A DNA stretch of 64,000 bases from Lachnospiraceae bacterium MD308. Its GTDB lineage: Bacteria; Bacillota; Clostridia; Lachnospirales; Lachnospiraceae. The stretch spans positions 20,583 to 84,582 of the forward strand of contig VIQU02000019.1 of assembly GCA_010206225.2 (NCBI GenBank). The letters run 5' to 3'. Both the position numbers and the translations under genes were made by a program. Of this stretch, positions 1 to 64,000 are shown piece after piece; position 1 is the stretch's first letter; every line of letters starts with the position of its first letter. Below the pieces are notes generated by a model that saw only the letters and a program-made list of their open reading frames with translations, had not been told where the DNA came from and made no database searches.

Positions 1-1
1 A

Positions 2-1564
2 TTTGATCAGTATGTATATCCTCTGTATGAGAAGGACATCCGGGAAGGCAGAATCACAGAGGAAAGAGCGCTGGAGATTTTAGAATGTTTCTTTATCAAG
101 TGTAATGAAATCAACAAGCTTCGGTCATGGCCAGATACGGAATTCTTTATGGGTTACCAGATGTTTATCAATATGGCGGTGTGCGGACAGACGGTAGACG
201 GCAAGGACGCGACCAATGCTGTATCGATGCTTTGCATTAAGTCCTGCCGCGAGCTTAAGCTCATCACTCCTTCCGTTTCTGTTAAATATTTTGACGGAAC
301 GAAAGATGAAGTGCTGTACAATGCGTTAGAGGCGGCGATTGAACATAAAGGCGGTATGCCTGCATTTTATAATGACAATGCATTTATTAAAACCTTGCGT
401 GATATGGGGATCGCTGAAAAGGATCTGGTTGATTGGAGCCCGGACGGATGTATTGAAGCCTCTATTCCCGGGAAATGGGATTTTGCAGCAAAAGGACCGT
501 GGCTTAATGTTGAGAAGGTATTAGAGATTACATTAAATGACGGCGTAGATCCGGCTACCGGAATTGTGTTTAAGAAAACAGATAAGAAAATTGCCTGCTG
601 TACATCCATAGACGAAGTATTTGATGAATTTAAAAAGATGCTCAAATATTTTATGGATCTTAATTGTATTACAGAGCACGTCAATGATGATGTACATATC
701 AGATATGATCTGAATGCATTCCGGTCTTCACTTGTGGAGGATTGCATCGGAAGATGTCTGGATCTTGTAGAAGGCGGTTCCCTGTATTCGGCGGACGGCG
801 GGCCTACAGCAGGTTCTATCAGTTCAGGAGATGCGCTTACAGCTATCGAATATCTGGTATTTGACAAGAAGATTCTTACGATGGAACAGGTTTTGCATGC
901 ATGCAGGACGAATTTTCAGGATAGTACCACGGTTCCTACCGGCGGGGAAATACAGCTTCTTATGAAAAATAAAGCGCCGAAATTCGGTAATGATAATGAT
1001 TATGCAGATAAATGGGTAGTGGCAGTAGAGGATTATATCGGCTCCAGCTTAAGGCATAATTACAAGAGCTCGAAATATGGCAAAGGTCCGGTTCCGTGCT
1101 GTTTCTCTTACAGCCAGAGTCCGGTTACGGGAAATATTTCATTTGGAAGCAGGATCGGGGCTACCCCGGACGGACGTGCGGCGGGCTCGCCTGTGAATAA
1201 CGGTGTTTCTCCGGCGAATGGTTCAGAAAGAAGCGGCGCTACAGCAGCATGCAATTCTGTTGGGAAGATACCTACCATCTGGGATCAAAAAGGCAATATC
1301 TTTAATATGCGTCTGGCTCCTTCCGCGATTGCGACAGAGGAATCAAGGAGAAAGATTGTCAGCATGATACGGGCGTTCTTTGGCAAGGACGGGCAGCAGA
1401 TCCAGTTTAACGTTACAGACAATGAGACGCTTAAGGCGGCGCAGAAAAATCCAGAGGAATATTCTGACCTTATGGTTCGAGTATCAGGTTACAGCGCGCT
1501 CTTTACTTCTCTTGGTGAATCTGCGCAAAACGACGTCATTAACAGAATAGAGGTAGCGTTATAA
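2..1564 (+). CDS. Glycyl radical enzyme (PFL-like dehydratase/lyase family), 5' truncated by window edge
   Basis: Frame is open from nt 2 (FDQYVYPLYEKDIREGRITEERALEILECFFIKCNEINKLRSWPDTEFFMGYQMF...), so the ORF start at 149 is not the true start. Cys-Glu active-site motif DGCIEASIPG, C-terminal glycyl radical loop RVSGYSALFTSLGE; adjacent activase. Confidence 0.93.
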   Translation, partial: FDQYVYPLYEKDIREGRITEERALEILECFFIKCNEINKLRSWPDTEFFMGYQMFINMAVCGQTVDGKDATNAVSMLCIKSCRELKLITPSVSVKYFDGTKDEVLYNALEAAIEHKGGMPAFYNDNAFIKTLRDMGIAEKDLVDWSPDGCIEASIPGKWDFAAKGPWLNVEKVLEITLNDGVDPATGIVFKKTDKKIACCTSIDEVFDEFKKMLKYFMDLNCITEHVNDDVHIRYDLNAFRSSLVEDCIGRCLDLVEGGSLYSADGGPTAGSISSGDALTAIEYLVFDKKILTMEQVLHACRTNFQDSTTVPTGGEIQLLMKNKAPKFGNDNDYADKWVVAVEDYIGSSLRHNYKSSKYGKGPVPCCFSYSQSPVTGNISFGSRIGATPDGRAAGSPVNNGVSPANGSERSGATAACNSVGKIPTIWDQKGNIFNMRLAPSAIATEESRRKIVSMIRAFFGKDGQQIQFNVTDNETLKAAQKNPEEYSDLMVRVSGYSALFTSLGESAQNDVINRIEVAL

Positions 1565-2464
1565 GTGAGGGTATTTAATATTGAAAGATGTTCAACGGAG
1601 GATGGCCCCGGAATACGGACGACAGTATTTTTAAAAGGCTGCCTTCTAAGGTGTAAATGGTGCGGCAATCCTGAGTCACAGTTATTTGAACCGCAGATCT
1701 TATTCAAATCAGTCAAATGTACCGGATGCGGGCGGTGTCTTAAGACCTGCCCCTCCGGGGCGATTTACCGTCATCCTGAGTTTGGAATGATTACGGACGG
1801 CATGAAATGTACAATGTGCAAAAAATGTATCGATGCCTGTTACGCAGATGCCAGAGTTGTTCAGGGAGAGGATTATACGGTAGAAGAGCTTATGGAAGAG
1901 CTTGCAAGGGATGAGGTATATTATCTGGAAAGCGGAGGCGGTATAACATTCAGCGGTGGAGAACCTCTTTTATACGCTTCTTTTATAAAAAAATGTTCCG
2001 TATTGGCACATAAACGCGGGTGGAATGTGCTGATTGAGACATGCGGGCAGGCTCCGGAAGGAAAATTAAGAGAAATCGCTGACTATGTTGATATTATTTA
2101 CTGCGATTATAAGCATTTTTCGGGAGAAAAGCATTTGGAGCTTACCGGAAGAGACAACCGTGAGATTTTAAATAATATCAGATGGATGGATCAAAATTTT
2201 AAAGGCGAGCTTTATCTTCGATACCCTTATATTCCGGGCTGCAATAATGATTCATATGCAATTGAAAAATTCCTTGAATTTGCAGAAGGCTTAGAGAAGG
2301 TAACGGAAGTGGTATTTCTTCCATATCACAGGCTTGGGCTTGATAAATACCATGGGCTGGGACGCATATACGAAATGGGAGATATGGAATCGCTGAAAGT
2401 AAAGGATCTGCAGTTTTTAAAAGAGTACGAGAAAAAATATCATATAAAAATTTCTGTACAATAA
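1565..2464 (+). CDS. Glycyl-radical enzyme activating enzyme (radical SAM, two auxiliary 4Fe-4S clusters)
   Basis: KGCLLRCKWCGNPE (CX3CX2C) plus CTGCGRCLKTCPSGAI and CTMCKKCIDACYADA ferredoxin motifs; GTG start abuts GRE stop. Confidence 0.93.
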   Translation: MRVFNIERCSTEDGPGIRTTVFLKGCLLRCKWCGNPESQLFEPQILFKSVKCTGCGRCLKTCPSGAIYRHPEFGMITDGMKCTMCKKCIDACYADARVVQGEDYTVEELMEELARDEVYYLESGGGITFSGGEPLLYASFIKKCSVLAHKRGWNVLIETCGQAPEGKLREIADYVDIIYCDYKHFSGEKHLELTGRDNREILNNIRWMDQNFKGELYLRYPYIPGCNNDSYAIEKFLEFAEGLEKVTEVVFLPYHRLGLDKYHGLGRIYEMGDMESLKVKDLQFLKEYEKKYHIKISVQ

Positions 2465-2474
2465 GGAGAAACTT

Positions 2475-3896
2475 ATGAATAAAGCAAAAACTATGGTTGC
2501 ACTGGACTGCGGCAACTCATCTTTTCGGATCGTAACAGGTCAGTACAGTGAAGGGAGGATTCAGAGCGAAGTAATCAACCAGATACCAAATAGTATGGTT
2601 AAAATAGGGAAATACTATTATTGGAACCTTCTTCATATTTTTAACGAATTTAAAGCATCTTTAAAGGAAATCGTATCAAAAAAAGAAAGAATAGATTCGA
2701 TCGGCATCTGCACATGGGGGGTGGATTTTGCGTTTTTTGATAAAGAAGGACATATGCTCTCAAACCCTCTTTCATACAGAAATGTGATTGGTGAAAATCA
2801 GCTTTCAAAGCTTAATGGCGAAGATGAAAAACAGATGTTTTATGAGACGGGAATCTTGTGCGATAAAATTAATTCCCTGTATATGATGGCCGGAATGAAG
2901 GAGCTTTTTCCTCATATTCTTTCCGCGGCGGATAAGTGTCTTATGGTGCCCGATATCTTGAATTATTTCCTGACGGGAGAGATGGTGAATGAACCAAGCG
3001 AATTGAGTACCACACAGCTTATGTCTGCGAAAGACAGGCAGATAAGCCCGACGGTATGCGAAAAATTCGGGATCAACCAGAATATCTTTTGCAAAATAGG
3101 AAAACATGGAGAGAAAATCGGAAATGTGAGAAAAGATATTCTGGAAGAAATAGGTGCGGATTACGATATCCCTGTTATCTGCGTACCGTCTCATGATACG
3201 GCGTCGGCAGTGGCTGCGATACCTGCTGAGGAGGAGAATTTCGGCTTCATAAGCTGCGGTACATGGTCATTGATCGGAACGGAGTTAAAGGAACCTATTT
3301 GTAATGAAGAGGTAAGAAAAGCGAACCTCACGAATGAAGTAGGGGCATTTGGGAGAATCACACTGCTGAAGAATAGTGCAGGGATGTTTATCGTTAATCA
3401 GCTAAAGAAAGAATATGATTTTATTTGTAAGGAAAAAACGTCATGGAATACAATATCGGATCTTGCCGAACAATGTAACAGTACTGCTGTGATAGATTTA
3501 AATGACATTGCATTTTTTAACCCGGCAAGCATGTCAAAGGCCATCTGGAATTACCTTACAGAGAGCGGGCAGGTAAGCGGTGAAATGAGATGGGATGTAT
3601 TATTCAGGACATTTTACGATTCTTTGGCGCGCGTGTATGCAGAGACGATCCGGGACATTGAAAAGGTGACGGGAAATAATTTTGAAAAAGTATATATTGT
3701 AGGAGGAGGAGCGGCAAGCAGGATACTTCTTAGTCTGTCTGCGCATTATATGAACAAAACAATTGTAGTGTGCTATGGAGAGAGTACATCTATGGGAAAT
3801 CTAAGCGTACAATTAAAATATTTTGACAAAGAGCTTACACTTCCTGATATCAGACGTATTATTGCAGAGTCGTATGAAACGAAAACGTATACATAG
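2475..3896 (+). CDS. FGGY-family sugar kinase, rhamnulokinase-like
   Basis: MVALDCGNSSFRIVTG N-terminus, GVDFAFFDKEG, PSHDTASAVAA, SCGTWSLIGTEL, NSAGMFIVNQLKKEY motifs. Confidence 0.85.
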   Translation: MNKAKTMVALDCGNSSFRIVTGQYSEGRIQSEVINQIPNSMVKIGKYYYWNLLHIFNEFKASLKEIVSKKERIDSIGICTWGVDFAFFDKEGHMLSNPLSYRNVIGENQLSKLNGEDEKQMFYETGILCDKINSLYMMAGMKELFPHILSAADKCLMVPDILNYFLTGEMVNEPSELSTTQLMSAKDRQISPTVCEKFGINQNIFCKIGKHGEKIGNVRKDILEEIGADYDIPVICVPSHDTASAVAAIPAEEENFGFISCGTWSLIGTELKEPICNEEVRKANLTNEVGAFGRITLLKNSAGMFIVNQLKKEYDFICKEKTSWNTISDLAEQCNSTAVIDLNDIAFFNPASMSKAIWNYLTESGQVSGEMRWDVLFRTFYDSLARVYAETIRDIEKVTGNNFEKVYIVGGGAASRILLSLSAHYMNKTIVVCYGESTSMGNLSVQLKYFDKELTLPDIRRIIAESYETKTYT

Positions 3897-3904
3897 GGGG
3901 TGAA

Positions 3905-5410
3905 GTGATGAGTGAAAATATTCTGGAAATGAGACATATTACGAAAAGCTTCTTTGGAGTAAATGTTCTGAAGGATACGCAGCTCACTGTAAAAAAAGGG
4001 CAGGTTCATATTCTTCTTGGAGAAAACGGCGCGGGAAAATCTACATTGATTAAGATATTATCCGGCGCTTACGCGAGAGAGGAAGGAACGGTTGTATTTA
4101 ACGGAGAAGAGCTGCCGCAGATGCCGCCGGGAGATGTGATCAGAAAAGGGATCAGCGTTATTTATCAGGAGTTCAATCTGGTTCCTGAGATGCCGATCTA
4201 TGAAAATATTTTTCTTGGAAAAGAGTATGCAAATGGCATAAAGGTTGACCATAAAAGGGAGATGAAAGAAGCAAAGGAATATATGGACAGAATTGGATTG
4301 AATGTCAATCCAAAGACGCTGATATCCCGGATCAGCGTGGCGAAAAAGCAGTTGGTAGAGATTGCGAAGGCAATTTCCAATGATGTTAAGCTTCTTGTAC
4401 TTGATGAACCGACGGCAGCGATTACAGATAAAGAGACAGAGATGTTATTCGAGATCATAAGGGAACTCAAGAGCCAGGGAATCGGCATTATCTATATTTC
4501 TCACCGTATGAGTGAATTGTTTGAAATCGGGGATGTATGTACGGTTATGCGTGACGGGGAATACGTAGGTACGGTAAATATTAAGGATACCACAGAAGAT
4601 GAGCTTACGGAAATGATGGTAGGAAGAAAAGTAAGCTTTGAAAAGATCGAGAACAAGAATATTGATATGGAGGATGTGGTTCTTTCGGTTAAAGATCTGG
4701 GATATAAAGATTTGGTGAAGAATGTGTCCTTTGAGCTTCACAGAGGAGAAATACTTGGATTCGCCGGACTTGTGGGAGCGGGGAGAACAGAAACCGCCAA
4801 GACGATCATTGGAGACTATAAGAAGGACAGAGGAACAGTCCTCTATAAAGGGAAAGAGATTGGGACCAACCTGTCGGAAAATATAAAAAACGGAATCGTA
4901 TATTTGAGTGAGGACCGCAAAGATGAGGGGTTGATTCTTATGCATTCTGTCGCTGAAAATATAGCGCTTCCCAATTTAGACAAGCTGTGCCGTCCGTTCC
5001 TAAACCGCAGGAAGGAGAGAAAGATCGCAAGAGAATATGTGGACAGTCTAAAGATTAAGACTTTTTCTGAATTAACAGATGCTAAGAATCTGTCTGGCGG
5101 AAATCAGCAGAAGGTCGTAATTGCAAAATGGCTCTATTCGGATGCAGATGTATACATTTTTGACGAACCGACAAGAGGTATTGACGTTGGTGCAAGAGAC
5201 GAAATATATAACATTATGTATGAGCTTATTAAAAAGAAAGCTTCTATTATCATGATATCGTCGGATCTTGTAGAAGTGCTTAAGATGAGCGACAGAGTTG
5301 CAGTTATGGGCGGCGGGGAACTTCGCGCGGTACTGGATAATGACGGGGAGCTGACACAGCAGGATATTCTGAAAATAGAACTGGCAGAGGAGGTTAAGGA
5401 TGAAAAATAA
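3905..5410 (+). CDS. Sugar ABC transporter ATP-binding protein (RbsA/MglA-type, two NBDs)
   Basis: Walker A GENGAGKST, two NBD halves, LSGGNQQKVVIAKWL, FDEPTRGIDVGAR. Confidence 0.95.
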   Translation: MMSENILEMRHITKSFFGVNVLKDTQLTVKKGQVHILLGENGAGKSTLIKILSGAYAREEGTVVFNGEELPQMPPGDVIRKGISVIYQEFNLVPEMPIYENIFLGKEYANGIKVDHKREMKEAKEYMDRIGLNVNPKTLISRISVAKKQLVEIAKAISNDVKLLVLDEPTAAITDKETEMLFEIIRELKSQGIGIIYISHRMSELFEIGDVCTVMRDGEYVGTVNIKDTTEDELTEMMVGRKVSFEKIENKNIDMEDVVLSVKDLGYKDLVKNVSFELHRGEILGFAGLVGAGRTETAKTIIGDYKKDRGTVLYKGKEIGTNLSENIKNGIVYLSEDRKDEGLILMHSVAENIALPNLDKLCRPFLNRRKERKIAREYVDSLKIKTFSELTDAKNLSGGNQQKVVIAKWLYSDADVYIFDEPTRGIDVGARDEIYNIMYELIKKKASIIMISSDLVEVLKMSDRVAVMGGGELRAVLDNDGELTQQDILKIELAEEVKDEK

Positions 5411-6356
5411 ACATGAGATTAATTGGGCGGACTGGATCATCTATATGGGGATGATAGGGATATTTCTTGTATTCACTGTTATTTGCTCAGCGATGGGGAA
5501 AGATTTCCTGAATATCAACAATATAATGAATATAGTAAATCAGGCAAGTATTAACGCGATTCTTGCAATCGGTGCATCCATCGTGATCCTTACAGGCGGA
5601 ATTGATCTTTCCGTAGGATCTGTTGTAGGGTTCGTAGGAATATTTCTTGCCATGAATATCAAAGATGGAATGTCAATTCCGGTTGCGATTATTCTGTGTC
5701 TGATCTGCGGCGCGGTGATAGGACTTTTCAACGGGATTCTGATTAGTTATGGCAAGGTTCCGGCTTTTATTACTACATTAGGTTCCATGCAGGCAGTCAG
5801 AGGTCTTGCGCAGATCATAAATGAGGGACAGGCTGTATCAGGATTTCCTTTAGAGATCGGCGCGCTTATGAAAACCAAATTTTTTGGTGTAGTGCCCATA
5901 GGAGTGTTGTATGTAATCGTATTTTATGCGGTTATGATCCTGATTCTCGCTTACACAAAATTCGGAAGAGGAATCTACGCGCTGGGAGGTAATTCCCACG
6001 CCGCCCGCCTGTCAGGAATCAAAGTGAAAAAACTGGAAGTAATCGTATATATACTCTGCGGTATGTTCGCGGCTTTTGCCGGAGTCATGTTACTGGCGCG
6101 TCTTCTTTATGCAGATCCAAGCGCGGGGAATTCTTATGAGATGAACGCGATCGCAGCAGCCGTTATCGGAGGAATCTCCATGTCAGGAGGAAAAGGAAAG
6201 CTTGCGAATACGGTCGTAGGCGCAATCATTCTCGCAACGCTTACAAACGGACTTCAGATTATGAATGTAGCGACATATTACCAGACAGTTATTACAGGGT
6301 TAGTTGTTATTGTGGCCGTTTTTGCAGATAAGAGAAAAGAGCGGAAAGCAGAATAA
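5400..6356 (+). CDS. Sugar ABC transporter permease (RbsC-type)
   Basis: ILTGGIDLSVGSVVG, GIYALGGNSHAARLSGI, overlapping start with upstream NBD gene. Confidence 0.95.
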   Translation: MKNKHEINWADWIIYMGMIGIFLVFTVICSAMGKDFLNINNIMNIVNQASINAILAIGASIVILTGGIDLSVGSVVGFVGIFLAMNIKDGMSIPVAIILCLICGAVIGLFNGILISYGKVPAFITTLGSMQAVRGLAQIINEGQAVSGFPLEIGALMKTKFFGVVPIGVLYVIVFYAVMILILAYTKFGRGIYALGGNSHAARLSGIKVKKLEVIVYILCGMFAAFAGVMLLARLLYADPSAGNSYEMNAIAAAVIGGISMSGGKGKLANTVVGAIILATLTNGLQIMNVATYYQTVITGLVVIVAVFADKRKERKAE

Positions 6357-6406
6357 CTACTGATAAAAACATACACTTATACACCTAAAATTAAGGAGGG
6401 TACACT

Positions 6407-7513
6407 ATGAAAAAGAAATTAGTCAGTGCATTATTATGTGTGGCAATGATTGGAGCAATGTTAGTTGGGTGCAGCAGCGGGAACAACAGCGGAAGTGATG
6501 ACGGCAAATCAGATGATACATCATCTGATGCGGCAGTAGTGGATGATTCCGCGGAGGTATCCGATAAGCTTGCGGAGGAGATCAAAGCTCAGGTTCCAGA
6601 TAAAGATTACGGCGAATATACCATTGGTTTCTGCGGAATGACATTGAATAATGAGTATCATATCATCGTAGCGAATTCAGTAGCGCAGTCTGGGAAGGCG
6701 CTGGGAATGAAAGTTGAGATACAGGCAGGTGCAGAGCATCAGTCAGTAGAAGAGCAGCTTACGATCATTGAGAATTATGTGTCACAGGGTGTAGACGGAA
6801 TCATTCTTGTACCGGCAGCTTCCGAAGGACTTATCTCAGCTCTTCAGGAGTGTAAAGAAGCAGGAATTCCTGTTATCAATCTTGATACAAAGCTGGATGA
6901 GAATACATTGAAGACACTTGGTGAGGATATTCCGTTTTATGGAACCGATAATTATGTAGGCGGCCAGATGGTCGGAGAAAAAGTTGCCGAGATGTATCCG
7001 GACGGCTGCAAAACAGCAATCTTAAGAGGTGTTCAGGGACAGACCAATGACGATGACAGATATAACGGATTCTTAGATAAGGCTGGAGACGTTGTAGAGC
7101 TTGTAGCTGAGCAGCACGCAAACTGGGAGACGGACCTTGGATATACAACGGTTCAGAATATTATTCAGGCCAATCCGGATCTTCAGGTTGTATACTGTGA
7201 AAATGATTTGATGGGAATTGGCGCTTATCAGGCAGTTGACGAGGCAGGTCTTACGGAGCAGATCAAGATTTTCTCATACGATGGCGTAACAGAAGGTCTT
7301 CAGTATGTAATTGATGAGAAATTTGTATCCACCTGCGCACAGCAGCCGATAGAGATGGGTAAACTTGGCGTTATCAACATGGCAAAGATTCTTGCGGGAG
7401 AGAAAGCGGAAACTTATATTGATACAGGATGTAAGCTTGTAACGATCGACAATGCAAAGGATACACTCGCTGAGACAGAGAAATATGCAGAAGAAATCAG
7501 CGCGACAAAATAA
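6407..7513 (+). CDS. Sugar-binding lipoprotein of ABC transporter (RbsB-like, type I PBP)
   Basis: Lipobox MLVGCSSG; VDGIILVPAASEGLISALQECKEAGIPVINLDT. Confidence 0.93.
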   Translation: MKKKLVSALLCVAMIGAMLVGCSSGNNSGSDDGKSDDTSSDAAVVDDSAEVSDKLAEEIKAQVPDKDYGEYTIGFCGMTLNNEYHIIVANSVAQSGKALGMKVEIQAGAEHQSVEEQLTIIENYVSQGVDGIILVPAASEGLISALQECKEAGIPVINLDTKLDENTLKTLGEDIPFYGTDNYVGGQMVGEKVAEMYPDGCKTAILRGVQGQTNDDDRYNGFLDKAGDVVELVAEQHANWETDLGYTTVQNIIQANPDLQVVYCENDLMGIGAYQAVDEAGLTEQIKIFSYDGVTEGLQYVIDEKFVSTCAQQPIEMGKLGVINMAKILAGEKAETYIDTGCKLVTIDNAKDTLAETEKYAEEISATK

Positions 7514-7536
7514 TGCGGTATAAAGAGGGTTAAAGA

Positions 7537-8184
7537 ATGAATTATAAACAATTAATTGTAGAAAGCGGAAAAAGGATGTCAGGCTCCGGCCTTACTGTAG
7601 AAACATGGGGAAATATTAGTTTCCGCGATAAAGAGACCGGACTTGTATATCTGACTCCAAGCGCAATGCTCTATGATACGATTGTGGAGGATGACGTAGT
7701 AGTATGCAGATTAGACGGAACGATCGTGGAGGGAGAAAGAAAGCCAACCATCGAAACAGAAATGCATTTGTCTGTTTATCGAAACAGAGAAGATGTAAAT
7801 GCGATCATACATACGCACCCAATCTATTCGATGGTGTATGCGGCTCAGGGCAAGGATATCCCACTCATCATTGATGAGGCAGCGCAGATACTGGGAGATG
7901 TATGCAGATGTGCGGATTATGCGCTTCCAGGCAGTGCAGAGCTTGCGGAAAACTGTGTAAAAGCGCTGGGAGAAAGATCAAATAGCTGTTTGATCCATTC
8001 TCACGGAGCGGTATGCGTCTCGGGTGATATGGACGGCGCTTTTAAAACAGCGAAAGTACTTGAAGTCACAGCCCAGATTTATTATATGATCGAAGCAACC
8101 GGCGGGAAACCGGCGGGAATCTCCGATGAGAATATAAAGGCAATGCAGGATTTTGTTAAAAACTCATATGGGCAAGGAAAGTAG
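7537..8184 (+). CDS. Class II aldolase/adducin family, FucA/RhaD-like aldolase
   Basis: GNISFRD, AIIHTHPIYS, LIHSHGAVCVSG metal-binding motifs. Confidence 0.88.
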   Translation: MNYKQLIVESGKRMSGSGLTVETWGNISFRDKETGLVYLTPSAMLYDTIVEDDVVVCRLDGTIVEGERKPTIETEMHLSVYRNREDVNAIIHTHPIYSMVYAAQGKDIPLIIDEAAQILGDVCRCADYALPGSAELAENCVKALGERSNSCLIHSHGAVCVSGDMDGAFKTAKVLEVTAQIYYMIEATGGKPAGISDENIKAMQDFVKNSYGQGK

Positions 8185-8215
8185 AAGATAAACAAAAATA
8201 AGTGTATGTTTGTTA

Positions 8216-8250
8216 GCTGCCGCGCGAAACACAAGCGCGGCAGCGATTTT
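8216..8250 (+). terminator. Intrinsic terminator closing the GRE locus
   Basis: GCTGCCGCGC (8216-8225) / GCGCGGCAGC (8235-8244), perfect 10-bp stem, 9-nt loop, followed by gattttt. Confidence 0.85.
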
Positions 8251-8356
8251 TGGTGTAAATTGATGCGATTTGCCGGCAGCAAATAAATAATTAATAAATT
8301 ACACTTAATTTTAGTAGAATATTAATAAAATAATTTTCAAAATATTTAGAACATGC

Positions 8357-8362
8357 TATAAT
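8357..8362 (+). promoter_or_regulatory. Putative extended -10 promoter for dhaKL
   Basis: tgcTATAAT in an AT-rich tract 36 bp upstream of the start codon; -35 is weak. Confidence 0.5.
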
Positions 8363-8397
8363 ATTACCAATTAAAACAAGGGAAAAGAGGTAGGAGC

Positions 8398-10149
8398 ATG
8401 AGAAAAATTATTAACTCACCGGATCATGTCGTATCGGAGATGATGGAGGGCTATATCAGCGCTTACGGAAGGTACTATGAGAAGCATCCGAATGTGAACG
8501 GCGTGATCCTGAAACAGAGGAGAAAAGATAAGGTAGCGCTTGTCATCGGCGGCGGCAGCGGTCATGAGCCGATGTTTTCCGGCTTTGTAGGAAAGGGCCT
8601 TGCGGATGCGGCGGCCTGTGGCAACATCTTTGCCTCTCCAGATCCGAACACGGTCTATGAGACGGCAAAAGCAGTGGATCAGGGGAAGGGCGTGATCTTT
8701 GTGTACGGCTGTTATGCAGGAGATAACCTGAACTTTGATATGGGCGAGGAGTTCTTAAATGACGACGGGATTCCGACGACGCATGTACGTGTATGGGATG
8801 ACGTAGCGTCCGCGCCGAAGGAGAGAATCGAAGACCGCAGGGGAATCGCGGGGGATGTGTTCGTGGTAAAGATCGCGGGAGCAGCGTGCGATGCGGGACT
8901 GTCTCTTGAGGAGGTAACAAGGGTTACAAAGAAAGCAAGGGATAACACAAAGACGATCGGAGTTGCCACGGCGCCGGCACAGCTTCCGGGAATTGACAAG
9001 CCGATCTTCGAGCTTCCAGAAGGCGAGATTGAGTACGGGATGGGGCTTCACGGGGAGAGAGGTGTGCTCCGTACCGCATGGCAGGATGCGGACGTCCTGG
9101 TGGAAAAGATGTACGGACAGATTATGGAAGATGCGGACCTTTCCGCCGGCGATGAAGTGTGCGTACTGGTAAATGGACTTGGTTCCACGACGATCACGGA
9201 GCTTGCCATCTCCTACCGCAAGGTGAAAAAGCTTTTGGACAGAGACGGAATCAAGGTACATGACACGGACCTGAACAGCTACTGTACCAGTCAGGAGATG
9301 GGCGGTTTTTCCATCACTTTATTCAAGCTGGACGAGGAGCTTAAGAAGTACTATGATATGCCCTGTTACTGCCCATTTTACGCAAAAGGAGAGCTCACCG
9401 GAGCAGGGATAGAGGAACAGGAAGAGAGTGCGGCATCGATAGAAGAGGAGCCGGAATTTGATGAGAATGATATAGAAGCGGCCAAAATCGTAAGGAGCAG
9501 GGAAGGTGTTCTTACAGAGCTGAATGCCGCAGATGCCAGAAATATGCTGATCTACATAGCGGATAAGATTATCGCGAAGAAGCCTTACCTGACAGAGATC
9601 GACAGCGCGATTGGAGACGGAGATCACGGAATCGGAATGGCAGGCGGTATGCAGAAGGCAAAGAGAAAACTTCTTAAAATGGAAGATGAAAAAAATGTAT
9701 ACGCAGTATTTGAGGCGGCCGGGAAAGCGATGCTTTTGTCTATGGGCGGAGCGTCAGGGGTAATCTTTGGAAGTCTTTATCTTGCGGGAGCGAAAGGAAT
9801 GGAGTCGAAGAGCGCGCTGAGAGCTGGGGACCTTGCGGCGATGGAGAGAATGAGCCTTGCGGCGATTCAGGAAAGAGGGAAGGCCGAAGTAGGAGATAAG
9901 ACGATGGTCGATGCATTGGTTCCGGCGGTAGAGGCGATGGAGGCAGAGCATGGGAAGGGGCTCTTAGAGATGCTGAAAGCTGCGGAGGCGGCAGCGGCTC
10001 AGGGAGTCGAGGATACGAAGAAGTATCAGGCGAAATTTGGACGTGCCAAATCACTGATGGAGAGAGCCGTCGGATATCAGGATGCAGGGGCGACCTCTGT
10101 ATGGCTGATACTGCAGGGAATGCGGGAATTTGTAGAAGATAAAATGTAA
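8398..10149 (+). CDS. Dihydroxyacetone kinase-type protein, DhaK and DhaL domains fused
   Basis: DhaK: VIGGGSGHEPMFSGFVGKGLADAAACG, NGLGSTTITEL; DhaL: TEIDSAIGDGDHGIGMAGGMQKA, GGASGVIFGSLYL, GDKTMVDALVPA. Confidence 0.92.
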   Translation: MRKIINSPDHVVSEMMEGYISAYGRYYEKHPNVNGVILKQRRKDKVALVIGGGSGHEPMFSGFVGKGLADAAACGNIFASPDPNTVYETAKAVDQGKGVIFVYGCYAGDNLNFDMGEEFLNDDGIPTTHVRVWDDVASAPKERIEDRRGIAGDVFVVKIAGAACDAGLSLEEVTRVTKKARDNTKTIGVATAPAQLPGIDKPIFELPEGEIEYGMGLHGERGVLRTAWQDADVLVEKMYGQIMEDADLSAGDEVCVLVNGLGSTTITELAISYRKVKKLLDRDGIKVHDTDLNSYCTSQEMGGFSITLFKLDEELKKYYDMPCYCPFYAKGELTGAGIEEQEESAASIEEEPEFDENDIEAAKIVRSREGVLTELNAADARNMLIYIADKIIAKKPYLTEIDSAIGDGDHGIGMAGGMQKAKRKLLKMEDEKNVYAVFEAAGKAMLLSMGGASGVIFGSLYLAGAKGMESKSALRAGDLAAMERMSLAAIQERGKAEVGDKTMVDALVPAVEAMEAEHGKGLLEMLKAAEAAAAQGVEDTKKYQAKFGRAKSLMERAVGYQDAGATSVWLILQGMREFVEDKM

Positions 10150-10269
10150 TGAAAGCAGCGCGGCAAACTGGACTGGTTAAGAATGCAATTATTGGCTCTT
10201 TTATTCAAGCCAAAACTGGTATACAGTATGGGAAAATAAAAAATACTAGAAAGAAAAGAGGTACTGATT

Positions 10270-10809
10270 ATGAATTCTAATCTGAAAAAAATAGTTATGG
10301 CCGCGCTGTTTGCAGCTTTAGCATGTGTTGCTACTATGTCTATACGTATTCCGACTCCCGGGACAGGCGGATATATTCATCCGGGAGATGCGATTGTCAT
10401 CCTGTCAGGTGTGATTCTCGGACCGGTATGGGGGCTTCTGGCAGCAGGAATAGGATCTGCGATGGCGGATCTTCTTGGCGGATATTTTCTCTATGTGCCG
10501 ATCACATTTGTGATAAAAGGCGCGGTTGCGTTTGTTGCCGGAATGATTTATAAAAAGATTGGGAAGACGCCGAAAAGCCATTATACAGCGGTGGTACTCG
10601 GTGGCGTGGGAGATATCGTTCTGGTTGCAGGAGGGTATTTCTTGTGTGAGATGATACTATATGGGATATCGGGAGCGGCGGCAAGTATACCGGCGAATCT
10701 GATACAGGGAATCAGCGGGCTGATTATCAGTGTTGTATTATATCCTGCATTGCTGGCGGTCCCGGATATCAGGCAGATTGCCAACGGACAGAGTACGGCT
10801 GTTTCATAA
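10270..10809 (+). CDS. ECF transporter S component
   Basis: Small integral membrane protein with IRIPTPGTGGYIHPGDAIVILSGVILGPVWGLLAAGIGSAMADLLGGY, typical of ECF S subunits; substrate not inferable. Confidence 0.8.
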   Translation: MNSNLKKIVMAALFAALACVATMSIRIPTPGTGGYIHPGDAIVILSGVILGPVWGLLAAGIGSAMADLLGGYFLYVPITFVIKGAVAFVAGMIYKKIGKTPKSHYTAVVLGGVGDIVLVAGGYFLCEMILYGISGAAASIPANLIQGISGLIISVVLYPALLAVPDIRQIANGQSTAVS

Positions 10810-10954
10810 ATATTCATTTGTTAGGCTTGAGTTATTATTACAGTATCTGAACCGGCTCAGCAGGTGTTTGCAGAGCCCTGTCACCAGTACCGCGGGACTT
10901 CGGATGATTGAAGATGTACAATTGGAATAAACGTGAGTAAACATAATTTTCTTA

Positions 10955-10983
10955 TTGACTTTATCTTGGTAAATTGATAACAT
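10955..10983 (+). promoter_or_regulatory. Putative sigma-A promoter for amino-acid ABC operon
   Basis: TTGACT (10955-10960) - 17 bp - TAACAT (10978-10983). Confidence 0.45.
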
Positions 10984-11026
10984 TGTACCGTAGAAAATTA
11001 TAAGATAAATTTGAGGAGAAGATGTT

Positions 11027-11860
11027 ATGAAAAAATTGACTGCATTGATGTTAACTTTAATGATGGTGCTGTCTCTGGCAGCATGCGGCAGCGACAACGC
11101 CGGAGCGGATTCGGATGCTGGTTCTGATTCCAAGACGGAGGCTTCTGATGAAAGCGATATGGCTTATGTAAAGGGTAAGGGAACTTTAGTTGTAGGAATC
11201 ACGGATTTTGAGCCGATGGACTTTAAGGATGACAGTGGAGAATGGGTAGGCTTTGACGCTGATATGGCGAAGGCATTTGCAGAGAGTCTCGGCGTTAAGG
11301 CTGAATTTGTAGAGATTGACTGGGATAATAAGATCATGGAGCTTGACGGAAAGACCATTGACTGTGTATGGAACGGTATGACGCTTACAGACGAAGTGAC
11401 AAGTTCTATGGAGTGTTCCAACGCTTATTGCAATAATGCACAGGTTGTTATCGTGCCTACCGATAAGGCTGATAAATATCAGGATACTGGCAGCCTGTCC
11501 GGGCTGTCCTTTGCCGCTGAGGCGGGAAGTGCAGGAGAGGCAGAGCTGAAAAAGCTTAATATTGAGTGTACTCCTGTGAAAGCTCAGTCGGATGCGCTGA
11601 TGGAGGTAGCTGCCGGAACTTCTGACGCTGCGGTTATCGATTCTCTTATGGCGGCTGCCATGGTAGGGGAAGGCACAGGTTATGAGGATCTTACCTATAC
11701 GGTTGGATTAAACAGCGAGGAGTACGGTGTAGGCTTCCGCAAAGGTTCGGATCTTGCCGCTTCCTTAAATGACTTTTTCGCTTCCAGTTATGCTGATGGA
11801 AGTCTGGCAGAGTGTGCTGAAAAATATAGTGTTCAGGCAGCGTTGATCGAGCAGAAATAA
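11027..11860 (+). CDS. Amino-acid ABC transporter substrate-binding lipoprotein
   Basis: Lipobox LAACGSDN; GTLVVGITDFEPMDFKDDSGEWVGFDADMAKAFAESLG. Confidence 0.93.
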   Translation: MKKLTALMLTLMMVLSLAACGSDNAGADSDAGSDSKTEASDESDMAYVKGKGTLVVGITDFEPMDFKDDSGEWVGFDADMAKAFAESLGVKAEFVEIDWDNKIMELDGKTIDCVWNGMTLTDEVTSSMECSNAYCNNAQVVIVPTDKADKYQDTGSLSGLSFAAEAGSAGEAELKKLNIECTPVKAQSDALMEVAAGTSDAAVIDSLMAAAMVGEGTGYEDLTYTVGLNSEEYGVGFRKGSDLAASLNDFFASSYADGSLAECAEKYSVQAALIEQK

Positions 11861-11875
11861 AGTAAGGGAATTTTT

Positions 11876-12562
11876 ATGGAACAGATGATGGAACAGATGC
11901 CGATTGTAGTCCATGCACTGAATATCGGCTTTATACAAACGTTAAAATTATTTTTTGTCACGCTGATCGGTGCATTTCCTCTGGGACTTGTGATTGCATT
12001 CGGATCTATGTCAAAGTTTAAACCTTTGAGTTATTGTACAAAGTTGATCGTGTGGATCATCAGGGGAACACCTCTGATGATCCAGCTTTTGATTATCTAT
12101 TATTTCCCGGGACTGGTACTTCATAATCCAATCTGGGGGAGCGGTGAATCCGGACGTTTCTTAGCGGCCTCGGTGTCTTTTGTCCTGAATTATGCCTGCT
12201 ATTTTTCGGAAATCTACAGGGGCGGGATTCAGGGAGTTCCGATCGGACAGGAGGAGGCAGGGCTGGTGCTTGGCATGACGAAGAGCCAGATTTTCTTTAA
12301 GATTACGCTGCTCCAGATGATCAAGCGCATCGTGCCGCCCATGTCCAATGAGATTATTACACTGGTAAAAGATACATCCCTTGCCCGTATTATTGCTCTG
12401 CAGGAGATCATATGGGCCGGACAGGCTTTTATGAAAGGCTCCTACGGAATATCCGGCGCTATCTGGCCGCTGTTCTTTACAGCGGTGTATTATCTGATCT
12501 TTAACGGTGTTCTGACAGTCCTGCTTAGCCGTCTGGAAAGCAGATTAAATTATTTCAGGTAA
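11876..12562 (+). CDS. Amino-acid ABC transporter permease (HisM/GlnP type)
   Basis: IRGTPLMIQLLIIYYF, EIYRGGIQGVPIGQEEAGLVLGMTKSQ. Confidence 0.95.
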   Translation: MEQMMEQMPIVVHALNIGFIQTLKLFFVTLIGAFPLGLVIAFGSMSKFKPLSYCTKLIVWIIRGTPLMIQLLIIYYFPGLVLHNPIWGSGESGRFLAASVSFVLNYACYFSEIYRGGIQGVPIGQEEAGLVLGMTKSQIFFKITLLQMIKRIVPPMSNEIITLVKDTSLARIIALQEIIWAGQAFMKGSYGISGAIWPLFFTAVYYLIFNGVLTVLLSRLESRLNYFR

Positions 12563-12576
12563 ACGGGGAGGGAATT

Positions 12577-13362
12577 ATGGCAATTTTAGAGGTAGAACAT
12601 ATATGTAAAGCTTTTAGCCGTATGGAGGTCTTGAAGGATATCAGCTTTTCTCTGGAAAAAGGACAGGCGGTTTCCATCATAGGTTCTTCCGGAAGCGGAA
12701 AGACAACACTTCTTCGGTGTCTGAATTTTTTGGAAAGGCCGGATAAAGGAATCATACGGGTAGGAGGAGAGACGTTGTTTGACGCAGGCGATCCTTCTAC
12801 TCAGTCAGAAGCGGCGATTCGGAAGAAGAGACTGCACTTCGGACTGGTATTTCAGTCCTTTAACCTGTTCCCTCAGTATACGGCTCTTGAAAATGTGATG
12901 CTGGCAAGGGAGCTTCTAGCATCTGAACAGCCGGATTATAAAGCAAGGAAAAAAGAGATTCAGGAAGAAATCCATGCACAGGCCGGGGAACTTCTGAATC
13001 AGATGGGGCTAAGCAATCGAATGGGCAGTTATCCGCACCAGCTGTCCGGCGGACAGCAGCAGCGCGTAGCTATCGCGAGAGCGCTGGCGCTGACGCCAGA
13101 TATTCTATGTTTTGACGAACCCACATCTGCCCTTGACCCAGAGCTGACCGGAGAGGTTCTAAAGGTAATTAAGGAGCTGGCAGATAAGAAAACGACCATG
13201 ATCATTGTAACCCATGAGATGGCATTTGCAAGAGATGTGGCTGACCATACGATTTTTATGGATGACGGAGTCATTGTAGAACAGGGAGATCCCCGTCAGG
13301 TGTTTGAAGAGCCGAAAGAAGAGCGGACGAAACAGTTTTTGGCACGGTTTACACAAGGATAA
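12577..13362 (+). CDS. Amino-acid ABC transporter ATP-binding protein (GlnQ type)
   Basis: GSSGSGKTTLLRC, LSGGQQQRVAIARAL, FDEPTSALDPELTGEVL. Confidence 0.95.
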   Translation: MAILEVEHICKAFSRMEVLKDISFSLEKGQAVSIIGSSGSGKTTLLRCLNFLERPDKGIIRVGGETLFDAGDPSTQSEAAIRKKRLHFGLVFQSFNLFPQYTALENVMLARELLASEQPDYKARKKEIQEEIHAQAGELLNQMGLSNRMGSYPHQLSGGQQQRVAIARALALTPDILCFDEPTSALDPELTGEVLKVIKELADKKTTMIIVTHEMAFARDVADHTIFMDDGVIVEQGDPRQVFEEPKEERTKQFLARFTQG

Positions 13363-13372
13363 GACAGTTTAT

Positions 13373-13407
13373 CAAAATGCTGCCCGGAAGTTGCGGGCAG
13401 CATTTTG
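13373..13407. terminator. Bidirectional intrinsic terminator between convergent genes
   Basis: Perfect 14-bp stem CAAAATGCTGCCCG / CGGGCAGCATTTTG with 7-nt loop; A and T runs flank both sides. Confidence 0.85.
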
Positions 13408-13413
13408 TCAGTA

Positions 13414-14589
13414 TTAATTATATCTAAGCGCTTCGATTGGATTTTTCTTTGCTGCTTTATTTGCCGGATATATTCCGAAAAGAACTCCAATTCCTACAGA
13501 AAACGCAATCGACAGCAATACAACTTTTGAAGACAGGCTATAGTCTACATCTCCCACGATATTAATGCTTTCTATCGCAATCCACGATACTGTGATGCCT
13601 ATCAGACATCCAAGCATGCTGATTACCAGCGCCTCTATGAGAAACTGCAGCATGATCGTCCCGCGTCCTGCGCCGACAGCTTTTCGGATACCGATTTCCC
13701 TTGTCCTTTCAGTGACAGATACCAGCATAATGTTCATGATTCCGATGCCTCCTACAAGCAGTGATATTCCGGCGATTCCGCCAAGAAGCAGCGCAAGCGT
13801 TCCGGTAACGCTGTCCATCGCTTCAGCGATAGCGGACTGATTAAATATGGAAAAAGCATCCTCATCTTGTTCAAAGCGTTCTAAAAACATGGTTTCCAGC
13901 CGGGCCTCTGCTGCATCCATATCATTTCCGTTTACTGAGATGCAGAAGGAAGTGACATTAAGATTCACATTTTCGGACAGCCGGATGAGAGAAGTATAGG
14001 GGATGAAGGCTGTATATGTGTTCCCTGTCATTGCGCTGGATGAGCTGTCATCTTCCTCTAATACACCGATAATAAGAAATTTTTTCCCGTTTAACTTGAT
14101 GTTTTCTCCAACCACATCCTTTCGCCCCATTACATCTGTTGCAAGATCTGCGTTGATGACAGCCACATTGCTGTGGTTGTCAAGGTCGGGCTTCATAAGA
14201 AAACGTCCCTGTTGTAATTTCAGTCTCTGGATATCCATATAAGCGGCGGTTGTTCCTATAATCTGAACGGTTTCCTCTGCATAAGTACTTGAAGCAGACG
14301 CAGTGCTGGCCGTAGACGGAGCGATGTTTTCAAACATATCGTCTTCTGTAAATTCCGAAAGCTCTGACAATTTTATCGGATGATTATGGTCATCGGATAT
14401 GGTCGCATTCAGCATATCGTTTCCCAATGCGTTGATGGAATCTGTAATGGAGCCTGTTGCGCCGTTTACCAGTGATACAAGTACGACCAGTGACACGACT
14501 CCGATAATAATACCGAGCATGGTCAGAAATGAACGCAGCTTGTTAGAGAGGATGGATTTCAGCGCCATTTTAAGGGATTGCGCGATCAT
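13414..14589 (-). CDS. MacB-like ABC transporter permease
   Basis: LKSILSNKLRSFLTMLGIIIGVVSLVVLVSL, MLVSVTERTREIGIRKAVGA. Confidence 0.93.
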   Translation of the reverse strand: MIAQSLKMALKSILSNKLRSFLTMLGIIIGVVSLVVLVSLVNGATGSITDSINALGNDMLNATISDDHNHPIKLSELSEFTEDDMFENIAPSTASTASASSTYAEETVQIIGTTAAYMDIQRLKLQQGRFLMKPDLDNHSNVAVINADLATDVMGRKDVVGENIKLNGKKFLIIGVLEEDDSSSSAMTGNTYTAFIPYTSLIRLSENVNLNVTSFCISVNGNDMDAAEARLETMFLERFEQDEDAFSIFNQSAIAEAMDSVTGTLALLLGGIAGISLLVGGIGIMNIMLVSVTERTREIGIRKAVGAGRGTIMLQFLIEALVISMLGCLIGITVSWIAIESINIVGDVDYSLSSKVVLLSIAFSVGIGVLFGIYPANKAAKKNPIEALRYN

Positions 14590-15275
14590 ACCATTACCTC
14601 CTTTGCATCACCGTCTTTCATGCGGATACTCCGTTCTGCCTGCGATGCCACAGATTCATCGTGGGTGATCAGCACGATCGTATTTCCCTGTTCGTGCAGC
14701 TCGTGGAACAGGTTCATGATCTGATATCCGGTATTGGAATCCAGATTCCCGGTAGGTTCATCCGCGAGGTAAAGCGATGGCCCTTGGGCCATCGCTCTTG
14801 CAATGGCGACTCTCTGCTGCTGACCGCCTGATAGTTGGCTGGGTTTATGTCTGCGCCGTTTATACAGTCCTACCTTATTAAGAGATTCCTTCACCCGCTC
14901 TTTTCGCTCTCTGGCCGATAGTTTTTGATAAATTAACGGCAGTTCTACGTTTTCCTCGGCGCTCATATTCCCAATCAGATGAAAACTCTGGAAGATAAAT
15001 CCGATCTTGCGGCTGCGGATGCGGGCCAGATCGCTTTCGGTGCAGTGTTCAATTGGCTGGCCGTCCAGAATGTACTGTCCCTCGTCAGGAGTATCCAGAC
15101 ATCCCATAATATTCATCATTGTAGATTTGCCGCTTCCGGACGGACCGATAATACTGACGAATTCCTCCCGGTAGATGTGAATATTTGCGTGACTGAGTGC
15201 ATGAACTTTTTCATCGCCGATCTGGTATGTCTTCGATATATTTTGAAAAATGATCATAACGATTGCCCCTTTCAA
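14586..15275 (-). CDS. MacB/LolD-like ABC transporter ATP-binding protein
   Basis: GPSGSGKSTMMNIMGCLDTPDEG, LSGGQQQRVAIARAM, ADEPTGNLDS. Confidence 0.95.
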   Translation of the reverse strand: MKGAIVMIIFQNISKTYQIGDEKVHALSHANIHIYREEFVSIIGPSGSGKSTMMNIMGCLDTPDEGQYILDGQPIEHCTESDLARIRSRKIGFIFQSFHLIGNMSAEENVELPLIYQKLSARERKERVKESLNKVGLYKRRRHKPSQLSGGQQQRVAIARAMAQGPSLYLADEPTGNLDSNTGYQIMNLFHELHEQGNTIVLITHDESVASQAERSIRMKDGDAKEVMV

Positions 15276-17206
15276 TTCCCGGAAGATCTGCCGTCGTGTG
15301 TTATATTGTCATGAGAGCCGTCAGAATCCTGTTTTTTTCTATTGCCTTCTGGAGGGGAACCCGGCATCTGAACATCTCCGCCCATACCTCCCGGGAATCC
15401 GAAATTTTCGTTAAAACTTTCTGCTTTGTCTGCTGCGGCTCTTGTATAATATACTTCGTCGCCTTCTTCTAATCCGCTTGATATTTCGACATTCTGCCCG
15501 TCTGACAGGCCCGTTTCCACTGCGGTTTCACCAGAGAGAGTCCCGTCTTTATCTTTTTGAGTGTATACAAAAGATTTGTCGCCTCTTTGCTGCAGCGCGG
15601 TCATGGGAAGTATCAGTGTATCCTCAGCTTTACTTACTTGTATAGCGGCGGAAGCGCTCATGCCGATACGCATATTTTCATCCATAGGGACAGTGATCTC
15701 TACTTCATATTTTGTGCTGCCGTTTCCGGCGGAGGCAGTGTTACTGATCTTTGTCACTGTTCCTGTATATGATTCATTTTCTAAAGCATCTAATGTGACG
15801 GCGGCGGACTGTTCTTCTTCGACAGACAGGATGTCAAGCTCATCTACATTTACGATGATTTTCGCATAATCCTGACTTGCAATCGTAAATGCGACTGTTT
15901 CGTAAGCGCTGTATTCAGATGAGGAATCGGAAGCAGTTCCGTTTGATGAGGCGCCGCCTGATATATTGCCGGATGAAGCGCCGGATTTCGAGCCTGACTT
16001 GCCGGCAGATGAGCTGTTCTTATTTCCAGAGCTATCTGTTTTGTCCTCAGAGTTAGAACCTGCCGTATTTGAAGATTTGTCTTCTGTCTTGCTGCTGTCG
16101 GAACTATCGCCGGAGTCTGACAGGTCTGGTGCGTTGTCCTGTCCGCTTGGTGTATCGGAAGTCTTCTCATACTTTGCCACGATTTTTAGTGTATTTCCTT
16201 CTCCGGTGTGGTTGATATTCCAGTTAAAAGCGGCATCTTTTATTATTGGCAGATTTTTTTCGGAAAAGGTGTAGCCGTTTTTTGCAGTTAAGACGATCGT
16301 CGCGGTATAGACAGTTCCGCCTTGGAATACACCGCCGTTCAAGTCCCATGAGATGGTTCCGGTATACATGCTTGTTTCCGGTATGTTTTTTTGCGGCGAA
16401 GCTCCTGTTACCGGCGCCTGTATAGACAACGCTGAATAATCCGTGACGGTCTTAAGCTGTGACGGTTCATCAGAATTGTCTTCTGCATGGTTAGGATTAC
16501 TTTCTGTGTCATCAGAAGTATCAGCCGAAATATCTGCTGTTAAAAAGAGAAGCGCACGGTCACCAGAAGTACTTTCTGCGGACATCTGTGAGGTGGAATT
16601 ACTGTTTTGTCCGGCGCTGCTTCCGGAGTCTGAAGACGCGGTGTTGTTAGAGGTTTCGGAATTTTCGGAAATATTGACAGCCCCGATGATACCGCTGACC
16701 GAGGCAGTGATCACTGGTTTTTTATAAAGGGAGGTGAGCAGTTCTTCGGTCTCCTCAAGCTCGGCCTTTTCTCCGTTCAATTGTTCTTTTTCTAACGAAG
16801 ATAAATTGCTGTCATCTAACTCATCCTCAATGGATTCCAGACTATCTTTCACTTCTACTAAAAGACGGGTAACGGAGGTTTTATTAAGTTTTGCAAGTGT
16901 CTGGCCTTCTGTCACTTCCTCGCCGCTTTCTGCTTTGATCTCATCCACCTTGATTCCTGTTGGAACGGTGATATCTATTGTTTCGGAAACTTCCAGATTT
17001 CCGCTTGCATCTATTGTATTGCTGATACTCCCCTTTGTTACGGTTACGCTTTGTATGATTGATTCCCCGCTATCCTTTGCGCGTGCGTTCCTTGCCCGTA
17101 CAGAAACCGCAAATGTCCCGGCCCCCAGCACAAAAAGGATAACGATTGCAAGGATAAGATTTGCCTTCTTTTTAAATATTCTTTTTGGAAATGTTCCTGT
17201 TTTCAT
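15272..17206 (-). CDS. Efflux periplasmic-adaptor-like (HlyD/MacA) protein with large Ser-rich/Ig-like insertion
   Basis: N-terminal TM anchor, adaptor core segments (ITVPTGIKVDEIKAESGEEVTEGQTLAKL; KISNTASAGNGSTKYEVEITVPMDENMRIGMSASAAIQV) separated by an atypical low-complexity/YTGTISWDLNGGVF module. Confidence 0.85.
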   Translation of the reverse strand: MKTGTFPKRIFKKKANLILAIVILFVLGAGTFAVSVRARNARAKDSGESIIQSVTVTKGSISNTIDASGNLEVSETIDITVPTGIKVDEIKAESGEEVTEGQTLAKLNKTSVTRLLVEVKDSLESIEDELDDSNLSSLEKEQLNGEKAELEETEELLTSLYKKPVITASVSGIIGAVNISENSETSNNTASSDSGSSAGQNSNSTSQMSAESTSGDRALLFLTADISADTSDDTESNPNHAEDNSDEPSQLKTVTDYSALSIQAPVTGASPQKNIPETSMYTGTISWDLNGGVFQGGTVYTATIVLTAKNGYTFSEKNLPIIKDAAFNWNINHTGEGNTLKIVAKYEKTSDTPSGQDNAPDLSDSGDSSDSSKTEDKSSNTAGSNSEDKTDSSGNKNSSSAGKSGSKSGASSGNISGGASSNGTASDSSSEYSAYETVAFTIASQDYAKIIVNVDELDILSVEEEQSAAVTLDALENESYTGTVTKISNTASAGNGSTKYEVEITVPMDENMRIGMSASAAIQVSKAEDTLILPMTALQQRGDKSFVYTQKDKDGTLSGETAVETGLSDGQNVEISSGLEEGDEVYYTRAAADKAESFNENFGFPGGMGGDVQMPGSPPEGNRKKQDSDGSHDNITHDGRSSGN

Positions 17207-17417
17207 AGATTCCTCCTTTTTCCCGTCATTTTACATCCTTATTTTATTTTTAAACTGTGAAAGTTTGTTGGGGAAAGTGTGTTTATTCTATGAAAATTTT
17301 CAATGTATATCCAATGTTCAATACTTTGGTTTTGAAGTTATCAGAAAATTCAATAACTGGCATTTTGCATCTGCCGCTATACATTATTAATAAAATAAGC
17401 TATAATTGTAAAGAATC

Positions 17418-18053
17418 ATGGGAATCAGGGGGAATTTGAAGGTGGATATTTTTGAAAAGATGCACAGTGGCAAGATATACGATCCGGGCGATGCGGATGT
17501 GCTTGATAAACAGATGGGCTATCAGGAGCTTTTATATGATTATAATATGACAAGGCCCGGCGAGGGTATGAAGCGGCAGACTCTTCTTAAGAAAATGTTT
17601 GCAGATATCGGAGAGAACTGTTATATTGAGCCTCCTCTCCATGCGAATATGGGTGCTCATCATGTTCACTTCGGCGAAAATATATATGCTAACTATAATC
17701 TTACTCTTGTGGACGATACGCATATATATGTGGGAGATTATACGATGTTCGGGCCGAATGTAACGCTTGCGACGGCAGTACATCCGATCTTGCCGGAGCT
17801 TCGGCAGAGGGGACTGCAGTACAACATGCCGATTCATATCGGAAGTAATTGCTGGATAGGGGCAGGAGTTATCATTTTACCGGGAATTACGATTGGGGAT
17901 AATGTAGTCATCGGTGCGGGAAGTGTGGTAACAAAGGATCTTCCTTCCAATGTAGTTGCGGTGGGGAATCCATGCAGGGTTCTGCGGGAGGTAAATGAAC
18001 ATGATAAAGAATATTATTTTAAAGATCATAGAATAGATTATGAAGATCTGTAG
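17418..18053 (+). CDS. Sugar O-acetyltransferase (maltose/galactoside acetyltransferase-like, left-handed beta-helix)
   Basis: EKMHSGKIYDPGD...; HIGSNCWIGAGVIILPGITIGDNVVIGAGSVVTKDLPSNVVAVGNPCRVLR. True start may be GTG 17442 rather than ATG 17418. Confidence 0.9.
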   Translation: MGIRGNLKVDIFEKMHSGKIYDPGDADVLDKQMGYQELLYDYNMTRPGEGMKRQTLLKKMFADIGENCYIEPPLHANMGAHHVHFGENIYANYNLTLVDDTHIYVGDYTMFGPNVTLATAVHPILPELRQRGLQYNMPIHIGSNCWIGAGVIILPGITIGDNVVIGAGSVVTKDLPSNVVAVGNPCRVLREVNEHDKEYYFKDHRIDYEDL

Positions 18054-18070
18054 AGAGGCAGGTAATCAGA

Positions 18071-18481
18071 ATGCTGGAGACAGTAAAAGAAGAAGTATTG
18101 GAAAAGGTAAGAAAAAGATTTGAGAATGACCGTTTCGCAACGGACAACGGGGCGGTAATCGAAGCGGTGGGTGAAGGATATGCGCGCTGCGTGATGTCTT
18201 TGGACGAACATCATTATAATGCAGTAGGAAGTGTTATGGGAGGCGCAATATTTACTTTGGCGGATTTTGCGTTCGCAGTGGCGTCTAATTGGAATAAGAA
18301 GCCTTGTGTGTCGCTGACGGCACAAATTACCTATCTTGGCAGGGCGAAGGGAAAGAAGCTGATTGCCGAGGCGGAAAAGGTGAAAGAGGGAAGGACAACC
18401 TGCTATTATCTTATCGAGGTAGCAGATGAACTGGGCAATAAAGTTGCCCATGTGACATCGAATGGATTTTCGGCAGGATAA
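18071..18481 (+). CDS. Hotdog-fold thioesterase (PaaI family)
   Basis: NAVGSVMGGAIFTLADFAFAVASN, SLTAQITYLGRAKGKKLIAEAE. Confidence 0.85.
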   Translation: MLETVKEEVLEKVRKRFENDRFATDNGAVIEAVGEGYARCVMSLDEHHYNAVGSVMGGAIFTLADFAFAVASNWNKKPCVSLTAQITYLGRAKGKKLIAEAEKVKEGRTTCYYLIEVADELGNKVAHVTSNGFSAG

Positions 18482-18494
18482 GGAGGACGGCGGT

Positions 18495-19454
18495 ATGGAT
18501 TATGAAGGCCAGATCTGCCGTGCTCCCATGGAACGTGCGTCGTTTATGCTTCCGGTTATGGTAGGATGTTCCTATAATCGGTGTAAGTTCTGCAATCTAT
18601 TTCGGCATTTGAGATACAGAGAGCTTCCGAAAGAGCAGATAGAGCAGGAACTTTGCAGAGTGAAGGAGGCGGGAGGAAGTCCCAAAAAGATATTTCTCGG
18701 AGACGGTAATGCGTTCGGACTGAAAACGCGGCGGCTTATGCAGATACTCGAATTGATCCATATGTACTTTCCGGAATGCGGCTGTATTAATATGGACGCG
18801 ACAGTGACGAGTGTCCTTGGGAAGACGGATCAGGAACTTAAAACACTTTATGAAAACGGAGTCCGTAATTTGTATCTTGGAATAGAGACAGGACTGGACG
18901 ATGTGCTGGAATTTATGGAAAAGGACCACAATCTTTCGCAGGCGTATCAGGCGGTGAAGCGGCTGAAGGCGGCAGGTATGGTCTTTTCTGCCCATATTAT
19001 GACGGGAGTTGCAGGAAAAGGCAGAGGCATGGAGAACGCCAAAGAGCTTGCAAAATTTCTAAACCGGACAGAACCGGTGCATGTTGTTAACTTTTCTATG
19101 TTTTTACACAAGGAGGTTCCTCTCTACAGGCATATGGAAGACGGAAGCTATATTCCGGCAGATGAGCTTGAGAATTTAAAAGAAGAAAGACGGCTTTTAG
19201 AACTCCTAGAAGCGCCTCTTTTATATGATGGACTTCATGATTATATTGAGAAAAGGTTCAGAGGAAGGCTGCCGGATGACAGATACAAGATGACCGCGAA
19301 ACTGGATCAGGCTATAGAGGATTATGAAAAGAGGGAACCGGTCTATTCTTATGTGCAGGGAGAATGTCCGGATCTTGTCCGGTGCGACGGCTGCGCAGAC
19401 AGAGCGGATGAAAGAATATGGAATATGAAAGATAAGGAGATAAAAGGAAGATGA
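18495..19454 (+). CDS. Radical SAM protein
   Basis: Cys cluster GCSYNRCKFCNLF (CX4CX2C), GIETGLDDVLEFMEK; SD aggagg at 18481 supports start at 18495 rather than 18462. Confidence 0.85.
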   Translation: MDYEGQICRAPMERASFMLPVMVGCSYNRCKFCNLFRHLRYRELPKEQIEQELCRVKEAGGSPKKIFLGDGNAFGLKTRRLMQILELIHMYFPECGCINMDATVTSVLGKTDQELKTLYENGVRNLYLGIETGLDDVLEFMEKDHNLSQAYQAVKRLKAAGMVFSAHIMTGVAGKGRGMENAKELAKFLNRTEPVHVVNFSMFLHKEVPLYRHMEDGSYIPADELENLKEERRLLELLEAPLLYDGLHDYIEKRFRGRLPDDRYKMTAKLDQAIEDYEKREPVYSYVQGECPDLVRCDGCADRADERIWNMKDKEIKGR

Positions 19455-20827
19455 TGAACTATGATATTGTGATAATCGGAGCAGGGCCGGGCGGGATTTT
19501 TTCTGCGTATGAGCTGGTAAAATTAAAAGACAACCTTAAAATCGGTATATTTGAGGCGGGGAGCAGCCTGAAAAAAAGAAAGTGTCCGATTGACGGAGAA
19601 AAGATTAAGTCCTGTATCCGCTGTAAAAGCTGTGCGATCATGAACGGCTTTGGCGGGGCCGGAGCATTTTCAGATGGGAAATATAATATTACCAATCAAT
19701 TCGGCGGTACGCTTTATGAATATATCGGAAAGAAAAAAGCGATAGAGCTTATGGAATATGTGGACGGTATCAATGTTTCGCATGGCGGGGAAGGGACGAA
19801 ACTGTATTCTACTGCGAATTCAGACATCAAGAAGATGTGTCTGCAAAGTGACCTTCATCTTATGGAGGCATCAGTCCGCCATCTTGGGACAGATATTAAC
19901 TATATTGTTTTGGAAAATCTTTATGATGAGTTAAAAGACAAGGTAGATTTTTTCTTTGATATGCCGGTAGAGAGAGTGCTTAAAAACAAAGACGTATATG
20001 AGGTGTATACAGAGCGGGATATGGCGGTCTGCCATAGCTGTATTATCTCGGCAGGACGAAGCGGCAGCAAATGGATGGAGACCGTCTGTAAGGATCTGGG
20101 TATACCTACAAAGTCGAACCGCGTAGATATCGGAGTCCGGGTAGAGCTTCCGGCGGAAGTATTTGCACATCTGACGGACGAGCTGTATGAGAGCAAGATT
20201 GTTTACCGGACAGAGAAATTTGAAGATTTGGTCCGGACATTCTGTATGAATCCAAAGGGTGTCGTAGTAAATGAGAATACCAACGGGATTGTTACAGTGA
20301 ACGGTCACAGCTATGAGGACCCAAAAAAGCATACGGAGAATACGAATTTTGCGTTGCTTGTATCCAAACATTTTTCTGAGCCGTTTAAGGACAGCAATGG
20401 CTATGGGGAAAGTATCGCGAGGCTTTCCAATATGCTGGGCGGAGGAGTCATGGTGCAGAGATTCGGAGATCTGATAAGGGGAAGAAGAAGCACTCAGTCG
20501 CGGATTGATGAAAGCTATGTGACGCCTACGCTGGCTGCAACGCCGGGGGACTTAAGCCTTGTAATCCCGAAGCGGATTCTGGACGGGATTATTGAGATGA
20601 TCTACGCTCTTGATAAGATCGCGCCGGGAACAGCGAATGATGATACTCTTTTATATGGGGTAGAAGTGAAGTTTTATAATATGGAAGTTGAGATTGATGA
20701 ACATCTTGAGACGAAGCATAAGGGATTATTTGTGATCGGGGATTGCAGCGGCGTTACTCATTCGCTGTCCCATGCGTCTGCCAGCGGGATATGCGTGGCA
20801 AGATATTTGAGTGAATGTCTGCGATAA
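19451..20827 (+). CDS. FAD-dependent dehydrogenase/oxidoreductase (uncharacterised)
   Basis: YDIVIIGAGPGGIFSAYELVKL Rossmann motif; CIRCKSCAIMNGFGGAGAFSDGKYN; C-terminal GLFVIGDCSGVTHSLSHASASG. Confidence 0.85.
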   Translation: MMNYDIVIIGAGPGGIFSAYELVKLKDNLKIGIFEAGSSLKKRKCPIDGEKIKSCIRCKSCAIMNGFGGAGAFSDGKYNITNQFGGTLYEYIGKKKAIELMEYVDGINVSHGGEGTKLYSTANSDIKKMCLQSDLHLMEASVRHLGTDINYIVLENLYDELKDKVDFFFDMPVERVLKNKDVYEVYTERDMAVCHSCIISAGRSGSKWMETVCKDLGIPTKSNRVDIGVRVELPAEVFAHLTDELYESKIVYRTEKFEDLVRTFCMNPKGVVVNENTNGIVTVNGHSYEDPKKHTENTNFALLVSKHFSEPFKDSNGYGESIARLSNMLGGGVMVQRFGDLIRGRRSTQSRIDESYVTPTLAATPGDLSLVIPKRILDGIIEMIYALDKIAPGTANDDTLLYGVEVKFYNMEVEIDEHLETKHKGLFVIGDCSGVTHSLSHASASGICVARYLSECLR

Positions 20828-20852
20828 AAAGTTATTTTCAGGAGGTTTTGAA

Positions 20853-21719
20853 TTGGGGAAGCAACAGATAATAAAGACGATATTGTCAGTGCTGGTTGTG
20901 ATCTTGGGGAATATACTGTATGCATTGGCGGTAAAGTTGTTCTTACTCCCGGCGGGACTGGTGACGGGAGGAACGACTGGCATCGGACTTGCGGTCAATC
21001 ACGCTGCAGGGATATCGGTTGCAACATTCGTCCTTATATTTAATGTAATCATGCTTGCGACGGGATATGTGATACTTGGAAAGCAGTTTGCGCTGACAAC
21101 GATCGTCAGCACATTCACCTATCCGCTTGCGTTAAATGTATTGGAGCGGCTGTTGGGAGATGTGGTGCTGACAACAGATATTTTTATATGTACGATTTTT
21201 TCAGGACTTGGGATTGGATTGGCGCTTGGGATTGTCATACGTGCGGGGGCCTCGACAGGAGGCATGGATATACCGCCTCTTGTGCTGAATCATTATTTTA
21301 AGATACCGGTCTCGGCAGGACTTTATTTTTTTGATTTTATCATTTTGCTAGTTCAGGCTTATTTCCAGCCGCCTGAGAAAGTATTTTATGGAATCGTACT
21401 CGTAATTATTTATACGCTTACTTTAGATAAGCTGCTGCTTATGGGAACAACAAGAACGGAAGTAAGGGTAGTAAGTCAGCATGCGTGGAAAATCTGCGAC
21501 GCCATCCTTGAGCGTATGGACCGGGGAGTGACGCTTCTTTCTGCAAAGGGCGGATATCTCAAGGAGGATACATCGGTAGTTTTAAGTGTTGTTTCGAATC
21601 GGGAGCTTCCGAAAGTCGAGCGTCTGATTCATGAGATTGACCCGGAGAGCTTTATTGTCATCAACCGAGTCAGTGAAGTGAGCGGCAAAGGATTCACCAT
21701 GAAAAAGGAATACAGATAA
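20853..21719 (+). CDS. YitT family membrane protein (DUF2179 C-terminus)
   Basis: LLPAGLVTGGTTGIGLAVNH, RAGASTGGMDIPPLVL; TTG start behind ggagg. Confidence 0.85.
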   Translation: MGKQQIIKTILSVLVVILGNILYALAVKLFLLPAGLVTGGTTGIGLAVNHAAGISVATFVLIFNVIMLATGYVILGKQFALTTIVSTFTYPLALNVLERLLGDVVLTTDIFICTIFSGLGIGLALGIVIRAGASTGGMDIPPLVLNHYFKIPVSAGLYFFDFIILLVQAYFQPPEKVFYGIVLVIIYTLTLDKLLLMGTTRTEVRVVSQHAWKICDAILERMDRGVTLLSAKGGYLKEDTSVVLSVVSNRELPKVERLIHEIDPESFIVINRVSEVSGKGFTMKKEYR

Positions 21720-21751
21720 AGGATGGATAGTCTCTACGATATCCATCCTTT
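21718..21751 (+). terminator. Intrinsic terminator
   Basis: GGATGGATA (21721-21729)/TATCCATCC (21740-21748), flanking aaa/ttt. Confidence 0.7.
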
Positions 21752-21759
21752 ATAAGAAA

Positions 21760-21802
21760 TTAGCACTCAATACTTGACTTGGCTAACAATAAGTGTTATA
21801 TT
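21760..21802 (+). promoter_or_regulatory. clpB promoter with degenerate CIRCE-like (HrcA) operator
   Basis: TTAGCACTC-N9-cttgGCTAA (21760-21786); TTGACT (21774-21779) - 17 bp - TATATT (21797-21802). Confidence 0.65.
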
Positions 21803-21855
21803 TCAAATAGAACAGAAAAATACTATATGTAGCATGTCAAGAAGGAGGCAATGTT

Positions 21856-24444
21856 ATGAATATTAATAAATTTACACAAAAGTCATTACAAGCGGTTCAG
21901 CAATGTGAAAAGATCGCCATGGAATACGGCAATCAGGAGATTGAACAGGAGCATCTGATGTATGCCCTTCTGACGCAGGACGACAGCCTGATTTTAAAAC
22001 TGATGCAGAAGATGGGACTTGATGGCAGCGCAGTCATTCATCGCGTGGAGGAGGCTTTAAGGAGGCTTGTGAAGGTTCAGGGCGGTCAGCAGCATGTGGG
22101 GCAGCATTTAAATAATGCGCTTGTATATGCAGAAGATGAAGCGAAGCAGATGGGGGATGAGTATGTATCTGTAGAGCATCTGTTTCTTTCCGTTTTAAAA
22201 TATGCCAATAAGGAGATGAAAAATATTTTTCGGGAGCTGGGGATCAGCCGCGAAGGTTTTTTGCAGGCTCTTTCCACTGTCAGGGGAAACCAGAGAGTGA
22301 CCAGTGACAATCCAGAAGATACCTATGATACCTTGAATAAGTACGGGACTGATCTTGTAGAGCGTGCCAGAGAGCAGAAGATGGATCCGGTCATCGGACG
22401 TGATGCGGAGATTCGTAATGTGATCCGTATCCTCTCCCGCAAGACGAAGAACAATCCCGTTCTGATCGGTGAACCGGGCGTCGGAAAGACTGCAGTTGCA
22501 GAAGGATTGGCGCAGAGAATCGTTAAGGGAGACGTACCGGAAGGTCTGAAGGATAAGACTGTATTTTCCCTTGATATGGGTGCGCTGGTTGCAGGCGCTA
22601 AATACCGGGGAGAATTCGAGGAGCGCCTTAAGGCCGTGCTGGAAGAAGTGAAGAAAAGCGACGGCAGGATTCTTCTTTTCATAGATGAGCTGCATACGAT
22701 TGTGGGTGCAGGGAAAACGGACGGAGCCATGGATGCGGGGAACATGCTGAAGCCTATGCTGGCAAGGGGCGAGCTTCACTGTATCGGCGCGACCACGCTG
22801 GATGAATACCGCCAGTATATTGAAAAAGATGCGGCTTTGGAACGGCGGTTCCAGCCGGTGCTTGTAGATGAACCGACAGTGGAGGATGCGATTTCTATTC
22901 TGCGGGGCCTGAAAGAGAGATATGAGGTGTTCCATGGCGTGAAGATTACGGACGGCGCTTTAGTTGCAGCGGCAACGCTTTCAGACCGCTACATCTCGGA
23001 CCGTTTCCTTCCAGATAAAGCCATTGATCTAGTGGACGAGGCGTGTGCTCTGATCAAGACGGAGCTGGACTCTATGCCGACGGAGCTTGATGAGCTGCAG
23101 CGTAAGATCATGCAGATGGAGATTGAGGAGGCCGCCTTAAAAAAAGAGGATGACAGACTGAGTAAAGAGCGGTTGGAGCATCTGCAGCAAGAGCTTGCGG
23201 AGCATCGCGAGGAGTTTGCCGGAAAGAAAGCCCAGTGGGATAATGAGAAGATCGATGTGGAAAGAGTGCAAAAGCTTCGTGAGGAGATTGAGCAGATTGG
23301 TAAGGACATTGAGCGGGCGCAGCAGGAATATGACTTGAATAAAGCGGCGGAGCTTCAATACGGGAGGCTCCCGATGCTCCAGAAGCAGCTTCAGGCGGAA
23401 GAGTCGAAGGTTAAGGACGAAGATCTGTCCCTTGTGCATGAGAGCGTGACGGACGAGGAGATCGGGAAAATTGTATCACGCTGGACAGGGATTCCTGTTG
23501 CAAAGCTGAATGAAAGCGAACGCAGCAAGACACTTCATCTTGCAGAGGAACTTCATAAACGTGTCATCGGTCAGAATGAAGGAGTTGAATTAGTTACAGA
23601 GGCGATCATACGCTCTAAGGCCGGAATTAAAGATCCAACAAAGCCTATTGGTTCGTTCTTATTCCTCGGACCTACCGGCGTAGGAAAGACAGAGCTTGCC
23701 AAGGCGCTTGCCAGCCAGCTTTTTGATGATGAGAGCAATATGGTACGTATCGATATGAGTGAATATATGGAGAAATACTCAGTGTCACGCCTGATCGGAG
23801 CGCCTCCGGGATATGTGGGATATGATGAAGGCGGTCAACTCACGGAGGCTGTCAGGAGAAAGCCGTATTCCGTTGTGCTTTTTGATGAGGTGGAAAAGGC
23901 GCATCCGGATGTGTTCAATGTGCTTCTGCAGGTGCTTGACGATGGACGTATCACGGATTCTCAGGGCAGGACGGTAGATTTTAAGAATACGATTTTAATT
24001 ATGACTTCTAATATTGGTTCTTCCTATCTGCTGGATGGTATTGATGAGCAGGGGAACATTAACGAGGCGGCTTCTAAGGCGGTTATGGCAGAGCTCAGGA
24101 ATCATTTCCGGCCGGAATTTTTAAACCGGCTTGATGAGACGATCCTCTTTAAACCGTTGACGAAAACAGATATTTATGACATTATTGATCTGTTGGTAAA
24201 AGATGTTAATAGGCGTCTGGCGGACAGAGAGATACGGATTTCTTTGACAGAAAGCGCGAAGAACTATATTGCAGACGGCGGATATGATCCTGCGTACGGA
24301 GCAAGGCCACTGAAGCGGTATCTGCAGAAGCATGTAGAGACATTGGCGGCGAAGTTGATGCTGCAAGGAGGAGTGCATGCAGAAGGCACGATATTCATTG
24401 ATGTTATAGATGGCAGGCTTTCAGCTAAGACGGCCAGAGGATAA
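21856..24444 (+). CDS. clpB: ATP-dependent chaperone ClpB
   Basis: Two AAA+ modules ([33 protein letters not shown]), Clp_N repeats, coiled-coil middle domain. Confidence 0.97.
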
Positions 24445-24627
24445 AACGGAATCGGCGGGGACGATGAAGAGGCATAAGGCATTCACACGGAGGAAACCTG
24501 TTGTGAATGCCTTTGTCGGGTAAAAATTAAGACAGGATTAAGAAAGGATTGAAAAATAAGGTTGTTTATTTACAAATATTTTGTTAGACTTTAAGGTATA
24601 TTTGCTAAGGGAAGAGGGGATACCGGA

Positions 24628-25659
24628 ATGCAGACCAGAAAAAAAGTAATTAAAAATGGCGTTTTTCTTATTGCTGTTTTTGGGCTTACAGTATTCGGTG
24701 TTTTTCATGGGGAAGACCTGCAGCAGGTGTATGCCGCCATCAAAGAGGCAGATGTCAGATGGCTCCTTTTGGGAGTTGTGCTGGTGGTGTGTTTTATATG
24801 GGGCGAGTCTTTTATTATCTGGTATATGCTCCGCTCCTTTCGGATCTGTCTGAAAAAAAGAATCTGTTTTCTGTTTTCTTCTGTAGGATTTTTCTTTAGC
24901 TGTATTACGCCTTCGGCCAGCGGCGGCCAGCCGATGCAGCTTTACTATATGAATAAAGAAAAGATTCCAGTGCCTGTTTCAGCAGTGGTGCTGATGATTG
25001 TAACCATTACTTATAAGCTTGTGCTTGTGGTGATTGGACTTGGAATTCTTGCTTTTGGGAAGGAATTCAGAGACCATTATCTGAGAGAGATTTTTCCGGT
25101 TTATTATTTGGGGCTTGTGCTGAATGTCCTTTGTGTGGGATTTATGACGATCCTTGTGTTTCACTCGCGTCTGGCGGAACGTATCCTGATGATGGGTGAG
25201 GAGTGGCTGGAGCGGCTGCACCTTATGAAACGAGTGGAGATGCGCGAGGATAAGCTTCGTGATGCGATGAGGACTTACAGGGAGACTGCACAATATCTGA
25301 AGCGGCACAAGAAAGTGCTTGTAATTGTCATTTTGTGTACATTTGTTCAGCGTTTTGCACTGTTTGCGGTAACATGGATGGTATACCGCTCATTTGGTCT
25401 GATAAGGATACATATGACGGATGTTGTGCTTTTACAGGCAGTGATTGCGCTGGCGGCAGACATGCTTCCGCTTCCGGGAGGCATGGGGATCAGTGAAGCA
25501 CTGTTTTTAAAGATTTTTGCACCTGCATTCGGAGCGCTTTTGCTTCCTGCAATGGTGCTTTCCAGAGGGCTTGGATATTACAGCGAGCTTTTGATCAGTG
25601 CAGTGTTTACGGGGGCGGCACAGATTTATTATTCGGTTGTGCAAAAGGGAAAAGTATGA
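24628..25659 (+). CDS. Lysylphosphatidylglycerol synthase TM-region/UPF0104-like membrane protein
   Basis: FFSCITPSASGGQPMQLYYMNKEKI, PLPGGMGISEALFLKIF. Confidence 0.82.
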   Translation: MQTRKKVIKNGVFLIAVFGLTVFGVFHGEDLQQVYAAIKEADVRWLLLGVVLVVCFIWGESFIIWYMLRSFRICLKKRICFLFSSVGFFFSCITPSASGGQPMQLYYMNKEKIPVPVSAVVLMIVTITYKLVLVVIGLGILAFGKEFRDHYLREIFPVYYLGLVLNVLCVGFMTILVFHSRLAERILMMGEEWLERLHLMKRVEMREDKLRDAMRTYRETAQYLKRHKKVLVIVILCTFVQRFALFAVTWMVYRSFGLIRIHMTDVVLLQAVIALAADMLPLPGGMGISEALFLKIFAPAFGALLLPAMVLSRGLGYYSELLISAVFTGAAQIYYSVVQKGKV

Positions 25660-25684
25660 AATAAATCAGGCAAGGAGAATACAG

Positions 25685-26341
25685 ATGATAGGATTTTATG
25701 ATTACACAGTTGTTCTTACATATATAGGGTTCGCTTCAGGCATTATGGGAATGTTCTGCGCAACTACAAAGCACTTAAGACTGGCAGTGTTTTTTCTGGC
25801 TCTGTCCGGGCTTTGCGATATGTTTGACGGCAAGATCGCACGGACGAAGAAAAACCGGACGGAGGAGGAGAAAAGCTTTGGAATCCAGATAGATTCTCTC
25901 TGCGATATGGTATGCTTTGGCGTGCTTCCTATTATGATCTGCTTTAAGATGGGGATGCGTCATATCTATAGTATGGCGCTTTTGATTCTCTATGGACTTG
26001 CAGGGGTGATCCGTCTGGGATATTTTAATGTGATGGAGGAAAAACGGCAGGAAGAGACAGATGAAAACCGGAAATATTATCAGGGACTTCCGATTACTTC
26101 GATGGCGATCGCATTGCCGGTTTTTGTTGTGTTCTCTCCTCTTTTGCCGAATCATCAGGCATTCATTGTTATGCTCCATTTTATGGTTGCATCAGTGGGC
26201 GCATTGTTCGTAATTGATTTTAAAATTCGTAAATTATCTGCGAAGGAGTTGTTTTTGCTTGTAATAGCAGTTGCGGCAGCGGTGGCGGTCATTCTTTTTA
26301 TATGGCGCAGTTGGTGGAATTTACTGCATTTTCATGGGTAG
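25685..26341 (+). CDS. pssA: CDP-diacylglycerol-serine O-phosphatidyltransferase (PssA-like)
   Basis: CDP-alcohol phosphatidyltransferase motif SGLCDMFDGKIARTKKNRTEEEKSFGIQIDSLCDMVCFG; followed by psd. Start moved to 25685 (ORF-track 25598 overlaps upstream gene). Confidence 0.88.
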   Translation: MIGFYDYTVVLTYIGFASGIMGMFCATTKHLRLAVFFLALSGLCDMFDGKIARTKKNRTEEEKSFGIQIDSLCDMVCFGVLPIMICFKMGMRHIYSMALLILYGLAGVIRLGYFNVMEEKRQEETDENRKYYQGLPITSMAIALPVFVVFSPLLPNHQAFIVMLHFMVASVGALFVIDFKIRKLSAKELFLLVIAVAAAVAVILFIWRSWWNLLHFHG

Positions 26342-26353
26342 GAGGAGAGTTAT

Positions 26354-27220
26354 ATGCATCTGATCGCAGACCGCGGAGGGAGAGTCCGGGAAGAGAATTC
26401 TTTTCAGGACAGGCTTTTGGAGTGGATATATTCGCATATGGCGGGAAGACTACTTTTAAGACCGCTGGTTTCACCTGCCGTGTCAAAGTTTGGCGGGAGA
26501 CTGTTAAGCAGAAAGGTTTCAAGAGTATTTATCAAGCCGTTCATACGAAGTCATTCTATTGATATGTCACAGTATGAAAAAAAGAGATATACTTCATACA
26601 ACGATTTTTTTACACGAAGGCTTATGGACGGAGCGCGTCCTGTTGAGATGGAGCCTCATATATTCGTAAGTCCCTGCGACAGCCGGCTTGGAGTGTACGA
26701 GATAAACCGCTTGCGCACGTTTGCTGTTAAGCATACCAGATATACGGCGTTTAGTCTTTTGAAGAGCCGCAAGCTGGCGGAACAATATACCGGGGGATAT
26801 GTATGGATATTCCGGCTATGTGTAGATGACTACCATCGTTATATATTCATAGATGGCGGAACAGAATCAAGAAGATTTCAGATTCCGGGTGTTTTTCACA
26901 CAGTCAACCCGGCCGCAGGGGACAGATTCCCGATTTATAAAGAAAATACAAGAGAGTTTTCTATACTTCAGTCGGAGAATTTTGGGGAAATCATCCAGAT
27001 GGAAGTAGGCGCTATGTTTGTGGGGAAGATTGAAAACCGTCCGAGGAAAGCGCGTGTAGAGCGGGGGCAGGAAAAGGGGAATTTTGCTTTCGGCGGTTCT
27101 ACGGTTATCCTGATGACGAGGGCAGGGAAGGTTTTACCGGATCAGGATATTTTAGAAAATTCCCTGCGCGGGATCGAGACGAAGGTAAAGCTTGGAGAAC
27201 GCATAGGGGAAAAGATATGA
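26354..27220 (+). CDS. psd: Phosphatidylserine decarboxylase
   Basis: YNDFFTRRL, VSPCDSRLGVYEI, VDDYHRYIFIDGG, FGGSTVILM (pyruvoyl processing site region). Confidence 0.92.
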   Translation: MHLIADRGGRVREENSFQDRLLEWIYSHMAGRLLLRPLVSPAVSKFGGRLLSRKVSRVFIKPFIRSHSIDMSQYEKKRYTSYNDFFTRRLMDGARPVEMEPHIFVSPCDSRLGVYEINRLRTFAVKHTRYTAFSLLKSRKLAEQYTGGYVWIFRLCVDDYHRYIFIDGGTESRRFQIPGVFHTVNPAAGDRFPIYKENTREFSILQSENFGEIIQMEVGAMFVGKIENRPRKARVERGQEKGNFAFGGSTVILMTRAGKVLPDQDILENSLRGIETKVKLGERIGEKI

Positions 27221-27273
27221 GACGAGTATGAACGGTATAAAAATTTGGTGTCATTTAAGCAGGAGGTTTTGGT

Positions 27274-28137
27274 TTGAAGAATGTAAAAAAATGGAAAGAA
27301 TTAGGAATTGATCTCATGGTAGATGTGGCGGCAAGCATTATTATTGCCGTAGGCATCTATAATTTTGCTATGAGTGCGAATTTCCCCGTAGCCGGCTTTT
27401 CGGGAGTGGCAATCATTATGTATCATCTTCTTAGTATTCCGGTGGGTGTCGGGACGATTCTTTTGAACATACCGGTAGCCATATTCTGTTATAAGTTTCT
27501 GGGCAGAGATTTTTTTCTGCGTTCCGTTAAGACAACAGTGATATCTTCTGTATTTATTGATTATGTGGCGCCGTTATTTCCGGTGTATGAGGGAAATCGG
27601 CTTCTCGCGGCGCTTTGTATGGGCGTTCTGTGCGGAATCGGTTATGCTATGATTTTCATGCGTAATTCTTCTACCGGAGGACAGGATTTTATCTCTATGT
27701 CAATTAAGAAGGTGAAACCTCATATTTCTCTTGGAATGATTACGTTTGTGCTGGATATGCTGACTATTATGGCGGGAAGTATTCTTGTGTTTAAGGATGT
27801 GGACGGCTTTATATACGGTATTATCGTAACCTTTCTTATGGCGAGCGTTATGGATAAGATTATGTATGGTATTGATGAAGGAAAGATGACGCTGATCGTT
27901 ACAGAAAAAGGCGAAGAGATGGCGCGGCACATTGACGAATACTCAGGAAGAGGTTCCACGATCCTGAAAGGAATCGGAAGCTATTCAGGAAAAGAGAAGG
28001 CGGTTGTTATGTGTGCCTGCAACAATAAGCAGATGTATACCATAAAGAAGATCGCGCATCATATAGATCCCAAAGCGTTTACAATTATCATGGAATCCAA
28101 TGAGGTGCTGGGAGAAGGATTTAAAGAAGAAGTATAG
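27274..28137 (+). CDS. YitT family membrane protein (second copy)
   Basis: NFPVAGFSGVAIIMYHLLSIPVGVGTILLNIPV, RNSSTGGQDFISMSIK, C-terminal DUF2179-type domain; TTG start. Confidence 0.85.
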   Translation: MKNVKKWKELGIDLMVDVAASIIIAVGIYNFAMSANFPVAGFSGVAIIMYHLLSIPVGVGTILLNIPVAIFCYKFLGRDFFLRSVKTTVISSVFIDYVAPLFPVYEGNRLLAALCMGVLCGIGYAMIFMRNSSTGGQDFISMSIKKVKPHISLGMITFVLDMLTIMAGSILVFKDVDGFIYGIIVTFLMASVMDKIMYGIDEGKMTLIVTEKGEEMARHIDEYSGRGSTILKGIGSYSGKEKAVVMCACNNKQMYTIKKIAHHIDPKAFTIIMESNEVLGEGFKEEV

Positions 28138-28185
28138 GTAAAACAGAGCGATGATTTGTCGTATTTATAAGGAGGACAGTTAAAA

Positions 28186-29394
28186 ATGAGGTATGATTTT
28201 GAGAGTGTGATCAAGCGTGAGGGGAAAGATGCATTGGCAGTTGACGGTCTGGGAATGCAGCCGGGATTTTCACCGGATGCGCCGAAGGAAGGGTTTGACT
28301 GCATACCGATGTGGGTTGCGGATATGAATTTCGCAGTAGCTCCCGGTATTTTAAATGCTGTCAGGGAGAGGCTTTCGCATCCTCTGTTCGGATATTTTAT
28401 TCCCAGAGAGGAATATTACGATGCGATCATAGGCTGGCAGAAAAGCCGGAATCGTGCAGAAGGGTTAGAAAAGAAACATATCGGTTATGAGAACGGTGTA
28501 CTGGGCGGCTTGGTGGCAGTCCTTGACTCATGCATAAAGCCGGGCGGCAATGTGTTGCTGCACAGCCCCACATACATAGGGTTTACAAAAAGTATCAGCG
28601 CCGCAGGATATCGTATTATCTTAAGTCCGCTTAAAAAAGACGAAGACGGGATCTGGCGCATGGACTACGAAGATATGGCGAAAAAGATTCGTGATAATGA
28701 TATTCAGGCGGCGATTTTCTGCAACCCCCATAATCCGACGGGCAGAGTATGGTCGAAGGAAGAGATGGAACAGGCTATGGAAGTATACAGAACATATGGG
28801 TGTACGGTCATAGCTGATGAGATTTGGTCTGATATTATATTAGATAAGAATCAGTATATCCCTTTTGAGTTGATAAATGAGGATGCAAAGCAGAATACGG
28901 CTGCGCTGTATGCACCCAGCAAGACATTTAACTTGGCAGGATTAGTAGGGGCATATCATATTATTTACAATGATGAGCTTCGGGCAAATGTAGAGAAAAA
29001 ATCTAAGAGATCACATTATAATGAAATGAATCTTTTGTCCATGTATGCATTGATCGGGGCTTATTCAGAAGACGGGGCCAAGTGGCTTGGCGAGCTTAAG
29101 GAAGTTTTGGCTGAAAATGTAAATTATGCGTGTGATTATATCAGGGAATATTTCCCGGATATTGAGACAACGAAGCCGGAAGGGACTTATATGCTATTCT
29201 TTGACTGCAGGCAATGGTGCGAAAAGAATAATAAGAATATGGATATTCTTTTAAAAGCCGGATGGGATGTCGGCGTGGCATGGCAGGATGGAAGGCCGTT
29301 TCACGGGGAATATGCGATTCGGATGAATCTTGCGCTTCCAACATCAAGAGTAAAGGAAGCGTTTGACAGATTAAAGAAGTATGTTTTCAGATAA
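28186..29394 (+). CDS. PLP-dependent aminotransferase, MalY/PatB (cystathionine beta-lyase) type
   Basis: CIPMWVADMNFAVAPGI, FCNPHNPTGRVWSKEE, VIADEIWSDIIL, APSKTFNLAGL. Confidence 0.92.
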   Translation: MRYDFESVIKREGKDALAVDGLGMQPGFSPDAPKEGFDCIPMWVADMNFAVAPGILNAVRERLSHPLFGYFIPREEYYDAIIGWQKSRNRAEGLEKKHIGYENGVLGGLVAVLDSCIKPGGNVLLHSPTYIGFTKSISAAGYRIILSPLKKDEDGIWRMDYEDMAKKIRDNDIQAAIFCNPHNPTGRVWSKEEMEQAMEVYRTYGCTVIADEIWSDIILDKNQYIPFELINEDAKQNTAALYAPSKTFNLAGLVGAYHIIYNDELRANVEKKSKRSHYNEMNLLSMYALIGAYSEDGAKWLGELKEVLAENVNYACDYIREYFPDIETTKPEGTYMLFFDCRQWCEKNNKNMDILLKAGWDVGVAWQDGRPFHGEYAIRMNLALPTSRVKEAFDRLKKYVFR

Positions 29395-29509
29395 ATGTGT
29401 TAAAGAAGTTTTTATAAATAAAAGAACCGCAGAACTGTCCTGACAGGATTCTTGTTATAATCAGGGATGGCTCTGCGGCTCATTCTTTTGTGGTTTCAGA
29501 TTTTAATGA

Positions 29510-30727
29510 CTATTTAGCATACAGTTTTACCAGCTCCATCATTACATCCACACTCTTATCCATACCTTCGACAGTAATATGTTCATAAGGTCCGTGGTAT
29601 GCATGTCCGCCGGTTCCAAGGTTCGGACAGGGAAGTCCTTTAAAACTTAACTGGCAGCCGTCCGTACCGCCGCGGATCGGGATAACAAGCGGTGTTACAT
29701 CGGCGGCCTCGCAGGCTATTTTAGCATTGTCGATTAAATGCATACAGCCGGCAATGATCTCAGCCATATTTTTATACTGTTCTGTGATGGTAAGAGTTAC
29801 GGTTCCTTCACCCCATTTTTCATTCAGGTCTTTTGCAATCAGGCTGAGCGTTTTCTTGCGTGCCTCAAAAAGATTCTTATCGTGGTCACGCACGATGTAG
29901 TTAAGCTGTGCAGATGCACATTCGCCTGACATGCTTACAAGATGATAGAATCCCTCGTATTCTTCTGTTCCGCGGGGAGTCTCGCAGCCCGGAAGCATAT
30001 TATTGATCTCTATCGCAACCAGAGAAGCATTGATCATGGCATCCTTGGAGGAACCTGGATGAACATTAAATCCTTTAATGTCAAAGCATGCTTTACAGGC
30101 ATTGAAGTTTTCGTACTGGATCTCGCCTTCCGTGTCCCCATCCATCGTGTAGGCATAATCGGCGCCGAATTCCTTTACATTAAAGTGGGAAGCGCCTGTT
30201 CCAATCTCCTCGTCCGGCGTAAATGCAACACAGAGCTTTCCGTGGGGGACATTCTCCTTCTGTACTCGTTCAATCATTGTAAGAATCTCAGCGATACCGG
30301 CTTTGTCGTCGGCGCCCAGCACGGTAGTCCCGTCGCTGGTAATCAGGGTGCGTCCCTTTAAGGATGCAAGATGAGGAAATATCTCAGGGCTTAAGATCAG
30401 CCCGCTCTCTGCGATCTCCATCGCTTCGCCGCTGTAGTTTTCTGTTAGAACAGGTACGATATCGTGATCACAGAAATCTGCAACAGTATCCATATGTGCG
30501 ATAAAACCGATGGCAGGCTTATCCTCATAACCTGCTGTTGCCGGAAGATTCCCGTACAGATAGCACTGATCATCCAGATGCACATCCTTAAGCCCCAATT
30601 CTTTCATCTCCGCCTCTAAGATTTTAGCCAGATCAAACTGGCACTGTGAGGATGGAACGGTTTCGCTGTTTTCGTCGCTCGGTGTACGTACGACCACGTA
30701 CTTTAAAAGTCTTTCATAAGCTTTCAT
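29510..30727 (-). CDS. pepT: Peptidase T (tripeptide aminopeptidase)
   Basis: GFIAHMDTVADFCDHDI, LGADDKAGIAEILTM, AFTPDEEIGTGASHF, PIRGGTDGCQLSFKGLPCPNLGTGGHAYHGPYEH. Start set to MKAYERLLKYV. Confidence 0.95.
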   Translation of the reverse strand: MKAYERLLKYVVVRTPSDENSETVPSSQCQFDLAKILEAEMKELGLKDVHLDDQCYLYGNLPATAGYEDKPAIGFIAHMDTVADFCDHDIVPVLTENYSGEAMEIAESGLILSPEIFPHLASLKGRTLITSDGTTVLGADDKAGIAEILTMIERVQKENVPHGKLCVAFTPDEEIGTGASHFNVKEFGADYAYTMDGDTEGEIQYENFNACKACFDIKGFNVHPGSSKDAMINASLVAIEINNMLPGCETPRGTEEYEGFYHLVSMSGECASAQLNYIVRDHDKNLFEARKKTLSLIAKDLNEKWGEGTVTLTITEQYKNMAEIIAGCMHLIDNAKIACEAADVTPLVIPIRGGTDGCQLSFKGLPCPNLGTGGHAYHGPYEHITVEGMDKSVDVMMELVKLYAK

Positions 30728-30879
30728 TGTGTCATTCCCCTTTCTTTCTGATGCCGCTGGCTGCTGCAGCATGTATCAGTATATCGCTTCGCAATAGAAT
30801 AATCATAACATATTTTGTCTGCTATGGCGAGAGGTTTCGTGTGATGGAATATTCATTTTTGCAGGAACCGTGCATGACA

Positions 30880-31419
30880 CTAACGCCGGTCAAAAAAGAT
30901 ATTTTTCCCTGATATGCTTAAAGGGATACCGAGCCAGCGGATACCGCTTTCCAGTTCTTCCATCTCGGCGGCAGCTTTTCCGACTGACCACATAATACGG
31001 TTATCAATATTGTCATGTGTGGCTACGCTGACGGCGGAGGATACGGCGATTCCCAGGTCAACAAGCAGATGCGCACAGACGCCGCCGGCTTCTTCGCATG
31101 CATGGCAGTCTGAAAATCCGCACAGTCCGCAGTGTGCGATATGTCGGCAGTCTTTCCTTGCCCCGATTAACACAACGGCCTGACTGTCTCTTACATTGGC
31201 AGCATCTCTTTTGTACCAGAATGCCTTTTCCTCTCCGAAAAGCTGTATGCCAATTTCCTCCATCTTATCAGCCAGCCGGTTTTTATCTGTCTTTGTCAGC
31301 ATACAGGTGACAATGGAATCCTGTCCCTTTGCTTTGGGGGCTGTGCGTGCAGCGGCACACATTCTTGCCGCAGTGTTAAATAAAGCTTCTTTTTCCATTT
31401 CAGTACTGTTATAGATCAT
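30880..31419 (-). CDS. DUF2148-type ferredoxin-domain protein
   Basis: CRHIAHCGLCGFSDCHACEEAGGVCAHLLVDLGIAVSSAVSVA; DNRIMWSVGKAAAEM. Confidence 0.8.
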   Translation of the reverse strand: MIYNSTEMEKEALFNTAARMCAAARTAPKAKGQDSIVTCMLTKTDKNRLADKMEEIGIQLFGEEKAFWYKRDAANVRDSQAVVLIGARKDCRHIAHCGLCGFSDCHACEEAGGVCAHLLVDLGIAVSSAVSVATHDNIDNRIMWSVGKAAAEMEELESGIRWLGIPLSISGKNIFFDRR

Positions 31420-31582
31420 AATTTTTCTCCTTGGGATTTGGGGGTAAATTTCGCGGATTCTTTCAATTAATATAAACCTTGAAGTTTGTGGATGTCAATG
31501 CCTTATGGAGAGAACCTGTAATTGCTGTCAAAAGAATACTATTATTTTCGCAATGTTTATGATAAACTTAGGAGGAAAATAT

Positions 31583-31648
31583 ATGGGAAAGCAACAAAAT
31601 ATCGTACCATTAATCAGATATATAAATGTCAGGAGGCATGATTTATGA
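31583..31648 (+). CDS. Putative 21-aa leader/uORF overlapping murE start
   Basis: MGKQQNIVPLIRYINVRRHDL*, preceded by SD taggagg; its TGA overlaps the murE ATG (ATGA). Confidence 0.5.
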   Translation: MGKQQNIVPLIRYINVRRHDL

Positions 31649-33114
31649 AGTTGACGCAGTTATTAGAGCATTTACAGTATGAGGTAATACAGGGGAACGA
31701 TGAGATCACAGTGACGGAACTTGTGAATGATTCCCGCAAGGTATGCGAAGGCAGTGTGTTCGTATGTATCAGCGGGGCGGTATCGGATGGTCATTCTTAT
31801 GTGGAAGAAGTAGCAGAAAAAGGCGCCGCGGCAGTGATTGTCGAGAAGGATGTAAAGATGCCGGATTGTTTGACTGTTATAAAGGTTTCGGATACCCGTT
31901 ATGCGCTGGCGCTTATGTCAGCGGCGTATTTCGGATATCCGGCAGATCGGCTTAAGGTGATCGGAATAACCGGAACGAAGGGCAAGACAACAACTACTTA
32001 TATGGTAAAGTCTATCCTTGAAGGTGTGGGACATAAGGTAGGGCTGATCGGGACGATAGAGGTGCTGATCGGGGATAAGAGTATTCCGGCAAATAATACG
32101 ACGCCGGAATCCTATACGATACAGAAGTATTTTGCAGAGATGGTAAAGGCTGGCTGCGACAGTGTTGTTATGGAAGTTTCGTCTCAGGGGCTTATGCTTC
32201 ACAGAACGGCAGGAATCCCATTTGAGATCGGCATATTTACCAATCTCGGAGAAGACCACATCGGACCGAATGAACATAAGGATTTTGAAGATTATAAGCA
32301 TTGTAAGGGCCTGCTTTTCAAGCAGTGCAGACTTGGCATTGCCAATGTGGATGACAGATGGTTTGAAGATGTGTTTGCGGGGGCAACCTGTAAGGTGGAG
32401 ACTTTCGGGCTTTCAGAAAAAGCAGGGCTGCGGGCGGCGGATATCCGCCATATCTCAAAACCGGGATATCTGGGAGTAAAGTATCATGTGTCGGGATTTA
32501 TGGATTTTGATGTGGAGATTGATATACCGGGCGAGTTCAGCGTATATAATTCTCTGACAGCTATTGCAGTGTGCAGGCATTTTGATGTGCCTGTAGAAAA
32601 CATTAAGGCGGCCCTTAAGGTTGCGAAGGTAAAAGGACGCATTGAGATGGTAAAGGTATCGGACGAATTTACACTGATGATTGATTATGCGCATAATGCC
32701 ATGGCGCTTGAGAGTCTTCTTCATACATTGAGAGACTATGATCCGGGGCGTATCGTGTCTGTATTCGGCTGCGGCGGAAACCGTTCAAAGACAAGGCGGT
32801 ATGAGATGGGCGAGGTGTCCGGAAGGCTTGCGGACTTTACTGTCATTACTTCGGATAATCCGAGATTTGAAGAACCTCAGGAGATTATTGATGATATTAT
32901 CATCGGAATGAAAAAGACAGATGGTAAATATATTGATATCTGTGACCGGGGAGAAGCGATCAAGTATGCTATCCGGCATGGACGTCCCGGCGATGTGATC
33001 GTAGTTGCAGGAAAAGGTCATGAGACGTATCAGGAGATCAAGGGCGTAAAGTATGATATGGATGACAGAGTCCTGATTCAGGATGCGCTGAAAGAAATTG
33101 CGGAAGGAAGATAA
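31645..33114 (+). CDS. murE: UDP-N-acetylmuramyl-tripeptide synthetase (MurE)
   Basis: GITGTKGKTTTTYMVKSILEGVGHKVGLIGTIEV, MEVSSQGLMLHR, DYAHNAMALESLL, SDNPRFEEPQEIIDDI. Confidence 0.95.
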   Translation: MKLTQLLEHLQYEVIQGNDEITVTELVNDSRKVCEGSVFVCISGAVSDGHSYVEEVAEKGAAAVIVEKDVKMPDCLTVIKVSDTRYALALMSAAYFGYPADRLKVIGITGTKGKTTTTYMVKSILEGVGHKVGLIGTIEVLIGDKSIPANNTTPESYTIQKYFAEMVKAGCDSVVMEVSSQGLMLHRTAGIPFEIGIFTNLGEDHIGPNEHKDFEDYKHCKGLLFKQCRLGIANVDDRWFEDVFAGATCKVETFGLSEKAGLRAADIRHISKPGYLGVKYHVSGFMDFDVEIDIPGEFSVYNSLTAIAVCRHFDVPVENIKAALKVAKVKGRIEMVKVSDEFTLMIDYAHNAMALESLLHTLRDYDPGRIVSVFGCGGNRSKTRRYEMGEVSGRLADFTVITSDNPRFEEPQEIIDDIIIGMKKTDGKYIDICDRGEAIKYAIRHGRPGDVIVVAGKGHETYQEIKGVKYDMDDRVLIQDALKEIAEGR

Positions 33115-33126
33115 GATATTTTACGG

Positions 33127-35355
33127 ATGTACGCAGATATTATTGTAGATATTACCCATGAAAAGCTTGATAGAATATTTCAGTACAGTATCCCCTCTGA
33201 ATTAAGAGGGGAACTTTCTATAGGTACGGAAGTGATCGTGCCTTTTGGAAATGGAAACAGAGAAATATCCGGTTATGTGATCGCGTTTTCTGAAAAGACG
33301 GATTATCCGGCGGATAAGATAAAGCCAGTGTTGAAAAAGGCGGAAAACAGTGTTGCCATTGAGTCAAGGCTGGTGGCTCTTGCCGCGTGGATGAAGGAGC
33401 AGTATGGCGGAACCATGATTCAGGCATTAAAGACGGTGCTTCCGATTAAGAGGAAAGAATCTTCGCGGGTGAAAAGAAAAGTACGGCTTTTGCTTAGTGA
33501 AAACGACGCAAGAGAAAAATTAAAGCTATATCTTGATAAGAACCAGAAAGCCCGCGCAAGGCTTCTGGCGGGGCTGATAGAGCAGCCGGAGCAGGACTAT
33601 GAGCTGGTGACAAAAAAGCTGAACGTGACGCTTGCGGTGATCCGCTCTCTTAAGGAGCAGGGGGTGCTTTCTCTGGAATCAGAGAAGGTCTTGAGAGGAT
33701 CTGTGAAATACAAAAAGCATGGAGAAGAGACGGTGTGTTTTAATGCGGAACAGGAGCAGGCAGTCAGCCGCTTTTGGGAGGATTACAGCAGGGGTATCTT
33801 TGGAACTTACCTTGTGTACGGGGTTACAGGAAGCGGCAAGACGGAAGTTTACATTGAGATGATACGCAGGGTAGTGGAGCGGGGGAGACAGGCGATTGTG
33901 CTGATCCCCGAGATTGCCCTTACCTATCAGACAGTACTCAGGTTCTATGCCCGTTTCGGCGACAGGGTGTCCATCCTGAATTCCAGAATGTCCGCCGGTG
34001 AGAGATATGACCAGATGGAGCGGGTGAAGCGGGGAGAGGTGGATGTGATGATCGGTCCGCGTTCTGCTCTTTTTACGCCCTTTTTGAATCTTGGGCTGAT
34101 CGTGGTTGATGAGGAACATGAGTCTACGTATAAAAGCGAACAGGTTCCAAGATATCATGCAAGAGAGACGGCCATCGCAAGAGCGCAGATGGAAGAGGCG
34201 AGCGTGGTGCTTGGTTCGGCGACTCCTTCATTGGAAGCTTTTTACCGCTGCAAAACGGGAGACAGCGTTATGTTTGAGCTTACAAAGCGGGCGGCGGGGC
34301 AGAATCTTCCTGTCGTTTATACAGTGGATATGCGGGAAGAATTAAGAAGGGGGAACCGTTCGATTTTGAGTGACCGCCTGAAAGAAAAAGTGCGGGAACG
34401 GCTGAACAAGGGGCAGCAGGTCATGCTTTTTTTAAATCGGCGAGGATACGCAGGATTCGTTTCTTGCAGGTCGTGTGGATATGTAGTAAAATGTCCTCAT
34501 TGCGATGTGTCTTTATCGGCGCATAAAGGCGGCAGACTGGTCTGCCATTACTGCGGCTATGAGGAGCAGGCAGCGGATACATGTCCTTCCTGCGGTTCCG
34601 CTTGTATCGGTGGTTTTAAGGCGGGGACACAGCAGATAGAGGATATCGTAAAGAGAGAATTCAAAGACGCATCGGTGCTTCGCATGGATATGGACACCAC
34701 GAAGTGTAAAGATAGCCATGAGAAGATTTTATCTGCATTTTCCAATGGAGAGGCAGATATATTGATCGGAACACAGATGATCGTGAAAGGGCACGATTTC
34801 CCGAATGTGACGCTGGTAGGGATACTGGCAGCGGATATGTCGTTATATTCCAATGATTATCGTTCCGGAGAGAGGACGTTTGAACTTCTTGTACAGGCGG
34901 CGGGAAGAGCCGGACGGGGAGAGGTTCCTGGCGAGGTTGTGATTCAGACATACAGTCCAAAACATTACAGTATCCGGATGGCGGCCGAGCAGAATTACGA
35001 GGGCTTTTATGAGGAGGAGATAAGATACAGGGAATTGATGGGATATCCGCCTGTAAGCAGCCTTCTCGCGGTGTTGATGACGGGGGCGGACGAAGAGTAT
35101 CTGGAACTTGCGGCAGGACATCTTAAGAACTTTGCAATACGTGCGGATAAGGCGAAGAATCTGCAGATCATCGGACCTGCAAGCCCTTATGTGAATAAAG
35201 TAAATGATGAATACCGCAGGGTTTTGTATTTAAAGTGCGGTGAAAAAAAAGTCCTGATAGAGATAAAAAATCTTATGGAGCAATATATTGAGATGAACAG
35301 AGGGTTTCAAAGCATAAAAATACAGTTCGATTTTAATCCGATGGGAGTATTCTGA
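33127..35355 (+). CDS. priA: Primosomal protein N' (PriA helicase)
   Basis: YGVTGSGKTEVYIEMI, VDEEHESTYKSEQ, zinc motifs CRSCGYVVKCPHCD...CHYCGYEEQAADTCPSCGS. Confidence 0.97.
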   Translation: MYADIIVDITHEKLDRIFQYSIPSELRGELSIGTEVIVPFGNGNREISGYVIAFSEKTDYPADKIKPVLKKAENSVAIESRLVALAAWMKEQYGGTMIQALKTVLPIKRKESSRVKRKVRLLLSENDAREKLKLYLDKNQKARARLLAGLIEQPEQDYELVTKKLNVTLAVIRSLKEQGVLSLESEKVLRGSVKYKKHGEETVCFNAEQEQAVSRFWEDYSRGIFGTYLVYGVTGSGKTEVYIEMIRRVVERGRQAIVLIPEIALTYQTVLRFYARFGDRVSILNSRMSAGERYDQMERVKRGEVDVMIGPRSALFTPFLNLGLIVVDEEHESTYKSEQVPRYHARETAIARAQMEEASVVLGSATPSLEAFYRCKTGDSVMFELTKRAAGQNLPVVYTVDMREELRRGNRSILSDRLKEKVRERLNKGQQVMLFLNRRGYAGFVSCRSCGYVVKCPHCDVSLSAHKGGRLVCHYCGYEEQAADTCPSCGSACIGGFKAGTQQIEDIVKREFKDASVLRMDMDTTKCKDSHEKILSAFSNGEADILIGTQMIVKGHDFPNVTLVGILAADMSLYSNDYRSGERTFELLVQAAGRAGRGEVPGEVVIQTYSPKHYSIRMAAEQNYEGFYEEEIRYRELMGYPPVSSLLAVLMTGADEEYLELAAGHLKNFAIRADKAKNLQIIGPASPYVNKVNDEYRRVLYLKCGEKKVLIEIKNLMEQYIEMNRGFQSIKIQFDFNPMGVF

Positions 35356-35357
35356 TT

Positions 35358-35386
35358 TTGACTTTTTGAAAGAGGTTGTTTATAAT
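35358..35386 (+). promoter_or_regulatory. Strong sigma-A promoter for amidohydrolase gene
   Basis: TTGACT (35358-35363) - 17 bp - TATAAT (35381-35386), immediately after priA stop. Confidence 0.75.
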
Positions 35387-35441
35387 GATAGCGGTATCAG
35401 GCCAAAAATAAAAGAATATATTTGGGTGGAGGTAAAATAGC

Positions 35442-36629
35442 ATGAAGATTCAAAATATACATGTCTTTGACGGGCAGAATGTGTTAGAGGGCTTGTATGA
35501 CGTATTTATTCAGAATCACAGGATTTCAAAAATCTGTGTCCACGATCCTGCTTCCGGCGGTTGTGAGGAAGAAATTCTGGATGCCGCTGGCCGCTGGCTT
35601 CTGCCGGGACTTATTGACCTCCATGTTCATCTGACTTGGAATGGCAAGGAAGATCCGGCAGCAGATATCACTCATTCTACCCGTGAAGAAAATATGCTTG
35701 AGACAGTTTCTAACGCATTAAAGTATTTGAAACACGGCATTACATCTGTCAGGGACTTAGGGAGTCCCGATGACGCAGCCCTTCATGTGGGGAAAGCAAT
35801 TGAGAAGGGGCAGATTGCCGGACCAAGGATATTTGCGACAGGAATGTCGCTGATCATGACAGGCGGGCACGACCCGTTCCACGGATTGTCTGTAGACGGA
35901 CCGTGGGAAGCGCTCAAAGGCGTGCGGACGCAGGTAAAGAAAGGGGCGAAGGTCATCAAGATATCCGCTACCGGAGGCGTCTACGGAAGAGAGAGCGGAG
36001 AGAGTGTGGATGATACCGAACTGCGGCAGGAAGAAGTTGATATGATCATAGATGAAGCACACAGACGGAAAGTACCGGTAACGGCGCATGCGATCGGCGA
36101 GAAGGGTATCCGCGCCTGTCTGGCGGCAGGCATCGACTGCATTGAACACGGTCATTTTATACAGCCTGATATGGCAAGGCAGATGGCCGAACAAAATACT
36201 GCTCTTGTGCCGACGCTTTATGTTTACAGGAATCTGGCGCAGAATCCGGATATTCCCGCATACGCTCGCAAAAAGTCTCTGGAAGTTGTTCAGCAGCACT
36301 CGAAAGCTGCTAATTGTGCCTGCCGGGAAGGAGTGCTGATCGGAACCGGTTCTGATGCCGGCTCTCCGAATACGCCTCATCCGTCTCTTTTGGAGGAGAT
36401 CCTTGCAATGGAGCAAGCAGGTTTTTCGAGAATTGACGTGTTAAGGGCTGCAACATCAAATGCGGCTAAGATATTAGGGATGAATGGAAAACTCGGCACT
36501 GTTTCGGAAGATGCTTTTGCTGATCTGCTCATTATTGACGGGAATCCGGCAGAAGATCTTCAGGCTTTGAAAGTGCCTTATGCTGTTATAGCTGACGGCA
36601 GATTATATTATAGCATCAATCAAAATTAG
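35442..36629 (+). CDS. Metal-dependent amidohydrolase (imidazolonepropionase/prolidase-like)
   Basis: LLPGLIDLHVHLTW, KISATGGVYGRESG, VTAHAIGEKGIRACLAAGIDCIEHGHF, GTGSDAGSPNTPH. Confidence 0.9.
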   Translation: MKIQNIHVFDGQNVLEGLYDVFIQNHRISKICVHDPASGGCEEEILDAAGRWLLPGLIDLHVHLTWNGKEDPAADITHSTREENMLETVSNALKYLKHGITSVRDLGSPDDAALHVGKAIEKGQIAGPRIFATGMSLIMTGGHDPFHGLSVDGPWEALKGVRTQVKKGAKVIKISATGGVYGRESGESVDDTELRQEEVDMIIDEAHRRKVPVTAHAIGEKGIRACLAAGIDCIEHGHFIQPDMARQMAEQNTALVPTLYVYRNLAQNPDIPAYARKKSLEVVQQHSKAANCACREGVLIGTGSDAGSPNTPHPSLLEEILAMEQAGFSRIDVLRAATSNAAKILGMNGKLGTVSEDAFADLLIIDGNPAEDLQALKVPYAVIADGRLYYSINQN

Positions 36630-36640
36630 GAGGAACTGTC

Positions 36641-37111
36641 ATGGCATTAAGAAAAATCCGAGAGATGGGCGAGGAAGTGCTGACAAAGCACTGTAAGGAG
36701 GTTACGAAGATGAATCTCCGCACAAGACTTTTAATCAAGGATCTGTTCGATACGATGTATAAGGCGGCGGGAGTCGGTCTGGCTGCTCCGCAGGTAGGAA
36801 TTTTAAAAAGGATTGCAGTGATTGATGTAGGTGACGGACCGATTGTTTTGATCAACCCGGAGATCATCGAACAGGACGGAGAACAGACCGGGGAGGAAGG
36901 GTGTTTAAGCGTGCCGGGGAAATACGGTATCGTAACAAGGCCCAACTATGTGAAAGTAAAGACTCTGACAGAAGATATGGAGGAGATGATCATAGAAGGA
37001 GAAGAGCTTCTTGCGAGAGCACTTTGTCATGAGATTGAGCATTTGGACGGAAAGCTTTACGTGGAGCTGGCAGAAGATGGGCTTCATGATGTAGAGAATG
37101 AAGGGGAGTAG
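36641..37111 (+). CDS. def: Peptide deformylase
   Basis: GVGLAAPQVGILKR, EEGCLSVPG, ALCHEIEHLDGKLY. Confidence 0.97.
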   Translation: MALRKIREMGEEVLTKHCKEVTKMNLRTRLLIKDLFDTMYKAAGVGLAAPQVGILKRIAVIDVGDGPIVLINPEIIEQDGEQTGEEGCLSVPGKYGIVTRPNYVKVKTLTEDMEEMIIEGEELLARALCHEIEHLDGKLYVELAEDGLHDVENEGE

Positions 37112-37114
37112 AAT

Positions 37115-38062
37115 ATGAAAGTTATATTTATGGGAACGCCTGATTTTTCGGTGGGAACATTGAATGCGCTGGCGGAAGCGGGATATGAGGTTGTCCTTGC
37201 AGTCACGCAGCCTGACAAGCCGAAAGGGAGAGGCGGGAAGATGCAGGCGACTCCGGTAAAAGAGGCGGCAGCCTTGCATGGGATACCTGTCTTTCAGCCT
37301 AAAAAGATCAGAACCAAGGAAAGTATTGCGGAATTAAAAAAATATGATGCAGATATCATGGTTGTTATTGCCTTCGGGCAGATTCTTCCGAAGGAGATTC
37401 TTGAGATGACACCTTACGGGTGTGTGAATGTGCATGCATCTCTTTTGCCGAAATACCGGGGGGCGGCTCCGATTCAGTGGGCGGTCATAAATGGAGAAAA
37501 GGTGTCAGGAGTCACAACTATGCAGATGGACGAGGGACTTGATACGGGAGATATGCTTTTAAAAACAGAAGTAATTTTAGACGAAAAAGAAACCGGAGAA
37601 AGCCTTCATGACAAGCTGGCGGCTGCGGGAGCAGCGCTTTGTGTGAAGACATTAAAAGCGCTTGAGGAAGGGAGCATCACACCGCAAAAGCAAGGAGAAA
37701 GCCCTACGGAATATGCAAGGATGCTGGATAAGGGTCTTGGCAGTATAGATTGGAACAATTCGGCGGTATTAATTGAGAGGCTGATACGAGGGCTTAATTC
37801 ATGGCCCGGTGCATATACAGAGTGGAATGGAAGGGTTATGAAGATCTGGGGGGCAGATGTGTACGCCAAAGACGCAATCTCTGACAGTAAAGAAAGACTT
37901 CCCGGTACAATCGCGAAGATAGAGAAAGATGGGTTCTATGTGCAGACAGGCGAAGGGCTGCTAAAAGTGACCGAGCTTCAGATTCCCGGTAAGAAAAAGA
38001 TGGAAGCAGCAGCTTTTCTGAGGGGATATCAGATTCAGGAGAACGATGTCTTAAAGAATTGA
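37115..38062 (+). CDS. fmt: Methionyl-tRNA formyltransferase
   Basis: MKVIFMGTPDFSVGTLNAL, VNVHASLLPKYRGAAPIQWAVINGEKVSGVTTMQMDEGLDTGDML. Confidence 0.97.
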   Translation: MKVIFMGTPDFSVGTLNALAEAGYEVVLAVTQPDKPKGRGGKMQATPVKEAAALHGIPVFQPKKIRTKESIAELKKYDADIMVVIAFGQILPKEILEMTPYGCVNVHASLLPKYRGAAPIQWAVINGEKVSGVTTMQMDEGLDTGDMLLKTEVILDEKETGESLHDKLAAAGAALCVKTLKALEEGSITPQKQGESPTEYARMLDKGLGSIDWNNSAVLIERLIRGLNSWPGAYTEWNGRVMKIWGADVYAKDAISDSKERLPGTIAKIEKDGFYVQTGEGLLKVTELQIPGKKKMEAAAFLRGYQIQENDVLKN

Positions 38063-38086
38063 TTTGCAAATTTATGTTATACGGCA

Positions 38087-38106
38087 AGGCAGCCTTACGG
38101 CTGCCT
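38087..38106. terminator. Terminator hairpin between convergent fmt and tetR-family gene
   Basis: AGGCAGCC ttac GGCTGCCT (8-bp stem). Confidence 0.65.
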
Positions 38107-38707
38107 ATTGGGTTTTATTATGGGGTTTCATAAACTCGCTGTAAAATTCAAAGCTCTGTGCTCCGAAATATCCAAGTGAGAAACTGCCGGCCTGTACGCA
38201 CCAGTCTACAAATATTCCGCGTTCAATGACCAGAACGTGGTGCGCAAGCTTGTCGACCGGAATATCGTCTCTGATCTCACCTTTTTTTTGTCCTTCTGCG
38301 ATGATCTTTTTGACAAGTTTGATATAATATCTGTCTGTGCTTAAAAAGTTTTCCTGTGTCTGGTTGGAAAGCTGTGATTTGTACAGGGCACATAAAAATT
38401 CCGGTGAGACATTTCCTTCAATGAAGTAGGAAACATATTGTCCGAGCTGTTTTAGCTGGATAAGGCTGTTCAGACTTTTATCCATTGTTTTATAGAATTT
38501 TTCATATTCCTGATCAAAAAATGAGTATAATGAATTCAGAAGTTCATCTTTTGCCCTGAAATAGTAGTAGAAGCCGCCTTTCGATGTTCCGGCCTGACGG
38601 ATAATGTCGTTGATCGTCGTATTTTCATAACCTTTTTTGTAGAACAGATCCCATGCTGCATCCATAATGGTTTGTCTTAAACTATCTTTTTCAATATTCT
38701 TTTTCAC
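38105..38707 (-). CDS. TetR family transcriptional regulator
   Basis: TIMDAAWDLFYKKGYENTTINDIIRQAGTSKGGFYYYFRAKDELL. Confidence 0.92.
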   Translation of the reverse strand: MKKNIEKDSLRQTIMDAAWDLFYKKGYENTTINDIIRQAGTSKGGFYYYFRAKDELLNSLYSFFDQEYEKFYKTMDKSLNSLIQLKQLGQYVSYFIEGNVSPEFLCALYKSQLSNQTQENFLSTDRYYIKLVKKIIAEGQKKGEIRDDIPVDKLAHHVLVIERGIFVDWCVQAGSFSLGYFGAQSFEFYSEFMKPHNKTQ

Positions 38708-38910
38708 TTTTTCTCACACCTTTTAAACATTTTGATGGGTATATTTTTATTGTAACACGAAATTATAAAAATGTAATATTATATTAAAAATATATGAAAA
38801 TTTGCTATTATGTACTATTTTGCTGTATAATGAATGCTATCGGAGTTTAACGGCGCAGAGCCAAAGACTTTTTGACATTACAAAATCAGTAAATATCAGG
38901 AGGAGTTTCA

Positions 38911-39612
38911 ATGTATTATCCAATGTTTTTTGATACCACGTATATATTAGTTCTGATCGGTGTCATTATCTGTATGATAGCCTCGGCAAAGATGAATTCA
39001 ACATTCAGCCGCTATTCCAGAGTGCGCAGCCGTTCTGGGATGACCGGGAGGGAAGCTGCGGAACGTATTTTGTTTCAGGCGGGGATCAGAGATGTCAGGG
39101 TAGAGCATATATCAGGGAATCTGACCGATCATTATGATCCGAGGAATAAGACGCTTCGCCTTTCTGATGCGACGTATCATTCGGATTCCGTTGCGGCAGT
39201 AGGCGTCGCGGCTCATGAATGTGGTCATGCGATCCAGCATGAGACGGGGTATATACCGTTAGCGGTCAGAGGTTCTCTCGTTCCGATTGCGAATTTTGGG
39301 AGCAGTATCGCATGGCCCCTTATTATAATCGGTCTTATCATGAACAGCAATATGTCTGCGCTGCTTTTGAATCTTGGGATTTTAGCATTTTCTTTTGCAG
39401 TGCTGTTCCAGATCATAACACTTCCTGTCGAGTTCAATGCTTCTGGAAGGGCCCTTAAGATTTTAGGCAATTCAGGTATACTTTACGAGGATGAGGTAAG
39501 GGATACGAGAAAGGTATTGACCGCGGCGGCGCTTACTTATGTTGCCGGAGCGGCTTCTGCCATCCTGCAGCTGCTTCGTATCGTCCTTCTTGCTAACCGG
39601 AGAAACGATTAG
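38911..39612 (+). CDS. Zinc-dependent membrane metallopeptidase (YugP family)
   Basis: AVGVAAHECGHAIQHETGYIPLAVRGSLVPIANFGS. Confidence 0.92.
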   Translation: MYYPMFFDTTYILVLIGVIICMIASAKMNSTFSRYSRVRSRSGMTGREAAERILFQAGIRDVRVEHISGNLTDHYDPRNKTLRLSDATYHSDSVAAVGVAAHECGHAIQHETGYIPLAVRGSLVPIANFGSSIAWPLIIIGLIMNSNMSALLLNLGILAFSFAVLFQIITLPVEFNASGRALKILGNSGILYEDEVRDTRKVLTAAALTYVAGAASAILQLLRIVLLANRRND

Positions 39613-39624
39613 GGAGGGCAGCGG

Positions 39625-40932
39625 ATGTCGGCAGCAGTGAATGTAAGAGAGATCGTTTTAGAGACGCTGCTTCTTATCACACGGGATGGAGAATACAGCC
39701 ATATAGCGTTGAGAAGTGTTCTGGACAAATATCAGTATTTGGGAAAAAGAGAGCGTGCATTTATTACGAGGTCAGTAGAGGGTACGCTTGAGCGTATGAT
39801 AGAAATTGATTATATTATTAATCAATTTTCAAAAATAAAAGTGAATAAGATGAAGCCGGTGATCCGGACAATCTTAAGGAGCGGCGTTTATCAGTTGAAG
39901 TATATGGACAGCGTGCCGGACAGGGCGGTATGTGATGAGTCGGTTAAGCTTGCGGTAAAAAAGGGATTCGCAGATCTCAAAGGGTTTGTAAATGGTGTGC
40001 TTCGGAACATCAGCCGTAATCTTGAGGCGATCACTTATCCGAAGGAAGAAAACGAAACAGAATATCTGTCGGTATGCTATTCTCTCCCGGAATGGCTTGT
40101 TACTCAGTGGCTCCACGAATATGATGCAGCTGCTGTCCGGGATATGGGCGAAGCGTTTTTGAAGGACAGACCGACCTGTATCCGCTGCAATTCCAGTGTG
40201 ATCAGCAAAAAGGAGCTTATGCGGCGTCTGGCGGAGGAAGGCGTGACGGTTATGGAAGATACGCGGATGTCCTGTGCGTTATATATAAAGGATTATAATT
40301 ATCTTGAGAAGCTTGAAAGTTTTCGGAAAGGATTTTTTTATGTTCAGGATATCAGCTCTATGGAAGTAGCTCAGTGGGCGGCTCCAAAGAAGGGCGAACG
40401 GATTATTGATGTATGTGCGGCGCCCGGCGGTAAGGCTCTTCATCTTGCAGAACTTCTGGAAGGTTCGGGCGAGGTGATTGCAAGAGATCTGACGGAATAT
40501 AAGATAGGGCTTATACAGGAGAATATAACAAGAAGCGGTCTGTCCAATATAAAAGCGCAGCAGTGGGATGCGAAGGTTTTTGACAAAGAGCTTGAAGGAG
40601 CTGCGGATATTGTCATTGCGGATCTTCCGTGCTCCGGGCTTGGCGTGCTGGGTAAAAAGACAGATTTGAAATATAAGATGACTCCGAAGATACAGAAAGA
40701 ATTAGCAAGTCTGCAGAAAGAGATCCTGTCGGTTGTCTGCGGATATGTGAAACCGGGAGGAAGACTTCTTTACAGTACATGTACGATACATAAAATGGAA
40801 AATGAAGACAATGCGCGTTACTTTTTAAAGCGGCATGCAGATTTTGAATTGAAAAAAGAGCAGCAGAGACTTCCGGGAGCAGACAACGGGGACGGTTTTT
40901 ATATAGCGATGTTTCAGAAAAGAGGTTCTTAG
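39625..40932 (+). CDS. rsmB: 16S rRNA (cytosine967-C5)-methyltransferase
   Basis: NusB-like N-terminus; DVCAAPGGKALHLAELL, ADLPCSGLGVLGKKTDLKYKM, LLYSTCTIHKMENE. Confidence 0.95.
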   Translation: MSAAVNVREIVLETLLLITRDGEYSHIALRSVLDKYQYLGKRERAFITRSVEGTLERMIEIDYIINQFSKIKVNKMKPVIRTILRSGVYQLKYMDSVPDRAVCDESVKLAVKKGFADLKGFVNGVLRNISRNLEAITYPKEENETEYLSVCYSLPEWLVTQWLHEYDAAAVRDMGEAFLKDRPTCIRCNSSVISKKELMRRLAEEGVTVMEDTRMSCALYIKDYNYLEKLESFRKGFFYVQDISSMEVAQWAAPKKGERIIDVCAAPGGKALHLAELLEGSGEVIARDLTEYKIGLIQENITRSGLSNIKAQQWDAKVFDKELEGAADIVIADLPCSGLGVLGKKTDLKYKMTPKIQKELASLQKEILSVVCGYVKPGGRLLYSTCTIHKMENEDNARYFLKRHADFELKKEQQRLPGADNGDGFYIAMFQKRGS

Positions 40933-41993
40933 TGGAAGAGAATAGAATACAAAAAAAGGATATTGCGTCGTATAGTTATGAAGAACTGATTTCAGAGATG
41001 GAGAAGATCGGTGAGAAGCCGTTTCGGGGAAAGCAGATTTTTAGCTGGATTCATGAGAAACTGGCAGATGATTTTTTAAAGATGACGAATCTGTCAGGAG
41101 CGTTTCGGAAAAAGCTTGACTGTCTGTATGAGGTTCCAAAAGTTCAGATGGTCGCGAGACAGATTTCCAAAAAAGATCCTACGGAAAAATTTTTGTTTGA
41201 ACTTGTAGACGGTAGTATGATAGAAAGTGTCCTGATGAAATACGATTATGGGAATTCTGTCTGTATCTCCTCGCAGGTGGGGTGCCGCATGGGCTGCCGC
41301 TTTTGTGCATCTGCGATCGGGGGTCTTGAGAGAAATCTTATGCCCTCGGAGATGCTGGGACAGGTATATCAGATTCAGAAGCTGACAGGTGAACGGATTT
41401 CCAATGTCGTTATTATGGGGACGGGCGAACCTCTTGACAATTATGATAATTTCCTGAAATTCGTAAGGCTGCTCAGTGATGAGCATGGGCTTCACATCAG
41501 CCAGAGGAACATCACAGTATCAACTTGTGGGATTGTGCCGAATATGAAAAGACTGGCAGAGGAAAGACTACAGATTACGCTTGCGCTTTCTCTGCATGGT
41601 TCAAATCAGGAAAAGCGAAAGATGCTTATGCCGGTTGCAGGCAGATATGAGCTTTCTGAAGTGATGAGAGCTTGTGATTATTATTTTGAGAAGACAGGCA
41701 GGCGACCGACATTTGAATATAGTCTTGTGAAGGGCGTCAATGACGGGGAGGAAGACGCAAGAGAATTGATCCGGCTGCTCAGGGATCGCAATTGCCATCT
41801 GAATCTAATCCCGGTTAACCCTGTAAAAGAGAGAGGTTTTGAGAGACCGGAGAGGAAAAATGCGTTGGCTTTTAAAAATAAACTTGAAAAAAACGGAATA
41901 AATGTTACTATTAGAAGGGAGAAGGGCTCGGATATTGACGGGGCCTGTGGTCAGCTTAGGAGACGATATGCTGATGCAAAGAAGGAGAGATAG
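40932..41993 (+). CDS. rlmN: 23S rRNA (adenine2503-C2)-methyltransferase, radical SAM
   Basis: CISSQVGCRMGCRFCASAIGGLERNLMPSEMLGQ, VIMGTGEPLDNYDN, ISTCGIVP-like segment; GTG start overlaps rsmB stop. Confidence 0.97.
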   Translation: MEENRIQKKDIASYSYEELISEMEKIGEKPFRGKQIFSWIHEKLADDFLKMTNLSGAFRKKLDCLYEVPKVQMVARQISKKDPTEKFLFELVDGSMIESVLMKYDYGNSVCISSQVGCRMGCRFCASAIGGLERNLMPSEMLGQVYQIQKLTGERISNVVIMGTGEPLDNYDNFLKFVRLLSDEHGLHISQRNITVSTCGIVPNMKRLAEERLQITLALSLHGSNQEKRKMLMPVAGRYELSEVMRACDYYFEKTGRRPTFEYSLVKGVNDGEEDARELIRLLRDRNCHLNLIPVNPVKERGFERPERKNALAFKNKLEKNGINVTIRREKGSDIDGACGQLRRRYADAKKER

Positions 41994-42743
41994 ATGAAGA
42001 CATATGCGATGACTGATGTGGGAAGAAGAAGGGAAGTCAATCAGGACTTTGTATACGTGACGGATGAGCCCATAGGGCCGTTTCCGAATCTCCTTGTTGT
42101 TGCCGATGGTATGGGCGGACACAAGGCAGGAGATTTTGCGTCAAAATATACAGTGGAAGTATTGTGCAGAGAGCTTAAGAAGACAGCGCTGGATAAGCCT
42201 GCGGATATTCTTCTTCATGTAGTAGGCATTGCAAATCACGAACTTATAAAAGCAGCGAATACGGATATCAAACTGGAGGGTATGGGAACGACGCTTGTTG
42301 CGGCGACCGTCATCGGCAATACATTGTACTTTTCTAATGTGGGGGACAGCCGCCTGTATCTGATCAATGATAAGATACGACAAATTTCCAAAGATCATTC
42401 TCTTGTGGAAGAGATGGTAAGGCTGGGAGGAATCAAGGCGGAGGAAGCGAAAAATCATCCGGATAAGAATATTATTACAAGGGCTATGGGAGTAAAAGAA
42501 GGAGTAGAAGCTGATATTTACGAATATCGTCTGAGAAAGGGTGATATTATCCTGATGTGTACGGACGGGCTGAGTAATATGGTTGAAGATGAAGATATGT
42601 TTGATATTGTCAAGGGGGCCAGAGATATTGTGGAGGCTGTGTTGACATTGATAGAGAAAGCGAATAGCAACGGCGGAAGAGATAACATAGGGGTTGTTAT
42701 GGCAGAGCCGCTGGTCGATGAGGTGAGTATATGGAAAAGGTAA
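41994..42743 (+). CDS. PP2C-type Ser/Thr phosphatase
   Basis: TDVGRRREVNQDFVYV, VADGMGGHKAGDFAS, NVGDSRLYLI, LMCTDGLSNMVEDEDM, GGRDNIGVV. Confidence 0.95.
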   Translation: MKTYAMTDVGRRREVNQDFVYVTDEPIGPFPNLLVVADGMGGHKAGDFASKYTVEVLCRELKKTALDKPADILLHVVGIANHELIKAANTDIKLEGMGTTLVAATVIGNTLYFSNVGDSRLYLINDKIRQISKDHSLVEEMVRLGGIKAEEAKNHPDKNIITRAMGVKEGVEADIYEYRLRKGDIILMCTDGLSNMVEDEDMFDIVKGARDIVEAVLTLIEKANSNGGRDNIGVVMAEPLVDEVSIWKR

Positions 42744-44887
42744 AGGGTGGAATTGTGCTTGGAAAGCGATATGAAGTGCTAAGCAAGATTGGTGCAGGCG
42801 GTATGGCAGATGTCTACAAAGGGAGAGACACTATGCTTAATCGCTATGTTGCGATCAAAGTTCTGAAGAAAGAATATCGCGAGGATGATAATTTTGTAAG
42901 GAAGTTTCGTTCTGAGGCGCGGGCAGCGGCAGGACTTATGAATTCCAATATAGTAAATGTTTATGATGCAGGGGAAGACCGTGGACTTTATTATATGGTA
43001 ATGGAATTGATAGAAGGTATTACGCTGAAGGAATACATCAAGAGGAAGGGAAGACTGTCTCATAAGGAGATTATCAGTATTGCGATTCAGATATGTACCG
43101 GTATTGGTGCTGCGCATGCGGCGAATATCATCCACAGAGACATAAAACCACAGAATATTATCATCTCTAAGGATGGTAAGGTGAAGGTTATGGACTTCGG
43201 CATTGCAAAAGCGACTACTTCGCATACAGTCAGCTCTAATGCTATGGGTTCTGTTCATTATACATCACCGGAGCAGGCGAGAGGCGGATTCAGTGATGCA
43301 AAGAGTGATATTTATTCTATAGGTATTACTCTTTTTGAGATGGCTACAGGAAGACTTCCATTTGAAGGAGATTCTACAGTATCGATAGCAATTAAGCATC
43401 TGCAGGAGGAGATCACGCCTCCGTCAGAATATGTAGAGGATATCCCGTACAGTATGGAGCAGATTATCTTAAAATGTACACAGAAGAACGGGGAGAGACG
43501 TTATGCGAATACGGACGATCTGATTCGTGATCTGAAAAGGTCGCTTGTTGATCCGGACGGAGATTTTGTCCTGATCCCGCCTCTCAGAAATGCGGATACG
43601 GTGATCATCACAGATGAAGAGCTGGATGATATCCGTAGTAATTATGACGATGACGATGAATATGACGATAACGAATATGACGATTACAGATATGGCGATG
43701 ATCGGTATGATGATGATCGGTATGATGATGATCGATATGATGATGAGTATGATGATGATCGAAGAGGAAAAGGCGATGAAGATGTAAATCCTGGAATGAG
43801 AAAGGTCATGAAAGTTTTGACGGCCGTCGTAATTGTCATTATTCTCTTTATCGTGATTTTTGCGATTGGCAAAGCCGCAGGTATATTTTCATCCTTTGGT
43901 CAGAATGCGATTTTGGAGGACAAAGAGGATGAAGAAATAGAAGTTCCGAGCCTTATCGGAATGACTGAAGAAGAAGCGAAGGATGCGCTGAATAAAAAAC
44001 TAGGAATTAAGGTGATTGGAAGCGAAGAATCTGATCAGTATGAGGAAGGAAAGATTATAAAACAGACTCCTGAAAAAGGCGAGAAGGTAAAGAAGAATAC
44101 AACGATCAAGATCACCGTGAGTTCAGGGATTACGGTAAAGACGCAGACGGTTCCGGACGTAACCGGTATGGATGAGGATGCCGCGCAGAAAGAGTTGGAG
44201 GATAAAGGCTTTAAGGTCGGTACTTCTGAGTTTGAATATGATGACAGGTACAGTGCCGGAGAGGTTATCAGTACGTCGCCTTCGGCAGGATCAGAGGCGG
44301 CGGAAGGTGCAGAGGTTATTATGAGAGTCAGCAAGGGTACTGAAAAAAAGACGGTGCCGGATGTAGTTGGAAAAAAGGATGAAACAGCGCAGAAGGAACT
44401 TGTTGCGGCAGGGCTGGTAATCGGAGAAGTAGGATATGAATATAATGACAAGGTGGCAAAAGGAAAAGTGGTATCCCAAAGTATAAAAGGTGGGAAAAAG
44501 GTAGAAGCAGGCACTTCCATTAAGATTGTTGTCAGCAACGGTAAAAAACCGGAGGAAAAAGTAGAGGTTCCAAACCTCAGCGGAAAGACGTATCAGCAGG
44601 CGAAGGCGTTGCTTGAGAGCTATGGACTTGTCGCGGCAAAAGGCGGCGAGGAAGAAAGTGAAGAACCGGTTGGAAAAGTAAGCAGATGGTCTTCCGCCGG
44701 AAAGAGCGTAAAAAAGGGAACGACGATCACGGTATGGATCAGCGGCGGAATTCGTGAACCAGATACAGAACCAGAGCCGCCGCAGACGCCGACACAGACG
44801 CCGACACAGACACCGCCGACGACGCAGACGCCGAATTCAGGCGAAGACAGTCCGACGTCAGATCCGAATAGTAGCCCGGAGCAGTAG
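42731..44887 (+). CDS. PASTA-domain Ser/Thr protein kinase (PknB/PrkC)
   Basis: Hanks kinase motifs (IGAGGMADVYKGRD, IIHRDIKPQNIII, DFGIAKA), single TM, PASTA repeats (VPDVTGMDEDAAQKEL..., VPDVVGKKDETAQKEL..., VPNLSGKTYQQAKALL). Confidence 0.97.
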   Translation: MEKVKGGIVLGKRYEVLSKIGAGGMADVYKGRDTMLNRYVAIKVLKKEYREDDNFVRKFRSEARAAAGLMNSNIVNVYDAGEDRGLYYMVMELIEGITLKEYIKRKGRLSHKEIISIAIQICTGIGAAHAANIIHRDIKPQNIIISKDGKVKVMDFGIAKATTSHTVSSNAMGSVHYTSPEQARGGFSDAKSDIYSIGITLFEMATGRLPFEGDSTVSIAIKHLQEEITPPSEYVEDIPYSMEQIILKCTQKNGERRYANTDDLIRDLKRSLVDPDGDFVLIPPLRNADTVIITDEELDDIRSNYDDDDEYDDNEYDDYRYGDDRYDDDRYDDDRYDDEYDDDRRGKGDEDVNPGMRKVMKVLTAVVIVIILFIVIFAIGKAAGIFSSFGQNAILEDKEDEEIEVPSLIGMTEEEAKDALNKKLGIKVIGSEESDQYEEGKIIKQTPEKGEKVKKNTTIKITVSSGITVKTQTVPDVTGMDEDAAQKELEDKGFKVGTSEFEYDDRYSAGEVISTSPSAGSEAAEGAEVIMRVSKGTEKKTVPDVVGKKDETAQKELVAAGLVIGEVGYEYNDKVAKGKVVSQSIKGGKKVEAGTSIKIVVSNGKKPEEKVEVPNLSGKTYQQAKALLESYGLVAAKGGEEESEEPVGKVSRWSSAGKSVKKGTTITVWISGGIREPDTEPEPPQTPTQTPTQTPPTTQTPNSGEDSPTSDPNSSPEQ

Positions 44888-44888
44888 T

Positions 44889-45767
44889 ATGCAGGGAAAA
44901 ATTGTAAAAGGAATTGCCGGATTCTACTACATTCATGTAGTGGAATCCGGTGTTTATGAATGTAAAGCAAAAGGTATTTTCCGAAAAGAGAAGATAAAAC
45001 CTCTTGTAGGAGATAATGTAAAGATAGAAATTATTGATGAAAATGAAAAGACAGGGAATATTACAGAGATTCTGCCCAGAAAAAATGAGTTGATCCGTCC
45101 GGCAGTCGCCAATATTGATCAGGCATTGGTTGTTTTTGCGGTTACCAGACCGAGTCCCCATTTTAGTCTCTTGGACCGTTTTCTTGTTATGATGGAGAGT
45201 AAGCACATTCCGGTTATTTTGTGTTTTAACAAAGAGGATATCGCTGACGATTTTCAGATTAAAGCTCTTGAGAAGATTTATTCCGGCTGCGGGTATCCAT
45301 GTATTTTTACAAGCGCTTTGGAGCAGAGGAATATTGAGCAGGTTAAAGCGCTGCTGACGGGGAAGACGACGGCGATCGCAGGCCCGTCCGGAGTAGGCAA
45401 ATCATCAATGATTAATGTACTTCAGCCTGAAGCAAATATGGAAACTGGTGATATCAGCCAGAAGATTGAGCGCGGCAAGCATACGACGCGGCATTCGGAA
45501 CTGTTCTTGATCGACGCAGATTCTTATATTATGGATACGCCGGGATTCAGTTCTTTGTATATGAGTGATTTTGAAAAAGAAGATTTGCAATATTTTTTCC
45601 CTGAATTTGAAGAATTTGAAGGTACCTGCCGTTTTGATGGCTGCAGTCACACCCATGAGCCGGACTGTGCCGTGAAAAATGCGGTTTCAGACGGGAAAAT
45701 CGCGTCTGTCCGTTATGACAGTTACAAGAAGATATACGAAGAGTTGAAGGATAAAAGGAGGTACTAA
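44889..45767 (+). CDS. rsgA: Ribosome small subunit-dependent GTPase A
   Basis: OB fold then GPSGVGKSSMINVL, HTTRHSELFLI, DTPGFSSL, zinc motif CRFDGCSHTHEPDCAVKNAV. Start moved from 44754 (Arg-rich pseudo-extension) to 44889. Confidence 0.95.
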   Translation: MQGKIVKGIAGFYYIHVVESGVYECKAKGIFRKEKIKPLVGDNVKIEIIDENEKTGNITEILPRKNELIRPAVANIDQALVVFAVTRPSPHFSLLDRFLVMMESKHIPVILCFNKEDIADDFQIKALEKIYSGCGYPCIFTSALEQRNIEQVKALLTGKTTAIAGPSGVGKSSMINVLQPEANMETGDISQKIERGKHTTRHSELFLIDADSYIMDTPGFSSLYMSDFEKEDLQYFFPEFEEFEGTCRFDGCSHTHEPDCAVKNAVSDGKIASVRYDSYKKIYEELKDKRRY

Positions 45768-45768
45768 T

Positions 45769-46431
45769 ATGAAGTATATTTTAGCGCCGTCGATTTTAGC
45801 TGCGGACTTTAAGGCGCTGGGCGGACAGATGAAGCAGACAGAAGATAATGGCGCCGGGTATCTGCATTTTGATGTGATGGATGGGATGTTTGTGCCGAGT
45901 ATTTCTTTTGGAATGCCTGTATTGAAATCCATTCATGGAGCGACATCACAGGTGATGGATGCACATCTCATGGTGCAGGAGCCAATCCGCTATATCGAGG
46001 CTTTTAAAGAAGCAGGAGCAGATAGTGTGACGGTTCATCTGGAGGCGTGTGAAGATGTTCGGGCAACGATCGGAAAGATTAGCCAGTGCGGCATGAAGGT
46101 TGGCTTATCCATCTGTCCGGAGACTCCGGCAGAGGACGTCAGGTCACTCCTTCCTGAAGTGGACATGCTGCTTGTTATGAGTGTACATCCAGGTTTCGGA
46201 GGACAGAAGTTCATTCCGGAGTCTTTGGATAAGATACGAAAAATCAGGAAAATGGCAGAAGAACAGAAGCTTAATGTGGATATACAGGTTGATGGAGGAA
46301 TCTATCTGAGTAATGTTAAAGAAGTTCTTGATGCAGGAGCAAATATAATTGTTGCAGGTTCTGCAGTATTTAATGGGGATCCGGCCGGGAATACCAGAGC
46401 TTTTATGGAGATACTTAGTGCCTATGAGTAA
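45769..46431 (+). CDS. rpe: Ribulose-phosphate 3-epimerase
   Basis: LAPSILAADFKALG, LHFDVMDGMFVPSISFG, MSVHPGFGGQKFIP, IQVDGGI. Confidence 0.97.
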   Translation: MKYILAPSILAADFKALGGQMKQTEDNGAGYLHFDVMDGMFVPSISFGMPVLKSIHGATSQVMDAHLMVQEPIRYIEAFKEAGADSVTVHLEACEDVRATIGKISQCGMKVGLSICPETPAEDVRSLLPEVDMLLVMSVHPGFGGQKFIPESLDKIRKIRKMAEEQKLNVDIQVDGGIYLSNVKEVLDAGANIIVAGSAVFNGDPAGNTRAFMEILSAYE

Positions 46432-47080
46432 GATGATTGTGATTGTAAGCGGCGGAGAAATTGAGGAAGAACATGCCCTTTCGATTTTGAGGGCAGAAGA
46501 TTCCTGCTATGTGATAGGTGTGGACAAAGGCGTGGAATTTTTGTACAGCCATGATATTATGCCTAACTATATTGTGGGTGATTTTGACAGTGTCCGTCCT
46601 GAGATTGCGGATTATTACCGGAAGGATACGTCCGTACCGATCAGAGAATTCAATCCGGTAAAAGATGCGTCCGATACGGAGATAGCAATCCGTCTTGCGG
46701 TGACGCTTGGCTGTAAGCAGATGCTGATTCTTGGTGCGACTGGCGGCCGCATCGATCATTTGTGGGCAAATATCCAGTGTCTTGCAATTCCTTTTAAGAG
46801 TGGAATCGATGCGCGGATTCTTGACCGGCAGAACAGTATACGTCTGATCGGCGGTCGGACTGTCCTTAAAAGAGGTGAGACATATGGGGCATATTTTTCG
46901 GTATTCCCTCTTGGGCAGGAGGTTTTCCGTTTTAATATTACAGGGGCGAAATATCCTCTTAAAAACCATGTTCTCACAGCATATGACAGTCTGTGTGTCA
47001 GCAACCAGATAGAGGATGATGAAGTTGTGATTGATTTTGCAGGAGGGATTGTTGTGCTGATGGAGACAAGGGATTTGTAA
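46424..47080 (+). CDS. Thiamine diphosphokinase
   Basis: VIGVDKGVEFLYSHDIMPNYIVGDFDSV, DASDTEIAIRLAV, LGATGGRIDHLWANI; start overlaps rpe stop (ATGAGTAA). Confidence 0.92.
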   Translation: MSKMIVIVSGGEIEEEHALSILRAEDSCYVIGVDKGVEFLYSHDIMPNYIVGDFDSVRPEIADYYRKDTSVPIREFNPVKDASDTEIAIRLAVTLGCKQMLILGATGGRIDHLWANIQCLAIPFKSGIDARILDRQNSIRLIGGRTVLKRGETYGAYFSVFPLGQEVFRFNITGAKYPLKNHVLTAYDSLCVSNQIEDDEVVIDFAGGIVVLMETRDL

Positions 47081-47119
47081 TAATTATGGCAATATATCAG
47101 TGAAGGAAGGATAAAATAT

Positions 47120-48220
47120 ATGAAATTAGGAATCGTTGGATTGCCGAATGTTGGAAAAAGTACGTTATTTAATTCTTTGACAAAGGCGGGAGCAGAATCA
47201 GCGAATTACCCGTTCTGTACAATTGATCCGAACGTGGGAGTGGTGACTGTTCCGGATGAAAGACTGGATGTGCTGGGAGAGATGTATCATACAAAAAAAA
47301 TCATTCCTGCCGCAATCGAGTTTGTTGACATTGCAGGTCTTGTTAAGGGGGCATCCAAGGGAGAAGGTCTGGGGAATCAGTTTCTCGCCAATATCCGTGA
47401 GGTGGATGCTATCGTTCATGTGGTGCGTTGTTTTGAGGACAGCAATATTGTACATGTTGACGGCAGCATTAATCCTCTTCGGGATATTGAAACGATTAAT
47501 CTGGAATTGATCTTCTCTGATCTGGAAATCCTTGATAGAAGGATAGCAAAGACTTCCAAGGTTGCAAGAAATGATAAGACGGCTGCGAAGGAGCTTTCCC
47601 TGCTTGAAAAGATGAAAGAGCATTTGGAGAATGGCCGTCTGGCAAAGACATTTGCCGGGGCAGAGGATGAAGAAGAGCAGGAGTGGCTTGAAAGTTATAA
47701 CCTACTGACATATAAACCGGTAATTTACGCGGCGAATGTAGCGGAAGAAGAGCTTGCGGGCGATGGCGCAGATAATGACGGTGTTAAGAAGGTTCGGGAG
47801 TATGCGGCAAAGGAAGACAGTGAGGTGTTTGTCGTATGCGCGCAGATTGAGCAGGAAATTGCTGAGCTTGAAGAAGAAGAAAAGAAGATGTTCTTAGAGG
47901 ATCTTGGATTGTCGGAATCAGGACTTGAGAAGCTGATCAAGGCGAGTTATAAGCTTTTGGGGCTGATCAGTTATTTGACTGCAGGTGAGCCGGAGGTTCG
48001 TGCATGGACGATCAGGGAGGGCACGAAGGCTCCTCAGGCAGCCGGAAAGATTCATACGGATTTCGAGCGCGGCTTTATCCGTGCAGAAGTAGTATCCTAC
48101 GATGATCTTATGGCATGCGGGACACATGCGGCAGCGAAGGAGAAAGGTCTGGTTCGTCTGGAGGGCAAGGATTATGTTGTCAAGGACGGAGATATCATAC
48201 TGTTCAGGTTTAATGTATAA
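47120..48220 (+). CDS. ychF: Redox-/ribosome-associated GTPase YchF (OLA1 family)
   Basis: GIVGLPNVGKSTLFNSLTKAGAESANYPFCTIDPNVGVV, VDIAGLVKGASKGEGLGNQFLANIREVDAIVHVVRCF. Confidence 0.97.
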   Translation: MKLGIVGLPNVGKSTLFNSLTKAGAESANYPFCTIDPNVGVVTVPDERLDVLGEMYHTKKIIPAAIEFVDIAGLVKGASKGEGLGNQFLANIREVDAIVHVVRCFEDSNIVHVDGSINPLRDIETINLELIFSDLEILDRRIAKTSKVARNDKTAAKELSLLEKMKEHLENGRLAKTFAGAEDEEEQEWLESYNLLTYKPVIYAANVAEEELAGDGADNDGVKKVREYAAKEDSEVFVVCAQIEQEIAELEEEEKKMFLEDLGLSESGLEKLIKASYKLLGLISYLTAGEPEVRAWTIREGTKAPQAAGKIHTDFERGFIRAEVVSYDDLMACGTHAAAKEKGLVRLEGKDYVVKDGDIILFRFNV

Positions 48221-48243
48221 ATCTATATGCGGGGAGAATAAGG

Positions 48244-49101
48244 ATGCACAAGACGATAGATTTTCCGAATATCGGAATACACTTGCCGAATGTTGGAAAT
48301 CATATTACTATTTTTAATTTTGATATTGCATATTACGGGATGATTATCGGGCTTGGTATTCTGACGGGAATATTAATTGCTGCAGCTGAAGCAAAGCGCA
48401 CGGGGCAGGATCCGGAAACTTACTATGATCTTGCTATTTATGCCGTAATCTGTTCAATTATCGGAGCAAGGGCATATTATGTGATATTTTCGTGGGATAT
48501 GTATAAAGGGAATCTGAAAAGTATCCTGAACCTGCGGCAGGGCGGTCTTGCTATTTACGGAGGCGTGATTGCGGCCGTCATCACAGTTATCGTGTTTGCA
48601 AAAGTGAAAAAGCTTTCTGCGCCGCTCCTTTTTGATACCGCTGTTCTCGGACTTGTTGCGGGACAGATGATCGGAAGATGGGGAAACTTTTTTAATAGAG
48701 AAGCGTTTGGCGAGTATACGGACGGCCTGTTGGCGATGCGGCTTCCGCTTGATGCCGTAAGGAGTTCGGATGTCACAGAACTTATGCGGAGGAATATGGA
48801 AACGGTAAAGGGGGTATCTTATATTCAGGTCCATCCTACATTTTTATATGAATCCTTATGGTGTATGATGGTGCTTTTGTTATTGCTTCTGTACCGGCGT
48901 CATAAAAAATTTGACGGCGAAGTATTCCTTTTGTACCTTCTCGGCTATGGTCTGGGACGGGTATGGATTGAGGGGCTCCGCACAGACCAGCTTCTTATCC
49001 GCGGTACGACGATTCCGGTATCCCAGCTTCTTGCGGGGACGCTGGTGATCGTGTCAACAGGAATGATTCTGCTGCTTAGAAGAAAGATAAGAACATCTTA
49101 A
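48244..49101 (+). CDS. lgt: Prolipoprotein diacylglyceryl transferase
   Basis: YYGMIIGLGILTGI, GARAYYVIFSWDMY, GQMIGRWGNFFNREAFG, HPTFLYESLW. Confidence 0.95.
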   Translation: MHKTIDFPNIGIHLPNVGNHITIFNFDIAYYGMIIGLGILTGILIAAAEAKRTGQDPETYYDLAIYAVICSIIGARAYYVIFSWDMYKGNLKSILNLRQGGLAIYGGVIAAVITVIVFAKVKKLSAPLLFDTAVLGLVAGQMIGRWGNFFNREAFGEYTDGLLAMRLPLDAVRSSDVTELMRRNMETVKGVSYIQVHPTFLYESLWCMMVLLLLLLYRRHKKFDGEVFLLYLLGYGLGRVWIEGLRTDQLLIRGTTIPVSQLLAGTLVIVSTGMILLLRRKIRTS

Positions 49102-49170
49102 GGGAATTTTAATGTGATTCTCATAAGAGTCTGCTATAATAATCATCGGATTGTGAGGGGAGATGTTGCG

Positions 49171-49845
49171 ATGCGTTTATTGGTAGTAGAAGATGAGAAT
49201 GATATGAACCATATTCTTGTAAATAAGCTGGAAAAGGAAGGATATAATGTTGACAGCTGTTTTGATGGAAATTCAGCGATGGATTATCTGATGCTGGCTG
49301 ATTATGACGGTGTGATACTGGATATTATGCTTCCGGGAATGGATGGTTTTCAGGTGTTGAAAAGGCTTCGTGCATCCGGAAAACAGACGCCGGTATTGTT
49401 TTTGAGCGCGAAAGGGGACACGGAGGATATCGTGGAGGGCTTAAATATCGGTGCGGATGATTACATGGTCAAGCCCTTTGTTTTCAAAGAATTGCTGGCC
49501 CGGATTAAAGTGATGACACGAAGAAAACCGGAGATTCAGGAGAATATTTACCGATGCGGCGATCTGGTCATTGACTATAATACACACGAGGTTACCAGAA
49601 GTCAGATCCCTATATCGCTGTCACCAAAGGAATTTGCAGTTCTTCTATATCTTGTCAGAAATAAGAATATTATCGTGACCCGAGAGCAGATTGAGTCGAA
49701 CATCTGGAAGCTTCAGTCAGAGGTGAGTTCTAATCTGGTGGATGTATATATTCGTTATCTACGCCGCAAGATTGACGATGATTTTGATGAGAAGATGATC
49801 TGTACAATACGCGGAACGGGATATATGCTAAAATGCGAAGAATAA
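49171..49845 (+). CDS. OmpR-family response regulator
   Basis: REC domain (VVEDENDM, GVILDIMLPGMDGF, MVKPF) and winged-helix C-terminus; SD supports start at 49171. Confidence 0.95.
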   Translation: MRLLVVEDENDMNHILVNKLEKEGYNVDSCFDGNSAMDYLMLADYDGVILDIMLPGMDGFQVLKRLRASGKQTPVLFLSAKGDTEDIVEGLNIGADDYMVKPFVFKELLARIKVMTRRKPEIQENIYRCGDLVIDYNTHEVTRSQIPISLSPKEFAVLLYLVRNKNIIVTREQIESNIWKLQSEVSSNLVDVYIRYLRRKIDDDFDEKMICTIRGTGYMLKCEE

Positions 49846-51194
49846 AAAGAGTATCGGTTACAAGATATATCATTAGTTATCTGATCGGGCTGATTCTTGC
49901 CTTATCGCTTCTTATGGTTCTTTTTGTCAATGTTCTCGCTGACAGAGTGATTTACTATGATATACAGAGCACTTTAATCAGGGAATTGATAAAGAATAAC
50001 AGAAGTGTTTATTATGAGGATGGAATGGTAAAGCCGGATGAGGATTTCAGGTATATAGATGACGGTGTATATTATCAGGTTCTTGCTGAGGATGGTTCTC
50101 TTATGTTAGGGGAAAGTCCTAAAGGCACAGAATTTGCGGAGGCAAAAGTCAGCCAGAGACTGCGGACGATAGAAGCGGATGAGGGAGAATATTATATTCT
50201 GGACAGATTGAACAAGAGTATAACAAAGGCGGCGGGGTACATTGTTTATAATCGGTGTATTGTGAATAAGCAGGATATTGACAGCAAATATCAGTTTATA
50301 AAATATACTTCTTATGCCAGTATCCCAGTATTCCTTGTTCTTGTGCTGATGGCAGGGCTTATGATGTCGAGAAAGATATCCGAACCGCTTAAGCAGATGT
50401 CGAAGACAGCGGAATCCATCGGAAAAGACGGTGAGCTGTCAAAGCGTATGGAATACGACGGGAGGATTACGGAGCTTGGCGTTCTTGCAATGACCAATAA
50501 CCGGATGCTTGAGCGGGTTGAGAACATGTTTGAAACGCAGAAGCGTTTTTCGTCAGATGTGGCGCACGAGCTTCGCACACCCATTTCAGTGCTGCTGGCT
50601 CAATGTGAGTACGCAAAGGAATATGTGAATACAAAAGAGGAATTTGATGATGCAATAGATGTTATTTATCGTCAGACGAAGAAGACAAACGTGGTGATTA
50701 CACAGCTTTTGAATCTGAATCGATTGGAAAGCGATCGTATTGTACTTGATCTGGAAGACGCAGATTTAGACGAGATGATTCGTTCTGTCTGTGACGAGAT
50801 AGAATTCAAAGAAAAGGACAATGTTCGGTTTGAACTTTTGCTTTCAGGTGTAAAGGCAAATCTGGACATTGGGTTAATACTTATACTGCTGCAGAATCTT
50901 ATACAGAATGCAGTGAAGTATAGTTCATTTCCGGCAACAGTGAGAATTGTTACGGAATACAGGGAGGGATGTGTTGTTGTAGAAGTTCAGGATTTCGGCT
51001 GCGGAATCAAAGAAGAAGACTTGCCGCATATTTTCGATCCGTTCTACCGGGTCGAAAAGTCGAGAAATTCTGAAGGTTTCGGACTTGGCTTATCGTTGGC
51101 AGACAGAATTGCTAAGGTCCATGGAGGAGAACTGAAAGTAAGCAGTGTATGGGGAGAAGGAAGTATATTTACACTGGTTATTGCTGGAAAATAA
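49833..51194 (+). CDS. Sensor histidine kinase
   Basis: Two TM, HAMP, VAHELRTPISVLLAQ H-box, FGCGIKEEDLPHIFDPFYRVEKSRNSEGFGLGLSLA. Confidence 0.95.
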   Translation: MRRIKRVSVTRYIISYLIGLILALSLLMVLFVNVLADRVIYYDIQSTLIRELIKNNRSVYYEDGMVKPDEDFRYIDDGVYYQVLAEDGSLMLGESPKGTEFAEAKVSQRLRTIEADEGEYYILDRLNKSITKAAGYIVYNRCIVNKQDIDSKYQFIKYTSYASIPVFLVLVLMAGLMMSRKISEPLKQMSKTAESIGKDGELSKRMEYDGRITELGVLAMTNNRMLERVENMFETQKRFSSDVAHELRTPISVLLAQCEYAKEYVNTKEEFDDAIDVIYRQTKKTNVVITQLLNLNRLESDRIVLDLEDADLDEMIRSVCDEIEFKEKDNVRFELLLSGVKANLDIGLILILLQNLIQNAVKYSSFPATVRIVTEYREGCVVVEVQDFGCGIKEEDLPHIFDPFYRVEKSRNSEGFGLGLSLADRIAKVHGGELKVSSVWGEGSIFTLVIAGK

Positions 51195-51229
51195 AGATTT
51201 GGATACGAATACTAATAAGGGGAGTAAAT

Positions 51230-52942
51230 ATGAGCAGAAAATACAGAATGACAGCAGTATTATTGGTGATATGCCTGTGCATTTCGGTAGTTCCGGAAAG
51301 GGTGTATGCGCAGGAGTCTGAGACGGAAAAAGAGCAGACACAGGAAGCTTTGGCAGCAGAGGATGATGATCCGGGTAAGGGAAGGCTTCGGGGAAAAGCA
51401 CCGGCGGAATTCTATGGCACGGGCGGCGGAGTGCGGGCAATGGCAACGGGTATCCGTCATAACAGCAAGTTTGCAGGATATAAGATTGCAGAAGGGATTG
51501 ATGTATCTAAATATAACCGTACTATTAACTGGGCTGCTGTGAAAAGGGCGGGAATTGATTTTGCATTTGTCCGAACTTGTTACAGGGGATACGGGAAAGC
51601 CGGGAATCTTGCGGATGATCCGTATGCAGCGGCGAACTTAAAGAATGCGGCGGCGGCAGGTGTGAAAGTAGGCGCTTATATATTTTCCCAGGCGATTACG
51701 GTAAAAGAAGCGCAGGAAGAAGCGGACTACCTGTTAAATTCTGTGAAGGGCTATAAAATTACAATGCCTTTAGTCTTTGATTTTGAATATTTTGAGGGCG
51801 GACGCTTACATACTGCTAAGCTCTCAAAGAGAGTAAAGACAGATATCTGTCTTGCGTTTTGTGAAAGAGTTAAAGCGGCAGGCTATACTCCGCTTGTATA
51901 TGCCAATAAGAGTATGCTGACCAGTGATCTGTATGCGTCTGAGATCAGCAGTAAATATCCGGTATGGCTGGCACATTACATATCATCATCTGATTATAAA
52001 GGAGATTATAGTTTCTGGCAGTATACAGAACATGGAAGCGTATCAGGAATCTCCGGGAATGTGGATATGAATTTCTGGTATGTGAAACCGGGAGATCCCA
52101 TGTCTTTTGATGTGCCGGGGGAAGCGGTAGGTACGAGACCGTCGGACGCAAGGCCGATCGTAACAGAGCCAGCGGCTCCGTCTGCGGCGGCTCTTTCAGG
52201 AAAGGCGGCTTCTTATGACAGCGTGAATCTGACATGGAAGAAAGTGCCAGAAGCTGCAGGCTATGTAATTTACCGTTACAATTCCTCATCAAAGTCCTAT
52301 GAAAAGATTAAGACAATCAACAACGCGGATACGAACTCCTATACAGATAAGGGAAGATCGCTGGGTACGACTTATAAGTATCGTATCAAGACATATAAGA
52401 AGGCAGAAGGCGGCACGGTATATTCAAAGGCTTCTAATACGGTCAGTGTAAAGACGGCTTCAACGATGACGGGCAAGACGAACGGATCAGGCGTTGCGGT
52501 GAGAAAAGGACCGAGTGTATTAAAAGGCAAGTTAAAAACGTTAAATATAAACACAGGCGTAACGATAACCGGAACAAGCGGGAGCTGGTATCGGATTTCC
52601 TTGAAGGTAGGCGGGAACAAGAGGACTGGCTATGTGAAAAAAACCTATGTTACGATTATCAGGAAGCCGGTGTTGGCGGTATCGTCGGTTTCATCCAATA
52701 AGATAAAGCTGACATGGAATAAAATATCAGGTGCAAGCGGATATGAGATTCAGAGGTACAATTCATTAAGAAAAGAATATACAACAATAAAGACAATTAA
52801 AAACGGTTCTACAGTGTCTTATACAAACAGTGGTTTATCTAAAAAGACAACTTACAAATATAGGATCCGTTCTTATAAAACAGTAAGAGGTAAAAAGATC
52901 TACAGCTATTATTGTACGGCTAAGAGCGCAAGAACTAAGTGA
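51230..52942 (+). CDS. Secreted GH25 family lysozyme with Fn3-like and SH3-like C-terminal domains
   Basis: Signal peptide; AEGIDVSKYNRTINWAAVKRAGIDFAFVRTCYRGY, LVFDFEYFEGG, SFWQYTEHGSVSGISGNVDMNFW; two SVNLTWKKVPEAAGYVIYRYNS-type repeats around an SH3-like segment. Confidence 0.92.
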   Translation: MSRKYRMTAVLLVICLCISVVPERVYAQESETEKEQTQEALAAEDDDPGKGRLRGKAPAEFYGTGGGVRAMATGIRHNSKFAGYKIAEGIDVSKYNRTINWAAVKRAGIDFAFVRTCYRGYGKAGNLADDPYAAANLKNAAAAGVKVGAYIFSQAITVKEAQEEADYLLNSVKGYKITMPLVFDFEYFEGGRLHTAKLSKRVKTDICLAFCERVKAAGYTPLVYANKSMLTSDLYASEISSKYPVWLAHYISSSDYKGDYSFWQYTEHGSVSGISGNVDMNFWYVKPGDPMSFDVPGEAVGTRPSDARPIVTEPAAPSAAALSGKAASYDSVNLTWKKVPEAAGYVIYRYNSSSKSYEKIKTINNADTNSYTDKGRSLGTTYKYRIKTYKKAEGGTVYSKASNTVSVKTASTMTGKTNGSGVAVRKGPSVLKGKLKTLNINTGVTITGTSGSWYRISLKVGGNKRTGYVKKTYVTIIRKPVLAVSSVSSNKIKLTWNKISGASGYEIQRYNSLRKEYTTIKTIKNGSTVSYTNSGLSKKTTYKYRIRSYKTVRGKKIYSYYCTAKSARTK

Positions 52943-52976
52943 TTTTTTATACGGAGTTATTATTTGGTCATGTAAT

Positions 52977-53020
52977 AATGCCAGACCTTGCATATATGAT
53001 ATGCAGTCTGGCATTTTCTT
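52977..53020. terminator. Bidirectional intrinsic terminator
   Basis: AATGCCAGAC ct TGCATAT atg ATATGCA GTCTGGCATT followed by ttcttgtcttt. Confidence 0.75.
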
Positions 53021-53034
53021 GTCTTTATACCGGA

Positions 53035-53838
53035 TCAGGCAATCCGGATCTGAATTTCCGTCAGAAATTCTTCTTCTTTCATCGTATCACGGTTATCAAT
53101 TTCATACAGCTCAAAAGGTTCGCCCGCTATGGTAAGGCGGCGTCTATCTATGTAATCCATCATCTTTTTGAGGCAGATCGAGTTATTGTTATAATTTCCT
53201 CGATAATAGTAGGAAAGGTAGTTTCCAGGGGGAAGCTCACAGTCATAACCGGAAGTTTCCTTGTCCAGAATAAAGAATACGGATTGGTAGACATTGGAGA
53301 TGCCGTTCATCAGATCTTTTGAGGAGAGGAATGCCCCGATAGTCTGGCTGCCGAAATTAGGAATTTTCTTTTCGTGCCTGCCAAGAAGTTTCTGAATAAG
53401 CAGATCCATCTCCTCATCCTGCGTGATATATGCTTTTTCCATGACGCAGAGCCGGCGGGGAAAAGTCTTTATGGTGATATATCCGGGCACGATGTTTTTT
53501 GCGGCATGCAGAGCGTCAATGCGTTCTTTTATAACCTGTTCTCTTTCTGCCAGTTCCTGAAGCTGGATTTTTAAAAGTTCCTGTTCGCGATAAAGAATAT
53601 CCAGTGTATTGCCGACCGTTTGGCAGTCCAGATATTCTTTGATCTGTGACATGGAGAAGTTAAGCTTCCGCAGATCACAGATCAGATTTAATTTATAGAT
53701 GTCTTTCAGACTATACAGACGGTACTGATTCGTATCCCGCTTTGGCTTCAGGATTCCCAGACGCTCATAATAGCGGAGAGAATCAGGACCGATACCATAC
53801 AGTTTTGATATTTCACTGATCTTATAATAATTTTTCAT
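53035..53838 (-). CDS. MerR family transcriptional regulator
   Basis: YYKISEISKLYGIGPDSLRYYERLGILKPKRDTNQYRLYSLKDIYKLNLI; ORF-track N-terminal extension to 53988 overlaps the promoter, start set at 53838. Confidence 0.93.
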   Translation of the reverse strand: MKNYYKISEISKLYGIGPDSLRYYERLGILKPKRDTNQYRLYSLKDIYKLNLICDLRKLNFSMSQIKEYLDCQTVGNTLDILYREQELLKIQLQELAEREQVIKERIDALHAAKNIVPGYITIKTFPRRLCVMEKAYITQDEEMDLLIQKLLGRHEKKIPNFGSQTIGAFLSSKDLMNGISNVYQSVFFILDKETSGYDCELPPGNYLSYYYRGNYNNNSICLKKMMDYIDRRRLTIAGEPFELYEIDNRDTMKEEEFLTEIQIRIA

Positions 53839-53903
53839 AGGAATCTCCTGAATAGATATTGACATAGAACTGTTTTGCATGATCTGTAAAGTATAAAAAG
53901 TTC

Positions 53904-53934
53904 TTGACCTTAGTATTATACTAAGGTTTATGCT
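53904..53934 (+). promoter_or_regulatory. MerR-type promoter/operator driving MATE gene
   Basis: TTGACC (53904-53909) - 19 bp - TATGCT (53929-53934); palindrome CCTTAGTAT-T-ATACTAAGG (53908-53926) fills the spacer. Confidence 0.8.
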
Positions 53935-53966
53935 CTTATTACAAGAGTAAAGAGAGGAAAATAGGT

Positions 53967-55322
53967 ATGAGATTAGAAGGAACATCATTGAAAAAAGACT
54001 TTATGCGATTCATCGTGCCGTCAATCGCAGCGCAATGGGTATTTACATTGTATACGATGGTAGACGGAATCTTTGTGGCAAAAGGAGTATCAGAGACGGC
54101 GCTGACAGCGGTCAATATTGCTATGCCTTATACTATGGCATTGTTTTCTGTATCGATCCTGTTTGCGGTAGGGACTTCAACAGTAACGGCCATACTACTA
54201 GGAGAAAAAAATGAAAAAAGGGCAAATGAAGTCTTTACACAGAATATTGTGCTGCTGGCGGTATTTTCCGTTATTATAACGATTCTGGTCATGCAGAACC
54301 TTGAAAAGCTCGCCGTATTTTTAGGAGCGACTAAGCTCAATAAAGCGTATGTTTTGGAGTATCTAAGATGGCTTGTGCCCTTTTCCGCGGCATTCATTTT
54401 GTCCTATTCTTTTGAAATGCTTATAAAGACGGATGGATTTCCAAGGCGTGCGACAGTAATTGTCACAGTCGGCGCACTGATGAATGTACTGCTGGATTAT
54501 ATTATGGTAATGCGGATGGATATGGGAGTGGAGGGCGCCGCGTTCGCAACGGGAATCTCCAACACGGCAGTCATCATACTCTATCTGTTCCATTTTTGTG
54601 GGAAGAGCGGTGTCGTTAAGTTTTGCAGGTTCAAACCGGACATCTCTCTTGTCGGAAGGGAGTTCAGAAATGGTCTCTCTTCCGGAATCACGGAAATGTC
54701 GGCAGGCTTTATTATCTATCTTTTCAATCAGGCGATTATCCGCCTGTTAAATGATGATGCTCTCGTAAGTTACACGATTATCTCCTACGTAAATTCGTTA
54801 GGTGTTATGGCAATGGTGGGCGTCGCTCAGGGGTATCAGCCGCTTGTCAGCTATTATTACGGTCAGAAACGTATGGAACAGTGTCAGAAACTAAAAAAAT
54901 ATGGAATTGCAGCAGCAGCGGTACTTTCCGTTGTGTACACAGCCGCTTGTATGATTTTTGCAGAGCAAATTGTGTCCTTATTCGTATCCGAAGATATGCC
55001 GGGGCTTGTGAATGATTCCATAAGTGTACTCCGTATATTTTCCCTGTCGTTTTTGCTGGCAGGCTATAATGTAGTAATCGGTGGATATTTTATCGCAGTA
55101 GAAGAATCTTTCGCCGCAACGGGGATATCTTTGTCGCGCAGTGTGGTGTCTTTGACGGTATGTCTGCTGATTTTGACCGCATTGTTTAAAGGTGCGGGAA
55201 TCTGGTGGACGCCCTTATTGTCTGAAGCAGTAACACTTATATTCACTGCAGCAATGCTTGCCAGATATCAAAAAAGAGCCGGCTGGGGAACAGACAGGAT
55301 GTCAAAAAAATATTTACATTGA
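53967..55322 (+). CDS. MATE family efflux transporter
   Basis: 12-TM architecture; RFIVPSIAAQWVFTLYTMVDGIFVAKGVSETALTAVNIAMP, GVAQGYQPLVSYYYG. Confidence 0.92.
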   Translation: MRLEGTSLKKDFMRFIVPSIAAQWVFTLYTMVDGIFVAKGVSETALTAVNIAMPYTMALFSVSILFAVGTSTVTAILLGEKNEKRANEVFTQNIVLLAVFSVIITILVMQNLEKLAVFLGATKLNKAYVLEYLRWLVPFSAAFILSYSFEMLIKTDGFPRRATVIVTVGALMNVLLDYIMVMRMDMGVEGAAFATGISNTAVIILYLFHFCGKSGVVKFCRFKPDISLVGREFRNGLSSGITEMSAGFIIYLFNQAIIRLLNDDALVSYTIISYVNSLGVMAMVGVAQGYQPLVSYYYGQKRMEQCQKLKKYGIAAAAVLSVVYTAACMIFAEQIVSLFVSEDMPGLVNDSISVLRIFSLSFLLAGYNVVIGGYFIAVEESFAATGISLSRSVVSLTVCLLILTALFKGAGIWWTPLLSEAVTLIFTAAMLARYQKRAGWGTDRMSKKYLH

Positions 55323-55341
55323 TGCATTAATGCGATAAAAT
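55313..55341 (+). promoter_or_regulatory. Putative promoter of 2-oxoacid oxidoreductase operon
   Basis: TTTACA (55313-55318) - 17 bp - TAAAAT (55336-55341) with palindrome GCATTAATGC (55324-55333) in the spacer. Confidence 0.45.
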
Positions 55342-55426
55342 ACGATTATGGTGCGCTGCCAGAAAGTGTATGCAGAACGCGCCGCATATGACTTAGCGAA
55401 AGAATAAGCAGGAAGGAAGTAGGAAC

Positions 55427-55999
55427 ATGAGTAACCACACAGAGATCAGATGGCACGGCCGAGGCGGTCAGGGTGCCAAGACGGCTGCTCTGCTTTTGGC
55501 GGATGTAGCTTTTCAGACCGGAAAATATGTGCAGGGTTTTCCTGAGTATGGCCCGGAGCGTATGGGTGCGCCGATTACGGCGTACAACCGGATCAGTGAT
55601 ACAGTGATCCGCGTCCATTCTAATATTTATGATCCGCAGTATGTAGTTGTCGTAGATGAATCGCTTCTTGAGTCGGTTGATGTTACGAGCGGTCTTAAGG
55701 AGGATGGGGCGATCCTTATTAATACGGAACGTCCAAGGGAGGAGATTGTTCCTCACCTGAAAGGATATAAAGGAAAGGTTTATACGATCGACGCAAAAAA
55801 AGTATCCCTTGCGACCATTGGAAGATATTTTCCTAACACGCCGCTTCTTGCAGCGATTGTGAAAGTTGCAAAGATAATGGACGAAGAGACGTTTTTAAAA
55901 GAGATGAGAGCGTCCTTTAACCACAAATTTGCCAGCAAGCCGGAAGTGATCGAGGGCAACATGAAGGCGCTTGAGATGGCGCTTAAGGAGGTGCAGTAA
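55427..55999 (+). CDS. 2-oxoacid:ferredoxin oxidoreductase gamma subunit (pyruvate-type)
   Basis: EIRWHGRGGQGAKTAALLLADVAFQTGKYVQGFPEYGPERMGAPITAYNRIS. Confidence 0.93.
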   Translation: MSNHTEIRWHGRGGQGAKTAALLLADVAFQTGKYVQGFPEYGPERMGAPITAYNRISDTVIRVHSNIYDPQYVVVVDESLLESVDVTSGLKEDGAILINTERPREEIVPHLKGYKGKVYTIDAKKVSLATIGRYFPNTPLLAAIVKVAKIMDEETFLKEMRASFNHKFASKPEVIEGNMKALEMALKEVQ

Positions 56000-56301
56000 T
56001 GGCGACAGATATCAGCAAATTAGGATTAAAGACAAAGTGGCAGGATCTGACCGGTGGAATGATCGTTGCCGGAGCGGGTACGTCCAGAGATTTTAATACA
56101 GGCGAGTGGTCTAGCAATAAACCGCAGTTTATCGAAGAAAAATGCAAACAATGTCTGCTCTGCGTTCCGGTATGTCCGGACAGTTCGATTCCGGTAAAGG
56201 ACGGGAAGCGGGGAGAGTTTGATTATAAGCACTGCAAAGGATGCGGCATTTGCGTAAAGGCATGTCCGTTCGGAGCAATTACAATGGAAGGGGTGAAGTA
56301 A
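55999..56301 (+). CDS. 2-oxoacid:ferredoxin oxidoreductase delta subunit (2x[4Fe-4S] ferredoxin)
   Basis: CKQCLLCVPVCPDSSIPV, CKGCGICVKACPFGAITM. Confidence 0.93.
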   Translation: MATDISKLGLKTKWQDLTGGMIVAGAGTSRDFNTGEWSSNKPQFIEEKCKQCLLCVPVCPDSSIPVKDGKRGEFDYKHCKGCGICVKACPFGAITMEGVK

Positions 56302-56302
56302 G

Positions 56303-57484
56303 ATGGCAAAGAGAGACCGTTTATCAGGAAATGAAGCCGTTGCAATCGCGCTTCGTCAGATTAATCCGGATGTATTTCCGGCGTTTCCTATCACTCCGTC
56401 TACGGAGATTCCGCAGTATTTTGCCTCTTTTGCGGCAGACGGACTGGTGGATACGGAATTTATTCCAGTGGAGAGCGAGCATAGTTCCATGAGCGCGGCA
56501 ATCGGCGCATCAGCAGCGGGAGCGAGAAGTCTTACCGCAACGTCATCCTGCGGACTTGCTTATATGTGGGAGGAATTATACATAGCAGCGTCCAATCGTC
56601 TGCCTCTGGCGCTTGCACTTGTAAACCGGGCATTGTCAGGACCGATCAATATCAACTGTGACCATTCTGACAGCATGGGCGCAAGAGATGCAGGATGGAT
56701 TCAAGTATATGCGGAGAATAATCAGGAAGCGTATGATAATATGGTGCAGGCATACCGTATCTCGGAGCATAAGGACGTAAGGCTCCCGATCATGATCTGT
56801 CAAGATGGCTTCATCACGAGCCACGCAGTTGAGAATATCGAACTTTTGGATGATTTTGAAGTGAAGAATTTTGTGGGTGAGTATGAACCGGAAAATTACC
56901 TGCTGAATCCGGAATGTCCGATGGCAGTGGGACCTTACTCTGTCACGGATTATTACATGGAGGCAAAGCGCAATCAGGCAGAGGGCATGAAGCATGTGCC
57001 TCAAGTCGTCCTTGATGTGGCGAAAGAGTTTCAGGAAATCTCTGGAAGAGAGTACGGATTGTTTGAAAGCTATCGGATGGAGGATGCAAAGAGAGCGGTT
57101 GTGATGATCGGTTCTGCGGCAGGAACGGCGAAAGATGCGATCGACAGACTAAGAGAACAGGGAGAAAAGGTCGGTCTGATTAAGATCCGTCTGTTCCGTC
57201 CCTTCCCGGCAAAAGAGATTGCAGAAGCGCTTAAAAATGCAGAGGCCGTCGCAATTATGGACCGGGCAGAAGGGTATACGAATCACGGCGGACCACTCGG
57301 CGCTGATGTGATGGCGGCGCTGTTTCGCGCAAAGTCAACTGCCTATGCCATTAATATTGTGTATGGTCTTGGAGGCCGTGATGTGCGGGTAGAGGATATG
57401 GAAAAAGTGTTCGCAGATCTAAAGCAGGTCATTGATGATAACGATGCGGGTGAAACTTACCGCTATATGGGTATCAGAGAGTAA
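56303..57484 (+). CDS. 2-oxoacid:ferredoxin oxidoreductase alpha subunit
   Basis: SGNEAVAIALRQINPDVFPAFPITPSTEIPQYFASFAADG, ESEHSSMSAAIGASAAGARSLTATSS. Confidence 0.95.
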   Translation: MAKRDRLSGNEAVAIALRQINPDVFPAFPITPSTEIPQYFASFAADGLVDTEFIPVESEHSSMSAAIGASAAGARSLTATSSCGLAYMWEELYIAASNRLPLALALVNRALSGPININCDHSDSMGARDAGWIQVYAENNQEAYDNMVQAYRISEHKDVRLPIMICQDGFITSHAVENIELLDDFEVKNFVGEYEPENYLLNPECPMAVGPYSVTDYYMEAKRNQAEGMKHVPQVVLDVAKEFQEISGREYGLFESYRMEDAKRAVVMIGSAAGTAKDAIDRLREQGEKVGLIKIRLFRPFPAKEIAEALKNAEAVAIMDRAEGYTNHGGPLGADVMAALFRAKSTAYAINIVYGLGGRDVRVEDMEKVFADLKQVIDDNDAGETYRYMGIRE

Positions 57485-57499
57485 GGAGGGACGGATACG

Positions 57500-58432
57500 T
57501 TGAGTTATAATTTCAAAGAGACAATGAACAAACCGGAACGTCTTGCTCCGGGACATAGAATGTGTGCAGGGTGCGGCGGCACAATTGCAGTAAGAAATGT
57601 GTTGAGAGGTCTTCATGAAGGTGACAGGGCGGTGATCGGGAATGCTACGGGATGTCTTGAGGTGTCTACCTTTACCTACCCTTATACATCATGGGAAGAC
57701 AGCTATATCCACAATGCTTTTGAGAACGCAGGCGCAACCTTAAGCGGCGTGGAGGGTGCATATAAGGTGCTGAAGAAAAAGGGAAAATTAAATGAGACCT
57801 ATAAGTTCATCACCTTCGGCGGTGACGGCGGAACTTATGATATTGGTTTCCAGTCTCTTTCCGGAGCGATGGAGCGGAATCACGATATGGTGTATGTGTG
57901 TTATGACAACGGCGCTTATATGAACACGGGAATCCAGCGCTCTTCTGCGACGCCGATGTATGCGGATACTACGACGACGCCGGTAGGAAGCGAAAGCAAT
58001 GGAAAACCGCAGAACAGGAAGGATCTGGCGGCGATTATCGCGGCTCATGATGTACCTTACGTAGCGCAGACAACCTTTGTGCAGAATTTTAAAGACCTGC
58101 ATGTGAAATCGGAAAAGGCAATCTACACGCCGGGAGCGGCATTCCTTAACATTATGGCGCCGTGTCCGCGCGGATGGAGATACAATACGCCGGATATCAT
58201 GGAAATCTGTAAGCTTGGAGTAGAGACCTGTTATTGGCCGCTGTTTGAAGTATTGGACGGCAAGTGGATACTGAACTATGAGCCGAAGAAAAAGCTCCCG
58301 ATCGAAGATTTTCTGAAACCACAGGGACGATTTAAACATTTGTTCAAAAAAGGGAACGAATACCTGATCGAGGAATTCCAGAAAGAAGTAGACAGAAGAT
58401 GGGATGAGCTTTTGTTCCGGTGTTCCAGATAA
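57500..58432 (+). CDS. 2-oxoacid:ferredoxin oxidoreductase beta subunit (TPP-binding)
   Basis: GHRMCAGCGGTIAVRNVLRG, TFGGDGGTYDIGFQSLSGAMERNHDMVYVCYDNGAYMNTGIQRSSATP; TTG start. Confidence 0.95.
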   Translation: MSYNFKETMNKPERLAPGHRMCAGCGGTIAVRNVLRGLHEGDRAVIGNATGCLEVSTFTYPYTSWEDSYIHNAFENAGATLSGVEGAYKVLKKKGKLNETYKFITFGGDGGTYDIGFQSLSGAMERNHDMVYVCYDNGAYMNTGIQRSSATPMYADTTTTPVGSESNGKPQNRKDLAAIIAAHDVPYVAQTTFVQNFKDLHVKSEKAIYTPGAAFLNIMAPCPRGWRYNTPDIMEICKLGVETCYWPLFEVLDGKWILNYEPKKKLPIEDFLKPQGRFKHLFKKGNEYLIEEFQKEVDRRWDELLFRCSR

Positions 58433-58506
58433 TTGGCGCAATACCATTGACGGTGTAGGATATAGTTTGGTAAACTGAAAGAAAAAAGACTTGGAGGTAG
58501 CAGGAT

Positions 58507-59187
58507 ATGAGATATCAGATACAGGGAGAGACTCTTCCGGTAGTGATTTGTGAGCTTGAGGCAGGAGAGAAGATGATTACAGAAGGCGGCGCTATGTCCT
58601 GGATGTCGCCGAACATGAAGATGGAGACAACGAGTAACGGTGGAATCGGGAAGGCGCTTGGAAGAGCATTTTCAGGAGAAAAGATGTTCCAGAATATCTA
58701 TACTGCGCAGGGCGGTCCGGGAATGATCGCATTCGCATCCAGCTTTCCGGGATCCATCCGGGCATTTGAGATCACACCGGGACAGGAGATGATCTTTCAA
58801 AAAAGCGCTTATCTTGCCGGTGAGGAGAGCGTGCAGTTATCCGTACATTTCCGTAAGAAATTAGGTTCGGGCCTGTTCGGAGGCGAGGGCTTTATCATGC
58901 AGAAGGTAAGCGGAAGCGGGATTGTGTTTGCGGAGTTTGACGGTCATGTGATCGAGTATGATCTTCAGCCGGGACAGCAGATCGTTATCGATACAGGGCA
59001 TCTCGCGGCGATGAGTTCGACCTGTAATATGGACATCCAGAAAGTGCCGGGTGTGAAGAATATGGTATTTGGAGGCGAGGGACTTTTCAATACTGTCATA
59101 ACAGGACCGGGAAAAGTATGGCTGCAGACGATGCCCATCAGCAATGTGGCAGGAGCCATCAGGCCTTATATACCGACAGGAAATTAA
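58507..59187 (+). CDS. AIM24/TIGR00266-type protein
   Basis: GEKMITEGGAMSWMSPNMKMETTSNGGIGKALGRAFSGEKMFQNIYTAQGGPGMIAFASSFPG. Confidence 0.85.
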   Translation: MRYQIQGETLPVVICELEAGEKMITEGGAMSWMSPNMKMETTSNGGIGKALGRAFSGEKMFQNIYTAQGGPGMIAFASSFPGSIRAFEITPGQEMIFQKSAYLAGEESVQLSVHFRKKLGSGLFGGEGFIMQKVSGSGIVFAEFDGHVIEYDLQPGQQIVIDTGHLAAMSSTCNMDIQKVPGVKNMVFGGEGLFNTVITGPGKVWLQTMPISNVAGAIRPYIPTGN

Positions 59188-59190
59188 GGG

Positions 59191-59372
59191 TTGCAAGCTG
59201 AGTTGCTTTGCATTATAATAGATTCAGATTAAAGCAGAGAGAGGTGAAAGGATGAGGAGATAATTCGCTTTTGAAAACATGAGACTTTATGATTTATATC
59301 ATCCGGCATTTCCGGGAGATATTTGTTTTATGTTGCCAAAAGTGGATTATGTTCTCATAACCTCTCTTTTTT
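59191..59372 (+). promoter_or_regulatory. Putative attenuator leader of ABC-F gene
   Basis: TTGCAA (59191-59196) - 17 bp - TATAAT (59214-59219); SD agagaggt (59238-59245) + uORF ATGAGGAGATAA (59252-59263, MRR*); hairpin ttatg-ttct-cataa within 59341-59363, then T6 (59367-59372). Confidence 0.6.
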
Positions 59373-59462
59373 GGTGGAAAAAAATAATAATTTGTTTTAT
59401 CAGTTACGTGGGGTTAAGAGTGCAGGGATTCCTTTGGCAATAGCAGGGAGGAGGAATTTTAG

Positions 59463-61049
59463 ATGGCACAGATCAATGTAAGCAGCCTCACGTTTTGTTA
59501 TGAGGGAAGCTATGACAACATTTTTGAAAACGTATCTTTTACCATAGATACGGACTGGAAGCTTGGATTTATTGGGAGAAACGGGAAGGGAAAGACGACT
59601 TTTCTGAATCTTTTGCTCGGGAAATATGAGTATATTGGCTCTATCACTTCTAACACGGTATTTGATTATTTTCCCTATCAGATAAAGGAAGAATTCAAAG
59701 AAAAGCCGGCCGCCGATTTTGTAGAAGAACTGAAGGATGACTGTGAGCTGTGGCGCGTGATATGTGAGCTCAATAAGATGGATATGGATGCACAAGCGTT
59801 ATACCGTCCCTTTTCTACTTTAAGCTTCGGAGAACAGACGAAGCTTCTGCTTGCAGTGCTGTTTTCAGGGGAAAACAATTTTCTGCTGATCGATGAACCG
59901 ACCAACCATCTGGACAGTAGGGCAAGAGAGACGGTAAAAGAGTATCTGAAAAAAAAGAAAGGGTTTATTCTGGTTTCTCACGACAGAGATTTTCTGGATG
60001 CGTGCGTGAACCATGTATTAGTGCTTAACCGGCATTCTATTGAAGTACAGGCGGGAAATTTTTCGAGCTGGCGGGAGAATAAGAGACGTCAGGATGCCTG
60101 TATGCAGATGGAGAATGAAAAGCACAAAAAGGAGATAGGAAGGCTTAAGGAAGCAGCAAGACAGACAAGACAGTGGGCAGATAAAAATGAAAGCACAAAG
60201 ATAGGATTTGATCCGGCAAAGGAACCGGACCGCTGCAAAGCCACGAGAGCGTATATCGGGGCAAAGACTAAGAAGATGTTAAGCCGGGCAGGTCAGACAG
60301 AGCGGAGGATTGAGCAGGAGATCAGGAAAAAAGAAGGACTGCTTCGGGATATTGAGGAACCGGCGAATTTAAAGATGATGCCTCTTGATCACCATAAGAG
60401 AACAGTTCTTGCGGCGGACAAGTATAGCTTGAAATATGGAGATGCTGAAAAGTATCTTTTTGAAAATATGTGCTTTGAGGTTAATCAGGGAGACAGGGCT
60501 TTCCTAAATGGCGCCAATGGCTGCGGGAAGTCCAGTCTGATAAAGGCTGTTCTTAGAAGAGTCATGGATGGCACAGACGGCACAGATAAGGCAGAAAAAA
60601 AGAGAAATGAGAGAAGAGCAGAAGAATCCGGGGAGTCTGAGGTTATAGAGGGCGGAAGGCTCTGGACAGCTTCGGGTTTGGCGGTCTCTTATATCAGTCA
60701 GGATACTTCTTTTCTGCGGGGCAGCGTCAAAGAATTCTGTAAGGAGCGTAACCTCGATGAAAGTCTGTTTTTGGCGATTCTGCGCCAGCTTGACATGGAG
60801 AGGGTACAGTTTGAAAAAAGAATGCAGGATTTTTCAGAAGGACAGAAGAAAAAAGTGCTGCTTGCTGCGAGCCTGCTTACTCCGGCACATTTATATATAT
60901 GGGACGAACCGCTGAATTATATCGATGTATTTTCCAGAATGCAGGTGGAGGAATTGCTTCTTACGCACCGGCCAACCATGCTTGTGGTAGACCACGACGT
61001 ACGATTCGTAAGAAAAATTGCAACAAAGCTGATTGATATCCCTTCCTGA
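59463..61049 (+). CDS. ABC-F family ATPase, Lsa-like (putative antibiotic resistance/ribosome protection)
   Basis: Two NBDs without TM; DTDWKLGFIGRNGKGKTTFLNLL, YRPFSTLSFGEQTKLLLAVLFSGENNFLLIDEPTNHLDSRARETVKEYLKKKKGFILVSHDRDFLD, closely resembling Lsa-type proteins. Confidence 0.88.
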   Translation: MAQINVSSLTFCYEGSYDNIFENVSFTIDTDWKLGFIGRNGKGKTTFLNLLLGKYEYIGSITSNTVFDYFPYQIKEEFKEKPAADFVEELKDDCELWRVICELNKMDMDAQALYRPFSTLSFGEQTKLLLAVLFSGENNFLLIDEPTNHLDSRARETVKEYLKKKKGFILVSHDRDFLDACVNHVLVLNRHSIEVQAGNFSSWRENKRRQDACMQMENEKHKKEIGRLKEAARQTRQWADKNESTKIGFDPAKEPDRCKATRAYIGAKTKKMLSRAGQTERRIEQEIRKKEGLLRDIEEPANLKMMPLDHHKRTVLAADKYSLKYGDAEKYLFENMCFEVNQGDRAFLNGANGCGKSSLIKAVLRRVMDGTDGTDKAEKKRNERRAEESGESEVIEGGRLWTASGLAVSYISQDTSFLRGSVKEFCKERNLDESLFLAILRQLDMERVQFEKRMQDFSEGQKKKVLLAASLLTPAHLYIWDEPLNYIDVFSRMQVEELLLTHRPTMLVVDHDVRFVRKIATKLIDIPS

Positions 61050-61134
61050 TTGCACTATAATGAATATCGGAGGCAGAGAATCTGTCAGAGAAGGTTATCT
61101 TTTAAGGAAGATATTGTACGAGGGAGGAATAGCC

Positions 61135-62742
61135 GTGGATAAGGATACGTCTGGCACGATTCGTCGTGCGGAGCATTTTCAGGTGGTTTTGATCGGAGAG
61201 GGGATTATGGTAGGAGGCATCGCCGGATTCGTGGTGATTCTTTACCGTATGATCCTTGAGTTTGCAGGTGAGGCACTGCAGCGCATATTGAGTTTTATCG
61301 GGCATCATCCGGTGCGTATCGCCGGATGGTTTCTGATACTTCTGCTGCTGGCCTGGATCGTAGGGAAATTAGTGACGGCAGAGCCGATGATTTCCGGAAG
61401 CGGGATTCCTCAACTTGAAGGGGAGATGATCGGAAAGTTTGATCAGAACTGGTGGAAGGTTATCGGGGGGAAATTTCTGGGCGGATTTTTATGTCTGCTT
61501 GGAGGAATGGCGCTTGGAAGAGAAGGTCCGTCCATTCAGCTTGGAGCTATGGCAGGAAAAGGAGTGTCTAAAGGGCTTGAGCGGGGGAAGACGGAGGAAA
61601 AGTTTCTGCTGACCTGCGGGGCCAGTGCCGGCCTTGCGGCAGCGTTTCATGCGCCGTTGGCAGGAGTAATGTTCTCGCTGGAGGAGGTACATAAGAATTT
61701 CTCGGTATCCGTGCTGCTGTCGGTCATGGCTTCATCTCTGACGGCTGATTTTCTTGCCACTACAGTATTTGGCATGACTCCGGTATTTAATTTCGAGATT
61801 GTGAAGACGCTTCCATTGCAGTACTATGGGATGATACTGCTGCTTGGCGCTATATTGGGCGTGCTCGGGGCATTTTACAACTGGTTTACTTTGAAAGTAC
61901 AATCACTTTATAATCGTGCAGGGTTTCTCAATACAACGAAAAAGCTTATGATTCCATTTATCTGTGCAGGGCTTCTTGGCGTTACGGAGCCGGAGCTTTT
62001 AGGAAGCGGGCATGCGCTGATTCAATATCTGACGAATGTGGATGTCTTGCTGGGGACGGTTATTTTTATACTGATTAGCAGATTTATCTTTTCAGCAGTA
62101 TGCTTCGGATCAGGAGCGCCGGGAGGCATCTTCTTTCCGCTGCTTGTACTGGGAGGCTTTATAGGGGGTGTTTTCGCGACGGTGGGAGTACAATACTTTG
62201 GTATGGACGTAGTTTATATCAATAATTTTGTGCTGCTTTCTATGGCTGGATATTTTTCGGCGATTGTCAGAGCGCCGCTTACGGGAATTATTCTGATCTT
62301 TGAGATGACGGGTTCCCTTACGCAGATGCTGTCTCTGTCAATTGTGTCAATTGTTGCATATATTGTTGCGACACTGCTGAAATCGAAACCAATCTATGAA
62401 AGTCTCCTTGAAAGACTTCTTAATAAGCAAGAGACAGAGGCGCAGGAGTTAAAGGAGGCAAAAAGATGGGAAGCAGGACATCGGCAGAAGATTCTTGCGA
62501 ATTTTGTCGTGCAGTATAATTCTATGTTAAATGACACATTTATCAGCGAGATCAAATGGCCGGACAATTGCCTTGTAGTGGCCGTTCAAAGAGGGGTAAA
62601 GGAGATTATTCCAAGAGGAACGACGAAGCTTCAGGTAGGGGATGTGATCGTAATCCTTATGAATGAAGGTGATATGGCATATGTGCATGATGAGATGCAG
62701 AAACTTTGCACCTCAAAGGACTATTTTGCGGTTGAACAATAA
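61135..62742 (+). CDS. ClC family chloride channel/antiporter with C-terminal TrkA_C-like domain
   Basis: GSGIPQLEGEM, GREGPSIQLGAMAGKG, GSGAPGGIFFPLLVLGG; C-terminal RGTTKLQVGDVIVILMNEGD. GTG start with SD gggaggaat. Confidence 0.92.
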   Translation: MDKDTSGTIRRAEHFQVVLIGEGIMVGGIAGFVVILYRMILEFAGEALQRILSFIGHHPVRIAGWFLILLLLAWIVGKLVTAEPMISGSGIPQLEGEMIGKFDQNWWKVIGGKFLGGFLCLLGGMALGREGPSIQLGAMAGKGVSKGLERGKTEEKFLLTCGASAGLAAAFHAPLAGVMFSLEEVHKNFSVSVLLSVMASSLTADFLATTVFGMTPVFNFEIVKTLPLQYYGMILLLGAILGVLGAFYNWFTLKVQSLYNRAGFLNTTKKLMIPFICAGLLGVTEPELLGSGHALIQYLTNVDVLLGTVIFILISRFIFSAVCFGSGAPGGIFFPLLVLGGFIGGVFATVGVQYFGMDVVYINNFVLLSMAGYFSAIVRAPLTGIILIFEMTGSLTQMLSLSIVSIVAYIVATLLKSKPIYESLLERLLNKQETEAQELKEAKRWEAGHRQKILANFVVQYNSMLNDTFISEIKWPDNCLVVAVQRGVKEIIPRGTTKLQVGDVIVILMNEGDMAYVHDEMQKLCTSKDYFAVEQ

Positions 62743-62799
62743 AAAGCTTTATAAAAATTCTTGAAATCTGTTCTCCTATGTGCTAACATGATAAAAAAT

Positions 62800-63079
62800 T
62801 AAATTGCAAATGCGATGAAAGAGACTCTGTTCTCTGGAACTTGACAGGAATAAAGCGTCACCGACTGAGAGCGCTTTTTGAGGAATGAGGACGATAGGGA
62901 ACACTCTGGAGCAGACTGTTTGAAATGGAGTAGGGCAGTACGTGAGCGCACGTTATGCGCAGAAAGTGGAATCCTGATAAGAGGATTCAAAGCGGGTGGT
63001 ACCGCGGATAACGATGATGATATCCGTCTTGCGGCTGTAATTATGTTTTTTTACGGTCCGGGGCGGATTTTTTATTTTT
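62800..63079 (+). ncRNA. T-box leader, predicted tRNA-Asp specific (specifier GAC)
   Basis: Stem I start gcgatgaaagaga; candidate specifier GAC at 62863-62865 followed by tgagagcgc; T-box sequence agcGGGTGGTACCGCGG (62991-63007); terminator 63022-63079 (atccgtctt/ggggcggat stem then poly-T). Confidence 0.9.
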
Positions 63080-63149
63080 GAAAAGGAAAGACTTTAAAAG
63101 TGTCTGTCCTTTTACGTATCCGTCCCGCTGGAAAAAAGGAGGACCAGAT

Positions 63150-63704
63150 ATGGAATATTACACAGGCGTAGCGCAGAAAAAAACAATGGAGATCAGTGAG
63201 CTTTTAAGAGAGGCAAAGGCGGGAGATACCGTGAGGGTCAACGGCGCGGTCCATACGATCCGCGATATGGGAACAGTAGCATTTGTCATCTTAAGAAAGA
63301 GAGAGGGGCTTTTACAGGCGGTATACGAAGAAGGGACGGCACAGTTTCCTTTAAAGGATTTGAAAGAGGCGGCCACGATCGAGGCGGAAGGCGTATTGGA
63401 GAAAAATGAGAAAGCGCCGCAGGGAATTGAAATCCGCATAAGATCAGTACGTACTTTAAGTGAGCCGGCGGATGAGAGGATGCCTCTTGCTATTTCAAAA
63501 TGGAAGCTTGGCACTTCTCTGGAAGCGAAGCTTAATTACAGATCCATTTCCTTGAGAAACGTGCGTGAGAGGGCAAAGTTCAGAATACAGGAAGGGCTTA
63601 CAAGAGCATTTAGAGATTTTCTGTACGGACAGGGCTTTACAGAGATTCATACTCCAAAGATTGGGGCAAAAGGCGCGGAAGGCGGAGCAAATATATTTAA
63701 GTAA
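63150..63704 (+). pseudogene. aspS: Aspartyl-tRNA synthetase, truncated after about 185 codons
   Basis: EYYTGVAQKKTMEISELLREAKAGDTVRVNGAVHTIRDMGTVAFVILR (OB anticodon-binding fold), FRIQEGLTRAFRDFLYGQGFTEIHTPKIGAKGAEGGANIFK then stop; class II catalytic motifs 2 and 3 absent. ORF-track start 63078 lies in the T-box terminator, so start set at 63150. Confidence 0.85.
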
Positions 63705-63878
63705 AACTTTCCCAATTTACCGGACTATAGAATAGACCTGTAAACTCGTAAAAAACTATATAATACATTCAAAACTAGCTAAGCAAAAGTAATAATCTTA
63801 AAAAAATGGCCATTTTTAACCGTGCCACACCTGTTAATCCATTCAGATTTTTGTAAAATTGTGTATAAAACACTATTA

Positions 63879-63913
63879 TATATAGTCCTAATATGATATA
63901 ATAGGACTATATA
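63879..63913 (+). repeat. 12-bp inverted repeat upstream of putative transposase
   Basis: TATATAGTCCTA (63879-63890) - 11 nt - TAGGACTATATA (63902-63913). Confidence 0.85.
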
Positions 63914-63927
63914 AAGAGGTGATTTTT

Positions 63928-64000
63928 ATGCCCGTACCTGCTGATATCAGAGCAGTTCCAAGACCAGTTAATACCATAGTGGATGACAACGGCCGAGATG
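63928..64000 (+). CDS. Putative transposase N-terminus, truncated by window edge
   Basis: SD gaggt then ATG: MPVPADIRAVPRPVNTIVDDNGRD...; resembles N-termini I associate with Firmicute IS transposases, but too short for certainty. Confidence 0.5.
   Translation, partial: MPVPADIRAVPRPVNTIVDDNGRD

Follow-up and report, generated by a model that had tools for sequence, protein, structure and literature searches.

The DNA analysed here originates from Lachnospiraceae bacterium MD308 (GTDB lineage Bacteria; Bacillota; Clostridia; Lachnospirales; Lachnospiraceae), assembly GCA_010206225.2, contig VIQU02000019.1, positions 20,583-84,582 of the forward strand. This whole stretch of 64,000 nt is referred to as the window, and all coordinates given below are positions in it. 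The features described lie on the plus strand and comprise the leader 59220-59462 with its promoter, and the gene that follows. The latter (59463-61049) codes for an Lsa-like ABC-F ribosomal protection protein of 528 aa, assigned by NCBIfam and structure matches; it is taken as the regulated gene. Its product exceeds the cut-off of NF000355 (NCBIfam ribosomal protection ABC-F), and its best score to the Lsa profile NF000167, 620.7 bits, stays under the curated cut-off of 750 bits, which makes it Lsa-like, not a filed Lsa member; the nearest solved structure is Lsa(A) 7nhk. Judged from the matches to NF000355 and the Lsa profile, the leader appears to belong to an ABC-F gene of the antibiotic-resistance type.

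The leader is preceded by a sigma-70 promoter, TTGCAA-17-TATAAT, at 59191-59219, just as the first-pass annotation had described it. A promoter at the same place with a match of at least 9/12 was found in 83% of 42 homologous leaders, compared with 10% in shuffles. An AIM24-family gene located upstream ends 4 bp before the -35 box (59187-59191), leaving hardly any space between that gene and the leader promoter.

Downstream of the promoter a strong Shine-Dalgarno (SD) sequence, agagaggt (59238-59245), is followed by a three-codon upstream open reading frame (uORF), ATG AGG AGA TAA (Met-Arg-Arg, 59252-59263); both had been pointed out earlier and both are in place. The SD is conserved column by column in the leader alignment. 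Among the leaders at least 300 nt long (n=91), an SD with an ORF of 3-5 codons is present in 55, while dinucleotide shuffles gave 5.1 with a maximum of 13. In 53 uORF leaders, chosen by eye from the leader list, the encoded peptides are MRR (17, one of them, with a TGA stop in L070, being doubtful), MRK (9), MRI (6), MKR (3) and other three-codon forms, together with ten four-codon MxxR uORFs and one MSSTR. As uORFs of three, four and five codons all occur in frame, changes in length preserve the frame. MRR*, MRK*, MRI* and MKR* uORFs with a strong SD and an anti-SD 3' arm are kept across many Lachnospiraceae genera, and so the short uORF and the segment complementary to its SD are conserved in related leaders, on which the first-pass annotation had staked its reading. 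The R/K-x-R/K macrolide arrest motif (RLR or +x+) is absent from MRR* and present in some relatives (MKIR, MKNR, MRIR). A different leader class was seen before more distant Lsa-like genes (L028, L029, L034-L040, L096, L101), with uORFs of 5-7 codons mostly ending in Ser-Cys (MYNFSC, MKMFSC, MSSISC, MKTTSC), in which the TTCTTGC end lies opposite a GCAAGAA further downstream.

A second frame (MRLYDLYHPAFPGD...) was also suggested earlier to start at 59279. It does exist as an open frame, running 54 codons to a TAG at 59443, and in three relatives of the same genus no stop interrupts it across the 3' arm, which would favour it as the sensor in place of MRR*. There is, however, no SD within its reach, and it is not a conserved ORF: it is frameshifted in the closest relative (L012, ABC-F 91% identical), meets a stop after 4 codons in L014 and is absent from most of the other genera examined. 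We therefore rejected it as the sensor, a role that we regard as very improbable for this frame.

The SD and the MRR* uORF are buried in the 5' arm of a single hairpin of about 40 bp (hairpin 1, 59236-59369), supported by folding and alignment. Its base is formed by agagaggt paired with the anti-SD segment acctctct (59360-59367), whose exact complementarity to the uORF SD had been noticed before. The region 59226-59377 folds at -60.1 kcal/mol (z -8.1), and none of 200 shuffles folded as well. In an alignment of 36 Lachnospiraceae leaders of Lsa-like ABC-F genes, the 40 pairs of the hairpin are kept in 92.4% of the cells, compared with 47-60% when the partner is slid, and the same hairpin is recovered independently by RNAalifold. 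Sixteen pairs are altered on both sides, compared with 6.7 in shuffles; the shuffle control ignores relatedness and overstates significance, and more weight therefore falls on the slid control and on the diversity of the sequences. Directly 3' of hairpin 1 lies a run of six T residues (59367-59372), and in nearly all leaders a T-run is kept right after the CTCTC base. The ABC-F ATG (59463) follows 90 nt further on. Earlier, the T6 run had been joined to a 7-bp hairpin ggattatg/cataacc; the T6 run holds, and the terminator-like structure is instead the long hairpin 1. The small hairpin was rejected as a terminator, since it enters the minimum-energy fold only when the long one is blocked by a ribosome on the uORF. 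Hairpin 1 with its T-run is a probable intrinsic terminator according to these predictions, although it is long, carries interior loops and does not resemble the textbook short terminator.

A terminator at this position might simply serve the upstream AIM24-family gene and have no regulatory role, given the T-run and the fact that hairpin 1 starts 49 bp past the stop codon of that gene. Against this, gene and hairpin are separated by a promoter whose spacing is kept in 83% of relatives, the element tracks the ABC-F gene, and the uORF, the alternative pairing described below and the SD are conserved, all of which leave such a role highly unlikely.

Besides its 5' arm, the 3' arm of hairpin 1 has alternative partners further downstream. 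The segment TGTTGCCAAAAG (59331-59342) can pair with 59433-59440, as indicated by co-variation and folding; here TTTGGCAA (59433-59440), assigned by co-variation, faces TTGCCAAA (59333-59340). In addition, leader comparison and folding identify GGGGTTA (59410-59416) as the alternative partner of ATAACCTC (59357-59364), and in many relatives the form facing ATAACCTC is GAGGTTAT. The ABC-F gene has its own SD, GGGAGGAGG (59446-59454, from sequence and folding), and in the predicted hairpin 2 (59425-59458) the segment GATTCCTTT (59427-59435) masks this SD region, GGAGGAATT (59450-59458); TTTGGCAA lies within the 5' arm and loop of hairpin 2. In nearly all leaders TTTGGCAGCA or a variant of it is present 3' of the T-run, complementary to TGTTGCCAAAA in the 3' arm of hairpin 1. 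The pairing TTGCCAAA:TTTGGCAA is stronger within a leader's own sequence than between leaders (permutation p 0.0004); the partner is often changed along with an altered 3' arm, and compensating changes on the two sides were found in four leaders (L025, L048, L056, L059). In a few leaders the downstream partner is not clear, as in L032, or is weak, as in L063. Prediction and co-variation together point to RNA conformations that exclude each other, one of which terminates transcription or masks the SD. They also support, at the level of modelling, a second control stage missed by the first-pass annotation, namely masking of the ABC-F SD relieved by TTGCCAAA:TTTGGCAA.

The second hairpin is not of one kind. 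In one set of leaders from other genera it is a terminator (GGAACTGTTTGGCAGCAAATGGTTC-TTTTTT), and the hairpin of the window and its relatives covers the ABC-F SD, the window's own copy having no T-run; in two leaders (L013, L063) features of terminator and SD mask are united. On a tree of 30 ABC-F proteins, with types labelled by eye and five rows left unlabelled, the proteins with SD-masking leaders fall together in one group (support 89/87, recovered in 91% of bootstrap trees), and none of 500 label shuffles was as clustered. As this type forms one group, the output stage probably changed once, as far as the protein sequences indicate.

Alternatively, hairpin 1 could act as an anti-antiterminator or decoy next to a non-terminating T-run, with control exerted solely at translation through hairpin 2. 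The length and interruptions of hairpin 1 would agree with this, as would the retention of the SD-masking hairpin 2 in the clade of the window and the finding that cplR stays repressed through SD masking even with a mutated poly-U (PMC10201436). Nevertheless, almost every leader retains the T-run next to the CTCTC base, those of the clade in which hairpin 2 is not a terminator included, and we consider purely translational attenuation unlikely, though worth bearing in mind.

The effect of a ribosome on the uORF, a folding check proposed earlier, was modelled by keeping positions -15 to +16 relative to the uORF start unpaired, with a block of the apical loop as control. With the uORF blocked, hairpin 1 dropped to 0 in almost every leader, and the apical-loop block in the window had no effect. 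At the same time the alternative pairing in the window rose from 0 to 0.45-0.58. At equilibrium the opening of the ABC-F SD increased modestly, from 0.37 to 0.51 (from 0.57 to 0.72 for a shorter SD stretch), and in the relatives with a second terminator the second stem fell on average only from 0.97 to 0.71. Such a weak loss of the second stem and modest opening of the SD mean that an equilibrium model is insufficient and that folding order or kinetics must matter.

The conserved elements observed, the co-variation of the alternative pairings and the response of the fold to the modelled ribosome lead us to regard the leader 59220-59462 as very probably an attenuator that senses ribosomes and controls the ABC-F gene in two stages. 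The first-pass annotation had read it as a ribosome-mediated attenuator, and the conservation of the uORF and the anti-SD arm supports this. When no drug is present, ribosomes would finish MRR* at once and depart, the leader would zip into hairpin 1, transcription would end near 59372 owing to this hairpin and its T-run, and any read-through transcripts would keep the ABC-F SD masked by hairpin 2. A drug acting on the peptidyl transferase (lincosamide, streptogramin A or pleuromutilin) would stall the ribosome on the uORF, covering the 5' arm, so that hairpin 1 could not form and transcription would go on. In the freed 3' arm, TTGCCAAA and ATAACCTC would then pair with the downstream TTTGGCAA and GGGGTTA, pulling hairpin 2 apart and setting the ABC-F SD free. 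That the uORF is translated, that transcription stops at T6, and that drugs stall the ribosome and induce the gene is argued by analogy with vmlR, cplR and the ARE5 toeprints.

Ribosomes are halted at start codons, largely irrespective of context, by lincosamides, streptogramin A and pleuromutilins (LSAP drugs), and Lsa-type proteins protect against the same three drug groups; for both reasons these drugs are the likely inducers. Macrolides seem less likely, because MRR* offers no room for the R/K-x-R/K arrest motif. It might also be that the leader senses another block of early translation, such as amino-acid or initiation stress, and not drugs specifically. Codons 2 and 3 of the uORF are variable, so no strict peptide motif is read, and general defects in translation likewise induce vmlR (PMC9226507). 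The controlled genes, in turn, are Lsa-like and other ABC-F ribosome-protection genes, which fits drug sensing, and we find a non-drug signal improbable.

Attenuators of the vmlR/cplR kind are already known for antibiotic-resistance ABC-F genes, and three-codon uORFs are the proven sensors in both: the uORFs MIN of vmlR and MRI of cplR are stalled by drug and required for induction, and uORF mutations abolish it (PMC9226507, PMC10201436). The vmlR leader of Bacillus subtilis shares with ours a three-codon uORF with a strong SD inside a 5' hairpin, attenuation of both transcription and translation, and an ABC-F of the LSAP type (PMC9226507); its uORF MIN has the variants MDN, MDK and MRK. In vmlR, however, the uORF hairpin, pause hairpin, terminator and SD-masking hairpin are four separate stem-loops, while the window, compared by description, has a uORF hairpin that runs straight into the T-run and one further hairpin downstream. 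The uORF MR[I/M] of cplR from Clostridioides difficile is nearly identical to MRR, MRI also occurring among the Lachnospiraceae leaders, and there too a 5' hairpin conceals the uORF and a downstream hairpin masks the ABC-F SD, the two levels working together (PMC10201436). Its single terminator, though, is the downstream SD-masking hairpin, whereas the window has its T-run on the uORF hairpin and none on the hairpin that masks the SD; the ABC-F is also of another subfamily. The lsaA leader (uORF MAGN) precedes an ABC-F of the same subfamily and has a short uORF of different sequence, the comparison covering subfamily and uORF (PMC10201436). At the start codons of ARE5 uORFs, including are5sc (MLV) and tiaA, LSAP drugs stall ribosomes by toeprint, but these are Streptomyces-type genes with other uORFs and structures (PMC12421871). 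The search of Rfam gave no match in the window at the gathering threshold, only sub-threshold chance matches, and in the open-licence literature we found neither a paper joining uORF, Lachnospiraceae and ABC-F nor a title describing this leader. New here are the union of uORF and probable terminator in one hairpin, a second stage that can be exchanged, and the reuse of the element before other genes.

The ABC-F has homologues in 44 of 98 relatives and in 100 of 397 family members, whose leaders were taken from the homologue loci and by region; a scan of genome contigs yielded one close relative only, the same MAG as in the genome search. With a covariance model built from hairpin 1, matches were obtained in 55 of 397 Lachnospiraceae genomes and, in an order-wide sample, in 18 of 392 genomes, all of them Lachnospiraceae; a class-wide sample gave only three Lachnospiraceae members and one noise match. 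Minus-strand matches were treated as echoes of the near-palindrome, and those near 30 bits as noise unless supported by context; one of the latter (L195), which has no ATG and faces a convergent gene, was rejected. The genome of the window has one copy of the element, and no mobile copies were found in the plasmids, phages and viral contigs searched. A 71-nt look-alike, ATGAGGATATAA...TTATATCCTCAT followed by T7, was noticed before a TetR-like gene (L136 158-228, L138 2123-2193), with no strong SD and a weak score of 31 bits.

Strong matches (at least 79 bits) also precede genes of other types: an ABC-F of a second class (L133), a GNAT gene (L115 867-1630), a P-loop kinase-GNAT fusion (L125 1501-2991), a truncated ABC-F followed by kinase/GNAT sequence (L109 996-1630) and, after a 12-codon ABC-F remnant, a MATE gene (L122 1-1636). 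Three further loci of the second ABC-F class (L134, L135, L137) gave weaker matches of 30-42 bits with fitting context and uORFs. Proteins of this class, in all four loci, are about 22-25% identical to that of the window, and their uORFs are MSR*, MRK*, MRNR* and MRR*. A metallophosphatase at L114 was not counted as a target, as it starts about 340 nt past the element, and the frame directly after the element is a 72-codon fragment. In three genomes (G037:C12:68121-68882; G273:C12:4837-5610; G156:C60:12511-13281) the gene immediately after the ABC-F, in the same orientation, codes for a P-loop kinase (NCBIfam NF005250, PRK06761), and in a fourth (G330:C35:12339-13124) the kinase follows a second-class ABC-F; located behind an attenuated ABC-F, it is a candidate resistance partner. 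Since the kinase directly follows the ABC-F in several genomes, the L125 and L109 arrangements may be deletion products of such ABC-F-kinase operons. Among 30 kinase/GNAT homologue loci the element was found only at L125's own locus, in flanks that were limited and did not always reach past a whole upstream ABC-F, so the link between kinase/GNAT and the element is at least occasional.

It is conceivable, and we put this forward tentatively, that we are dealing with a portable drug-sensing cassette, a Lachnospiraceae RNA family not described before and made of promoter, uORF and long hairpin, joined to an exchangeable output (a second terminator or an SD mask) and either placed or left behind before several gene types: two ABC-F classes, a GNAT acetyltransferase, a P-loop kinase-GNAT fusion and a MATE exporter. 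If so, presence of the element would mark candidate resistance genes of unknown function, and, should the switch work as inferred, the covariance model could flag unknown genes under drug control. The leader family would then offer a natural series in which a single sensor controls a terminator in some members and an SD mask in others. Among the anaerobes of the gut, Lachnospiraceae are a major group, and they are exposed to clindamycin. If the switch operates as proposed, many of them would hold inducible, normally silent ribosome protection, which standard gene counts would misread.
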